A DNA stretch of 43,357 nucleotides from a virus. Shown one piece after another: positions 1 to 43,357 of this stretch. The notes below the pieces were generated by a model, which was given only the letters and a program-made list of their open reading frames with translations, did no database searches and had not been told where the DNA came from. Location: the IMG/VR virus record IMGVR_UViG_3300047443_000159, positions 1-43,357 of that record. The stretch is one strand, 5' to 3'. A program made the position numbers and the translations under genes. Position 1 is the first letter of the stretch. Every line of letters starts with the position of its first letter.

Positions 1-51
1 ATCGCGACCCCGACGGCGAAGCAGTTCGCGCCGTACGTGGTCCTCACCTGA
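1..51 (+). CDS. 3' end of the virion protein encoded at 42694-43281 (duplicate copy)
   Basis: These bases encode the last 16 residues (ending FAPYVVLT, stop at 49-51) of the 195-residue protein read in full at 42694-43281. It is the same gene seen twice because of the terminal overlap, and it should be counted once. Confidence 0.95.
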   Translation: MATPTAKQFAPYVVLT

Positions 52-127
52 GAAGGGGACTGAACCATGCCACTGAGCAGCAGCCTGGGCGTGTCCCTGA
101 GCAGCACCCTCAGCAACGCGCTCGACC
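1..127. repeat. Exact terminal overlap, identical to 43231-43357
   Basis: The first 127 bases recur without change as the last 127. Joining them gives a 43,230-bp circle and restores the head-gene order without a break. The length of 127 matches a common largest k-mer of short-read assemblers, so this is most likely an assembly overlap of a circular or circularly permuted molecule. Confidence 0.97.
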
Positions 128-573
128 TGGCTACCGCGCGGGTGCCGCTGGCCTACAGCAAGAGCCTCGATCTGTCCTCCGGGACGGGCGCCAATCAGGC
201 AGACAAGATCTTCAGCGACACCCGCACCCTCGCGGCGTCCGCCACCGAAGACCTCGACCTGGCGGGCGTCCTGGTCGACGCGCTCGGCAGCACGCTGACG
301 TTCGCCCGGATCAAGGGTCTGCTGATCTGCCCGGCCGCCGCGAACACGAACAGCCTCATCGTCGGCAACGCGGCGAGCAACGGGTTCATCTCGTGGGTGG
401 GCGGTGCCACGCACACGGTCACCGTCCGGCCGGGCGGCCTGTTCGCGCTGTTCGCCCCGGACGCCACCGCGTACGCGGTCACGGCCGCTACGGCGGACCT
501 GCTGCACATCGCCAACGGCGGGGCCGGCACGTCGGTCACGTACGACATCGTCATCATCGGCGCCTCGGCGTAA
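67..573 (+). CDS. Putative small virion protein between capsid and connector genes
   Basis: A 168-residue protein rich in Ala, Thr, Ser and Gly with many short hydrophobic strands, which suggests a beta-rich fold. The N-terminus is Ser/Leu-rich. It starts 15 bases after the stop of the preceding gene, with AGAAGGGGA as ribosome site. It lies between the capsid/decoration genes and the head-tail connector genes, so a role in the virion (head decoration or fibre) is inferred. It shares style and neighbourhood with the 195-residue protein just upstream, and the two may form a pair. I do not recognise a named family. Confidence 0.7.
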   Translation: MPLSSSLGVSLSSTLSNALDLATARVPLAYSKSLDLSSGTGANQADKIFSDTRTLAASATEDLDLAGVLVDALGSTLTFARIKGLLICPAAANTNSLIVGNAASNGFISWVGGATHTVTVRPGGLFALFAPDATAYAVTAATADLLHIANGGAGTSVTYDIVIIGASA

Positions 574-590
574 GGGAGGGGTGCTGCCCG

Positions 591-1007
591 ATGGCGAGGA
601 TCTACGCGACATCGTCGGAGTACGTCACGTACACCGGGCAGGCCGCCCCGTCCGGCATCGACCAGCTGCTCGCCGAAGCGTCCCGGTTCCTGGAGTCCCG
701 GGCGTTCCGGCTGTGCTGGTACTACGCGGACGCCGGCACGGGCATGCCGACCAGCGCCGTTGTGCTGGGCGCGTTCCGCGATGCGGTGTGCGCTCAGGTC
801 AAGTGGTGGCGTGATGTGGGCGATTCGACGGGGGCGGCTGGCGTCGGCTGGGGCTCGGTCGAGATCGGCTCCGTCAAGCTCTCTCGGTCGGTGACGGCCG
901 TCAGTGGCGATGCGTCACCGGCCCGTCAGGTCGCCCCGCAGGCGATGGATGCGCTCATGAATCCGGACTTGACGCCGGACATCTTCGAGCTGGGGGCGGT
1001 GGCGTAG
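591..1007 (+). CDS. Head-tail connector (adaptor-like) protein
   Basis: 138 residues. The start at 591 is chosen because GGGAGGGG sits 8-17 bases upstream; an upstream extension of the frame to 393 would overlap the previous gene and has no ribosome site. The N-terminal half is helical (GIDQLLAEASRFLESRAF), as in gp6/gp15-like adaptor proteins that sit under the portal. It is the first of four short genes that match the usual order adaptor, stopper, tail-completion, tail terminator. The stop overlaps the next GTG start by one base (TAGTG). The family call rests on position, size and predicted helicity, not on a decisive motif. Confidence 0.65.
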   Translation: MARIYATSSEYVTYTGQAAPSGIDQLLAEASRFLESRAFRLCWYYADAGTGMPTSAVVLGAFRDAVCAQVKWWRDVGDSTGAAGVGWGSVEIGSVKLSRSVTAVSGDASPARQVAPQAMDALMNPDLTPDIFELGAVA

Positions 1008-1321
1008 TGGACCTCCCCGGCTGGCTCCTTCAGCACGAGGTTACGGTCGAGCCGTACGGGGGCGCGGGCGCGTACGGCGCCAGGTACGGGACGGCCGTTG
1101 CCGTGCCGTGCTTCCTCGACGAGAAGACCCGCATGGTCCGGGCGCCGAGCGGCGAGCAGGTCACCAGCAGCTCGACCGTCTATGCCGCGCTCGACACCGT
1201 GTGTCCGGCCCAGAGTCGGGTCACCCTCGCCGATGGCCGTCAGACGACCGTCATCGCCGCGCTCCGCCGCGACGGCGGCACCCTCGGCACCCCCAACCAC
1301 CTCGAAGTACAGCTCGTGTAG
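1007..1321 (+). CDS. Head closure (stopper-like) protein
   Basis: 104 residues with a GTG start sharing one base with the previous stop. The chain is rich in short beta strands (EVTVEPY, RVTLADGRQTTVIAAL, HLEVQLV), as expected for the SPP1 gp16-like stopper that closes the portal after packaging. It is the second of the four connector genes and has the usual length for the family. The assignment is by position and fold impression; a small beta-barrel virion protein of another type cannot be excluded. Confidence 0.6.
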   Translation: MDLPGWLLQHEVTVEPYGGAGAYGARYGTAVAVPCFLDEKTRMVRAPSGEQVTSSSTVYAALDTVCPAQSRVTLADGRQTTVIAALRRDGGTLGTPNHLEVQLV

Positions 1322-1330
1322 GGGGCCTCC

Positions 1331-1681
1331 ATGCCGCAGTACACCCGCTTCGAGTTCTCCGGCCACCGCCAGTGGACCACCCGAGGCCGGCGCCTCGCCT
1401 CCGAGGGGCTGCGGCGCGGCCTGGAGCACGTCCTCGCCGAGTCACGCAAGGAAGTCCCGCTCGACGAGGGGACGCTGGAGCGGTCGAGCTGGGTCGACGT
1501 GGACGGCCTGGAGGGCGCCGTCTCGTACGACACCGTCTACGCGGTCCGCCAGCATGAAGAACTCGACTGGCGGCACCTCCCCGGGCGCAAGGCGAAGTAC
1601 CTCGAAGACCCCATGATCCGGGAACGGGCCACTGTGCTCCGGTTGATGGCGGTCGGCCTGCGGAGGTGGCTGCGTGGCTGA
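1331..1681 (+). CDS. HK97 gp10-like neck/tail-completion protein
   Basis: 116 residues. The features EVPLDEGTLERS near residues 40-51 and the Tyr/His-rich end with GRKAKYLEDP are typical of the HK97 gp10-like/minor capsid 2 families, which join the head to the tail. A GGGGGCC ribosome site precedes the ATG. The 3' end overlaps the next start by 8 bases, indicating coupled translation in the connector operon. Length agrees with the family. Confidence 0.75.
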   Translation: MPQYTRFEFSGHRQWTTRGRRLASEGLRRGLEHVLAESRKEVPLDEGTLERSSWVDVDGLEGAVSYDTVYAVRQHEELDWRHLPGRKAKYLEDPMIRERATVLRLMAVGLRRWLRG

Positions 1682-2096
1682 CCTCCTCGACGGCCTCGCC
1701 CGGTGGCTGGACGCCGCTGGTCTGGCCGCGTACGACACCACCGGGACGGTCGGGGACCTCTTCATCGAGACCATGCCCGCCACGCCGGACGAGGCCATCG
1801 CGCTGACGCTGTACGGCGGGCCCGAGCCCGACTCGAAGTTGGGCTACGACGAGCCGAGCTTGCAGGTGCGCGGGCGCGGGGGCGCGGACCCGCGCGTGTC
1901 CCGCAGGCGCGTTGAGGCCATCCGCAACGAGCTGCACGGCCTCGGCCCGGTCACCCTGCCCGACGGCACGCTGCTGCTGTCCTGCATCTCCATCCAGGCC
2001 GTGCCCGCCTCCATGGGCGTCGACAGCACCGGCCGTCACGAGCACGTGTGCAACTTCCGCTTGGAAGTGCGGTCCCTGACCAAGCACCGCCAGTGA
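1674..2096 (+). CDS. Tail terminator-like protein (minor capsid 3 type)
   Basis: 140 residues. The long N-terminal helix, a beta hairpin with LTLYGGPEPD near residues 44-53, the phrase PSLQVRGRGG and helix VSRRRVEAIRNELHG match phage tail-terminator/minor capsid 3 proteins that cap the tail tube at the neck. It overlaps the previous gene by 8 bases and is followed by a hairpin and then the major tail protein, the normal order. It probably forms a ring on the last tail-tube hexamer. Confidence 0.7.
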   Translation: MADLLDGLARWLDAAGLAAYDTTGTVGDLFIETMPATPDEAIALTLYGGPEPDSKLGYDEPSLQVRGRGGADPRVSRRRVEAIRNELHGLGPVTLPDGTLLLSCISIQAVPASMGVDSTGRHEHVCNFRLEVRSLTKHRQ

Positions 2097-2112
2097 GCCC
2101 CCTGATCACCCA

Positions 2113-2133
2113 GCCCGCCGAAGCGGGCCTTTT
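2113..2133 (+). terminator. Hairpin with U-tract before the major tail protein gene
   Basis: GCCCGC (2113-2118) pairs with GCGGGC (2123-2128) across a CGAA loop and is followed by CTTTT, an intrinsic-terminator shape. It lies inside the structural operon between the connector genes and the major tail protein. It may terminate only partly, or act as an mRNA 3' end or processing site. A similar stem lies before the scaffold gene at 40572. Confidence 0.7.
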
Positions 2134-2152
2134 GGCATACCTGAGGAGCACC

Positions 2153-2602
2153 ATGTCCGCCCAGAAGTACAACGCCCGCGACTGCATTTTCCAAGCCGAG
2201 GACCCGGACAACTCGGGTACCTGGGTGGAGATTCTCGGGATCGAGTCCTTCACCAAGAGCCACGACGAAGAGGTCACGGCGACCACCGACTTCAAGAGCC
2301 AGGGTCAGGCCGAGTCCCAGAAGATGGAGAACTCCAAGAGCCTCCAGCTGGAAGGCAAGCGCTTCAAGGACCCGACGACGGGCGCGGGTGACGCGGGGCA
2401 GGCCCTCGTCGAGACGCTGTCCGAGCGCCTCGGCAACGCCTCGCTGGGCCGCGTGCGGTTCGCGGCGCCGGGTGACACTACCTGGGAGGTGTGGACCGCC
2501 CACGTGAACCTGGGTGACCAGGGCGGCGGCAACAACGACAAGGTGTCGTGGTCCTGCACGTTCACCCGCTCCGGCGCGGCCACCACGGCGGCCCGCTCAT
2601 GA
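2153..2602 (+). CDS. Major tail (tube) protein
   Basis: 149 residues. The start at 2153 has GAGGAG six bases upstream; the frame is open further upstream but without a ribosome site and over the terminator hairpin. The beta-rich chain with TWVEILGIESFTKSHDEE at the N-terminus, EGKRFKDP in the middle and VSWSCTFTRSG at the C-terminus fits siphovirus tail-tube proteins. It lies directly before the frameshifting tail chaperones and the tape measure, the conserved position of the tube gene. The 3' end overlaps the next gene as ATGA. Confidence 0.85.
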   Translation: MSAQKYNARDCIFQAEDPDNSGTWVEILGIESFTKSHDEEVTATTDFKSQGQAESQKMENSKSLQLEGKRFKDPTTGAGDAGQALVETLSERLGNASLGRVRFAAPGDTTWEVWTAHVNLGDQGGGNNDKVSWSCTFTRSGAATTAARS

Positions 2603-3069
2603 CCGCCCGCAAGAGCACCGAGTCCGAGTCGTTCGACGCGTTCTGGGCTGAGGTGCGCGGCCGGAAGACGACCACCATCTGCGGCGTCACCGTGGCCGTG
2701 CCCAACGACATCCCGTTCGGCTTCCGCGAACGCATGGACGACCTCAGGGACTCCGAGAGCCAGGAGGACGCCTCGGAGCTGGTCGCGATGTTCTTCGGCG
2801 ACGGCGTCATGCAGCAGTGGCAGGCGGCTGGGATCGGCTACTACCAGCTGCTGACCATCCTCACCTGGGGCATGGCGCAGGCCACCGGCCAGGACATGTC
2901 GTTCGCCGAGGCGTACGAGGCCGTGACCAGCGCGGACATCGGGGGAAAAGCCCCGAACCGGGCCGCGAGGAGAGCCGCACCGAAAGAGCGGTCCGCCGCT
3001 GGTGGTGGGCCGTCGAAGCGGACTTCCAGCGCGAGTACCACCTCGGGCCGCAAGACATCGCGCGCCTGA
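2599..3069 (+). CDS. Tail assembly chaperone, short (G-like) form
   Basis: 156 residues from the ATG that overlaps the previous stop. It is largely helical with an acidic middle (RMDDLRDSESQEDASELVAMF) and ends in a basic, Ser-rich tail. It lies between the tube and tape-measure genes. Like lambda gpG it would bind the tape measure and recruit tube subunits in the cytoplasm. A slippery GGGAAAA at 2943-2949 lets some ribosomes shift to -1 and make the longer form. The region after the slip is the only part unique to this form. Confidence 0.85.
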   Translation: MTARKSTESESFDAFWAEVRGRKTTTICGVTVAVPNDIPFGFRERMDDLRDSESQEDASELVAMFFGDGVMQQWQAAGIGYYQLLTILTWGMAQATGQDMSFAEAYEAVTSADIGGKAPNRAARRAAPKERSAAGGGPSKRTSSASTTSGRKTSRA

Positions 3070-3194
3070 CGACCCGCCGCTTCTGGAACCTCCTCAACGG
3101 CCTCTCCGCCAAGGCGATATTCCGCGCGGTCGCCGGTGACGAGCTGCTCATCGTCGATGACCCCGACCAGATCCGGGCCGCCCTGCGGTCCTGA
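2599..3194 (+). CDS. Tail assembly chaperone, long (GT-like) frameshift product
   Basis: Joined product 2599-2949 plus 2949-3194: 117 codons in the first frame, a -1 slip on GGGAAAA, then 81 codons ending at the TGA at 3192-3194, about 198 residues. The extension begins SPEPGREESRT and contains REYHLGPQDIARL and ALRS, with the helical look of the second chaperone domain in actinophages. It has no start site of its own with a good ribosome site at the junction, so expression depends on the shift. The tape-measure gene follows 26 bases later. Confidence 0.82.
2943..2949 (+). promoter_or_regulatory. -1 ribosomal frameshift site GGGAAAA
   Basis: In the reading frame of the chaperone the codons are GGG GGA AAA GCC, giving the slippery heptamer G GGA AAA. 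A -1 slip re-pairs both tRNAs fully and enters exactly the frame that is open to 3194. Confidence 0.88.
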
Positions 3195-3220
3195 CCAAGC
3201 ACCGGACGGGGGCGGGCACG

Positions 3221-6200
3221 ATGGCGCTCACGATCGGCCGCCTGGTCGGCTTCATCGACGCCGACGACCGAGGCATGCGGCGCGGCCTGACCGACGCCGA
3301 ACTCCGGATGCGCGGCCTCCAGCGCCACATGGACGGCCGCCTCCGCGACCTGCGCGGCAGGTTCGTCTCCGAGTCCGAGGCGATGGGCCGGGCCCTGGGC
3401 GACCGCATCGGCGGCGGCGGGGACCGGGCCAACCTCTCGCTCGGTCGGATCGTCAAGCAAGCTGCTGGCCTGGCCGGTGTGGCGGGCAAGGTCGGGATGA
3501 TCGCGGCCAAGATCGGCGGCGCCGTACCTCTGGCGGCCGGCCTCGCGGCGGCGCTGGCGGACATCCTCCCCGCGGCTGGGATCGCCGCCACCGGTGTCCT
3601 CGCGGTCGTCTCGGCGACAGCCGCACTGAAGATCGGTATGTCGGGCGTTAGTGACGCGATCACGGCGGCATTCGACCCGAAGAAGGCGAAGCTCCTCGAT
3701 GACGCGCTGAAGCGGCTCAGTCCGAACGCCCGCGCCTTCGTCGTCGCGCTGTCCGGCCTCAAGCCCCAGCTCGACGCCATCAAGCGGACCGTCCAGGACC
3801 AGCTGTTCCAGGGCCTCGACGATCAGCTGAAGACCACCGCCACGAGCACCCTGCCGGTCTTCCAACAGCAGCTACAGCTTTCCGCCGGCGCCCTCAACCT
3901 CATGGCCCGTGGGGTCGCGGACGCGGCACGCGACCTCGCCGACTCCGGCACCCTCGGCGAGGCGCTGTCGTCCGCGAACGCGGGCCTGGTCAACCTGTCC
4001 GGGGCTCCGGGCCTGGTGGTGCAGGCGCTCGGTCAGATCGGCGCGGCTGCTGGCCCGTCCTTCGACCGGCTCACGGCCGCCGGCGGGGACGCGCTCGACA
4101 GGCTGTCCGGCAAGCTCGACAAGGCCTTCAAGTCCGGGGCGCTCCAGGACGCGATCGAGACCGCCATTGGTCTCGTCGGCGACCTGGTCGATGTCGCGGG
4201 GAACGTCGGCAGCATCCTGGCCGACGTCTTCAAGGCCGCGCAGGTGTCCGGCGGGGGCTTCATCGGCACCCTCAAGACCGTCTCGGGCGCCCTGGCCGAC
4301 GTCTTCGGCAACCCCGGCGTGCAGGCCGGGTTGCAGGCGCTGTTCGGCACGATGGCCCAGCTCGCGACGACCGTGGCGCCGCTACTGGCCGAGGCCGTGA
4401 CGCAGCTGGGTCCGGTGCTGGACGCCCTCGGCGCGCCGGTGCAGGTCCTGATCGGCGCCCTGGGCGACGCCCTGGAGCCGATCATCAAGGCACTGGGGCC
4501 GGTACTCGTCGACGCGGCGGCGGCGATCGGCCAGCTGGTCGTATCGGCCGCGCCGCTGCTGCCGGTCATCGGCAAGCTCGTGGCCTCCCTGCTACCGCCC
4601 CTGAGCCCGCTCCTGGACACCCTCGCCGGGGTCTTCCTCCAGCTGGAGCCGGTGGTCCAACAGGTCGCGGACGCCCTCGGGACCGGCGGTCTCCAGCCGG
4701 TGATCACCGGACTGGGCGACATCCTCAGCCAGTTCGTCACGTCGTATGCGGCGATGTTCCTGGACGTCCTGGAGCAGCTGCTCCCGGTCATCCCGCAGCT
4801 GGTCCCCGTGGTCCTGCAACTGGCCTCGTCCTTGGGCGAGATCCTGTCCGCGCTGGCCCCGCTGCTGCCGCAGATCACGATGCTCGGCACGCAGATGGTC
4901 ACTCAGCTGCTGCCCGCGATCATTCCGCTGATCCCGCCACTCCTCCAGTTCGCGACAGTCCTGCTGCGGATCGCCACGCGGGTGATCACAGGCGTGGTCA
5001 TCCCCGCGCTCTCCGGCCTGGTCGGCTTCCTGGCAGGCCTGCGGGGCAAGCTGTCGCCCGCGATCGACGCCGTAACGTGGCTGACCAAGGGCATCGCCCA
5101 CGTCTTCGAGTGGCTCTACGACCACCTCGTCGGGCACAGCGTCATCCCCGACCTGGTCCGCGAGATCGTCCGCTGGTTCGCCAGCCTCCCAGGCAAGGCC
5201 GCCGCCGCGCTGGCGTCGCTGGGCTCGAAGATCTCCGGCAAGGCGCGCGAGGCCGGGGCCGCGCTGGTGCGCGTGGTGCGGGAGAAGCTGTCCGACACGG
5301 TCACCTGGCTCAAGGGCCTCCCGAAGCGGGCACAGTCCGCGCTCGGGGGCCTCGGTAGCACCCTGGTGGCCGCCGGGCGGTCGCTGATCTCCGGCCTCAT
5401 CAAGGGCATCACCTCCAAGATCAGCTCGGTGAAGTCGACGCTTACCGGCCTCACCGACAAGATCAAGGAATGGAAGGGGCCCGCCAAGAAGGACGCCTCG
5501 CTGCTGACCCCGGCGGGCAAGCTGCTCATCAAGGGCCTCATCGCGGGCATCGACGCGAGCACGGCCTCGCTCAAGTCCAAGCTGGCCCGGGTCACGGCAC
5601 TCATCGAGCGCGCCATGACCATCAACAAGTCCAACTCGCACAAGGTGTCCGGGCTGTCCGCCTTGGCCAGCCTGGTCGACAAAGACAACAAGGTGCTCCT
5701 CAAGCTGGCCGCAGCCCGGGACACGGTGGCCGCGAAGCTGAAGACCGCTCAGGCCAAGCTCGACGACCTGAAGAAGGCGTTCGCATCCGAGGCGGCATCG
5801 GTCAGCGCCACGATCATGGACAGCTTCGACATCACCCGGGGCGGCGCCTCGACCAACACCGTCGACGCCATCACCGTCAGCCTCCAACGCGCGCTCAACC
5901 AGGCGAAGACCTTCGCGGCGAACCTGGCCGCACTGAAGAAGAAGGGCCTCAGCTCCGACCTGATTCAGCAGATCGGTGAGGAGGGTGTGTCGGGCGGGGG
6001 CGCGACGGCGCAGGCGCTCGCGGGCGCGAATGCCTGGCAAATCCTGAAGGTCAACACCCTTCAGAAGCAGCTCAAGAAGGTGGCCGACAAGACCGGCACC
6101 ACGGTGGCCAGCTCCATGTACTCCTCCGGCATCCAGGCCGCTCAGGGCATCGTCGACGGCCTGAAGAAGAAGGAGAAGGACATCACCGACGCCATGACGA

Positions 6201-6574
6201 AGATCGCTAAGGCCATCGTCAAGGCGCTCAAGAAAGAGTTGGACATGCACTCGCCGTCGAGGAAGTTGCACAAGCTGTCCTCGCTGGCCGCGCAGGGCAT
6301 GGCCAACGGCTTCGACGCGATGCGCGGCAAGGTCGCCTCGGCCGCCGGCAGGACTGCTCAGGCCGCCCTCGACGCGGCGGGGGCCGCGTCCTCCGCCTTC
6401 AGCCCCGCCGCGCCTGCCTTCGCGGGGGCCGCCGGGGCAGGGACGGGCCGTACGGGCAACAACTACAGCACCACCAACGTGTACAACCTCCAGCACCGAG
6501 CAATCACCGTGCAGGAGCTAGGGGTGCTCCAGCGCCGCCAGGACGCCGCAGCGCGGGTGGGGAGGCCACGGTAG
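3221..6574 (+). CDS. Tail tape measure protein
   Basis: 1117 residues, the longest gene, directly after the chaperones. The N-terminus (residues 1-70) is helical and charged. Residues about 83-145 form a long Ala/Gly hydrophobic stretch, followed by repeated amphipathic Leu/Val/Ala segments to about residue 600. After that come coiled-coil segments and, near the C-terminus, MHSPSRKLHKL, a motif often found close to the end of tape measures. It sets tail length and passes through the membrane at DNA entry. At about 1.5 angstrom per residue it would give a tail of roughly 170 nm. The stop is followed at once by the next ATG. Confidence 0.93.
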   Translation: MALTIGRLVGFIDADDRGMRRGLTDAELRMRGLQRHMDGRLRDLRGRFVSESEAMGRALGDRIGGGGDRANLSLGRIVKQAAGLAGVAGKVGMIAAKIGGAVPLAAGLAAALADILPAAGIAATGVLAVVSATAALKIGMSGVSDAITAAFDPKKAKLLDDALKRLSPNARAFVVALSGLKPQLDAIKRTVQDQLFQGLDDQLKTTATSTLPVFQQQLQLSAGALNLMARGVADAARDLADSGTLGEALSSANAGLVNLSGAPGLVVQALGQIGAAAGPSFDRLTAAGGDALDRLSGKLDKAFKSGALQDAIETAIGLVGDLVDVAGNVGSILADVFKAAQVSGGGFIGTLKTVSGALADVFGNPGVQAGLQALFGTMAQLATTVAPLLAEAVTQLGPVLDALGAPVQVLIGALGDALEPIIKALGPVLVDAAAAIGQLVVSAAPLLPVIGKLVASLLPPLSPLLDTLAGVFLQLEPVVQQVADALGTGGLQPVITGLGDILSQFVTSYAAMFLDVLEQLLPVIPQLVPVVLQLASSLGEILSALAPLLPQITMLGTQMVTQLLPAIIPLIPPLLQFATVLLRIATRVITGVVIPALSGLVGFLAGLRGKLSPAIDAVTWLTKGIAHVFEWLYDHLVGHSVIPDLVREIVRWFASLPGKAAAALASLGSKISGKAREAGAALVRVVREKLSDTVTWLKGLPKRAQSALGGLGSTLVAAGRSLISGLIKGITSKISSVKSTLTGLTDKIKEWKGPAKKDASLLTPAGKLLIKGLIAGIDASTASLKSKLARVTALIERAMTINKSNSHKVSGLSALASLVDKDNKVLLKLAAARDTVAAKLKTAQAKLDDLKKAFASEAASVSATIMDSFDITRGGASTNTVDAITVSLQRALNQAKTFAANLAALKKKGLSSDLIQQIGEEGVSGGGATAQALAGANAWQILKVNTLQKQLKKVADKTGTTVASSMYSSGIQAAQGIVDGLKKKEKDITDAMTKIAKAIVKALKKELDMHSPSRKLHKLSSLAAQGMANGFDAMRGKVASAAGRTAQAALDAAGAASSAFSPAAPAFAGAAGAGTGRTGNNYSTTNVYNLQHRAITVQELGVLQRRQDAAARVGRPR

Positions 6575-7522
6575 ATGCCCATCATCACCCCGGCCACAGT
6601 GGTCGAGCAGCCGACGACCGACCTGCCGGAGATCGGCTCCGCCAGCGCCACCTACTACGACCCGGTAGGTGGCGTCTGGCCGCTCACGGACCGGCCGCGC
6701 GGATTCTTCACCCTCGCCGAGGGCGTGTCCGGGCTGGGGGCCGCACCGATCGCGCTCACGACGGACGACTACCCGCGCGGCGGCTCCCGCCTGCGGCACG
6801 TCCAGCCGCTGAGCCGGTCGATCGTGTGGCCCCTGCACGTCTGGGGCGACACGCACACCGAGTTCATCACGCGATGGCGCGCGCTCGCGAGGGCGTTCAC
6901 GCGCACCTCGCGGGATGGGCCGGGGACGCTGGAGATCGCCCGCCCGGATGGCACCAGCCGCCAGATCTCCGTGCACTATCAGGAGGGTTTCGAGGGTCAG
7001 GGGCGGTCGACGACGGGCCGGATCTGGGACGTCGCTGTCCTCACGCTGTACTGCGAGGACCCGTACTGGGTCGACCCGGTGGCACGGATGGTGCACCGCT
7101 CCTACGACGATGGCGTGGACTTCCTCGACCCGTTCCCGTCCGTCTCCTCCTCCCAAGTGTTGGGGGCGACCACGGTCACCAATCCCGGCGACGTCGTCGT
7201 CTGGCCGGAGTGGACCATCACCGGCCCCGCCAGCCTGGTGACGTTCACCCGCGACGACACCGGAGAGGAGTTCGTCCTCGACCCGGACGCGACCGCGATC
7301 GGCCACGGCGCCCTGCTCGCCGGAGAGCAGGTCACCATCACCACCGACCCGCCCAGGGTGCGCTACGAGGACGGCTCCAACTGGGTCGGAGGCCTCAACT
7401 GGCCCGGCGCCGTGCTGTGGGGGTTGGCCCCGGGGGACAACGGCGTCTCCTTCCAGCTCGACGGCTCGTCGACGGGCTCGGCCGTGGACATGACGTTCCA
7501 TCCCCGCTACGAGACTGCCTGA
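6575..7522 (+). CDS. Distal tail protein (Dit-like)
   Basis: 315 residues, starting at the base after the tape-measure stop. The N-terminal two thirds resemble a siphovirus Dit domain (RSIVWPLHVWGDTHTEFI, GTLEIARPDG, LTLYCEDPYWVDP), followed by a beta-sandwich half (TVTNPGDVVVWPEWTI, GEEFVLDP) like a galectin-type insertion. Dit forms the ring that joins the tube to the tail tip. Position directly after the tape measure and before the hub protein supports the call. Confidence 0.82.
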   Translation: MPIITPATVVEQPTTDLPEIGSASATYYDPVGGVWPLTDRPRGFFTLAEGVSGLGAAPIALTTDDYPRGGSRLRHVQPLSRSIVWPLHVWGDTHTEFITRWRALARAFTRTSRDGPGTLEIARPDGTSRQISVHYQEGFEGQGRSTTGRIWDVAVLTLYCEDPYWVDPVARMVHRSYDDGVDFLDPFPSVSSSQVLGATTVTNPGDVVVWPEWTITGPASLVTFTRDDTGEEFVLDPDATAIGHGALLAGEQVTITTDPPRVRYEDGSNWVGGLNWPGAVLWGLAPGDNGVSFQLDGSSTGSAVDMTFHPRYETA

Positions 7523-7529
7523 GGGAGCC

Positions 7530-8687
7530 ATGGCTATCCAGCTCCTCATCACCGACCAGGCCCTCACCGTCCAAGGCGACCCGCTCTCGAACTGGACCTC
7601 GTTGGACTGCACTCTGAAGTTCAACGAGCCCGCCTCCGGATCGGTGGACCTGCCTGCCACGCCCGACGTCATGGCCCAACTCCAGCCCGGCAACCGCCTC
7701 GTCGTCATCCGCGACGGCGACGTCTGGTGCGCCGGCCCCCTGGAGATCCCGCAGGACTACTCATGGGCGGTCACCGGCGACAACGCCCCACCCGGCCGCG
7801 TCACCGCCAACTTCAGCGACGACCTGGCCGTGGTCGCCGGATACCTCACCTGGCCCGACCCCGCCTCCGTGTGGGCGTCCCAGCCGGAGACCTCCCGCCA
7901 GATCCTCACGACCAACGGCGAGACGATCCTGCGGACGCTGGTCAACGAGAACTGTGGGCCCGGCGCGATCACCGCCCGGCGCATCCCCGGCTTCGCGCTC
8001 GCCACGGCCGCCGGCGTCGGGACCACCACGAGCGTCAACACGCGTCTGGAGGCACTGCTCACGGCCTGCCGCAGGGTCGCCATCGACGCCGGCGGCCTCG
8101 GCTTCCGCACCCGCCAGACCAGCAGCGGCAGCGGCATCGAGTTCGAGGTGTACGAGCCCGCCGACCTGACCGCGAGCGCCCGCTTCTCCGCAGGCCTGGG
8201 CAACCTCCGCTCCCTCACCTACAAGCAGTCCGCGCCCACCGTCACGCACGCACTGGTCACGGGCACGGACGCGGCAGTGCCCCGCGCGTACGTCGAGGTC
8301 GCCGACACCGCCGCCGCATCCACCTGGTGGCGCGTAGAGCAGCTGGTCGACGCCTCCGCCGACGACGACCTCGCCGGAGAGCTGACACAGGAGGGCACGT
8401 CAGCGCTGGCGAGCGGCGCCGCCCCGGTCGAGCTGGCCACGGTCACCGTCGACACCGACGACCTGCGCGCCGGCGTCGACTACGGCCTCGGCGACAAGGT
8501 CACCATCGAGCTGCCCACCGGCCTGGAAGTCGCGGACCTGGTCCGCTCCATCAACCTGACCGCGACCCCGACCGGGGGCGAGTACGTCACCTCGGTGGTC
8601 GGCTCCCCCGACGCGACGACGGACACCGCCACGGTGCGCCTGATCCGAGACCTCGGCCGCCGTCTCGGCCGCCTGGAAGCGAGGTAA
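7530..8687 (+). CDS. Tail hub protein, Siphovirus Gp37-like (ReqiPepy6 type)
   Basis: 385 residues with GAGGGAG upstream of the ATG. Features of the Gp37-like tail family are LDCTLKFNEPASGSVDLPA, GNRLVVIRDGDVWCAGPLE, and late in the chain GLGDKVTIELPTGLEVADLV with VRLIRDLGRRLGRLEAR at the end. Such proteins form the tail-tip hub below Dit. Length and place (after Dit, before the receptor-binding genes) are usual. Ser/Thr-rich central strands may form an exposed domain. Confidence 0.82.
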   Translation: MAIQLLITDQALTVQGDPLSNWTSLDCTLKFNEPASGSVDLPATPDVMAQLQPGNRLVVIRDGDVWCAGPLEIPQDYSWAVTGDNAPPGRVTANFSDDLAVVAGYLTWPDPASVWASQPETSRQILTTNGETILRTLVNENCGPGAITARRIPGFALATAAGVGTTTSVNTRLEALLTACRRVAIDAGGLGFRTRQTSSGSGIEFEVYEPADLTASARFSAGLGNLRSLTYKQSAPTVTHALVTGTDAAVPRAYVEVADTAAASTWWRVEQLVDASADDDLAGELTQEGTSALASGAAPVELATVTVDTDDLRAGVDYGLGDKVTIELPTGLEVADLVRSINLTATPTGGEYVTSVVGSPDATTDTATVRLIRDLGRRLGRLEAR

Positions 8688-8689
8688 GC

Positions 8690-9610
8690 ATGGCTCAGGA
8701 TTCCTGGCCGTCACCCACCCACAACGCGCGCGCGGTCACCGACTCGGAGTACGAGCGGATCAGCGTCCGCTACTCCGGCGATGGCGTGTACGGCGACCCC
8801 ACCGACTCGGCGAACATCGTGGCCGGCACCGGCCTCCAGGTCACCGTCAAGTCCGAGCGCTCGGGCAATGTGCGCGGCTTCAACTGGTACTCGGGGACCT
8901 CCGACACGACCCTGTCGATCTCCTCCAACACCTCCGGCAGTACCCGCATTGACCGGGTGGTGCTGCGCCTGGACCGCTCAACGTGGGACGTACGGGCCGT
9001 CGTACGGACCGGCACGCCGGGAGCGGGCGCGCCCGCCTTGCAGCAGGACACCGGCACCACCGGCCTCTACGAGATCCCCCTCGCGCAGGTCACCGTCATC
9101 AACAACGCCACCAGCGTCACGGTGGCGCGCGAAGAGCTTTACGTCGGCCATCGGATCCGGCCCTGCACCTCGACGACCAGGCCGCTCAGCCCGAGGCGCG
9201 GCGAGATCGGCTACGAGACGGACACCGGTAAGTGGATCGGCTGGAACGGCACGTCCTGGGTCGTGCTCCGCTACGACACCGGGCAGCTCACCATCTCGGC
9301 CGGCTACTCGGTGTGGACCCAGCCCAACGCCAACATCGGCAGGCGGCAAGGCGACCAGGTGTGGCTGCGCGTGTGGGTGCAGCGCAACACCTCGACGTTC
9401 CAGGCCAGCGACTCGGACGGCTCGAAGATCGGCGTGCTGCCGAGCGCGCTGATCCCCTCATACAACCAGTACTTCGCCGCGAAGTTCAGCGGCTCCGGCG
9501 GTAACGCGCGCGTTGAGGTCCGTACCGACGGCGAGATCTGGGTTACCGAGAACGACAGCGACGTCCCTGTGGGCGGGTCCTTGCAGCTGACCATGACCTA
9601 CGCCGTCTGA
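8690..9610 (+). CDS. Minor tail protein, probable upper baseplate/receptor-binding support
   Basis: 306 residues. The ATG at 8690 is chosen because it lies two bases after the previous stop with GAAGCGAGG upstream; the frame is open further back only as a shadow of the previous gene. The N-terminus (WPSPTHNARAVTDSEYERI) and the phrases GLYEIPLAQVTV and GEIGYETDTGKWIGWNG are typical of actinophage minor tail proteins. The C-terminal 90 residues are beta-rich (GDQVWLRVWVQRN, LQLTMTYAV). It probably links the hub to the fibre encoded next. Function is inferred from order. Confidence 0.75.
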   Translation: MAQDSWPSPTHNARAVTDSEYERISVRYSGDGVYGDPTDSANIVAGTGLQVTVKSERSGNVRGFNWYSGTSDTTLSISSNTSGSTRIDRVVLRLDRSTWDVRAVVRTGTPGAGAPALQQDTGTTGLYEIPLAQVTVINNATSVTVAREELYVGHRIRPCTSTTRPLSPRRGEIGYETDTGKWIGWNGTSWVVLRYDTGQLTISAGYSVWTQPNANIGRRQGDQVWLRVWVQRNTSTFQASDSDGSKIGVLPSALIPSYNQYFAAKFSGSGGNARVEVRTDGEIWVTENDSDVPVGGSLQLTMTYAV

Positions 9611-9620
9611 CAGGAGTGCA

Positions 9621-11225
9621 ATGACCCGGCATCGGTTCGGCGGCAGCGCCGACTACGTCATCTCCCTCGGCACCAGCAACGTGGCCACTCTCCAGCCCAG
9701 CACCACGGTGACCTGCTGGAACGCCGCGTCTGGGGGAACGCAGTACACCGACCTGACCCAGACCGACGGCTCCACGGCTCTGCCCACCCTCACCACGGAC
9801 GCCACCGGCGCGGTGCCGGAGTTCTACGGGCCGGACGGCGTGCGCAGCCTCTACCTGGACGCCAACGGCGGCTCAGGCCCCCGCAGGCGGACGCTGGCGA
9901 CGGACATCGGCGAGGACCTGACCACGGCCGAGACCGCGTACGTGCCCAAGAGCACCGTGACGTCGGTCGGGGATCTGATCGTCGGCTCGGGCTCGGGCAC
10001 GGTCACCCGGCTCGGCACGGGACAGAGTGGGCAGCTGCTCATCGCCGATCCCCTCGTCGCCACGCGGGCCCGCTGGAGCCCCGCGTGGCGGCGCCGCGAC
10101 CTGCCGGATCCGCTGCTGGCCGACACGATCTCCTCCGAGATCCCGACGGTCACGATCACCCAGCAGTCGACATCGACGATCTCCGGGGCGCAGGCCCTGA
10201 TCGGGCCGTCCGACAGCCGGTTCTCCTACCTCGGCGCCGGGAGCTTCCAGTTCGGCAGCGGCACCCCCGACAGCAGCTACTACTGGTCGACGTCGAGGTA
10301 CCCGAACACTGTCGCCTCCGGCCAGTTCAACTACAGCGTCGAGTTCGGCACGGACGCGAGCGTCTTCGAGCTGAAGCTGAAGTACCAGTCGTCGACGGCC
10401 TCGGCGTACCGGCTCACGGTCAACGGCCGCAAGGTCACTGACAATCCCGTGGCCTTCACCTCGACCACCGTGGGCAACTCCCAAGTGCTCAAGCTGGACT
10501 TCGGCAGCGCGGCCCACCGCCAGATCAGGATCGACCTGGCGACCCTGCCGTTCGGCGGCATCTTCCTCCCGGCGGCGGCCACGATCTGGCGCATCCCCTC
10601 GCGCGGCGGACGGCTCGGCGTCCTCGGGGACTCCATCACCGACGGCTCGACGTACAACGTCGGCGGAGGGATCGGCACCTGGCTCTACCGGGCCGCGCGG
10701 CGGTTGGGCGTCACCGACGTCTGGGACCAGTCCAGGGGCGGCACCGGCTACGTCACCGCAGGCTCGTACGCGACGCTCGCCAACCGTGTCGCCCTGGACA
10801 TCACGCCGTACAGCTTCGATCGGCTGATCGTCTTCGCTGGCTACAACGACAACGCCACGGACCAAACAGCCCTGGGCGTCGCCGCAGCCTCGCTCTACAC
10901 CACGCTCCTGGCGCTCTCCCCGGCGCCGGAGATCACGGTCATCGGCTGCTGGTCACCGACCGGCTCGCCGGGCGCCAGCATCACGAACACCGACGCGACC
11001 CTCAAGACCGCCGCCACGGCGGCCGGAATCCCCTTCATCAGCCCCATCACGGGGGCCGTCTACAACGGGGCCGGGACGCTGCTGGAGACCCAGGGCGCGT
11101 GGATCACCACCGCCAACGCGTCCACGTACGTCAACACGACCGACAACGTGCACCCCAACGACGCCGGCCACGCCTACCTGGCCCGCCGGATCACCGCCGC
11201 CCTCGCGGCGCTCATGCCCGCCTGA
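9621..11225 (+). CDS. Tail fibre protein with C-terminal SGNH/GDSL hydrolase domain
   Basis: 534 residues. Residues 1-110 look like a fibre attachment part (GPDGVRSLYLDANGG is a common phrase there). The C-terminal 200 residues carry the SGNH blocks: GDSI with Ser338, GGTGY with Gly373, GYND with Asn409, and DNVH with Asp508 and His511. The full set suggests an active esterase or deacetylase acting on a host surface polymer. The ribosome site is AGGAG before ATG 9621. Being last in the tail operon fits the receptor-binding or depolymerising tip. The substrate is unknown; O-acetylated teichoic acid or capsule-like glycan is an inference. Confidence 0.82.
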   Translation: MTRHRFGGSADYVISLGTSNVATLQPSTTVTCWNAASGGTQYTDLTQTDGSTALPTLTTDATGAVPEFYGPDGVRSLYLDANGGSGPRRRTLATDIGEDLTTAETAYVPKSTVTSVGDLIVGSGSGTVTRLGTGQSGQLLIADPLVATRARWSPAWRRRDLPDPLLADTISSEIPTVTITQQSTSTISGAQALIGPSDSRFSYLGAGSFQFGSGTPDSSYYWSTSRYPNTVASGQFNYSVEFGTDASVFELKLKYQSSTASAYRLTVNGRKVTDNPVAFTSTTVGNSQVLKLDFGSAAHRQIRIDLATLPFGGIFLPAAATIWRIPSRGGRLGVLGDSITDGSTYNVGGGIGTWLYRAARRLGVTDVWDQSRGGTGYVTAGSYATLANRVALDITPYSFDRLIVFAGYNDNATDQTALGVAAASLYTTLLALSPAPEITVIGCWSPTGSPGASITNTDATLKTAATAAGIPFISPITGAVYNGAGTLLETQGAWITTANASTYVNTTDNVHPNDAGHAYLARRITAALAALMPA

Positions 11226-11252
11226 CGCTCCCCGCCCCACCACCCGCCCTGA

Positions 11253-11274
11253 GCCCGTCGGCCGGGGCGTTTTT
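11253..11274 (+). terminator. Weak hairpin with T-run after the tail operon
   Basis: GCCC (11253-11256) can pair with GGGC (11265-11268), followed by GTTTTT. The stem is short and the loop long, so termination here is uncertain. It separates the tail fibre from the lysis genes. Confidence 0.4.
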
Positions 11275-11291
11275 CATGCCCTGGAGGACTC

Positions 11292-12227
11292 ATGAGCACG
11301 AAGACCGGCCCGCAGAAGTACCCGGGCGCCTCCCTGCATTACTGGTACCAGGACGACTACCCGGGCGACGCCATGGAGGTCAACGTCGTCGTCCTGCACA
11401 CCACCGAAGGCACCGGCATCCCCGCCTACAGCGGCGGCGCCGTAGCGCCCAACCTGACCGCGCAGCCCGACATCGCCAGCCAGAAGCTCAGCTGGTACCA
11501 GCACTACGACTTCGACGTGTCGTCGCGGGCCCTGGTCAACCTCGCCGGCGGCGTCGAGACCAACACCAACAACGTCGTCCAGGTCGAGCTGATCGGCACC
11601 TGCGACCCCAAGCACAAGACGTCGTGGGGCAAGCTCAAGGCGGGCGTCGACTACATCTACTGGCCCGACGCCCCTGACTGGGCCCTGCGCGAGCTGGCCG
11701 AGTTCCTCGCCTGGGCGCACGAGAAGCACGGTGTGCCGCTGTCCGGCCCGGCCGTGTGGAAGCCGTACCCGGACTCGTACGGCAAGGACAACGGCGTCCG
11801 CTTCTCCAGCGACCACTGGAACGACTTCCGGGGCGTGTGCGGCCACCAGCACGTGACGGAGAACCTCCATGGCGACCCGGGCGCGCTCGACTTCGACAAG
11901 CTGATCGGTTTCGCGAAGGAGTTGGCCGGCACGCCTGCGGCGGCCCCGAAGAAGCCCATCGTCGACCTGTCGAACTCGGCCCGCGCCTTCGAGGACTACC
12001 CCCACCACCGGGCCGTCGGCTCCGTGAAGACCGTCCAGAAGGCGCTGACCGCCGAGGACCTGTACTCGGGAGCCATCGACGGCATCGCCGGGCCGAAGAG
12101 CCGGGCGGCGTACGCGAAGTGGCAGCGCCGCTGCGGCTACACCAGCCCGGCCGCCGCCGACGGCATCCCCGGCCACGCCACACTCACCCGCCTGGGCAAG
12201 GCCCGCGGCTTCACCGTGAAGGACTGA
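11292..12227 (+). CDS. Endolysin: N-acetylmuramoyl-L-alanine amidase with peptidoglycan-binding domain
   Basis: 311 residues, ribosome site GGAGGA. Residues 28-200 form an amidase_2/PGRP-like domain: the zinc ligand His36 in VVLHTTEGTG, a central helix with ELAEFLAWAHEKHG, and GHQHVTENLHGDPG (184-197), which supplies further zinc and catalytic residues. Residues about 240-311 form a peptidoglycan-binding domain (VKTVQKALTAEDLYSGAIDG, ending LTRLGKARG). It cuts the amide link between glycan and stem peptide after release to the wall. No signal peptide is seen, so it needs a holin. A membrane protein follows after five bases. Confidence 0.93.
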   Translation: MSTKTGPQKYPGASLHYWYQDDYPGDAMEVNVVVLHTTEGTGIPAYSGGAVAPNLTAQPDIASQKLSWYQHYDFDVSSRALVNLAGGVETNTNNVVQVELIGTCDPKHKTSWGKLKAGVDYIYWPDAPDWALRELAEFLAWAHEKHGVPLSGPAVWKPYPDSYGKDNGVRFSSDHWNDFRGVCGHQHVTENLHGDPGALDFDKLIGFAKELAGTPAAAPKKPIVDLSNSARAFEDYPHHRAVGSVKTVQKALTAEDLYSGAIDGIAGPKSRAAYAKWQRRCGYTSPAAADGIPGHATLTRLGKARGFTVKD

Positions 12228-12232
12228 CCGCC

Positions 12233-12448
12233 ATGAAGGACTCCACTCGCCGTACGATCCGCACCGTCGTCCAGACCGGACTGTCGGCCGCCGGCGCGCT
12301 GCCGCTCATCGTCCAGGCCTCCGGGGTACCGCAGACCACGGCCGGAGTCGGCGTGCTCCTCGCCGTGGCTGCTGGACTGACGCGCGTGATGGCGCTTCCG
12401 GCGGTGGACTCGCTGCTGCCCGCCTGGCTGCGCAAGGACGCCGGGTGA
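12233..12448 (+). CDS. Small membrane protein, probable holin
   Basis: 71 residues, ATG at 12233. A basic N-terminus (MKDSTRRTIR) precedes two hydrophobic stretches (about residues 13-30 and 38-55) and a basic C-terminus. Size, topology and place directly after the endolysin are those of actinophage holins, which open the membrane for the lysin. No catalytic motif. The end overlaps the next gene as GTGA, so the two are probably translated together. Confidence 0.7.
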   Translation: MKDSTRRTIRTVVQTGLSAAGALPLIVQASGVPQTTAGVGVLLAVAAGLTRVMALPAVDSLLPAWLRKDAG

Positions 12449-12702
12449 CGCCGCCTGAGTCGTCCGTCAACGTCGCCCTGGAGCTGGAGCGGTTGAGGGG
12501 CGCGGTCGATACGGGGTTTGCCACGCTCAACGGTCGGCTCGACGTGACTCTCCAGCGAACGGACCAGGCGGAGAAGGACATAGCCGCGCTGGAGGTGAGG
12601 GTGACGGCGCTGGAGCGTGGCCGGTGGCCCTTGCCGACGATCGGCGCCTTGTCCGGTCTGGCGGGCGCGGTGGCTGCCGCCTACGCCCTACTCCAGCACT
12701 GA
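12445..12702 (+). CDS. Small coiled-coil protein with C-terminal membrane anchor (lysis cassette)
   Basis: 85 residues, GTG start overlapping the previous stop by four bases. Residues 8-58 are helical and likely form a coiled coil (ELERLRGAVDTGFATLNGRL); residues 63-83 are a hydrophobic anchor (GALSGLAGAVAAAYALL). This N-in, C-anchored layout is known for second holin-like or holin-partner proteins in actinophage lysis cassettes. It may be an antiholin or regulator of lysis timing. Last gene before a very strong terminator. Confidence 0.65.
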   Translation: MTPPESSVNVALELERLRGAVDTGFATLNGRLDVTLQRTDQAEKDIAALEVRVTALERGRWPLPTIGALSGLAGAVAAAYALLQH

Positions 12703-12709
12703 TCCCGCA

Positions 12710-12760
12710 GCACGACGCCCCCGTCTGGCCTTCGGGCCGGGCGGGGGCATTTCGTCGTGC
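12710..12760. terminator. Strong two-part hairpin between convergent genes
   Basis: GCCCCCG TCTGGCC pairs with GGCCGGG CGGGGGC across a TTCG tetraloop, and the flanks GCACGAC (12710-12716) and GTCGTGC (12754-12760) pair again around it. It lies between the lysis genes (+) and the acetyltransferase gene (-) and can serve both directions. Confidence 0.85.
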
Positions 12761-12763
12761 CTG

Positions 12764-13210
12764 CTACTTGCCCAGGCGGTAGAACGGCTTGTCGTCGCGA
12801 GGTTGGACCCCGAGCGCCTCGTAGAACGCGAGGGCGCGGGGGTTGTCCGCGTCGGCGGTCCACTCGATGCGCGAGCAGCCGGCCTCCGCTGCCGCCTGCT
12901 GCAACGCGGCCATGAGCGCACCTGCGACCCCTCGCCTGCGAGCCGTCTCCCGTACGTACAGCTCCTTGAGGAAGAGGCTGGTCTCCGCTCCGGCCGCCGG
13001 CCAGAGGAACGAGTACGACGCCAGGCCGAGGACCTGGTCCCCGTCGCGGGCGAGTAGCAAGATGGCGACGGGTCGCTCACCGAAGAGTGCGGCGTAGATC
13101 TGGTCGACGTCGCCGGGGGCGTTCTCGCCGCCGTAGTACTCCTCGATCTCGCCGAGCATGTCGGAGATCACGCCCACGTCCGCAGCGGTCGCCTCGTCGA
13201 TCGTCACCAT
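12764..13210 (-). CDS. GNAT-family N-acetyltransferase
   Basis: 148 residues. The acetyl-CoA loop RRRGVAG lies at residues 91-97 after the strand LFLKELYV, and the later NPRALAFYEALG is the usual C-terminal GNAT signature. The start codon shares one base with the stop of the upstream XRE gene (TGATG), so the two are one operon. Substrate unknown (small molecule or protein amine). It is accessory cargo for a phage, probably expressed from the prophage, and could modify a host compound or protein. It ends just before the strong convergent terminator. Confidence 0.85.
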   Translation of the reverse strand: MVTIDEATAADVGVISDMLGEIEEYYGGENAPGDVDQIYAALFGERPVAILLLARDGDQVLGLASYSFLWPAAGAETSLFLKELYVRETARRRGVAGALMAALQQAAAEAGCSRIEWTADADNPRALAFYEALGVQPRDDKPFYRLGK

Positions 13211-14382
13211 CAGTTCCCCTCCCCAGGGGGCAGCGCCAGGACCTCGCGCAGCACCCTCACCTCTGCCAGTTCCTGCTGTGCTCGCGGCACCCTAGCCGCC
13301 AGCTCCTCCGCACGGTAGATGATCAGCGCGCTGCGATGCTGAGCGGGCAGCTCGACGATCGTCTGGGTGGCGTGGTGCGCGGCGGCGGCCGGGTCGCCGT
13401 CGAGGGCGAGGCATATGGCCTGGTCGAGGCCGATCAGCGCACGGTCGGTACGGTCCTCGACCGGGTACAACTCCAGCGCACGGGCGTGCTCGTCGCGGGC
13501 CCGGTCGGTATCGGCGAGGTGAGTCCAGGCGTTGCCGGCATGGAACCGCAGCTGGCTCTCGCTGTATCCGAAGGCGCTGCCGATGCGCTGCTCTGGGTCG
13601 AGTCGGTCGAGCGCAATCTCCGCGCGCATCAGGGCCTGCGCCGTCTCGTCGCCCCGCTGGAGGGCGGCCTGCGCGCGGGCCTCCAACGGAGCGGCGAGGG
13701 CGTCGCCGACGCAGGGCAAGCCTCCGGCAAGCTGCTGCGCACGTACCGCCAGCTCGACGGCGCCGTCCATGTCTCCGCTGTAGTAGGCCTGATAGGACTC
13801 CTGCGCGTAGATCCAGGACAGCGTGGCGCGGTCGTCGGCGGCCGCCGCAGCAGCCCTGCCCGTACGCCACCAGGACCGCGAGGACGGATCGCCGAGCTTG
13901 AGCAGGGTCAGGGCCATCAGGCCGGCCATCTGAGCGGCGGCGACCGTGAGCGCGCGGCGTACCGGGGCGGGGTGGCGCCCCGTCAGCAGCAGCCGCAGGT
14001 CGGAGAAGTCGGCGACTAGTTCAGGCAACAGCTCGCCCTCGGGGCGGTAGCGGGTGGCGCGGCCGTGTCGTGCGACCGTGTACGCCCACTCCTCCAGGGT
14101 GGCGTCGGTCATCGGCCCGGCCGCCAGAGCCTCATGGAGCCCGCGCTGTAAGGCCGCCGCCTGTTCCAGCGGCGACGAGCCCGGCGGGAGCGAGGCCAGC
14201 GCCTCCAACTCGCCGCCGGCGTCCAGCGCGCGGTCGAGCGCCGAGGCGACCTCGGGGGTCGCGTTCCGCTGGCCGCGTTCCAGGTCGCTGACGTAGCTCT
14301 TGCTGACGCTGGCGAGCTGGGCGACGTCGCGTACGGAGCGGCTGCCGCGCAGTCGCCGTAAGGCCTGGCCGAAGGTCTCCAT
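13210..14382 (-). CDS. XRE-family regulator with long helical (TPR-like) C-terminus
   Basis: 390 residues from ATG at 14382; the frame is open to 14946 but that part covers two genes on the other strand. Residues 5-58 form an XRE HTH (FGQALRRLRGSRSVRDVAQL, then SVSKSYVSDLERGQRNATP). The remaining 320 residues are Ala/Leu-rich helices with repeat character (ATLSWIYAQESYQAYYSGDM, ARDEHARALELYPVEDR), like TPR arrays. Streptomyces carries many such regulators, often near small divergent genes, as here. A perfect 10+10 base inverted repeat lies 18-47 bases upstream and is the likely operator. It may be a ligand- or peptide-sensing regulator in the lysogen rather than the phage repressor. Confidence 0.85.
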   Translation of the reverse strand: METFGQALRRLRGSRSVRDVAQLASVSKSYVSDLERGQRNATPEVASALDRALDAGGELEALASLPPGSSPLEQAAALQRGLHEALAAGPMTDATLEEWAYTVARHGRATRYRPEGELLPELVADFSDLRLLLTGRHPAPVRRALTVAAAQMAGLMALTLLKLGDPSSRSWWRTGRAAAAAADDRATLSWIYAQESYQAYYSGDMDGAVELAVRAQQLAGGLPCVGDALAAPLEARAQAALQRGDETAQALMRAEIALDRLDPEQRIGSAFGYSESQLRFHAGNAWTHLADTDRARDEHARALELYPVEDRTDRALIGLDQAICLALDGDPAAAAHHATQTIVELPAQHRSALIIYRAEELAARVPRAQQELAEVRVLREVLALPPGEGN

Positions 14383-14399
14383 GGCGCCTCTGTCCGCCG

Positions 14400-14429
14400 T
14401 GTCCGCTGGGCTGCGGACGCCAGCGGACA
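14400..14429. promoter_or_regulatory. Inverted-repeat operator in a divergent promoter region
   Basis: TGTCCGCTGG (14400-14409) and CCAGCGGACA (14420-14429) are perfect inverted arms with 10 bases between them, inside which GCGGAC can also pair with GTCCGC. Another half-site TGTCCGC starts at 14391. It lies between the XRE-TPR gene (-) and the gene at 14509 (+), so it probably binds the XRE protein and controls both directions. Confidence 0.7.
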
Positions 14430-14508
14430 CTGATGTCCTGTGCCCACGCGTCCACACCAGTAACGCTACTAGCAAGAGCAGATCACGGTAGGTGACTGGG
14501 AGAATCGC

Positions 14509-14883
14509 GTGAGCACGAACGTAGGGGCAGAGACCGAACCCCCGGGTGAGGGGACGCTCGTCGTCCTGTACGCATGTACCGTCCGCAACGGTGATGCGAA
14601 CCGGATCTTCCGCGAGCTGCGGGAGTACGCCGAGCGTCAGGGCTGGACCCCTGTGGCGGAGCTCGCCGACTTCAACGGCGCCGCCCCCGAGCGCGAACGC
14701 CCGAAGTTCCTGGAGGCCAAGCGTCTCATCAAGTCCGGAGAGGCCCAGGGGCTGGTCACGCGCTACCCTGCAATGGCCGCCTACCACCCCCAGGAGCAGC
14801 GCGACCTGGAGGCCTGGCTCACGGGACTCGGCGCGTTCATGAGGGTCACATGGCGGCCGAGCGGCGTGGTGAAGTCGGCATGA
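14509..14883 (+). CDS. Unknown protein divergent to the XRE regulator; resolvase-like N-terminal pattern
   Basis: 124 residues, GTG start with GGGAG upstream. The opening strand VVLYACTVRNG, the helix IFRELREYAERQGW and later EAKRLIKSGEAQGLVTRYPA recall the alpha/beta layout of the serine-recombinase N-terminal domain, but the catalytic Ser of such enzymes is not evident, so activity is not claimed. Proteins of this kind occur beside XRE-TPR regulators in Streptomyces. It overlaps the next gene as ATGA. Transcription probably starts within 14430-14500 under control of the inverted repeat. Confidence 0.65.
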   Translation: MSTNVGAETEPPGEGTLVVLYACTVRNGDANRIFRELREYAERQGWTPVAELADFNGAAPERERPKFLEAKRLIKSGEAQGLVTRYPAMAAYHPQEQRDLEAWLTGLGAFMRVTWRPSGVVKSA

Positions 14884-15065
14884 GCGCCGCCAGCGTCGTC
14901 CCCCTTCGGGGCGCTGGGCTCTGCGGCCGGTGCGGCGAGTACACACCGGACGGGCGCGTCTACGTCATCGAGCAGGGGTCCGCGTTCGGACCCCGGGTCA
15001 TCCGTTGCTCGGACCTAGCCGCCTGCCGTCCCGCACCGCAGCGGAACCGGCGGATACGCCACTGA
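14880..15065 (+). CDS. Small Cys-rich protein coupled to the upstream gene
   Basis: 61 residues; ATG at 14880 overlaps the previous stop by four bases. It carries a knuckle LCGRCGEYTPDG and a later C..AAC, a possible zinc site, with a basic C-terminus (PAPQRNRRIRH). With the upstream gene it forms a two-gene unit divergent to the XRE-GNAT operon. No family recognised. Confidence 0.65.
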   Translation: MSAASVVPLRGAGLCGRCGEYTPDGRVYVIEQGSAFGPRVIRCSDLAACRPAPQRNRRIRH

Positions 15066-15102
15066 GCTGGGCCGTCGTCACGTCGACCGGCGGCCCTGGT
15101 TC

Positions 15103-15143
15103 GCCCGCCTGCCGTAGTCCCACCCCCCGAACGGCAGGCGGGC
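15103..15143. terminator. Perfect 12-bp hairpin between convergent genes
   Basis: GCCCGCCTGCCG (15103-15114) pairs fully with CGGCAGGCGGGC (15132-15143) across a 17-base loop. It separates the plus-strand unit ending at 15065 from the minus-strand HTH gene ending at 15149. No U-tract, as is usual in Streptomyces. Confidence 0.75.
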
Positions 15144-15148
15144 GGCAC

Positions 15149-15385
15149 CTACTCCCGCACCAGGTCCGCGAGCGGCACCCGGAGCTTGTCTGCGATGAGG
15201 AGCATGTGGTCCATCAGAGGTGAGTGGGTGCCGTTCTCGATCCGGTTGACGGTCTTCCGGTCCAGGCCGACGGCTTCCCCGAGTTGCTCTTGGGTGAGCT
15301 TGAGGGCGTTGCGGGCGTCGCGGACACGTCCTCCGATGACCCGGCGGCGCGCTAGCACCCATTCGGGAATCGGATCGACTGGCAC
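15149..15385 (-). CDS. Small XRE/Cro-type HTH regulator
   Basis: 78 residues if started at GTG 15385. The HTH is clear: VRDARNALKLTQEQLGEAVG, then LDRKTVNRIENGTHSP, then LLIADKLRVPLADLVRE, the compact Cro/CI-like layout. The start is uncertain because the frame is open to 15637, but the extension crosses a 16-base palindrome at 15420-15435 that looks like an operator; a second GTG start lies at 15355. There is no clear ribosome site at 15385, so the message may be leaderless. It lies close to the LexA-like box and could be a second lysogeny switch protein. Confidence 0.8.
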   Translation of the reverse strand: MPVDPIPEWVLARRRVIGGRVRDARNALKLTQEQLGEAVGLDRKTVNRIENGTHSPLMDHMLLIADKLRVPLADLVRE

Positions 15386-15419
15386 CCATTGAGGCTCTGG
15401 GCGTGAAGATCCAAAGTCA

Positions 15420-15435
15420 GTACCATCGTTGGTAC
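15420..15435. promoter_or_regulatory. 16-base palindrome GTACCA-N4-TGGTAC
   Basis: A perfect dyad 35 bases upstream of the chosen start of the small HTH gene at 15149-15385. Likely operator for that protein. Confidence 0.6.
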
Positions 15436-15566
15436 AGATACTTGATCTTGATGCGGAGGGCTGCGATGCGCCGCCCCTGGCAGGGCCAGTTACGACACCG
15501 GTAGCAACTGCATATGCCGCAGGCCCGGGGCGTTCGCCGCCGGGGTTACGATCCCCTGAGCTACTT

Positions 15567-15582
15567 TCGAACACGCGTTCGC
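15567..15582. promoter_or_regulatory. LexA (SOS) box-like site
   Basis: TCGAACACGCGTTCGC matches the actinobacterial SOS box TCGAAC-N4-GTTCGA at 11 of 12 specified bases (last A is C). It lies in the lysogeny control region, where damage sensing would be expected in an inducible prophage. The controlled transcript is not certain: a short plus-strand unit follows, and the small HTH gene lies 180 bases away on the minus strand. Confidence 0.6.
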
Positions 15583-15590
15583 TCGTTCGG

Positions 15591-15707
15591 GTGAATCCAT
15601 CCCCGCCGACGGACGCACGCCGGCACCACGGGGACACCCTGGAGCGGCCCGAGAGCGCGTCGGGGACCGGTAGGTGGCTGGCCCCCCTTGCCGGTGCCCG
15701 ACGCTGA
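15591..15707 (+). CDS. Possible 38-residue ORF downstream of the LexA-like box
   Basis: GTG at 15591 lies nine bases after the LexA-like box and the frame ends two bases before a perfect 13-bp hairpin, so box, ORF and terminator form a compact unit. The peptide is Pro/Arg-rich (starts MNPSPPTDARRHH) and about four fifths of its codons end in G or C. There is no ribosome site, so it would be leaderless. It could equally be a small RNA or not coding at all. Confidence 0.3.
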   Translation: MNPSPPTDARRHHGDTLERPESASGTGRWLAPLAGARR

Positions 15708-15708
15708 G

Positions 15709-15740
15709 CCGCCCTCCTCCCGGACGCGGGAGGAGGGCGG
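15709..15740 (+). terminator. Perfect 13-bp hairpin
   Basis: CCGCCCTCCTCCC (15709-15721) pairs fully with GGGAGGAGGGCGG (15728-15740) over a GGACGC loop. No U-tract. It would end a short plus-strand transcript starting near the LexA-like box. Confidence 0.7.
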
Positions 15741-15780
15741 TGCTACGTCTACGCCTAGGCCGCTCGGGCACAGCGCTCGA

Positions 15781-15817
15781 CCACCCGTCGCGGATGGGGG
15801 AAATGGGAGACGGGTGG
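15781..15817. repeat. Inverted repeat, 9-bp arms, 19-base spacer
   Basis: CCACCCGTC (15781-15789) and GACGGGTGG (15809-15817) are perfect inverted arms around a purine-rich spacer. It is close to the 3' side of the integrase gene. It could be an integrase-binding element or an RNA stem; nothing decides between them. Confidence 0.5.
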
Positions 15818-15838
15818 GAGATGATCAAGTCGAGCAGC

Positions 15839-15885
15839 CTAGAAGAGGCTATAGAAAACTCTAGCTCCCTCTAGGGCGACTCTAG
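15839..15885. promoter_or_regulatory. CTCTAG repeat cluster beyond the integrase
   Basis: CTCTAG occurs at 15859, 15869 and 15880, that is, at 10- and 11-base steps, with related CCTAGA (15838-15843) and CTATAG (15849) upstream. The 22-base stretch 15853-15874 matches the minus strand of 18639-18660 at 21 of 22 positions. It therefore appears to be bound by the same protein as the repressor/Cro intergenic sites. Confidence 0.7.
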
Positions 15886-16004
15886 GAACTCGCCTGGTCA
15901 GAGCGTCCGGATTCCTGGGTATCGCTGCTGGCAGCCGCGTTGACCTGCTCCTCCGCCGGCTGCTCAAAGTCGATCTTGCGGAACTGCTTGTTCATGTTCT
16001 TCAT
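15882..16004 (-). CDS. 40-residue ORF translationally coupled to the integrase
   Basis: The ATG shares one base with the integrase stop (TGATG). The peptide begins MKNMNKQFRKIDFEQPAEEQ and ends acidic/Ser-rich (SGRSDQASS). About four fifths of codons end in G or C, like the neighbours, which favours a real gene. A basic start and acidic, Gln-rich middle give no family. Position suggests a helper of integration or excision. The stop lies inside the CTCTAG cluster. A second ATG three codons in is an alternative start. Confidence 0.5.
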   Translation of the reverse strand: MKNMNKQFRKIDFEQPAEEQVNAAASSDTQESGRSDQASS

Positions 16005-17371
16005 CAGGACTCTTCGAAGATCGGAACCCTGCTGAACTGCTGCGATGGTATCAACCGCTGATCATCTGGGAGAGGAATGGGAAAAGGCGGCGTCCACCAC
16101 GGCCCAGAAGCCCAGAAATCGACCCACCGCTCTTGCAGATAATCGACGATACGCCGCTCCATCGCCGGCGTGACGTAGCTGTACGTGCCCTCGACACCCG
16201 GCAGCTCGTGCCCCATGCGACCCTCGATCGCGACGCGCGGGATATTGCCCGGCTCGTCCAGGACCTCCTTGTGCCAGTGCCGCAGCCGGTAGATGTCGTG
16301 ACCGTCCATGGCCTCGACCGGGAGGAGCATCGGCCGCTCATAACCGCGGCGTGCACTCCGCTCCGGCGAGCCGTCCCGGATGGGCCGCCAGTAGTCCCGG
16401 GCGAACTGGGTGGACAGCAACGACCGGCCCGTCAGAGAGGTGAACACCCACGGCGAATCGTGGGACGCCAGCAGGGCCGTGTGCATCTCGTGCAGGAACG
16501 GAGGGATCGCGAGCGTCCGGTAGCTGTCGTACTTGGGGGGCGCGAGCACCGGCCCGCCGCCGACGCGGTACAGCTGATGCTGCACCCGCAGCGCGGGCAT
16601 CGCCGCATACCGCTCCAACGCCTCCTCGCGGCGCTCACGGTCCGGGTCGGTGGCCGGCCAGTTCGGCGACGCGTACCCGCGCTGGAGGCCGCGCGTCTCG
16701 CCCGGCGGCCGCATCCCGGTGAAGGCAATCGTCCAGATGTACGTCCAGCCCGTGAAGCCCCAGACGTGGTACGCGTTGGTGGCGAGGTGGTGCACGACCT
16801 CCATCGGCATGGCGCGCTTCTTCACCCGCCGCGTCTTCTTCTTGTACCTGCCGCGCCGGCGGTGCTCGATGATCGGGGACTCGGGCCGCATCTTGTACTT
16901 GAGGACGGCGTCCTCCATGAGCATGCGGAACAAGCCGAGGATCTGGGAAGGGTAGGTGCCCTTGTACTTGGCTTTGACCTGCTTCTTCCAGGCGTCGTAT
17001 TCCAGCGCGGTAATGGCGCCGACAGGCCGCATCTCCCAGTAGGGGACGATGACGGCGTTGAGGATGGACCGGTAAGTCTTTATCGAGTTCGGCAGCAGCT
17101 CGTCAGCGGTCTCGAACCATTCCCAACAGTACTTCCCCATAAGGGTGTTGGCGTCGACGCGGCGTATGGCCTTGCCGTGGCGCCGGTCGTGCTCACGGTC
17201 GAGGCCGAAGTTATAGGCCTCTTCCTCGTCCTCGAAGGGAATGCCGGGCTCGGGGCCGCTGGCGCTCTCGTATTTCTTCTTGTTCGTCTTGTTGCCTTCG
17301 GCATCGAGTATGTACTCGCCGCCCCACCATTTGACGCGGATACTGCCTCCGCGCCGTTCTATGTATGGCAT
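16004..17371 (-). CDS. int: Tyrosine recombinase (phage integrase)
   Basis: 455 residues. The N-terminal part (about 1-75) is an arm-type binding region with a basic beta hairpin (GGSIRVKWWGGEY); residues 80-170 are the core-binding helices; the rest is catalytic. Visible residues are Arg221 in FTGMRPPGE, Lys280 in APPKYDSYRTL, Arg364 in YRLRHWHKEV, His388 in EGRMGHELPG and Tyr397 in GTYSYVTP. The first His of the HxxR box is replaced by Tyr361, a change tolerated in some families. It joins attP to a host attB for lysogeny. ATG 17371 has GAGGG upstream on its strand. A 15-bp hairpin precedes it and a 40-codon ORF is coupled behind it. Confidence 0.92.
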   Translation of the reverse strand: MPYIERRGGSIRVKWWGGEYILDAEGNKTNKKKYESASGPEPGIPFEDEEEAYNFGLDREHDRRHGKAIRRVDANTLMGKYCWEWFETADELLPNSIKTYRSILNAVIVPYWEMRPVGAITALEYDAWKKQVKAKYKGTYPSQILGLFRMLMEDAVLKYKMRPESPIIEHRRRGRYKKKTRRVKKRAMPMEVVHHLATNAYHVWGFTGWTYIWTIAFTGMRPPGETRGLQRGYASPNWPATDPDRERREEALERYAAMPALRVQHQLYRVGGGPVLAPPKYDSYRTLAIPPFLHEMHTALLASHDSPWVFTSLTGRSLLSTQFARDYWRPIRDGSPERSARRGYERPMLLPVEAMDGHDIYRLRHWHKEVLDEPGNIPRVAIEGRMGHELPGVEGTYSYVTPAMERRIVDYLQERWVDFWASGPWWTPPFPIPLPDDQRLIPSQQFSRVPIFEES

Positions 17372-17393
17372 CTGCCATCCCTCGGAGTCATTT

Positions 17394-17431
17394 GGGGCAG
17401 AGCGACAGTTACTTTGCTGTCGCTCTGCCCC
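17394..17431. terminator. Perfect 15-bp hairpin upstream of the integrase
   Basis: GGGGCAGAGCGACAG (17394-17408) pairs fully with CTGTCGCTCTGCCCC (17417-17431) over an 8-base loop, ending 23 bases before the integrase start. It would terminate messages from the minus-strand gene at 17476-17874 and so insulate or attenuate int. A DNA-level role as an integrase or excisionase site is possible. Confidence 0.65.
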
Positions 17432-17475
17432 ACGGTGAGTTGCCGCTGCTCCGAGCTAACACGGCCTGCCTGCCG

Positions 17476-17874
17476 TCAACTGGCGATACTCAGGCGTACC
17501 CATGTTGCTGCCCGGGGTGCAATGGCGTGCTCGAACGCGGCTGCGGCCGGGGCTGTGATGACGTCCGCCGCGAAGATGTAATACACCTCGTCCTCTGTGT
17601 CGTTGAGGAGTATTTTGGCGCCATCTGGCAGGTCTGTGCGGCGCAGCACCCGAAAGGTGACAGGGTGCCACTCCACGGCGGGCTCGCTCGTCCGTTCTGC
17701 CCATCGCTGAGCCTGTGCGGTGAAAATCTTTTCAATACCGGGAATGCAGGACTTGTCAAAATCATCCGGATGAAACCGGATGACGACGTCCGTGATCCCC
17801 TCCTTGTCGTAAACGTCTTCGATACCCACCTGGCCTCGCGGCATAGTGCGGGTGCGTAGGACATGGACGCGCAT
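17476..17874 (-). CDS. Unknown protein in the immunity region
   Basis: 132 residues from ATG 17874, chosen because GGGGGGA lies six bases upstream; the frame is open to 17937. The chain mixes strands and helices (MRVHVLRTRTMPRG, DVVIRFHPDDFDKSC, KILLNDTEDEVYYIFAADVI), with no signal peptide or clear membrane segment, so it is likely a cytosolic beta-rich protein. It lies between repressor and integrase and may be expressed in the lysogen. A role in superinfection exclusion is only a guess from position. Codon use is slightly less GC-biased than in the late genes. Confidence 0.7.
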   Translation of the reverse strand: MRVHVLRTRTMPRGQVGIEDVYDKEGITDVVIRFHPDDFDKSCIPGIEKIFTAQAQRWAERTSEPAVEWHPVTFRVLRRTDLPDGAKILLNDTEDEVYYIFAADVITAPAAAAFEHAIAPRAATWVRLSIAS

Positions 17875-17984
17875 GGGTGGTCCCCCCATTGCTCCGAGCG
17901 GCTGGCCCCCCTCGCTGGTTCGGACATGCAAGCACACTTTTCGGCCACTTGTGGAGAGGTTGTGAGCATCTGACGAGGCGTTTG

Positions 17985-18533
17985 TTACGGAGTGTTCGAA
18001 TCTGGTGACTCATCCGCAGAGTCCGCGATGCGCCGCACCTCGCGCTCCGTACGCCTGATGAGCTGCATGTATTGCTTGATCTGCTCAGGTGTGGCGTCGG
18101 ATGGAACCTTGATCAGCGTGAGTAGCTGTGCATCCGATCCACCTCCCTCCAGGTCATACACTCCACTGTCCAAAATCTGCCCCTCGCGCAGCTCCTCGCG
18201 GATCCGCCTCGGCAGGTCCTCCCAGCGGTTGTCATCCGTCGACGACTCGGCCGTCTCCACGGTGACGACGCCACCGTCAACGAGCGGCAGGCCCGTAGCG
18301 CCGTCAAGCACAGCCTGGCAGGCGCCGGCAGTCAGACCGAAGGCTCTTTCGACCTTGCCGTAGGTCTCCGCCTGGACCCGCAGGCCGTCTTCGACCCGCA
18401 TGTAGGTCATGAGGGCGAAGCCGGCCTCCTTGCGGGCCTTGTCCTTGCTCCAGCCCAGCGCGACGCGGCGCTGCGTCACGAGGGCGCCGAGGTGTCGCAA
18501 GCGCCTGGTGAGGCGGTCTCCGGTGGGGGCCAT
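17985..18533 (-). CDS. XRE-family phage repressor
   Basis: 182 residues from ATG 18533 (an upstream TTG at 18572 is less likely and overlaps operator DNA). Residues about 6-75 form an HTH domain (RRLRHLGALVTQRRVALGWS, then KARKEAGFALMTYMRVEDG and YGKVERAFGLTAGACQAVLD). The C-terminal half has an acidic link, then a helix PEQIKQYMQLIRRTEREVRR that may dimerise. It is divergent to the Cro-like gene at 18718 with three CTCTAG-type sites between, the classic immunity layout. It probably represses early genes and itself. No protease-type cleavage domain is evident, so induction may be indirect. Confidence 0.8.
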   Translation of the reverse strand: MAPTGDRLTRRLRHLGALVTQRRVALGWSKDKARKEAGFALMTYMRVEDGLRVQAETYGKVERAFGLTAGACQAVLDGATGLPLVDGGVVTVETAESSTDDNRWEDLPRRIREELREGQILDSGVYDLEGGGSDAQLLTLIKVPSDATPEQIKQYMQLIRRTEREVRRIADSADESPDSNTP

Positions 18534-18574
18534 GTCGACATCATCGCAGCAACGGCCAGCCACAGCTAGCAACG

Positions 18575-18696
18575 CCTAGAAACCTCTAGCAACGCGACCC
18601 GATCGCGCCCACGTCACACCTTAGGAGACCTTCAGTTTCTAGAGGAAGCTAGAGTTTTCTGTATGTTACTGCTCAGTCCCTCTAGAAACCTCTAGA
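18575..18696. promoter_or_regulatory. Immunity operators: CTCTAG-type direct repeats
   Basis: Three sites: 18575-18589 (CCTAGAAACCTCTAG), 18636-18660 on the minus strand (CTCTAGCTTCCTCTAG plus flanks) and 18680-18696 (CTCTAGAAACCTCTAGA). The half-site CTCTAG repeats at a 10-base step in each of the two better sites, and CTAGAAACCTCTAG is identical in the first and third. They lie between the repressor start and the Cro-like start, so both promoters would be covered. Confidence 0.75.
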
Positions 18697-18717
18697 TCTG
18701 ACTGTTAGTTTTCAGGC

Positions 18718-18975
18718 ATGCACAGACCCCCAACCACCTTCGAGGTGGACGGGGCGGCTATCCGCGAACTCCGCATGTCACGGGGCGAGGACATCGCTGC
18801 CCTCGCCGCCCGCGCCGGCATCAGCCGCAGCTACCTCTCGCTGCTGGAGACCGGCAGACGGCGCCACATGCGACCCCCCAAGTACACGGCGCTCCGCACC
18901 GCCATGGGCATCGAGCCCGACGACGAACAGCTCCTCGCCCCCACCGAGGACTCAGATCCCGAAGAGGTGACATGA
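18718..18975 (+). CDS. Cro-like XRE HTH protein, first early gene
   Basis: 85 residues. Residues 12-70 are an HTH (AIRELRMSRGEDIAALAARA, then ISRSYLSLLETGRRRHMRPP, then KYTALRTAMGIEPDDEQ). The acidic tail is short. No good ribosome site precedes ATG 18718, so the message may be leaderless. The nearest operator ends 22 bases upstream. It probably opposes the repressor and opens the lytic operon. The end overlaps the next gene as ATGA. Confidence 0.8.
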   Translation: MHRPPTTFEVDGAAIRELRMSRGEDIAALAARAGISRSYLSLLETGRRRHMRPPKYTALRTAMGIEPDDEQLLAPTEDSDPEEVT

Positions 18976-19280
18976 CTCCCGCGAAGGCTCCCCCCGCCCC
19001 CGTGCTGGAGCACTTCCACACCGTCTCCGAAGCCGCCATACGCCTGGGCCTCCGAAAGAAGGGCGACCCGGGCAAGAAGGGCGAGAAGTGGCTCCGCGAC
19101 GGAGCCAACCGCCCGGAGGACGGCAGCAAGGGCCCCCGCTTCCCCCACCACCGCCTGGCCGGACAGCTGCTGTTCAGCGATTCCGACCTCGCTGAGATCG
19201 CCGAGCTGAACCGCAACGCGCCGCAGGGCCGCACTCGGCACCCGCGAGGCCGCAGGCCGCGCGCCGCGTCCTCGCGCTGA
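18972..19280 (+). CDS. Excisionase-like or HTH DNA-binding protein
   Basis: 102 residues, ATGA-coupled to the Cro-like gene. The start HFHTVSEAAIRLGLRKKG resembles the winged-helix/MerR-like opening of excisionases (helix choosing, then a wing with GQLLFSDSDLAEIAEL). The insertion of GDPGKKGEKWLRDGAN lengthens the wing. The C-terminus is Arg-rich. Place at the head of the early operon next to the immunity switch is usual for a recombination directionality factor acting with Int, but a simple regulator is also possible. Confidence 0.65.
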   Translation: MTPAKAPPAPVLEHFHTVSEAAIRLGLRKKGDPGKKGEKWLRDGANRPEDGSKGPRFPHHRLAGQLLFSDSDLAEIAELNRNAPQGRTRHPRGRRPRAASSR

Positions 19281-19363
19281 CCCCCACACGAATCGGGGCC
19301 GCCCGGACGGCCAGGTCCAAGCAGCCCCTCGGCAAACCTCACCCATCTACAAGGAGGCTCACC

Positions 19364-19702
19364 GTGAGCACCCAGATTACCGAGCAGCACGAGCGCCTGA
19401 TGGCCGCGCTGTCCGCCGCCGAGCATCTCGTCTCGCTGGCCCCCGTCGCCCCGTATACCGTCGACATCACCCACCACAGCACCTTCCCCGCCGGGACGCT
19501 CGGTGTGGAGCTGCACTTCCATCACGCTCCGGCAAGCCTCACCGCGTTCGCGGACACGATGGGCGTCGAGGTCGTCAAATCGCCGCAGGAGTTCGGCGGG
19601 GCTGGCTTCATCGAGACCACGGTGTCGGGGGACCTAGACGGTGTGCCGTTCCGGGCGTGGACGCGCATCGCGGCTGTGGCTGTTGTCGAGGTGGCGGCGT
19701 GA
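19364..19702 (+). CDS. Unknown early protein
   Basis: 112 residues, GTG start with strong AAGGAGG upstream. Helical N-terminus (LMAALSAAEHLVSLAP), then strands with a His-rich phrase (VELHFHHAPASLTAFADTM) and a beta C-terminus (IAAVAVVEVAA). No known motif. It begins the coupled chain 19364-22893; the end overlaps the next GTG. Confidence 0.65.
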   Translation: MSTQITEQHERLMAALSAAEHLVSLAPVAPYTVDITHHSTFPAGTLGVELHFHHAPASLTAFADTMGVEVVKSPQEFGGAGFIETTVSGDLDGVPFRAWTRIAAVAVVEVAA

Positions 19703-20274
19703 CGGGCTCGTCCCCGGCCCCGACGGATATCGAGCGGGCCGCGATCAAGGAGGGGTACCGCGCGCTGATCCGCGCGAAGTCCCCGACGTCGCACCTGGTG
19801 GAGCTGGTGGTGTTCGGGCTCAGCAAGGTCGGGATGCTGGCGTCGCCGGAGACGGCGGCCGTCGCGGCGGTCCAGCGGCGGGTGGGCTACGAGGCAGCCA
19901 TCGAGGTCATGCGCAGCGAGAAGCTGCCGATGTCCGTCGGCTTGCTGGAAGCCCAGCTGGAGCTGGACAAGCTCGACGGGCTGACGCCCTCGGAGGTCAC
20001 GGTCTACCGCGCCTCGCACGACTCGATCGTCTTCGGCCTCTACACCACGGCGCAGGCGGCCCGCGAGCACTGCGAGGCCTACGCCCGCCGCGAGCACGTC
20101 GGCCCCAGCGAGCTGAAGCTCTGGTGGCGCGAAGACGAGGACACCGTCAACCAGCCCGAGGAGGGCGAGGCCGAACTCATCGAGAGCACGGCCCCCGGCT
20201 ACGCCCGCCCGACCGGCTACGTCGTGACGCCGCTGACCGTCGCCTCCGCGTACGACCCGGAGGTGGACGAGTAA
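19699..20274 (+). CDS. Unknown early protein
   Basis: 191 residues, GTG at 19699 overlapping the previous stop by four bases. The N-terminal 60 residues are helical (IERAAIKEGYRALIRAKSPT), a middle part has AIEVMRSEKLPMSVGLLEAQ, and the C-terminus is acidic (WWREDEDTVNQPEEGEAEL). It is followed by a TAATG junction with the topoisomerase-like gene, so the two may be made in equal amounts. No family recognised. Confidence 0.65.
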   Translation: MTGSSPAPTDIERAAIKEGYRALIRAKSPTSHLVELVVFGLSKVGMLASPETAAVAAVQRRVGYEAAIEVMRSEKLPMSVGLLEAQLELDKLDGLTPSEVTVYRASHDSIVFGLYTTAQAAREHCEAYARREHVGPSELKLWWREDEDTVNQPEEGEAELIESTAPGYARPTGYVVTPLTVASAYDPEVDE

Positions 20275-21188
20275 TGGCCCTCATCACCTACGTTCCGAAG
20301 AAGTTCAGCGCGGCCAGCCTGGACCTGATCGCGACCGCCGCCAGCATCTGCCGCTCGTACGCCGAGCAGGGCTACGACCTCACGCTGCGCCAGCTGTACT
20401 ACCAGTTCGTCGCACGCGGCTACCTGGCGAACAAGCAGACCGAGTACAAGCGCCTGGGGAGCATCGTCAACGACGCGCGCCTGGCCGGCCTGCTCGACTG
20501 GAACTACATCGTCGACCGCACCCGGAGCCTGCGCGGCCTGTCCCACTGGGACGACCCGGAGTCCATCATCCGGTCCGTCGCGTACGGCTACCGCACCGAG
20601 CGTTGGTCCACCCAGCCCTACCGCGTCGAAGTGTGGATCGAGAAAGACGCCCTGGTCGGTGTGATCACCGGGGTCTGCCAGCGCAACGACGTCGACTACT
20701 TCTCCTGCCGTGGCTACACCTCCCAGTCCGAACTGTGGGGCGCCGCCCAGCGGCTGAGCCGGTACGAACGCAAGGGCCAGAAGCCGATCATCATCCACCT
20801 CGGCGACCACGACCCGTCTGGCGTCGACATGACCCGGGACATCCAGGAGCGCCTGGAGCTGTTCGGCGCGGACGTCGACGTCCGCCGTGTCGCGCTGAAC
20901 ATGGACCAGGTCGAGGAGCACCGGCCACCGCCCAATCCCGCCAAGCTCACCGACTCCCGCGCGGTCGGCTACATCAGCCGGTACGGGCAGAGCAGTTGGG
21001 AGCTGGACGCCCTTGAGCCGTCCATGCTCGACCAGCTCATCGAGGACCAGATCTGGGCCTACCGCGACGTCGACCTGTGGGACGAGGCCACCACCGCTAT
21101 GGAGCGCGAGCGCTCCCTGCTCGAAGCGGTCTCGGCCCGCTGGGACGACGTGGCGCGGCTCGTCGCCGAGGACGGTGAGCGTCCGTGA
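20274..21188 (+). CDS. Orphan topoisomerase VI A / Spo11-like protein (Toprim)
   Basis: 304 residues, ATG in a TAATG junction. Residues 36-80 look like the winged-helix 5Y-CAP domain of Topo VI A/Spo11: LTLRQLYYQF with candidate catalytic Tyr42 or Tyr43, followed by TEYKRLGSIVNDARLAGLL. Residues 117-185 are a Toprim fold with Glu123 in VEVWIEKDAL and Asp178/Asp180 in IIIHLGDHDPSG, the metal site. About 300 residues is at the short end of Topo VI A. No B subunit (GHKL ATPase) is encoded in this genome. It matches orphan A-type proteins described in mobile elements as Mini-A. It might nick or cut DNA for replication or recombination. Confidence 0.8.
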   Translation: MALITYVPKKFSAASLDLIATAASICRSYAEQGYDLTLRQLYYQFVARGYLANKQTEYKRLGSIVNDARLAGLLDWNYIVDRTRSLRGLSHWDDPESIIRSVAYGYRTERWSTQPYRVEVWIEKDALVGVITGVCQRNDVDYFSCRGYTSQSELWGAAQRLSRYERKGQKPIIIHLGDHDPSGVDMTRDIQERLELFGADVDVRRVALNMDQVEEHRPPPNPAKLTDSRAVGYISRYGQSSWELDALEPSMLDQLIEDQIWAYRDVDLWDEATTAMERERSLLEAVSARWDDVARLVAEDGERP

Positions 21189-21418
21189 CCGGCACCGAGT
21201 CCGCGTACACCGTCATCGCCGCCGTCGCGGTCGCCGTGATGGCGGTGCTCCTGGTCGAGCTGGTCGGCACGCCGCCGCTCCCCAACCCGCTGCCCGCGCT
21301 GCTCGGCCTGCTCGCCACGGCCGCCACCTCCGTGTGGGCGTTCGGGCGGGCCGGGCGGATGGCACGCCACGTCACCCACGCCCGCAGCCACCGCAAGATC
21401 ACTGGGGGAAACCGATGA
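21185..21418 (+). CDS. Small two-helix membrane protein
   Basis: 77 residues, GTG start in a GTGA overlap. Two hydrophobic helices (residues 6-27 and 36-53) with a Pro-rich turn between (GTPPLPNPLPALLG) and a basic cytosolic tail (RMARHVTHARSHRKITGGNR). No function assigned. Coupled on both sides in the early operon. Confidence 0.65.
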   Translation: MTGTESAYTVIAAVAVAVMAVLLVELVGTPPLPNPLPALLGLLATAATSVWAFGRAGRMARHVTHARSHRKITGGNR

Positions 21419-21777
21419 ACGGACCGGAGCACTACCGCGAGGCCGAGCAGCTGCTCACGCAGGCTGCCCGCAACTTTCTGCGCGACGGAGAACCCGGCAG
21501 CGCACTGGCTGCGGCACAGGTGCACGCGCTGCTCGCGCAGGTCGCCCTCGCCGCCATCTCCATGCCACTCGAAGGACAGGACGACTCGCCGAGCCTCTCG
21601 CAGGAGGACTACGACGAGTGGCTGGTCGCCATCGAACTGGAGGGACAGCAGGGCACCGAGCAGCTGACCTGCTCCCAGTGCCCCCGCGAGGTGAGGCCGG
21701 GCCGGACGTACTGCTCGACCATCTGCCGGAACCTCGACGACCGCCGCCCGGACACCGACAGCGAGGTGGCCGAATGA
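21415..21777 (+). CDS. Small early protein with C-terminal zinc finger
   Basis: 120 residues, ATGA-coupled. A helical N-terminus (residues 4-50, TPR-like look, YREAEQLLTQAARNFLRDGE) is followed by an acidic link and a four-Cys finger, CSQCPREVRPGRTYCSTIC, near residue 92. The finger type is found in small nucleic-acid-binding or adaptor proteins. Function unknown. Confidence 0.65.
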   Translation: MNGPEHYREAEQLLTQAARNFLRDGEPGSALAAAQVHALLAQVALAAISMPLEGQDDSPSLSQEDYDEWLVAIELEGQQGTEQLTCSQCPREVRPGRTYCSTICRNLDDRRPDTDSEVAE

Positions 21778-21974
21778 TGCCCCGCCCGCCGTACTGCGAC
21801 GGCGACAGCTGCGACTACGACGAGCAGGGCTGGCAGCACGAACCCGGCTGCTCGATCAATGACGTTCTCGGCGACGACGAGGACGTGGTGTGGGACGTCG
21901 CGCTGGAGGACGGCGTCGCCCGCCGCCAGCTGCCCGCGAGCGTCCCCGCCCAGACGGATCGGAGGGCCGCATGA
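21774..21974 (+). CDS. Small acidic Cys-containing protein
   Basis: 66 residues starting MM at 21774 in an ATGA overlap. It has YCDGDSCDYDEQGWQHEPGC, a possible metal site, then a very acidic stretch (VLGDDEDVVWDVALEDG). Unknown. Part of a run of coupled Cys-rich small genes. Confidence 0.6.
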   Translation: MMPRPPYCDGDSCDYDEQGWQHEPGCSINDVLGDDEDVVWDVALEDGVARRQLPASVPAQTDRRAA

Positions 21975-22597
21975 GCGCCGCCGACCACCTGCGTGACGCC
22001 ATCGCCGAGGGCTGCACCCGAGGCGACGAGCACGACCACATCGGCGACTACCGCGACGAGGTGCTGCGCGAGACGGCCGCCGAAATCCACCGCGTCGGCA
22101 CGGCGAAGGGCTGGTCTGTATGGGCCGCGCCCTTCATCAACCCCGACATCGAGTTCGTGGACGCCGGGATGCCGTCGACCGAGACCATCGTCGCCGAGCT
22201 ACGGCGCCTGGACCGCGCCGAGGTGCTGCGCGAGGCCGCCAACGTCGTGCGATCCATGGACACCGATCCTTCCACCCAGGCGGCGGCCGACCTGCTGCGC
22301 CGCATGGCCGACGAGGCCGGGAAGGACACCCGCAAGGGCGAGTCCACCCAGCTCGCCGGGCAGCAGCTCGCAGGCGCCGTCCTCGACGACGTCACCGACA
22401 GCGAGCCCAACCAGCCCCCGCACTGCGCCCGCTGCCACCAGCACTTCGACCCCACCGACACCCGATTCGACGGACACGCCCAGTACAGCGACACGCCGTT
22501 CTGCCGCCAGTGCGTCGACCGCTGCCACGAATCCGGCGACGCCTTCCACCAGTGCGCCGTATGCCGCACACCCGCCGAGGGCGGTGGCGCCCGATGA
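21971..22597 (+). CDS. Early protein with C-terminal zinc ribbon
   Basis: 208 residues, ATGA-coupled. The first 130 residues are mostly helical (DEVLRETAAEIHRVGTAKGW, RAEVLREAANVVRSMD). The C-terminus holds a treble-clef-like set of cysteines and histidines: HCARCHQHFDP, FCRQCVDRCHESG and HQCAVCRTP. It probably binds zinc and perhaps nucleic acid or protein. No family name can be given. Confidence 0.65.
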   Translation: MSAADHLRDAIAEGCTRGDEHDHIGDYRDEVLRETAAEIHRVGTAKGWSVWAAPFINPDIEFVDAGMPSTETIVAELRRLDRAEVLREAANVVRSMDTDPSTQAAADLLRRMADEAGKDTRKGESTQLAGQQLAGAVLDDVTDSEPNQPPHCARCHQHFDPTDTRFDGHAQYSDTPFCRQCVDRCHESGDAFHQCAVCRTPAEGGGAR

Positions 22598-22893
22598 CGC
22601 GCCCCAAGCTGGCCACCACTAGCCAGAAGGCCGCCGCCAAGAAGGCAAAGCAGGCCTGGAACGGCGGCAAGGTCGGCACCCCCGCCACCCCCAAGGACAC
22701 CCCGACGCCCGGCCAGTGCGCCAAGACGGGCTGCGGTGACCTCTCCTTCGCCGCCCGCTCGGACCTCGGCCTGGTCCGCATCGAGGTCGACGGCTCCCGC
22801 GAACCCGCCCGCTGGTACTGCCCCGGCCCGTGCGCCGGCTACGGCCAGGCCCTCGCCGAGATCCGCGCCATCCCCACCGCAGCGAACGAATAA
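22594..22893 (+). CDS. Small basic Cys-containing protein
   Basis: 99 residues, ATGA-coupled. A Lys-rich N-terminus (SQKAAAKKAKQAWNGGKVG) and a Cys-containing C-terminal half (GQCAKTGCGDLS, RWYCPGPCAGYG). The cysteine pairs suggest a zinc ribbon. It lies just before the exonuclease. Unknown function, possibly DNA binding. Confidence 0.6.
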   Translation: MTRPKLATTSQKAAAKKAKQAWNGGKVGTPATPKDTPTPGQCAKTGCGDLSFAARSDLGLVRIEVDGSREPARWYCPGPCAGYGQALAEIRAIPTAANE

Positions 22894-22906
22894 GGAAGGA
22901 GCCTGC

Positions 22907-23698
22907 GTGATCGCCACCGGCAACGACGAGTACAGCCAGACCCTCGCTGAGCGCATCGGCCAGTTCATCATCGACTCCGACGCCAACAGCGCCCGCAGCC
23001 AGCAGACCGCCATCGGCCCCAGCGAGGTCGGCGAAACCTGCGAGCGACAGCTCTCGTACAAGATGCTCGACTGGCCGGAGAGCAACACCAACCGCGACCC
23101 CATCGCCGCGATCATCGGCACCGGCTTCCACATGTGGATGGCCGAGAAGTTCGAGGCCCGCAACGTCGACGGCCGGTACCGCATCGAGGAACGCGTCACC
23201 GTCCGCGAGGGCTACACCGACGCCGCCACCCTCGCGGGCAGTGCCGACCTCTTCGACCGCCTCACCGCCCTCAACTACGACTGGAAGCTTGTCGGCACCT
23301 CCAGCCACGACAAGTACCGGCGCGGCGGCCCCGGCGACAAGTACCGGATCCAGGCTCACCTGTACGGGCTCGGCCAGGAGAACGCCGGCCAGGCCCCGAA
23401 GCGCGTCGTCGTCGTCTTCGTAGCCCGCTACCACGAACTGAAGGTCCACGTCTGGTCCGAGCCCTACGACCGGCAGGTGGCCCTTGACGCGCTCGCCCGG
23501 CTCGACCGCATCCGCGAGCGGCTCATGGACCTCGACCCCGAGGCCAACCCGGAGCGCTGGCACCAGATCCCCACCCCGGAGAAGCCGAACTGCCGGTTCT
23601 GCGCCTTCCTCAAGCCCGGCAGCACGGACCTGACTGCCGGCTGCCCGGGAGGCCAGTCCACGAACGCGGGCGCCTCCCTCCAAGCCCTCATCGCCTGA
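22907..23698 (+). CDS. PD-(D/E)XK exonuclease, Cas4/RecB-like, with Fe-S cysteines
   Basis: 263 residues, GTG 22907 with AAGGAAGGA upstream. The nuclease motifs are His75 in GTGFHMWMAEKF, Asp114 in AGSADLFD, Asp125-x-Lys127 in YDWKLVG and Gln149-x3-Tyr153 in RIQAHLYG. Cys45 together with Cys229, Cys232 and Cys246 gives the one-plus-three pattern of Cas4/AddB-type 4Fe-4S clusters. It would resect DNA ends to expose single strands. The SSB-like gene follows, so the two likely form a recombination pair. Confidence 0.87.
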   Translation: MIATGNDEYSQTLAERIGQFIIDSDANSARSQQTAIGPSEVGETCERQLSYKMLDWPESNTNRDPIAAIIGTGFHMWMAEKFEARNVDGRYRIEERVTVREGYTDAATLAGSADLFDRLTALNYDWKLVGTSSHDKYRRGGPGDKYRIQAHLYGLGQENAGQAPKRVVVVFVARYHELKVHVWSEPYDRQVALDALARLDRIRERLMDLDPEANPERWHQIPTPEKPNCRFCAFLKPGSTDLTAGCPGGQSTNAGASLQALIA

Positions 23699-23765
23699 AC
23701 CCACAGACCCGCCGCTCAAACGCAGTCGGCGTGAACCAACCAGCAACCAGCAGGAGTAGAAGCAG

Positions 23766-24419
23766 ATGACAACCCCGCAGCAGTACAAGGCCCCCACCGC
23801 CGACGACTTCCTCATGGGCGGCGGCGGTGCACCCACCGCCAAGTTCGCGGCGCCCGGAGCGTCCGTCGGCGGCCGCATCACGGAGAAGCCGACCGTCGAG
23901 CAGCAGCGCGACATCTCCACCGGCGAGAAGAAGTTCTGGTCGGACGGCAACCCGATGATGCAGCTCGTCGTCACCGTGCAGACCAACGAGCGGGATCCGG
24001 AGGTCGAGGACGACGACGGCAAGCGCCGCATCTTCGTCAAGGGCCAGATGAAGCAGGCCGTCGCCGACGCGGTCCGCGCCGTGGGCGGCCGTGGCCTGGA
24101 GCCCGGCGGAACGCTCACGGTGACGTACTCCCACGACGGGGAGGTCAAGCAGCGCGGATTCAACCCGCCCAAGCAGTACCGGGCCCAGTACGTCCCGGCT
24201 GCCACGGTGGCCCTGCACACCCCGGACCCGGCCACGCAGCCCCAGCAGTACGCCGCACCGCCGCAGCAGTACGCGCCCCCGGCGGCCGCGCCGATCGCCG
24301 TTCCCGGCCTGACTCCGGAGCAGCTGGCCGCCGCGCTGGCCAACCCGGCGACCGCCGCGCTGCTCCAGCAGCACCAGGCCGCACAGCCCGCCCCGGCCGG
24401 GGACGTCCCGCAGTTCTGA
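23766..24419 (+). CDS. SSB-like single-strand DNA-binding protein
   Basis: 217 residues. Residues 1-140 appear to be an OB-type domain (ASVGGRITEKPTVEQQRD, PMMQLVVTVQTNERDP, GGTLTVTYSHDGEVKQRG). Then comes a Pro/Gln/Ala-rich flexible linker with AAPPQQYAPP repeats and a tip GDVPQF that resembles the SSB tail binding partner proteins. Lying between exonuclease and primase-helicase supports a replication/recombination role. An annealase is the alternative. Confidence 0.7.
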   Translation: MTTPQQYKAPTADDFLMGGGGAPTAKFAAPGASVGGRITEKPTVEQQRDISTGEKKFWSDGNPMMQLVVTVQTNERDPEVEDDDGKRRIFVKGQMKQAVADAVRAVGGRGLEPGGTLTVTYSHDGEVKQRGFNPPKQYRAQYVPAATVALHTPDPATQPQQYAAPPQQYAPPAAAPIAVPGLTPEQLAAALANPATAALLQQHQAAQPAPAGDVPQF

Positions 24420-24433
24420 TCCCCCCTCCCAGC

Positions 24434-24472
24434 CCGGCCGCCGCCACAGCCTCCCCGCACGGCGGCGGCCGG
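24434..24472 (+). terminator. 12-bp hairpin between SSB-like and primase genes
   Basis: CCGGCCGCCGCC (24434-24445) pairs fully with GGCGGCGGCCGG (24461-24472) over 15 bases. No U-tract; partial terminator or mRNA stabiliser. Confidence 0.6.
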
Positions 24473-24509
24473 CACCACCCGCGACAAGCGCCACAGCAAG
24501 GAGAACCAG

Positions 24510-27065
24510 TTGAGCATCCCGCCGCCGGACACGCTCACCGCAGCGCTGGCGATGAACACCGCCGGATGCTCCGTCGTCTCCGTCCGTGCCGACGGCAGCA
24601 AGCACCCCCGGGGCGCCTGGAAGATCTACCAGAGTGAGCGTGCCGACGAGCAGCTGCTCACCCGCTGGTTCGCCGACGGCCACCCCGGCATCGGCGTCGT
24701 CACAGGCACCGTCTCCGGCAACCTCGAACTCCTCGAACTCGAAGGCCGCGCCCTCGACGAAGGCATCCTCCAGCAGCTCGCCGAGATCCTCGACGCCTCC
24801 GGCCTCGCCGAACTATGGACCCGCATCGCCACCGGCTGGCTCGTACGCTCCCCCTCCGGCGGCCTCCACCTCATGTACCGCGTCACCGGCGCACCCGTAC
24901 CCGGCAACACCAAACTCGCCTCCCGCCTCGCCCGCGCCGACGAATACACCGACGACGAGCGCCAACTGCTGGAGCGCCACCCGAACAAGAAGATCCTGCG
25001 CGGCTGGATCGAGACCCGCGGCGAAGGCGGCTTCTTCGTCACCGCCCCCTCGCACGGCACCGTCCACCCCACCGGCCGCCCCTACGAACTCCTCGCCGGC
25101 GGCCCCGCCACGATGGCGGTCGTCAACGCCGACGAGCACCAGGCGCTGCACGACATCGCCCGCATGCTCGACGCCATCCCGGTCGACGAGCCCGCACCAG
25201 CCGCGCTGCCCGCCCCCGTGCCGGGCGAGCCGCTCGATGACGCCGCCGTGTTCCTCTTCTCCGGCGACAGCCACGCCGAAGGCGGCCTCAAGCCCGGCGA
25301 CGACTACGAAGCCCGCACCCCCTGGGCCGACATCCTCCTGCCGCACGGCTGGCAGCTGCTGCGCACCATCGGCCAGACCTCATACTGGCGGCGCCCCGGC
25401 AAGACCGACCCCGGCCCCTCAGCCACCACCGGCCGCGCCGCCGACCGCGACCGCCTCTACGTCTTCACCACCTCAACCGAGTTCGACGCCGAGACCCCGT
25501 ACACCAAGTTCGGCGCCTACGCCCTCCTCAACCACGGCGGGGACCACGCAGCAGCCGCCCGCGAACTGCGCCGCCTCGGATACGGCGAACCCACCCCCGA
25601 GCCCGTACGGCACCTCACGGCCGTACCCTCGCCCGCCGCGCCCGTCGACGGCACGGCCGCCCTCAACGTCCACGAACACCCCACCGCCCAGCAGGCCGGC
25701 CCCGGCACCTACACCCGCACCGACGACGGCAACGCGCTGCGCCTGGTCGACGAGCACGAAGACCGCATCCGCTTCGTACCCCAGCGCAGTTGGCTCATCT
25801 GGGACGGACGCCGCTGGATCTGGGACGACACCGGCACCGTCTACGAGCTGGCCCGCGACATCGCCCGCGCCCTCCCCAACGGCGAAGGCGAAGCCCAGCA
25901 CCGCTTGCGCTCCCTGTCGGCACGCGGGCTCGAAGCCATGGTCAAAGTCGCCCGCACCGACCCCCGCATCGTCGCGCCGCTCGCCACCCTCGACGCCAAC
26001 CCGTGGGAACTCAACACCCCCGAAGGTGTCGTCGACCTGCGCACCGGCAAGCTGTCCGCGCCCGACCCCGCCGCGCTCCACACCCGCACCACCACCGTCG
26101 GCCCCGACTTCGAGAAGCCCGCCGAACGCTGGCAGGCCTTCCTGGGCGACACCTTCAACAGCGACCCCGCGCTCATCACCTACGTCCAGCGGCTGCTCGG
26201 CGTCTCCCTCATCGGCACCGTCCTCGAACAGATCCTCCCCTTCGCGTTCGGCGACGGCGCCAACGGCAAGTCCACGCTCGCCGACACCGTCATGCGCATC
26301 ATCGGCATCGGAGAGACCGGCTACGCCATCTCCGCACCCTCCGAGATGCTCCTCGCCTCCTCGCAGAACTCTCACCCCACCGAGATCGCCCGCCTCGCCG
26401 GCGCCCGCATGGTCGTCGCCTCCGAACTCGACGACGGCCAGCGCTTCGCCGAGGCCAGGATCAAGCTGTTCACCGGCCGCGACATCATCACCGGCCGCTT
26501 CATGCGCCAGGACTTCTTCTCCTTCGCCCCCACCCACACCCTGTGGCTGCTGGGCAACCACAAGCCCGCCGTACGCACCGGCGGCCCCGCATTCTGGCGG
26601 CGCCTGCGCCTCGTCCCGTTCCTCCACACCGTGCCCGAGCACCTGCGCGACACCCACCTCGAAGAGCACCTGGTCGACCGCGAGGCCCCCTCGATCCTCG
26701 CCTGGCTCATCCGTGGCGCCGCCGACTACGCCCAACACGGCATCACCACACCCGAGTCGGTGCAGGCCGCCACGGAGGAATACCAGGGCGACCAGGACAC
26801 CATCGCCCGGTTCATCGCCGACATGTGCACCCTCGGCGCCCCCGGCACCCAGACCATGCAGGTCCCCAGCGGCATCCTGCGCACCGCGTATGAGCGCTGG
26901 TGCCAGCAGGAAGGCGAAGAGCCGGTCTCCGCGAAGAAGTTCGCGGCCACCCTCCAAAAGCCCCCGCACAACGTCCAGTCGAGCCGCACGAACCGCTTCC
27001 GCTTCTTCGACGGGATCCGCCTCAACCAGACCGAGAACGAGGGCGACCCCGAGGGCGGGTGGTGA
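24510..27065 (+). CDS. Primase-polymerase/helicase fusion (P4/D5-like)
   Basis: 851 residues from TTG 24510 with AAGGAG upstream (ATG 24552 is an alternative). Residues 1-230 are a bifunctional primase/polymerase domain (GIGVVTGTVSGNLELLELEG, WLVRSPSGGLHLMYRV). The C-terminal half is a D5/P4-type superfamily 3 helicase: an entry domain near residue 430, Walker A GDGANGKST (581-589), Walker B region GARMVVASELDDGQR, sensor region LWLLGNHKPAV and the Arg stretch FWRRLRLVPF. It would prime and unwind at the phage origin; an iteron array follows directly. Typical for phages and plasmids that start replication themselves. Confidence 0.92.
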   Translation: MSIPPPDTLTAALAMNTAGCSVVSVRADGSKHPRGAWKIYQSERADEQLLTRWFADGHPGIGVVTGTVSGNLELLELEGRALDEGILQQLAEILDASGLAELWTRIATGWLVRSPSGGLHLMYRVTGAPVPGNTKLASRLARADEYTDDERQLLERHPNKKILRGWIETRGEGGFFVTAPSHGTVHPTGRPYELLAGGPATMAVVNADEHQALHDIARMLDAIPVDEPAPAALPAPVPGEPLDDAAVFLFSGDSHAEGGLKPGDDYEARTPWADILLPHGWQLLRTIGQTSYWRRPGKTDPGPSATTGRAADRDRLYVFTTSTEFDAETPYTKFGAYALLNHGGDHAAAARELRRLGYGEPTPEPVRHLTAVPSPAAPVDGTAALNVHEHPTAQQAGPGTYTRTDDGNALRLVDEHEDRIRFVPQRSWLIWDGRRWIWDDTGTVYELARDIARALPNGEGEAQHRLRSLSARGLEAMVKVARTDPRIVAPLATLDANPWELNTPEGVVDLRTGKLSAPDPAALHTRTTTVGPDFEKPAERWQAFLGDTFNSDPALITYVQRLLGVSLIGTVLEQILPFAFGDGANGKSTLADTVMRIIGIGETGYAISAPSEMLLASSQNSHPTEIARLAGARMVVASELDDGQRFAEARIKLFTGRDIITGRFMRQDFFSFAPTHTLWLLGNHKPAVRTGGPAFWRRLRLVPFLHTVPEHLRDTHLEEHLVDREAPSILAWLIRGAADYAQHGITTPESVQAATEEYQGDQDTIARFIADMCTLGAPGTQTMQVPSGILRTAYERWCQQEGEEPVSAKKFAATLQKPPHNVQSSRTNRFRFFDGIRLNQTENEGDPEGGW

Positions 27066-27370
27066 ACGTGTCACGCCCCAGCGCACCCGTCACGCCCATC
27101 CGTCACCCCAATCACTCGGCGAACGCCCGCAAAGCGATCGCTGAGGGCGCCTGGCGCTCCATCAGTGACGCATTGGGCCTCATCGGTGACGCATTGAGTG
27201 ACGCATTGGGCGCTGCAAAACCGCAGGTCGTGACGCTTGTGACGCTTGTGACGCTTTCCCGCCGGTTCCACCACCACGCGCCCGCGCATGCGCCTACGAG
27301 CCGCTCATACCGAACTACGCGTCACAAGCGTCACTCGCCACCCCAAGCGTCACAGCGCGGCGGTGCCTGA
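27062..27370 (+). CDS. Possible small protein encoded across the iteron array
   Basis: 102 residues, GTGA-coupled to the primase gene and ending in a TGATG junction with the next gene, which favours translation. The chain is odd: it contains SDAL and VTL three times each because it reads through DNA repeats, and ends in a His/Arg/Ser-rich tail. The repeats may be the real selected feature and the frame a passenger. Treat as uncertain. Confidence 0.4.
   Translation: MNVSRPSAPVTPIRHPNHSANARKAIAEGAWRSISDALGLIGDALSDALGAAKPQVVTLVTLVTLSRRFHHHAPAHAPTSRSYRTTRHKRHSPPQASQRGGA
27165..27353. repeat. Iteron array, candidate replication origin
   Basis: The core GTGACGC occurs nine times. Three copies are GTGACGCATTG (27165, 27186, 27198). 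Three are GTGACGCTT in perfect tandem (27230, 27239, 27248). Three are inverted as GCGTCAC (27319, 27328, 27347), two of them full AAGCGTCAC. An AAAA tract lies between the groups. The array directly follows the primase-helicase gene, a usual place for an origin. Confidence 0.75.
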
Positions 27371-27720
27371 TGGCCATCCGCAAAACCAAGCCCACCGCGG
27401 CCGACTACGCAGCCCTCACCGGCGACCACGCACAAGAGCGCCCCTGCCCCCGCTGCGGACAGCCCACCCTCTGCGCCCGCGCCGGCCGCGTCGCCGCCCT
27501 CGACGTACGCGCCGACCCAGACCCCATCACCCCGCTCGACGAAATCCACGCCCTCCTCACCGGCCTACTCACCTGGCACCTCGTACCCAGCGCCACCCCC
27601 GGCCTCGCACCCCGCATCACCTGGCGCGACCCCACCCACATCCGCGCAGGCCCCGCCCGATGGCCCGTACTCCGCGACCACACATGCCCACCCATACCCG
27701 TCCAGGAGACCCTGCTGTGA
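27370..27720 (+). CDS. Unknown protein with N-terminal zinc knuckle
   Basis: 116 residues, sharing one base with the previous stop. It has RPCPRCGQPTLCARAG at residues 24-39, a likely zinc ribbon, then an Asp/Pro-rich part and the phrase LTGLLTWHLVPSATPG. Such proteins are common in Streptomyces phage early regions but have no assigned role. It overlaps the RuvC-like gene as GTGA. Confidence 0.65.
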   Translation: MAIRKTKPTAADYAALTGDHAQERPCPRCGQPTLCARAGRVAALDVRADPDPITPLDEIHALLTGLLTWHLVPSATPGLAPRITWRDPTHIRAGPARWPVLRDHTCPPIPVQETLL

Positions 27721-28238
27721 CATCCCAGCCGCCCGCCGTCCTCGGCCTCGACCTAAGCCTCACCGCCACCGGTGTCGCCCTCACCGACGGCACCACCCAC
27801 ACCATCAAGACCAAGGCCAGCGACGGCGACCGCCGACTCGTCCAGATCGCCCACGCCATCAACGTCGCCTGCACCGGCGCCACCCTCGCCGTCCTCGAAG
27901 ACCTCCCCAAGCACGCCATGGCCGCCGGAATCACCGGCATGGTCCACGGCATCGCCCGCGCCACCCTCCTCGAAGCCGGCATCCCCTACGCCCTCATCGC
28001 CCCCGCCACCCTCAAGGCCTACGCCACCGGCAAAGGCAACGGCGACAAGACCGGCATGGCCATGGCCGCCTACAAACGCGCCGAACTCGAATTCACCGAC
28101 GACAACCAATGCGACGCCTGGTGGCTCCGCGCCGCCGGCCTCGACCACCTCGGCACCCCGCTCTTCCCCGTCCCCCAGGCACAACGGGACCGGCTCGACA
28201 AGGCCGCCTGGCCCGTCTTCGAAGGGGCGTCCAGCTGA
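27717..28238 (+). CDS. RuvC-like Holliday junction resolvase
   Basis: 173 residues, GTG in a GTGA overlap. RNase H-like fold with the acidic residues of RuvC: Asp12 in LGLDLSLTATGVAL, Glu61 in LAVLEDL, and Asp133 in NQCDAWWLRAAG; GNGDKTGMAMAAYKR lies between the last two. It would cut four-way junctions during replication, recombination or before packaging. Length equals bacterial RuvC. Confidence 0.88.
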   Translation: MTSQPPAVLGLDLSLTATGVALTDGTTHTIKTKASDGDRRLVQIAHAINVACTGATLAVLEDLPKHAMAAGITGMVHGIARATLLEAGIPYALIAPATLKAYATGKGNGDKTGMAMAAYKRAELEFTDDNQCDAWWLRAAGLDHLGTPLFPVPQAQRDRLDKAAWPVFEGASS

Positions 28239-28798
28239 TGAACGCCACCCGCGCCCAGATCGTCGACCTCCTGCGCGAGGGCCTGTCCAACAACGCCATC
28301 TCCCAGCGCCTGCGGTGCGACAAACACCGCGTCGCCGGCATCCGGCGCGAACTCGGACTGCCCAACGTCAAGATGCAGCCGCTCTCCCTGGAAGAGAAGT
28401 GGGCCGCCAACACCCGAGAAGTCGAAGGCGGTCACCTCGAATGGACTGGCACTCGCCAGTCCACCAGCGGCACACCGGTCCTGAGCTACTGGCCGCACAT
28501 GCACACCGCGGCCCGCATCGCGTTCCGCATCAAGCACGACCGCGAGCCCCAGGGCCACACCTTCGCCGAGTGCGGCTTCCAGCACTGCGTCGCCCCCGAC
28601 CACGTCGACGACGAGGCCGGCCGCGCGCGCACCCGCGAGCAGCTCCGCTACCTCACCGGCGGCGCTGAGCGCCCCGAGCAGTGCGTGCACGGCCACGACC
28701 AGGCCGAGCACGGCCGATACGGGCCGAACGGCGTCGCGTACTGCGAGGCCTGCAAGCGCGACCGCAAGCACGCCGAGCGCCAGGCGGTGACCGCATGA
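28238..28798 (+). CDS. HNH-type nuclease/DNA-binding protein with N-terminal HTH
   Basis: 186 residues, one-base overlap with the resolvase. Residues 3-40 are an HTH (QIVDLLREGLSNNAISQRLR). Residues about 66-125 are an HNH-like domain: GHLEWTG, HTAARIAFRIKHD, and C..HCVAPDHVDD. The C-terminus has CVHGHDQAEHGRYG and CEACKRD, a second possible metal site. It may be a homing-type or packaging-linked nuclease; with an HTH fusion, site-specific binding is likely. Confidence 0.8.
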   Translation: MNATRAQIVDLLREGLSNNAISQRLRCDKHRVAGIRRELGLPNVKMQPLSLEEKWAANTREVEGGHLEWTGTRQSTSGTPVLSYWPHMHTAARIAFRIKHDREPQGHTFAECGFQHCVAPDHVDDEAGRARTREQLRYLTGGAERPEQCVHGHDQAEHGRYGPNGVAYCEACKRDRKHAERQAVTA

Positions 28799-29145
28799 CC
28801 GCGCCCACCGCAGAACCGGTTCTCGCCCGGTCCGCGCCTAAGCTCCCGCGCCGCCAGCTCGCCGTGTTGCGTGAGATCGCGAACGGCGCGACCAACGCCG
28901 AGGCCGCACGCAGGCTCTTCATGAGCACGCATACGGTCGACATGTACCTGCACCGTGTTGGCCGGAAGCTCGGGACGACGGGGCGGGGGCGCGCGTACCT
29001 GGTCGCGGTAGCCCTGCGGCTGGAGCTGATCGGGCTGGAGGAGATCGCGCTCCCGCCGCTGCTGGAGGCCCGTACGGCGCCCCAGACGTCCCAGGCCCGT
29101 ACGGCCCTCCCGGGCGCTCCTGGGGCCGCTGGGGGCCCGCGATGA
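28795..29145 (+). CDS. LuxR-type (GerE) HTH regulator
   Basis: 116 residues, ATGA-coupled. The middle 55 residues are a LuxR/GerE HTH: LPRRQLAVLREIANGATNAE, then AARRLFMSTHTVDMYLHRVG, then RGRAYLVAVALRL. No response-regulator receiver domain. It could switch middle or late transcription or act on a host promoter. The Pro/Ala-rich tail looks disordered. Confidence 0.8.
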   Translation: MTAPTAEPVLARSAPKLPRRQLAVLREIANGATNAEAARRLFMSTHTVDMYLHRVGRKLGTTGRGRAYLVAVALRLELIGLEEIALPPLLEARTAPQTSQARTALPGAPGAAGGPR

Positions 29146-29270
29146 CGTGGCTGTGGATCACCCTCGCCATCGCGATCGGCGCACCCGTCGCCTTCGTCCT
29201 CGGCGTCGCACTCCTCGACGCCCGCGAGTACCGGCTCAAGCCGTGGCTCAACCGCCGGCGCCGCCCATGA
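29142..29270 (+). CDS. 42-residue single-pass membrane protein
   Basis: ATG overlaps the previous stop by four bases. A hydrophobic helix (TLAIAIGAPVAFVLGVALL) is followed by a basic tail ending NRRRRP, so N-out/C-in is expected. The stop overlaps another ATG at 29267. Unknown role; small membrane peptides are common in this part of actinophage genomes. Confidence 0.6.
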   Translation: MTWLWITLAIAIGAPVAFVLGVALLDAREYRLKPWLNRRRRP

Positions 29271-29581
29271 CCTGGCTCCCCGTCGCCCTGTTCGTCGCCC
29301 TCGTCTGCATCGTCACCGCCTGCCTCGTCTGCCCGCCCCAAGTCCCCAGGAGAACCCGGACCCATGACCGACCAGCCCACCGGCCCTGCCGACTGGACAC
29401 CCGCCCACTACCGAGGCGATGGTCTCCAGCCCTTCGACGTGATCAACGCCTTCGGCCTCGACTTCTACGAAGGCAACGCCCTCAAGTACCTCCTGCGCTG
29501 GCGGAAGAAGAACGGCGTCGAGGACCTGTGCAAGGCCCGCACCTACCTCCAGGTGCTGATCGACCGGGCGACGGGCACTGA
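29267..29581 (+). CDS. Possible small membrane/lipoprotein-like ORF overlapping the DUF3310 gene
   Basis: ATG in an ATGA junction begins MTWLPVALFVALVCIVTAC, a hydrophobic start with a weak lipobox. The frame then runs 218 bases into the DUF3310 gene in another phase, where its Arg/Pro-rich product looks like a shadow. Only the first 30 codons lie in sequence not used by another gene. It may be real with an overlapping tail, or not translated. Confidence 0.3.
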   Translation: MTWLPVALFVALVCIVTACLVCPPQVPRRTRTHDRPAHRPCRLDTRPLPRRWSPALRRDQRLRPRLLRRQRPQVPPALAEEERRRGPVQGPHLPPGADRPGDGH

Positions 29582-30539
29582 GGTCGTCCCGGACCCGGCG
29601 GAGGACATCGACGACTGGGGCGACGCACCGACGCCCGATGACGACTACCGGCGCCAGCTCGCCATCGCAGCCGAGCTGACGGCCCAGTTCCGCCGCGTCG
29701 CTGACGTCCTGGCCAACCAGCCCGGCCGCGACGCCTACGCCCTCGCCCCCACGCCCGCTGACGACCAGGCCGACGCGTCACCGACGGGCGACAACGGGCT
29801 ACGCGAGCAGTACGCGGCGGCCATCCGGACCGAGCTGGTCGGTCTCCGCGACGACGTGCCCGCATCGCTCGACGTGGCCACGGCCGTGCTCGCCATCCGC
29901 GACCGCCGCATGGAGCAGCTGCTCGCCCGCATCGCCACGCTGGAGCACGTCGCACAAGGCAACAAGCGGCACGTCCAGATCATCACTCCCGAGCTGGATC
30001 AGGCACAGACCGCCATCGCCCGCGTACGCGCCATCAAGAAGTCGCCCAGCCGATCCTCGTCCAACCTCCTCGCCAACGCCCAAGACGATGGATGGGACCA
30101 GGCGCTCGATGCCGTTCACGCCGCCCTCCGCGACCCGCTGACGCCCGCTGACGGGGAGCAGGCCGCGCCCATCGACTGGGAGGCCATCGCCCGGCAGCGG
30201 GAACGCGAACTGCGCGAGATCGGCGAGGCACGCCACGCCGCCGAGGCCGCCCGGGACGGGGCGTACCGCGAACGCGCCCAACTCATCGCGTACCTCGCCG
30301 CGATCCACCCCTCCCACATCGGCCACACCGACCCCAACGCCCCCGACTGGGCCGTCGTCATCGTCGAAACCCCTGCCGGACAGATGAGCTGGCACGTCGC
30401 CGCGCGCGACATGGACCTCTTCGAGCACGTCGAACTCACCAGCCGCACCTCCCGAGCCTGGGACGGCCACAGCACCGAGATGAAGTACGAGCGCCTGCGC
30501 AAGCTCATCGCACGGATCATCAGGCCCACCCGTGCGTAG
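29364..30539 (+). CDS. DUF3310-containing protein
   Basis: 391 residues, ribosome site GGAGA. Residues 10-70 match the DUF3310 pattern (HYRGDGLQPFDVINAF, then GNALKYLLRWRKKNGVEDL, then KARTYLQVLID), found in many phages and sometimes described as a nucleotide-kinase-associated domain. The middle is a long charged helical region. The C-terminal 95 residues (HPSHIGHTDPNAPDWAVVIV, GQMSWHVAARDMDLFEHVE) are a second domain often seen in Streptomyces phages. A role in nucleotide metabolism is possible but unproven. Confidence 0.78.
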   Translation: MTDQPTGPADWTPAHYRGDGLQPFDVINAFGLDFYEGNALKYLLRWRKKNGVEDLCKARTYLQVLIDRATGTEVVPDPAEDIDDWGDAPTPDDDYRRQLAIAAELTAQFRRVADVLANQPGRDAYALAPTPADDQADASPTGDNGLREQYAAAIRTELVGLRDDVPASLDVATAVLAIRDRRMEQLLARIATLEHVAQGNKRHVQIITPELDQAQTAIARVRAIKKSPSRSSSNLLANAQDDGWDQALDAVHAALRDPLTPADGEQAAPIDWEAIARQRERELREIGEARHAAEAARDGAYRERAQLIAYLAAIHPSHIGHTDPNAPDWAVVIVETPAGQMSWHVAARDMDLFEHVELTSRTSRAWDGHSTEMKYERLRKLIARIIRPTRA

Positions 30540-30675
30540 CGCCGTCCTCGCGGCCGCCGTCACCGCGCTCTTCGCCCTCACCGCCGTCCTGGCCACCGTG
30601 CTGCTCGCAGGCCTCGACGCCACCCGTACGTACGCCACACCCACACCCAGCCCGAACCAGGAGCCCAGGCCATGA
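30532..30675 (+). CDS. 47-residue membrane protein
   Basis: GTG 30532 overlaps the previous stop. An Ala/Leu/Val helix (residues 4-27) follows a short basic N-terminus, then a Thr/Pro-rich tail (YATPTPSPNQEPRP), which suggests an exported tail. The stop overlaps the next ATG. Unknown. Confidence 0.55.
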   Translation: MRSAVLAAAVTALFALTAVLATVLLAGLDATRTYATPTPSPNQEPRP

Positions 30676-30959
30676 GCACGCTCACCGTCGACCTGCGTGC
30701 TGCCATCTTCGAGGCCCTCGCCGAGGTCTTCGCCACGGCGGCCGACTCCAAGCCGCCCACCCGACGCCCGTCAGTGACGCCGCCGCCACGGCCGCCAGGG
30801 ACCATCCGCCCGTTCGTCATCCGCGATGACGCTGGCCAAGTCGTGGATGAAGGCGCGGTCTGTGGTGACGAGTCCTGGCCCCGCGACATGGTCGAAGCGA
30901 ACGCCACACGGGATCACCCCGGAGCACACGTCGAGTGGCTACCGACCTTCAAGCGTTGA
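30672..30959 (+). CDS. Unknown small early protein
   Basis: 95 residues, ATGA-coupled, ribosome site GAGCCCAGG weak. Helix at residues 6-24 (LRAAIFEALAEVFATAADS), a Pro-rich link, then strands (IRPFVIRDDAGQVVDEGAV). The C-terminal part resembles small phage proteins that accompany DUF3310-type genes. No motif. Confidence 0.6.
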   Translation: MSTLTVDLRAAIFEALAEVFATAADSKPPTRRPSVTPPPRPPGTIRPFVIRDDAGQVVDEGAVCGDESWPRDMVEANATRDHPGAHVEWLPTFKR

Positions 30960-30969
30960 GCATGACGTA

Positions 30970-31005
30970 GGGCGCGCCCACTGTCTGGCCGGACCGGGCG
31001 CGCCC
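30970..31005 (+). terminator. Hairpin built from two GGGCGCGCCC copies
   Basis: The palindrome GGGCGCGCCC occurs at 30970-30979 and 30996-31005; the two copies pair over a 16-base loop. No U-tract. It follows the last gene of the long early chain, where a terminator is expected. Confidence 0.6.
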
Positions 31006-31048
31006 CCAGGTGCGATCACCATAGCCCCGCGCACCACAGGAGCGACCC

Positions 31049-31762
31049 GTGACCACCACCCCCACCGCCGCCACCCACCTCACCACCGTCATCACCCGCT
31101 GGCCCGACCTGGTCGACGCCCTCACCACCCGCCAAAACCCCGGCTGGCCACCCGCCATGGGCATCACCAAGGTCCTCGACCGCGAAGACCAGGCCGAACG
31201 CGCCGCCCAGGAGCGCCTCGAACGGCGCGAGTACGGCGACCGCCTCGTCACCCTCGGCGCCTCACCCGCACCCATCGACATCAACATCGTCGACGTCATG
31301 CAGACCGTTGAAGCCGACCTCGTGTACCTCGCCGACGTCATCGCCGCCGAAGTCCAGCGCGCGCCCATCTCCCGCGCGCCCGCCCACTGGCTGCTCTGCG
31401 ACCAGCTCCGCCGCAACAAACTCGCCCGCGAAGACCGAGACGACCCCCGCCGCTGGCGCTACCCCGGCTACCGCGACGCACCCACAGCCGCAACCTGGCT
31501 CCGTGACCGCCTCGCCGGAGCCCCCGGCCCATTCCTGCCCCTCGGCTCCATCCGCGCCGACCGCATCACCACCGTCGCCGCCCAAGCCGCCGAGCACATC
31601 GAGCGCGCACTCGCCCTCGCCCGACGCAGCGACCGCCTCGACCGGCCATGCCCCCACTGCCGCGGCGTCCTGGTGGTCGAGGGCGGGGACGGGCAGCCGC
31701 CGGCCGTGCGCTGCGAGAACTGCGGATGGAAGCGCACCGCCAAGGACACCGCCGCTGCGTGA
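31049..31762 (+). CDS. Unknown protein with C-terminal zinc ribbon
   Basis: 237 residues. Mostly helical, with DINIVDVMQTVEADLVYLAD in the middle, WLRDRLAG near residue 151, and a C-terminal zinc ribbon RPCPHCRGVLVVEG ... VRCENCGWK. The gene is common in Streptomyces phages without a known role. No ribosome site of note (GGAGCGACCC). Confidence 0.68.
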   Translation: MTTTPTAATHLTTVITRWPDLVDALTTRQNPGWPPAMGITKVLDREDQAERAAQERLERREYGDRLVTLGASPAPIDINIVDVMQTVEADLVYLADVIAAEVQRAPISRAPAHWLLCDQLRRNKLAREDRDDPRRWRYPGYRDAPTAATWLRDRLAGAPGPFLPLGSIRADRITTVAAQAAEHIERALALARRSDRLDRPCPHCRGVLVVEGGDGQPPAVRCENCGWKRTAKDTAAA

Positions 31763-31799
31763 CGCCCGTCAGCACGCCCTCAGCGCGCACACTGGTGCC

Positions 31800-32117
31800 A
31801 TGTCGCAGAACTACGAAGGTCCCGCCGTCGTCCTGGTGGACGGCGCCGAGTACTCGGTCCACGCTCGTCTGCACGCTAACGCTGAACGCGTCGGCAGCCA
31901 GAGCTTCGGTGGGTCCCAATCCCTCAAGGGCAATGAGTACTGGGGTGGCACCATCGAGGGCCTCAACGAAGGGGTCGCGTGGGCTATCGACGAGACGGGC
32001 GGTGCCCAGCTGCGCGCCGAGGACGAGCGCAAGGGTCAGTTCAGCATCCAGGGCGGTCACCTTGGCGGCGGACCGTTGACGATCAAGGGGAGCGGCCTGG
32101 CACCGTTCGGGGACTGA
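31800..32117 (+). CDS. Small beta-rich protein, DUF4873-like
   Basis: 105 residues. NYEGPAVVLVDGAEYSVHAR, then EYWGGTIEGLNEGVAWAID and FSIQGGHLGGGPLTIKGSGL form regular strands, as in the DUF4873-type proteins of actinobacteria; the family call is tentative. It has a short 37-base leader and may have its own promoter. It faces the minus-strand gene at 32140-32352 across a hairpin. Confidence 0.6.
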   Translation: MSQNYEGPAVVLVDGAEYSVHARLHANAERVGSQSFGGSQSLKGNEYWGGTIEGLNEGVAWAIDETGGAQLRAEDERKGQFSIQGGHLGGGPLTIKGSGLAPFGD

Positions 32118-32135
32118 GCCCCCCGCTGGCGGGGC
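32118..32135. terminator. Short GC hairpin between convergent genes
   Basis: CCCCG pairs with CGGGG over CTGG (32121-32134), with extra G-C pairs at the base. No U-tract; probably bidirectional. Confidence 0.5.
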
Positions 32136-32139
32136 GTCG

Positions 32140-32352
32140 TCACATCATGCGCGGCGGCCAGAACTCCGGCCCGCCACCATGCCAGTCGACCAGCGCCTCG
32201 TCGTCCAGGTCGACGTCCTCCAGGCCGGCACGCCGCGCGAACTCGATCACGTCCTCGCGGCGGTACGCCACGCCGAGGATCTCCGCATCGACACGCACCC
32301 GCCGACCGCCCGTACGGGACGGCGGCTCGACGACCAGGCGCAACGGCTTCAT
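32140..32352 (-). CDS. Unknown 70-residue protein
   Basis: Begins MKPLRLVVEPPSRTGGRRVR, then AYRREDVIEFARRAGLEDV and a C-terminus with DWHGGGPEFWPPRMM. A beta hairpin followed by a helix is likely. It opposes the surrounding plus-strand genes, and so may be expressed in the lysogen. No family recognised. Confidence 0.6.
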   Translation of the reverse strand: MKPLRLVVEPPSRTGGRRVRVDAEILGVAYRREDVIEFARRAGLEDVDLDDEALVDWHGGGPEFWPPRMM

Positions 32353-32390
32353 ACCCCCAGCCTGCCCCCGCCCGCGTAGGCGCGCACATC

Positions 32391-32428
32391 AGCGGCCCCC
32401 GCCCGGATCATCCCGGACGGGGGCCGCT
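32391..32428 (-). terminator. Strong hairpin after the minus-strand HTH gene
   Basis: AGCGGCCCCCG (32391-32401) pairs fully with CGGGGGCCGCT (32418-32428), with an inner CCGG/CCGG extension. It ends transcription of 32445-32678 and isolates 32140-32352. Confidence 0.75.
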
Positions 32429-32444
32429 GTGCGGTGGTGGCCGG

Positions 32445-32678
32445 CTACTCGGCGGCCGGCGGCGGCTTCTTCAGGTCCGTCCGCTGGCCCTGTCGCGACT
32501 TCCGCGTCTGGAAGTACGGGCGCGCGAGCCGGTAGTCCACGGCCTTCGCCCCGCCGATCTCGGTCACGGGCGGGAAGTCCGGGTCATCCCGGCTGATCTT
32601 CGACACGCGCTGGTGGGAGATCTGGGGGACAACGCCGTCCGCCACGAGCCTCCGCGCTAGCTCGCGGAACGACAGCAT
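32445..32678 (-). CDS. Small HTH DNA-binding protein
   Basis: 77 residues; ATG 32678 has GGAGGG upstream, while the open frame to 33062 is only a shadow. SFRELARRLVADGVVPQISH is an HTH-like start, followed by QRVSKISRDDPDFPPVTEIG and AVDYRLARPYFQTR, the pattern of AlpA/winged-helix excisionase-like proteins. The C-terminus is basic. It is divergent to 32857 and could bind the inverted repeat between them. Confidence 0.75.
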   Translation of the reverse strand: MLSFRELARRLVADGVVPQISHQRVSKISRDDPDFPPVTEIGGAKAVDYRLARPYFQTRKSRQGQRTDLKKPPPAAE

Positions 32679-32728
32679 CTCTGGCCCTCCTTCTTCGTCG
32701 GCCACAAGCACCCATTCTCGCCTACCTC

Positions 32729-32756
32729 GTAGCCGAGTGGCAACGAAGTGGGCTAC
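32729..32756. promoter_or_regulatory. Inverted repeat GTAGCC...GGCTAC in a divergent promoter region
   Basis: GTAGCC (32729-32734) and GGCTAC (32751-32756) flank 16 bases that hold the related CGAGTGG and CGAAGTGG. Likely operator of the minus-strand HTH gene and of the plus-strand unit starting at 32857. Confidence 0.45.
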
Positions 32757-32777
32757 TCTCGATCCGTCAACGAAAGA

Positions 32778-32818
32778 ACCCCCGGCCCGGCGCTGCGAAC
32801 GCCATATGGGCCGGGGGT
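32778..32818 (+). promoter_or_regulatory. Long leader hairpin before the gene at 32857
   Basis: ACCCCCGGCCC (32778-32788) pairs with GGGCCGGGGGT (32808-32818), and inside GGCG pairs with CGCC around a CTGCGAA loop, with an ATAT bulge. It lies 38 bases before the start codon, so it is an attenuator, structured leader or terminator of incoming transcription. Confidence 0.6.
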
Positions 32819-32856
32819 GGACCCACCCACAACCATCACGAAGGAGCAGGTCCGCC

Positions 32857-33114
32857 ATGGAGCGTACCGACCAGCACACCCGCCAGCCCAGCCCCCGCGG
32901 GCACCTCGACGACGTGCCCGCCCTCCCGCCGCTCCCGCGCCCCGGCGACGAGGACGCGCACCGCGCGAGCGCCCTCGCCTGGCTCCGCCCCGGCCGCGAC
33001 CACCAGCTCGCCGCCAGCCGATACCCGGACCGCCAGTCCGCGACCACCCGCGCCCACGGCAAGGCCTCGCGCCGCGCCGCCCTCGACCTCCTCGGACTCG
33101 GAGGCCCGCGATGA
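32857..33114 (+). CDS. Unknown 85-residue basic protein
   Basis: ATG 32857 with AAGGAG upstream; the frame is open to 32737 but without a site. Pro/Arg/Asp-rich and probably disordered at the start (MERTDQHTRQPSPRGHLDDV), helical at the end (HGKASRRAALDLLGLGG). Its stop overlaps the next ATG. No function known. Confidence 0.6.
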   Translation: MERTDQHTRQPSPRGHLDDVPALPPLPRPGDEDAHRASALAWLRPGRDHQLAASRYPDRQSATTRAHGKASRRAALDLLGLGGPR

Positions 33115-33245
33115 GCAAGCCCTGCAACTCCTGCGGCGGCGCCGGCGGCCGCACCACGACCACCACCGAGACCGTCGGCGGCCGCACCGTCACCCGCCAG
33201 CAGTGGAGCACCTGCGGCACCTGCCGAGGCAGCGGAACCCGCTGA
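33111..33245 (+). CDS. 44-residue DnaJ-type zinc-knuckle microprotein
   Basis: ATGA-coupled. Two CxxCxGxG elements, CNSCGGAG and CGTCRGSG, enclose a Thr-rich strand (TTTTTETVGGRTVTRQQW), as in the cysteine-rich zinc domain of DnaJ. A single zinc is likely. Such microproteins occur in actinophages; the partner is unknown. Confidence 0.75.
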   Translation: MSKPCNSCGGAGGRTTTTTETVGGRTVTRQQWSTCGTCRGSGTR

Positions 33246-33250
33246 CCCCC

Positions 33251-33296
33251 GACCGGCCGGGCCCGGCAGTCCCCCTCACCGCCGCCGGGCCCGGTC
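33251..33296 (+). terminator. GC-rich hairpin
   Basis: CCGGGCCCGGC (33257-33267) pairs fully with GCCGGGCCCGG (33284-33294), and GACCGG/CCGGTC can pair as an alternative. It closes the 32857-33245 unit. Confidence 0.65.
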
Positions 33297-33321
33297 CCAC
33301 ACCCAGAACTGGTGACCGTCC

Positions 33322-33735
33322 ATGACGACCGTGATCTACACGTGCGACACCCGGCGCGACACCGCGCGACACCTCGCCGACCAGGGCAAGAGCCTGCGCG
33401 CCATCGCCGCCCAACTCGGCTGTAGCAAGGACACGGTGAGGCGCGAGCTGGCGCTTGTCGCACCCGGCGATGAGACAGACGCGACACAGGCCAGCATCGT
33501 CATCCCCGGCGCCCACCCGTGCGCAGTCGAAGCCGTCGAAGCCCTGCGCGACATCGACCCCGAGACACTGCGCGACAGCACGCGACAGCAGTGCGACGCC
33601 ACCCGCGGATACCTCCTCGCCGCCGTACGCCTCGCCGCCGTCCTGCTGCCGGAGACGGGCCCGCTGGACGTCCTCGACCGGCTGTCGCTGCACCGTCTCG
33701 CCGACCGGCTGCACGCCATCGCGGACGCGGACTGA
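33322..33735 (+). CDS. HTH DNA-binding protein
   Basis: 137 residues. Residues 12-45 are an HTH: DTARHLADQGKSLRAIAAQL then GCSKDTVRRELAL, like the transposase/ParB-type or resolvase-type helix pair. The rest is helical (EAVEALRDIDPETLRD, YLLAAVRLAAVLLP). It may regulate the membrane-protein unit that follows. Confidence 0.7.
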   Translation: MTTVIYTCDTRRDTARHLADQGKSLRAIAAQLGCSKDTVRRELALVAPGDETDATQASIVIPGAHPCAVEAVEALRDIDPETLRDSTRQQCDATRGYLLAAVRLAAVLLPETGPLDVLDRLSLHRLADRLHAIADAD

Positions 33736-33738
33736 GCC

Positions 33739-33885
33739 GTGTTCCTCGCCCTCTTCGGAAGCGCCACAGCGGCCGGCCTGATCGGCCTCGCCGCCGTCGC
33801 ACCCCGCGCCCTGCGCCCCGTCCTCGCGACCGGCGCCCTCGTCTTCACCGCGGCGCTCTACGTCGCCGTGCTCTTCACGATCTGA
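33739..33885 (+). CDS. 48-residue membrane protein
   Basis: GTG 33739, three bases after the previous stop. Two hydrophobic helices (residues 2-20 and 28-47) joined by PRALRP. Hairpin-type membrane peptide. No function known; first of a four-gene membrane cluster. Confidence 0.55.
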   Translation: MFLALFGSATAAGLIGLAAVAPRALRPVLATGALVFTAALYVAVLFTI

Positions 33886-33892
33886 GGACCCC

Positions 33893-34444
33893 GTGACCCT
33901 CGACGAAATCCTTAACACCCCATACGTGACCCTCGGCTGCCCCACCCTCGGCACGATCATCCTGGCCCTCGTCCATCAGCGCTGGTGGAAGAAGTCCGGC
34001 GGCAAAAAGCACGACGACGGCGGGGGAGGCCGCAGCTTCCTGGCCGTGCTGCCGTTCTGGACGGCGTGGTGCTGGGGCATGGTCGCCATCCTCGCCTCAC
34101 CCGGCGTCAGCATCCTCGGCCTCATGAGCCGCGCCACACTCTGGGGCGGTGACGGCATCGGCTACGCCTACCTCGTCTGGGGCATCGGCGGGAACTCCCC
34201 GACCGTCACCCGCGCCAACCCCATCGTCCTCACCGACGGCGGCTACGCCATGTTCGCGATCTGGACCGCCCTGGTCATCGGCAACCACCTGTGGGGCAAG
34301 CGCATGCCCCGCAAGCTGGCCATCGCCGGCGCCCTGTCCGGGGTGTTCATGGGCATGGCCGCAGGTATCGCCGGAGTCGCCGCTGTGCCGCTGGCCTCCG
34401 GCATCAACTTCTCCGGCTCCTGGTACACCGGGATCATGGGATGA
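33893..34444 (+). CDS. Multi-pass membrane protein
   Basis: 183 residues, GTG start with GAGGA upstream. About four membrane helices: residues 13-28, 47-76, 113-130 and 138-165. A Lys/Gly/His loop (WWKKSGGKKHDDGGGG) lies after the first. The Gly-rich last helix may pack tightly. The end overlaps the next gene as ATGA, so the two probably form a complex. The look recalls spread-type proteins of Streptomyces plasmids, but this is only an impression. Confidence 0.65.
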   Translation: MTLDEILNTPYVTLGCPTLGTIILALVHQRWWKKSGGKKHDDGGGGRSFLAVLPFWTAWCWGMVAILASPGVSILGLMSRATLWGGDGIGYAYLVWGIGGNSPTVTRANPIVLTDGGYAMFAIWTALVIGNHLWGKRMPRKLAIAGALSGVFMGMAAGIAGVAAVPLASGINFSGSWYTGIMG

Positions 34445-35121
34445 GCGCCCTCAGCCGCATCGCGAGCGGCACCCGGATCATGCTGCGCAGCATCGGCCCT
34501 GCCCTGTGGACGGGGGAGTGGCGCGAGACCCTCGCCCGCTGGATCGTCACCCTCATCGTCGGCTCGGTGGCGGGCACCGCCTGCGCCCTGCACCCGTGGC
34601 TGCTGATCGCCGCCCTGGCCGTTTGGACGCTCGCCGCCCACGGCGTCGGCGAGGCCGACGAGGCTCCAGTCGAGCCCGACGGCGAACCCGCCGGCACCGA
34701 CACCGAGCTGACCTATGACGACGTCGTCGAGCTGCTGTGGGAGCTGGTCGGCGACGGTCGCGGCGTCCTCCTCACCGCCCTGCGCGACGCACTCCACTGG
34801 GAGTCGACGCGGGAGGTCCGCGAACTGCTCGACGACATCGCCGTCCCCGTACGCGCGGGAGTGCGCACCGTCGCGGGCAACGGGCCAGGCGTCCACCTCA
34901 ACGACTTCCCACCCCTCCCCTCCCCCGACGAGGGCGACCCCCCTGTTGCCGTTGTTGCCGCAGGTGACGACGCCAACGCCAACGCCAACAACGGCGTGGT
35001 GGTGGACACAAGCCAGGGGCCGACGATCATCTACGACCCGCACGAGATGGTCTTCCACCCGATCGAGCGATCTTCCAGGGCGCGACGGGCACACCTCCGG
35101 AAGGGGGTGAACGGACGATGA
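34441..35121 (+). CDS. Membrane-anchored protein with large acidic cytosolic part
   Basis: 226 residues. A basic amphipathic start and two helices (residues 37-54 and 56-75 region, WIVTLIVGSVAGTACAL and PWLLIAALAVWTLAAHG) are followed by an acidic soluble domain with LTYDDVVELLWELVGDGRGV and WESTREVRELLDDIAVPVRA. A central Asn/Ala repeat (DDANANANN) precedes a basic end. The helical soluble domain might bind a partner. Coupled to the multi-pass protein. Unknown. Confidence 0.65.
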   Translation: MSALSRIASGTRIMLRSIGPALWTGEWRETLARWIVTLIVGSVAGTACALHPWLLIAALAVWTLAAHGVGEADEAPVEPDGEPAGTDTELTYDDVVELLWELVGDGRGVLLTALRDALHWESTREVRELLDDIAVPVRAGVRTVAGNGPGVHLNDFPPLPSPDEGDPPVAVVAAGDDANANANNGVVVDTSQGPTIIYDPHEMVFHPIERSSRARRAHLRKGVNGR

Positions 35122-35201
35122 CGCGACGCCTGATCGCCACCCTCGGGCTGGAGTTCTGCATCCGGTGCGGATGGTGGACTAAGCCCGGCTGCGGCCACTG
35201 A
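35118..35201 (+). CDS. 27-residue Cys-containing peptide
   Basis: ATGA-coupled to the previous gene. MTRRLIATLGLEFCIRCGWW then TKPGCGH: three Cys and a His could bind one zinc. Too short for a family, but coupling and the terminator right behind it favour translation. Confidence 0.5.
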   Translation: MTRRLIATLGLEFCIRCGWWTKPGCGH

Positions 35202-35218
35202 CCTGCCACACTCGAACC

Positions 35219-35253
35219 GAGGCCCTGCCGCATCCCCCCGTCGGCAGGGCCTC
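35219..35253 (+). terminator. Perfect 12-bp terminator hairpin
   Basis: GAGGCCCTGCCG (35219-35230) pairs fully with CGGCAGGGCCTC (35242-35253) over an 11-base loop. It closes the membrane-protein operon. Confidence 0.8.
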
Positions 35254-35349
35254 ACCCATGCGAGTCACGGAAACGTCACAACGCCCACAAGCCCCTCACA
35301 TTCGAGACACCCTGGGCAACTCACCACCGACCGCCCAGGGGGGCCAACC

Positions 35350-35671
35350 ATGTACCCGCAGCAGCCACCACCCCAACGCGTCGTCGTCAAACGCGGCGCG
35401 AACCACGGCCTGCACGTATTCCTCAGCATCATCACCTGCGGGCCTCTGGGCCATCACGGGCTGGCCCATCGCGGCCGCCATGGGCCGAAAGACCGTCACC
35501 ACCGCGTACGTACCGCCAGCGCCGCCGCAGCAGTACCCGCCCGCCGGCTACCCGCCGCAGGGCTACCAGCAGCCCCCGCCCGGCGCGTACGGCCCGCCGC
35601 CGGGAGCAGCGCCGCCGTACGGACAGCAGGCCCCGCCGCAGCCCGGATACGGATACCCGCCGCAGCAGTAG
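35350..35671 (+). pseudogene. Pro-rich small membrane protein interrupted by a +1 frame change
   Basis: From ATG 35350 the frame gives MYPQQPPPQRVVVKRGANHG then LHVFLSIITC. After base 35439 the sensible continuation is in the next frame, starting GLWAITGWPIAAAMGRKTVT at 35441 and running into Pro/Gln/Tyr repeats (QQYPPAGYPPQGYQQ) to 35671. Together they make a normal protein: basic start, one membrane helix, long proline-rich tail. One extra G in GCGGG at 35439-35442 breaks it. This is an indel, a sequence error, or, less likely, programmed shifting. Related actinobacterial proteins read without the shift. Confidence 0.65.
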
Positions 35672-35742
35672 TTGCGTTCCGGACGATCATCGGTCATCCT
35701 GGCCCCAAGTCCGGCGTGCCCGGACACAGATCACTTCACAGC

Positions 35743-35774
35743 AACGGCCCCCAGCCTCCCCGGCGGGGGCCGTT
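35743..35774 (+). terminator. 10-bp hairpin before the packaging genes
   Basis: AACGGCCCCC (35743-35752) pairs fully with GGGGGCCGTT (35765-35774). It separates the early/accessory region from the late operon. Confidence 0.7.
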
Positions 35775-35800
35775 CGCGTTCCCCGGGGAGGTGACCGCGC

Positions 35801-36106
35801 GTGTCACACAGCAGAGACCTCCCGCCCACCGACTGGCCCGGCCTCGAAATGGCCGACATCGCCCGGCTGACCGACGACATCTACTTCGGCTGGCTCGCAC
35901 ACGAGGCCAACCCGATGTTCTGGCACCGGTGCGCCGCGCTCGCTGACGTGCCCGAAGAACGCACCGTGCACGGCCCCTGGGTCGCCGCCGGGACCAGGGT
36001 GCACACCCTCGTCTCCCGCGAACCGCTGCACCTCGAGCCGTCCCTCCTGTGGGCCTGTTGCGGCCTGCACGGCTGGGTCCGCGACGGAAAGTGGATCTCC
36101 GCCTGA
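35801..36106 (+). CDS. Unknown protein upstream of the terminase genes
   Basis: 101 residues, GTG with GGGGAGG upstream. It has DIYFGWLAHEANPMFWHRCA, a central GPWVAAGTRVHTLVSREPLH and an end WACCGLHGWVRDGKW. Conserved-looking Trp, His and Cys suggest a small metal-binding or nuclease-like fold, but no HNH order is met. Position before terS hints at a packaging-related role. Confidence 0.65.
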   Translation: MSHSRDLPPTDWPGLEMADIARLTDDIYFGWLAHEANPMFWHRCAALADVPEERTVHGPWVAAGTRVHTLVSREPLHLEPSLLWACCGLHGWVRDGKWISA

Positions 36107-36119
36107 TTGGAGGTGACCG

Positions 36120-36665
36120 ATGGCCCGCCGCCCCCCACGCCCCATCAGCGACGACGACCGCGCCGAAATCCGCTACCTCCACGCCCAGGGCAAGGGCCGC
36201 AACGAGATCGCGCGGATCATGCGACGCTCCGGGCGCACCATCAGCGAAGAAGCCGCCGAGATGGGCCTGTCCTTCGCCCGCGCCGCCGAAGTCCGCCAGG
36301 CCACCGAGATCCGCGCCGCCGACCTCGCCGAGCTGCGCACGAACCTCGCCTACGACCTCACGGTCGACGCCGTACGCCTGCGTGAGCAGCTGTGGGAGCC
36401 CTGCCGGATCTACAACTTCGGCGGCAAGGACAACACCCTCGCCTTCGAGGACGTCGACGAGCCGCCGCCGCTGGAGAAGAAGAACCTGATGACGACCGTC
36501 GGCGTCGCCATCGACCGCAGCGTCCGCCTCGTGCCGCTCGCCGATGACACCGGCGAGGACGCCGCCCGCTCCATGGTCGGCCAGCTCATCGCCGGCCTCA
36601 CAGCTATCGCCCGCGAGCAGCAGCAGGAGGCCGGCGGAGACGAGGGGGCCGGTGATGCTCCGTGA
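36120..36665 (+). CDS. terS: Terminase small subunit
   Basis: 181 residues, GGAGG upstream. N-terminal HTH (DDDRAEIRYLHAQGKGRNEI, then ARIMRRSGRTISEEAAEMG) for DNA recognition, a central helical oligomerisation part (AELRTNLAYDLTVDAVRLRE), and an acidic C-terminus (QQEAGGDEGAGDAP) likely to contact the large subunit. The gene order terS-terL-portal is standard. Overlaps terL by 11 bases. Confidence 0.85.
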   Translation: MARRPPRPISDDDRAEIRYLHAQGKGRNEIARIMRRSGRTISEEAAEMGLSFARAAEVRQATEIRAADLAELRTNLAYDLTVDAVRLREQLWEPCRIYNFGGKDNTLAFEDVDEPPPLEKKNLMTTVGVAIDRSVRLVPLADDTGEDAARSMVGQLIAGLTAIAREQQQEAGGDEGAGDAP

Positions 36666-37947
36666 CCTCGCCCTCCCCCTGTCCCCGAAGCAGGTCCGCA
36701 GCATCGTCGAGGCGCAGCAGGCGCCCATCGGCTTGTGGTCCGGGGCCGTCTCCAGCGGCAAGACGATCGCCTCGCTCGTCGCGTTCCTGATCGCCCTGGT
36801 GGCCGCTCCAGATCACGGCCTGGTCGTCATCGTCGGCCGCACCTTGCAGACCATCGAGCGCAACATCATCGACCCGTTGCAGGCGAAGCACCTGTTCGGG
36901 CCGCTGGCGAAGCACGTCCACCACACCACCGGTTCGACGACGGCGCGGATCCTCGGCCGTACGGTCCACCTCGTCGGCGCCTCGGATGCCCGCGCGGAAG
37001 GCCGCATCCGAGGCGCGACCATCGCCCTGGCGTACGTCGACGAGGCGACGCTGCTCCCGCAAGGCTTCTGGATGATGCTGCTCTCGCGTCTGCGCGTGGG
37101 CGACCAGTCCCGGCTTCTCGCCACGACCAACCCTGACGGGCCGTTCCACTGGCTCCGCAAGGACTTCATCCTCAAGGGCGCGGACGTCGGCCTGGTCAAC
37201 TGGCACTTCACCCTCGACGACAACCCCACGCTCAGCCCGGCCTACGTCGCCCGGCTCAAGAAGCAGTACGTGGGCCTGTGGTACCGGCGGTTCATCCTCG
37301 GCGAGTGGTGCCTCGCCCAGGGCGCCGTCTACGACATGTTCGACGAGACCCGCAACGTCGTCGACCTCCTGCCCTACATGCGGCGCTGGCTCGCCGTCGG
37401 CATCGACTACGGCACCGTCAACCCCTTCAGTGCCGTCCTCATGGGCCTCGGCGACGACGGGCACATGTACGCCGTCAGCGAGTACCGGTACGACAGCGCC
37501 GCCGCGTTCCGGCAGCAGACCGACGCCCAGTACTCCACCGACGTCCGGCAGTGGCTCGCGAACGTGCGCCGACCGGGCGAGATCGGCAACGGGCGCGGCG
37601 TCAGCCCGGAATGGATCTTCGTAGACCCCAGCGCCGCGTCCTTCATGACGCAGCTGTGGAGCGACCGCGTCCCCAACGTCACCCCCGCCATCAACGACGT
37701 ACTCGACGGCATCCGCTCCGTGGGCGTCGCCCTCGGCTCCGGCCTGCTCCGCATCCACCGCTCCTGTGCTGGCCTCCTCGGCGAACTCCCCGGCTATGCC
37801 TGGGACGAAAAGGCGGCCGAGCGCGGCGAGGACAAGCCGCTCAAGGCCGACGACCACAGCGCGGATGCCCTCCGGTACGCCGTCCACTCCACCGCGCACG
37901 AGTGGCGCGGCCTGATCGAATGGGAGGCGACCGGTGCCGCTGCCTGA
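36655..37947 (+). CDS. terL: Terminase large subunit
   Basis: 430 residues from ATG 36655 (GTG 36652 possible). Walker A SGAVSSGKT (29-37), Walker B ALAYVDE with Asp129/Glu130, coupling motif LLATTNPDG, and an RNase H-like nuclease with Asp251 in VGIDYGTVNP, EWIFVDPSAA, and ADDHSADALRY near the C-terminus. It pumps DNA into the head and cuts it. The length and motifs fit the SPP1/PBSX-type branch, often headful packagers, which would agree with a circular assembly. Confidence 0.95.
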   Translation: MLRDLALPLSPKQVRSIVEAQQAPIGLWSGAVSSGKTIASLVAFLIALVAAPDHGLVVIVGRTLQTIERNIIDPLQAKHLFGPLAKHVHHTTGSTTARILGRTVHLVGASDARAEGRIRGATIALAYVDEATLLPQGFWMMLLSRLRVGDQSRLLATTNPDGPFHWLRKDFILKGADVGLVNWHFTLDDNPTLSPAYVARLKKQYVGLWYRRFILGEWCLAQGAVYDMFDETRNVVDLLPYMRRWLAVGIDYGTVNPFSAVLMGLGDDGHMYAVSEYRYDSAAAFRQQTDAQYSTDVRQWLANVRRPGEIGNGRGVSPEWIFVDPSAASFMTQLWSDRVPNVTPAINDVLDGIRSVGVALGSGLLRIHRSCAGLLGELPGYAWDEKAAERGEDKPLKADDHSADALRYAVHSTAHEWRGLIEWEATGAAA

Positions 37948-39490
37948 GAACAACGTCCCCTGGCCGCCCCAGCACCTCGCCAAGCAGCTCCGCGACATGC
38001 GCGTCGACGATGCCTGGTACTCCGGCCAGAAGACGCGGCTGCGCGAGGTCTACGCCCTCCAGGGCTACGACACCCCCGACGGAGGCCTCCGTGACGAGCG
38101 AGGCCGGGGTTGGCGCATCTGGGAACGCCCGCGGCCGGTCGGCCGGCGGGACAACCGGCTGCACGTGCCGCTAGCCGCCGACATCGCCGCCACCTCCGCC
38201 GACCTGCTGTACTCCGAGGCGCCCACCTTCACCGTGGAATCCCCGGAGACGCAGGCCCGCCTCGACGCCATCGTGGACGAAGGCGGCATCAACACGACAC
38301 TGCTGGAGTCCGCCGAGATCGCGGCCGCGCTCGGCGGGGTGTGCCTGCGCGCCACCTGGAACGCCGACCTCGCCCAGCGCCCGCTCCTCACCGCCGCGCA
38401 CGCCGACGGCATCATCCCCGTCTGGACCATGGGCGTCCTCACCTCCATCACCCTGTGGCGCGAGGTCGCCCGCAACGGCAACGAGGTGCTCCGCCACCTG
38501 GAGTGCCACGAGACCGGCGTCATCCTGCACGGCCTCTACGAGGGCACCCTCGACAACCTCGGCCAGCGCGTGCCGCTCACCGAGAGCCCGGAGACCGAGG
38601 GCATCGTCGGCAGCCTCGACCCGAACGGGCCCGGCGACTCGATCAACACGGGCATCAAGGACCTGACGGCCGTCTACATCCCCAACATCCGCCCCAACCG
38701 GAAGTACCGGGGCAGCATGCTCGGCCGCTCCGACTGGCAGTCCGACGGCGTACGCGACGCCTTCATGTCGCTCGACGAGACGTTCACCTCGTGGATGCGG
38801 GACATCCGCCTCGCCAAGGCCCGCATCATCGCGCCGCAGGGCTTCCTGACCAGCGAAGGCCCCGGCAAGGGCGCCACGTTCGACGACGACAAAGAGGTGT
38901 GGACGCCCATCAACGCCTCGCCGACGTCGGGCGAGGGCATCACCCTCAACCAGTTCGCCATCCGCGTCCAGGAGCACGAGCAGTCGTGGATGGCCTTCAC
39001 CCGCCAGGCCGTCCAGTTCGCCGGCTACTCCGCGCAGTCCTTCGGGCTGAGCGGGGACGCTGCGGTCACGGCGACCGAGGTCGTGGCCCGCGAGCGCAAG
39101 AGCATGATCACGCGGAACAAGAAGGGCGCGTACCAGAAGCCCGAGGTGCCCAAGATCCTGCACGTGATGCTGCAACTCGACCGGGTCCTCGGCTTCAGCA
39201 GGGTGGCTCCGGAGCGGCCGAAGATGGATCTCGGAGACAGCGTCTCCGAAGACCCCAAGAGCGTCGCAGAGACCCTGTTCCTGCTGGAGCAGGCGAAGGC
39301 GGCCAGTACGGAGACGAAGGTGCGCCTCCTCAACCCGGAGTGGGACGACACCGCCGTCCGGGAGGAGACCGACCGGATCCTCAAGGAGACCGGGGCCCTG
39401 GTCAACGATCCCACACAGACGGGCGCTGAGGGGGTGCCGCATGCCGGTTTCCCCAGCAATGGCGGAGGACCTGGCGGCGGAGGTTCGTGA
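37934..39490 (+). CDS. Portal protein (SPP1 gp6-like)
   Basis: 518 residues, GTG in a 14-base overlap with terL. Features of SPP1-type portals are the N-terminal WYSGQKTRLREVYALQGY, a wing with ETQARLDAIVDEGGINTTLL and SAEIAAALGGVCLRATWN, the stem/crown part LDETFTSWMRDIRLAKARII and the late VTATEVVARERKSMITRNKK. It forms the dodecameric ring for DNA entry and exit. The end overlaps the next gene by 50 bases. Confidence 0.93.
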   Translation: MPLPENNVPWPPQHLAKQLRDMRVDDAWYSGQKTRLREVYALQGYDTPDGGLRDERGRGWRIWERPRPVGRRDNRLHVPLAADIAATSADLLYSEAPTFTVESPETQARLDAIVDEGGINTTLLESAEIAAALGGVCLRATWNADLAQRPLLTAAHADGIIPVWTMGVLTSITLWREVARNGNEVLRHLECHETGVILHGLYEGTLDNLGQRVPLTESPETEGIVGSLDPNGPGDSINTGIKDLTAVYIPNIRPNRKYRGSMLGRSDWQSDGVRDAFMSLDETFTSWMRDIRLAKARIIAPQGFLTSEGPGKGATFDDDKEVWTPINASPTSGEGITLNQFAIRVQEHEQSWMAFTRQAVQFAGYSAQSFGLSGDAAVTATEVVARERKSMITRNKKGAYQKPEVPKILHVMLQLDRVLGFSRVAPERPKMDLGDSVSEDPKSVAETLFLLEQAKAASTETKVRLLNPEWDDTAVREETDRILKETGALVNDPTQTGAEGVPHAGFPSNGGGPGGGGS

Positions 39491-40562
39491 CCTCTACGAG
39501 GCCGCAGAGTTCGCCCTCCTGGCACGCCTGGCGAAGGCGCTGGCAGAGGGCATCGATAGCCCCCGGTGGGCGGAGCTCAAGCTCCGGGCGGTGGGAGACC
39601 TGCGCAGCGCGGTCGAGACCATCTCGGCCGCGTTGCAGCAGGACGCCGACGGCGCTATCGCCCGCGCGCTCACGGAGGCGTACGGGCGGGGCCGGCAGGC
39701 GGCCGTCGCCGAGTTGGGCGGGCTGGACATCGGCCGGGAGCTGGCTGCGCGCCGCGCTCTGCCGGGCGCTCCGGCCGTAGACCGGCTCGCCGCCTCGATG
39801 GCACAGGACACCCGGCCCCTGTACCAGCGCATCACCCGCGCCGTCGTGGACGTCTACCAGCGCATCACCGCCCGCGCCTCCGGCACCGTCCTCCTCGGCG
39901 CGCAGACCCGCCGCCAGGCCGCACAGCAGGCCCTGGACCAGTTCGCCAACCGGGGCATCACCGGGTTCGTGGACCGGGCCGGGCGCTCGTGGGACATGGC
40001 CAGCTACGCCGAAATGGCCGCCCGGTCCGTCACCGCCCGCGCCGCCGTTGAAGGCCACATCGACGCGCTCGGCGAGATCGGCGTGGGCCTGGTCGTCGTC
40101 TCCGACGCGCCGCTGGAGTGCCCGCTGTGCGCCCCGTGGGAGGGCGAAATCCTGTCCCTGGCAGGCCCGTCCGGTCCGCACGTCGTACGCGAGCGGCACG
40201 CGATCCAGCGGCGCCAGACCGTCGCCGTTCACGTCGTCGGCTCGCTGATCGAGGCCCGCGCCGCCGGCCTCTTCCATCCCAACTGCCGGCACTCCCTCAG
40301 CGCCTACCTCCCAGGCGTCACGACGCGCCCGCAGGCCCCGCCGACGCCCGGCACGACGTACGAGGACACGCAGCGGCAGCGGGAGATCGAGCGCCACATC
40401 CGCCGCTGGAAGCGCCGCCAGGCCGCCGCCCTCGACGAGGCCGCACGCCGTACTGCCGGGGCGAAGGTCCGCGCCTGGCAGGCCGCCATGCGCGAGCACC
40501 TCGCCGAGCACGACGCGCTGCGCCGCAAGCCCGCGCGCGAGCAGATCGACCGCGCCCGCTGA
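39441..40562 (+). CDS. Minor head protein (SPP1 gp7 / minor capsid 2-like)
   Basis: 373 residues, GAGGGGG upstream of ATG 39441. The helical first 150 residues are followed by a domain with SDAPLECPLCAPWEGEILSL and GLFHPNCRHSLSAYLPG, the hallmark Cys/His set of the phage minor capsid 2 / Mu F-like group. The C-terminus is a charged helix (EIERHIRRWKRRQAAALDEA). Such proteins enter the head with the portal and influence DNA ejection. Place after portal is usual. Confidence 0.88.
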   Translation: MPVSPAMAEDLAAEVRDLYEAAEFALLARLAKALAEGIDSPRWAELKLRAVGDLRSAVETISAALQQDADGAIARALTEAYGRGRQAAVAELGGLDIGRELAARRALPGAPAVDRLAASMAQDTRPLYQRITRAVVDVYQRITARASGTVLLGAQTRRQAAQQALDQFANRGITGFVDRAGRSWDMASYAEMAARSVTARAAVEGHIDALGEIGVGLVVVSDAPLECPLCAPWEGEILSLAGPSGPHVVRERHAIQRRQTVAVHVVGSLIEARAAGLFHPNCRHSLSAYLPGVTTRPQAPPTPGTTYEDTQRQREIERHIRRWKRRQAAALDEAARRTAGAKVRAWQAAMREHLAEHDALRRKPAREQIDRAR

Positions 40563-40571
40563 CCCACCCAA

Positions 40572-40590
40572 GGCCCGCCAGGAGCGGGCC
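40572..40590 (+). terminator. Hairpin before the scaffold gene
   Basis: GGCCCGC (40572-40578) pairs with GCGGGCC (40584-40590) over CAGGA. No U-tract. It parallels the stem before the major tail protein (2113) and may mark an mRNA processing or partial termination point ahead of strongly expressed genes. Confidence 0.55.
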
Positions 40591-40611
40591 CGATGCGCCC
40601 CTGGAGGGCAC

Positions 40612-41361
40612 ATGCACACCACCCCTTTCCGCCACCCGTACGCGACGCACGCGGCTGGCACGATCCTCGGCCGGCGCCGCAACGGATCCCCGATCTACGC
40701 CATCGCGGGTGGCAGCGGCGAGGGCGGCGCCGGATCCGGTGGCAACCCGCCCGCCGGTAACCCCCCGACCCCGCCGACGCCTCCCGTACCGCCGGCGCCT
40801 CCGGCCGACCCCTGGGCCAGCTTCCAGTGGGACGGCAAGGTCGAGTCCCTGCCCGACCCGATCGCGAAGGTCATCCGCGAGGCGCGGGCCGAGGCCGGCA
40901 AGGAGCGCACGACTGCGAAGGAGAACGCCGCCAAGGAGGCCCGCGAGCAGCTGCTCAAGGACCTCGGTCTCCTCAAGCCCGACGAGGCGCCGGACCCGGC
41001 CAAGCTCGCCGCCGAGATCGGCAACAAGGACACCCGCATCGGCGAGCTGGAGGCCAGCAGCCGTACGCAGGCGATCGAACTCGCCGCCTACAAGGCCGCG
41101 GGCAAGCACGAAGCCAACCCGGCCGCGCTGCTCGACTCGCGGTCGTTCCTGGAGTCCGTGGCCGGGCTGGACCCGACCGCCGAAGACTTCGGCACGAAGC
41201 TCGACGCCGCCATCAAGGCCGCCGTCGACGGTAATCAGCAGCTCCGCGCGGTGCCAGGCGTACCGAGGCGGGGCGGGGGCGAATTCGCCGGCGGGCCCGG
41301 CACCACAGGACGCCCCACCTCCCTCGGACAAGCCGTAGCCGCAGCGCTCAACGGCGGCTAA
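40612..41361 (+). CDS. Capsid scaffolding protein
   Basis: 249 residues. The N-terminus (AAGTILGRRRNGSPIYAIAG) is often seen in actinophage scaffolds, then a Gly/Pro link, a coiled-coil core (AKVIREARAEAGKERTTAKE, AAEIGNKDTRIGELEASSRT) and a basic/Gly-rich end that may bind capsid protein. Directly upstream of the major capsid gene, as usual. It guides procapsid assembly and then leaves. Confidence 0.87.
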   Translation: MHTTPFRHPYATHAAGTILGRRRNGSPIYAIAGGSGEGGAGSGGNPPAGNPPTPPTPPVPPAPPADPWASFQWDGKVESLPDPIAKVIREARAEAGKERTTAKENAAKEAREQLLKDLGLLKPDEAPDPAKLAAEIGNKDTRIGELEASSRTQAIELAAYKAAGKHEANPAALLDSRSFLESVAGLDPTAEDFGTKLDAAIKAAVDGNQQLRAVPGVPRRGGGEFAGGPGTTGRPTSLGQAVAAALNGG

Positions 41362-41377
41362 CACCTAGGAGCACCCC

Positions 41378-42382
41378 ATGCCCATCACGCTCGCCCAGGC
41401 GCAGGTCAACGCCGCGAACGACGTTGACTACGCCGTCATCGACAACCTCCGCCGTTCCAGCTGGCTCGTCGACCAGATGGTCTTCGACGACACCGTGACC
41501 CCCGGCACCAACGGCGGCAGCCTCACGTACGCCTACACGCGACTCACCTCCGCCGCTCCCGCAGGCTTCCGCGCGATCAACACCGAGTACACGCCCGGCC
41601 AGGCGGCGCGCCTTCAGTACAGCGTGAACCTCAAGCCGATGGGTGGCGCGTTCACCATCGACCGCGTCCTGAAGAACCTGGGCGCCTCCGCGACCAACGA
41701 GGTCGCGTTCCAGCTCCAGCAGCTCCAGGCGTCGATCCCGATCCGTCTCGCGCTGGAGCTGATCCTCGGCGACACCGCCGTCGACGCGAACGGTTTCGAC
41801 GGCCTGAGCAAGATCCTCACCGGCACCAGCACCGAGAAGACCGCGGTCGTCGCGGACTGGACCGCCGCCACCGTCATCACCCAGGCGCTCGCTATGGCCC
41901 GCCTCGATGAGGTCGACGAGTGGCTGTCGAGCATCGTCCCGTCCCACACCGGTGGCGGCGACGCGGGCACCATCGGCGCGCTGCCGCCCGGCAAGAAGGC
42001 CATCCTCGGCAACACCAAGAGCATCACCCGCTTCAAGGCCCTGGCCCGGTGGGCGGCTATGTACAGCGAGGAGAAGGACGACCTCGGCCGGAGGATCTCG
42101 ATGTACGGGGACTGGGTCCTTCAGGACCTCGGCGACCGCCTCGACGGCTCCGCACCGATCATCCCCGTCTCCAGCACCAGCACGGATCTGTACGCGATCA
42201 CCTTCGGCTTGGACTCCGTGCACGCCGCGTCCGCCGCGGGCAACCCGCTCGTACAGACCTGGCTCCCGGACTTCTCCACCGCAGGCGCGGTCAAGACCGG
42301 CGAGATCGAGATGGGCCCGGCCGCCCTGGTCGTCAAGAACACCAAGGCCGCTGGCGTCCTTCGCGGCATCGACGTGGTCTGA
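41378..42382 (+). CDS. Major capsid protein (HK97 fold)
   Basis: 334 residues, TAGGAGCA before ATG 41378. The chain begins with a helix (LAQAQVNAANDVDYAVIDNL), then strands around LTYAYTRLTSAAPAGFRAI and the E-loop-like KPMGGAFTIDRVLKNLG; the P-domain includes TQALAMARLDEVDEWLS and the A-domain PGKKAILGNTKSITRFKALA. The end (GEIEMGPAALVVKNTKAAGV) is the typical C-terminal strand set. Size matches small HK97-type shells for a 43-kb genome. Confidence 0.92.
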   Translation: MPITLAQAQVNAANDVDYAVIDNLRRSSWLVDQMVFDDTVTPGTNGGSLTYAYTRLTSAAPAGFRAINTEYTPGQAARLQYSVNLKPMGGAFTIDRVLKNLGASATNEVAFQLQQLQASIPIRLALELILGDTAVDANGFDGLSKILTGTSTEKTAVVADWTAATVITQALAMARLDEVDEWLSSIVPSHTGGGDAGTIGALPPGKKAILGNTKSITRFKALARWAAMYSEEKDDLGRRISMYGDWVLQDLGDRLDGSAPIIPVSSTSTDLYAITFGLDSVHAASAAGNPLVQTWLPDFSTAGAVKTGEIEMGPAALVVKNTKAAGVLRGIDVV

Positions 42383-42396
42383 GAGGACTGATCACC

Positions 42397-42690
42397 ATGC
42401 GATACCGCATCAGCACGCCCCTGCTCGGTTTCACCGGGGTCTCTGCGGGCGTGAACTTCACCAACGGCGTGGCCGAGATCGAGGCGCCGGAGCTGCCGGA
42501 GCTGCCCGAAGGCCGCGACCCGGACCGCCAGGAGCGCCAGGAGCGCGACCGGATCGGGCAGGACGACGGCTTCCGCCAGCTCCGGTACTTCCGGACGCAG
42601 GGCTACGGCGTCGAGCCGCTCGACGAGCCGGAACCGGAGACCGCCCCCGCCCCCCGCGCCCGCAAGGCCACGACCCCGAAGGAGGGCTGA
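42397..42690 (+). CDS. Small acidic virion protein after the capsid gene
   Basis: 97 residues, ATG 42397 with GAGAGGA upstream. A short strand start (MRYRISTPLLGFTGVSAGVN) is followed by repeated Glu/Pro (EAPELPELPEGRDPD) and an acidic/basic tail ending RKATTPKEG. Similar small genes follow capsid genes in many actinophages and may be head decoration or head-tail proteins. Role inferred. Confidence 0.65.
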   Translation: MRYRISTPLLGFTGVSAGVNFTNGVAEIEAPELPELPEGRDPDRQERQERDRIGQDDGFRQLRYFRTQGYGVEPLDEPEPETAPAPRARKATTPKEG

Positions 42691-42693
42691 CCA

Positions 42694-43281
42694 GTGAGCC
42701 AGCTCGGCGGCTACGTCCGCAACGTCCGCGACGCACTCGCACACCGCAACGCCGAGGACCCGTCCAGCCCGGACACGTTCTTTCGGCGGAACCTCCCCCG
42801 CACGGGCCTGTACGACTCGGCCGGCGACACCGGACAGGTCGCCCTCGCCACCGGCGTCATGACCTCGGTGCCGATCTACCTCCAGGCCGGGGACGTCATC
42901 ACGAACCTGTCGTTCCGCTCCGGCGCGACAGCGGCCGGCACGCCGACCAACTGGTGGTTCGCGCTGTACGACACGCAGGCCACTCCGGCGCTGGTCGCGC
43001 AGACCGCCGACCAGACCACCACCGCGTGGGCTGCCAACACCACCATGACGAAGGCCCTGGCGGCCGCGTACACGGTGACCAAGACCGGCATCTACTGGGC
43101 CGCGATCATGGTCACCGCGACGACCCCGCCGACGCTGCTCGGCTCCGTCGCGGCCCCTGCGATCGTCACCGGCGAGCGCAACCTCAGCCAGTCGTCCGGC
43201 TCCGGCCTGACCACCACGGCGCCGTCCACGATCGCGACCCCGACGGCGAAGCAGTTCGCGCCGTACGTGGTCCTCACCTGA
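42694..43281 (+). CDS. Putative virion protein (head fibre or decoration)
   Basis: 195 residues, GTG three bases after the previous stop. The N-terminus is a helix (GGYVRNVRDALAHRNAEDP), the rest is a beta-sandwich-like series (VMTSVPIYLQAGDVITNLSF, WFALYDTQATPALVAQTADQ, GIYWAAIMVTATTPPTL). The pattern resembles small beta-sandwich fibre or carbohydrate-contact proteins of capsids. Its last 51 bases are repeated at 1-51. Function inferred from place. Confidence 0.7.
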   Translation: MSQLGGYVRNVRDALAHRNAEDPSSPDTFFRRNLPRTGLYDSAGDTGQVALATGVMTSVPIYLQAGDVITNLSFRSGATAAGTPTNWWFALYDTQATPALVAQTADQTTTAWAANTTMTKALAAAYTVTKTGIYWAAIMVTATTPPTLLGSVAAPAIVTGERNLSQSSGSGLTTTAPSTIATPTAKQFAPYVVLT

Positions 43282-43357
43282 GAAGGGGACTGAACCATGC
43301 CACTGAGCAGCAGCCTGGGCGTGTCCCTGAGCAGCACCCTCAGCAACGCGCTCGACC
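43231..43357. repeat. Exact terminal overlap, identical to 1-127
   Basis: Second copy of the 127-base overlap. See 1-127. It contains the end of the virion gene at 42694-43281 and the beginning of the gene at 67-573. Confidence 0.97.
43297..43357 (+). CDS. 5' end of the virion protein encoded at 67-573 (duplicate copy, truncated)
   Basis: The first 20 codons of the 168-residue protein recur here, cut by the end of the window. They belong to the same gene and should not be counted twice. Confidence 0.95.
   Translation, partial: MPLSSSLGVSLSSTLSNALD

Follow-up and report, generated by a model that had tools for sequence, protein, structure and literature searches.

A phage-encoded Mini-A protein keeps the active site of Spo11 and topoisomerase VI A and is an optional extra in replication systems also found without it

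Introduction

In meiosis, chromosomes are cut by the enzyme Spo11. It has an A-type cleavage core without a canonical ATPase B subunit (PMC11302465), and works with a B-like partner and many accessory proteins. In topoisomerase VI of M. mazei, the A subunit (Top6A) carries the nucleophile Y106, the metal ligands E202, D254 and D256, and an Arg-Glu clasp (R102-E342) that restrains cleavage; the change E342Q makes the enzyme cleavage-prone, and mutation of the latch (residues 44-67) abolished relaxation (PMC13040014). MksG/JetD of the Wadjet system is a Top6A-related Toprim protein that acts as a dimer nuclease in conflict with mobile DNA; it has no winged-helix catalytic tyrosine and works with an SMC complex (PMC10123090). 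Topoisomerase VIII, a type IIB enzyme of mobile elements, carries an ATPase part.

Closest to the protein described here is Mini-A, which was named in 2020. Two reviews name it (PMC7614492, PMC8185306), and Pseudomonas phage NP1 is given as an example (PMC7614492); in the literature searched, no activity has been demonstrated for any Mini-A. Here we analyse a Mini-A encoded on a 43,357-base linear viral contig from IMG/VR, hereafter the window. To the existing description we add the assignment of Tyr43 as predicted nucleophile, an invariant putative clasp, a missing latch, the lack of a fixed partner over hundreds of loci, and two comparisons of elements with and without Mini-A.

Results

The window encodes a Mini-A protein

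The gene encodes 304 amino acids, and its ATG overlaps the stop codon of an upstream 191-codon open reading frame in a TAATG (Table 1). An earlier note on this DNA had reported this reading frame and coupling together with the motif T37-L-R-Q-L-Y42-Y43 and the residues E123, D178 and D180; all lie where it placed them. Pfam and NCBIfam give the protein no name, and PHROG 6247 ('DNA topoisomerase') matches it over 292 residues (3.4e-111). Phages (76 records) and plasmids (43 records) carry homologues, among them an archaeal plasmid protein labelled Topo Mini-A by its depositors. Others come from viral contigs, several hundred in number, and from genomes across many bacterial phyla; an archaeal Mini-A used as query against the viral contigs gave no match. 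The PHROG match, the phage and plasmid homologues, and the identity of Y43, E123, D178 and D180 in all 238 core homologues place the motif beyond chance, and confirm the note's reading of the window protein as an intact relative of Spo11 and topoisomerase VI A with a full active site.

The protein combines a winged-helix tyrosine and a Toprim site in one Top6A homologue; it is shorter than Top6A, with its tyrosine at residue 43 as compared to mostly 94-111, and has no fused ATPase; and it is encoded by a mobile element, as are its homologues in phages and plasmids. It shares 46.3% identity with the NP1 Mini-A over 93% (E 2e-76), and the two agree in length, conserved residues, phage origin and lack of a B subunit, with no distinguishing difference. 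A C-terminal motif has been said to set Mini-A apart from topoisomerases VI and VIII; in their C-terminal part the window and NP1 proteins share SWELDAL, where archaeal Top6A has KSEQQAL. By active site, length, mobile-element origin and similarity to NP1, the window protein is a Mini-A, as had been suggested: a kind already known, of which this is a new member, from an actinobacterial phage.

Several other Mini-A loci have features of their own. In 31 plasmid records of Streptomyces and Kitasatospora, the gene lies closer to plasmid ends than a uniform spread would give (one-sided KS p about 0.001; the records are non-independent and some are non-linear), and one of these genes adjoins a plasmid-borne DNA polymerase III beta clamp gene. 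The 8.8-kb archaeal plasmid P-7H_11 (L090, LC711082) has a single large gene besides Mini-A, whose 427-amino-acid product has no convincing family match. In Flavobacterium phage FPSV-S8 (L351; 22.5 kb, only 30 annotated features), Mini-A lies near a divergent helicase-exonuclease pair.

Table 1. Features of the window around the Mini-A gene, with the residues discussed in the text
Feature	Position	Strand	Basis or remark
Probable tyrosine integrase (temperate phage)	16004..17371	-	Weak similarity to one Mini-A locus; family by eye
191-aa protein	19699..20274	+	Translationally coupled (TAATG); not a conserved partner
Mini-A protein (Topo VI A/Spo11-like), 304 aa	20274..21188	+	ATG start
Winged-helix (5Y-CAP) part, residues about 12-83	20307..20522 (approximate)	+	TLRQLYY like archaeal Top6A TLRELYY; AlphaFold2 helices H13-31, H38-47, H55-70
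Arg39 codon, equivalent of Top6A Arg102 (clasp)	20388..20390	+	238/238
Tyr43 codon, predicted catalytic tyrosine	20400..20402	+	238/238; Y42 varies
Toprim part, residues about 116-206	20619..20891 (approximate)	+	hhalign (weak); model strands E116-122, E141-144, E170-176, E202-206
Glu123 codon, Toprim metal ligand	20640..20642	+	238/238
Asp178-His179-Asp180 codons, Toprim DxD	20805..20813	+	D178 and D180, 238/238
Glu243 codon in WELDAL, probable Top6A Glu342 equivalent (ExxAL)	21000..21002	+	238/238 core; by motif
PD-(D/E)XK (Cas4-like) exonuclease, PHROG 1674	22736..23698	+	Start codon provisional
Conserved 217-aa protein, PHROG 1911	23766..24419	+	
Primase-polymerase with D5/P4-type helicase, 851 aa	24510..27065	+	

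The predicted fold matches topoisomerase VI A over the whole chain

An AlphaFold2 model of the window protein, computed with 57 window and viral homologues, reached a mean pLDDT of 89 and a pTM of 0.76. Searching the PDB with this model returned a single entry at E <= 0.001, M. mazei topoisomerase VI captured in its cleavage state (9o0g; probability 1.00, E 5.9e-5). Both of its A chains matched, in alignments of 302-304 columns that span the whole length of the protein; a viral fold library gave no informative match to the model. The earlier note had staked its reading on such a structural match, and one was found over all 304 columns. The TM-score of the model against 9o0g is 0.47 and the rmsd 7.6 A. 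We read the low TM-score as reflecting differing domain angles, which would be compatible with a hinged two-domain protein but is not proof of one.

In profile searches for the 5Y-CAP and Toprim domains, which the note had proposed, Pfam TP6A_N and TOP6A-Spo11_Toprim were each detected, weakly, in 2 of 26 Mini-A members, and no direct sequence-profile match of the window protein to topoisomerase VI A was found. In hhalign, E123 and D178/D180 line up with the Glu and DxD of Top6A, with a weak score and a poor probability. Because the sequence profiles are weak, the topoisomerase VI A identity is carried by fold and motif.

The active site and a putative clasp are invariant

The Mini-A active site resembles that of Top6A and is conserved within the family: firstly, the LTLRQLYY of Mini-A corresponds to STLRELYY in archaeal Top6A; secondly, the motifs follow in the same order, with 80 residues from Tyr to Glu in Mini-A as compared to about 96-100 in archaeal Top6A, and 55 as compared to 52 from Glu to DxD; thirdly, in an alignment of 252 sequences (238 core homologues and 14 divergent members of plasmid or genome type), R39, Y43, E123, D178, D180 and E243 are identical in every core homologue. 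The earlier note had named both Tyr42 and Tyr43 for the catalytic-tyrosine segment. Tyr42 is replaced by Phe, His or Ala in 17 of the 238 core homologues, and by Trp in some divergent ones, whereas Tyr43 shows no variation in the alignment; Tyr43, and not Tyr42, is therefore the predicted nucleophile. Loss of both tyrosines, which the note had named as evidence against its reading, was not found in any homologue.

The Mini-A equivalents of the M. mazei residues are thus Y43 for the nucleophile, E123, D178 and D180 for the metal ligands, and R39 for the clasp arginine, which lies four residues ahead of Tyr43 at the same spacing as R102 and Y106. Glu243 is the probable equivalent of Top6A Glu342, a correspondence drawn from the ExxAL motif. 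Four of the 14 divergent members have Gln at this position, within TQAEAL or VQAEAL (L093, L095, L337 and L348, from Streptomyces plasmids and one actinobacterial genome). Since the same change renders M. mazei Top6A prone to cleavage, this subgroup may, by analogy, be naturally hyperactive.

Mini-A lacks the latch, and the record encodes no B subunit

The predicted nucleophile falls at residue 26-48 in 90 Mini-A homologues, as compared to mostly 94-111 in archaeal Top6A, which puts the start of Mini-A close to residue 64 in the M. mazei Top6A sequence. Mini-A accordingly lacks the N-terminal segment and the greater part of the latch. The N-terminal part of Spo11 and Top6A also helps to bind the B subunit. 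Consistent with the earlier note's statement that the genome has no B subunit, neither Topo-VIb_trans (PF09239) nor HATPase_c (PF02518) was detected in the record, a linear contig that may be incomplete, and control genomes were positive. The GHKL ATPase and transducer of a topoisomerase VI B subunit are thus absent from the record as it stands. Topoisomerase VIII unites A and B parts, usually fused; the window protein has only 304 amino acids and its record no ATPase. Mini-A therefore resembles M. mazei Top6A in whole-chain fold, tyrosine, Toprim Glu, DxD, and clasp Arg and Glu, but is about 60 N-terminal residues shorter, comes with no Top6B in its record, and has very low sequence similarity to it. 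With neither the N-terminal segment and latch nor an encoded GHKL ATPase, ATP-driven strand passage by Mini-A is unlikely.

These observations bear on the main rival to the reading that we prefer (see Discussion), namely that Mini-A is an ATP-independent topoisomerase that cuts phage DNA transiently to relax or unlink it, without B-driven strand passage. The clasp and a seemingly religation-competent active site are kept, replication genes are its company, and DNA relaxation in the absence of ATP is reported for the topoisomerase VIII from Microscilla marina (PMC7614492). We nevertheless consider this rather unlikely, since the latch that topoisomerase VI needs for relaxation (PMC13040014) is missing and no ATPase is encoded in the record.

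Mini-A has no conserved neighbour

The earlier note had proposed the 191-amino-acid protein as a possible partner of Mini-A, and had asked whether it is a constant neighbour. No homologue of it was found at any of 289 other Mini-A loci (some with short flanks, some redundant), and its sole other match, a weak one, is in Streptomyces phage Chymera. This absence rules it out as a conserved partner. A partnership confined to this genome, with the protein as a phage-specific regulator of Mini-A, as its overlapping TAATG start might suggest, seems very improbable given the same absence; a single-sequence model of the protein was too poor to judge by.

Nor did other genes accompany Mini-A consistently. 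In a clustering of predicted genes from 242 deduplicated loci, the commonest neighbour family, an SNF2-type helicase, occurred at 35, and among 16 close relatives no neighbour family was common to more than four. No conserved partner was found within 8 kb of Mini-A, with gene calling crude enough that rare small partners could escape. Large genes near Mini-A at about 50 diverse loci encode mostly helicases, primases, DNA polymerases and ribonucleotide reductases; the profile scan behind this statement put unrelated proteins into a single alignment, solely so that all could be scanned at once, and lacked a random-gene control, and so shows the company that Mini-A keeps rather than function or co-evolution. 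Of the B-like partner and accessory proteins with which Spo11 works, none has a conserved counterpart at Mini-A loci.

A single, optional gene with changing neighbours is also what a weapon might look like, that is, an endonuclease related to the Wadjet nuclease JetD and directed against host DNA, rival elements or defence systems. Two relatives of the window protein show weak, Toprim-only similarity to JetD models (E 0.001-0.005). Against this, Mini-A keeps an invariant catalytic tyrosine and clasp, while MksG/JetD lacks the 5Y-CAP tyrosine (PMC10123090); the window protein has no PADLOC match, to JetD or otherwise; no SMC gene was seen among the common neighbour families; and the neighbours are mostly replication genes. 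We judge this explanation improbable.

Replication cassettes occur with and without Mini-A

In the window, Mini-A lies in a rightward run with the PD-(D/E)XK exonuclease and the D5-type primase-helicase, which makes the earlier note's 'early replication operon' a fair description; GC skew of the window gave no origin signal. Arthrobacter phage Judy carries the exonuclease, the 217-amino-acid protein and the primase of the window (35%, 39% and 46% identity), with no Mini-A in that cassette region. Relatives of the primase occur in 331 phage records, of which 223 are Mycobacterium, as compared to 76 for Mini-A, where Mycobacterium is outside the ten commonest names. The Judy cassette marks the role of Mini-A as accessory.

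A second comparison comes from small Paenibacillus elements. Like a filamentous phage, a 15-kb circle of Paenibacillus durus that carries Mini-A encodes a Zot ATPase and numerous coat-like proteins with a single membrane span. Its sister L329 shares the block next to the P. durus Mini-A, along with a 75%-identical stretch of ~550 bases that is mostly non-coding, but carries no known Rep and no Mini-A, either in the element or in the rest of its host genome; the two stretches that flank the P. durus Mini-A are only 216 bases apart in L329. By these two comparisons, Mini-A is an optional extra in replication systems that also occur without it.

The earlier note had suggested that Mini-A may start replication, and these elements speak to that idea, in which Mini-A would act like a rolling-circle Rep, cutting the origin and providing a 3' end that can be extended as a primer. 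P. polymyxa pPpR313 and the contig L328 encode a 434-amino-acid replication initiation protein in the interval where their P. durus relative has Mini-A, no Rep was recognised among the P. durus proteins tested, and the P. durus Mini-A adjoins the conserved non-coding region. L329 manages with neither of the two, however, and so weakens the case for Mini-A as initiator of the P. durus element; the Judy cassette and the far wider distribution of the primase weaken the general case likewise. Both comparisons thus speak against Mini-A as an obligate initiator. Initiation by Mini-A is, in our view, highly doubtful.

The wider group to which these circles belong (L091 (NZ_CP009289, 1-15151), L311, L328, L329 and L330) is a Paenibacillaceae family of 12-15 kb filamentous-phage-like elements that encode a Zot ATPase and have exchanged their replication blocks; Rep_1 or Rep_trans proteins occur in some relatives. 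Common to the elements without a known Rep is a protein of 109-124 amino acids with a C-terminal NPAGFLRRAI-type motif (L329, 13153-13527; L091, 7906-8235). This may be a small replication protein and, as a guess, a better initiator candidate than Mini-A in the P. durus and L329 elements.

Discussion

The reading that we favour, with a probability of roughly 0.5, is that Mini-A is an optional accessory: an ATPase-free, clasp-controlled cleavage enzyme that would form a 5'-phosphotyrosine intermediate and help replication or recombination. Mini-A would act as a stand-alone homodimer of the topoisomerase VI A/Spo11 type, in which Tyr43 of each subunit attacks DNA with the aid of Mg2+ held in the partner's Toprim site (E123, D178, D180). 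The 5' end left by a nick or double-strand break would thereby be joined to the protein, a 5'-tyrosyl chemistry predicted from the conserved residues. The analysis shows homology, active-site conservation, the lack of a conserved partner and optional presence; of the features inferred from these (dimer, cleavage chemistry, clasp control and biological role), the chemistry is well supported. The Arg39-Glu243 clasp would hold the tyrosine off any DNA that is not yet suitably bent or supercoiled, and cleavage would for that reason be rare and reversible rather than nuclease-like. Such controlled cuts in replicating phage DNA could be used by the neighbouring exonuclease and recombination proteins, or could relieve topological stress; between these uses, controlled breaks for recombination are our first choice. 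As a tentative possibility, Mini-A may be a Spo11-type double-strand-break enzyme that acts wholly by itself, needing neither an ATPase nor a B-like partner nor any fixed accessory, as a plug-in gene that starts recombination on the mobile elements' own replicating DNA.

With a cleavage core and putative clasp that are invariant over hundreds of sequences from many bacterial phyla, and with the B subunit, the latch and a fixed partner all missing, Mini-A appears to be the simplest natural version of the Spo11/topoisomerase VI machine. Two pairs of elements that differ in its presence (P. durus and L329; the window and Judy) are ready material for learning what Mini-A adds, and the protein itself is attractive for asking whether such a core alone can cut, seal or sense the bending of DNA.
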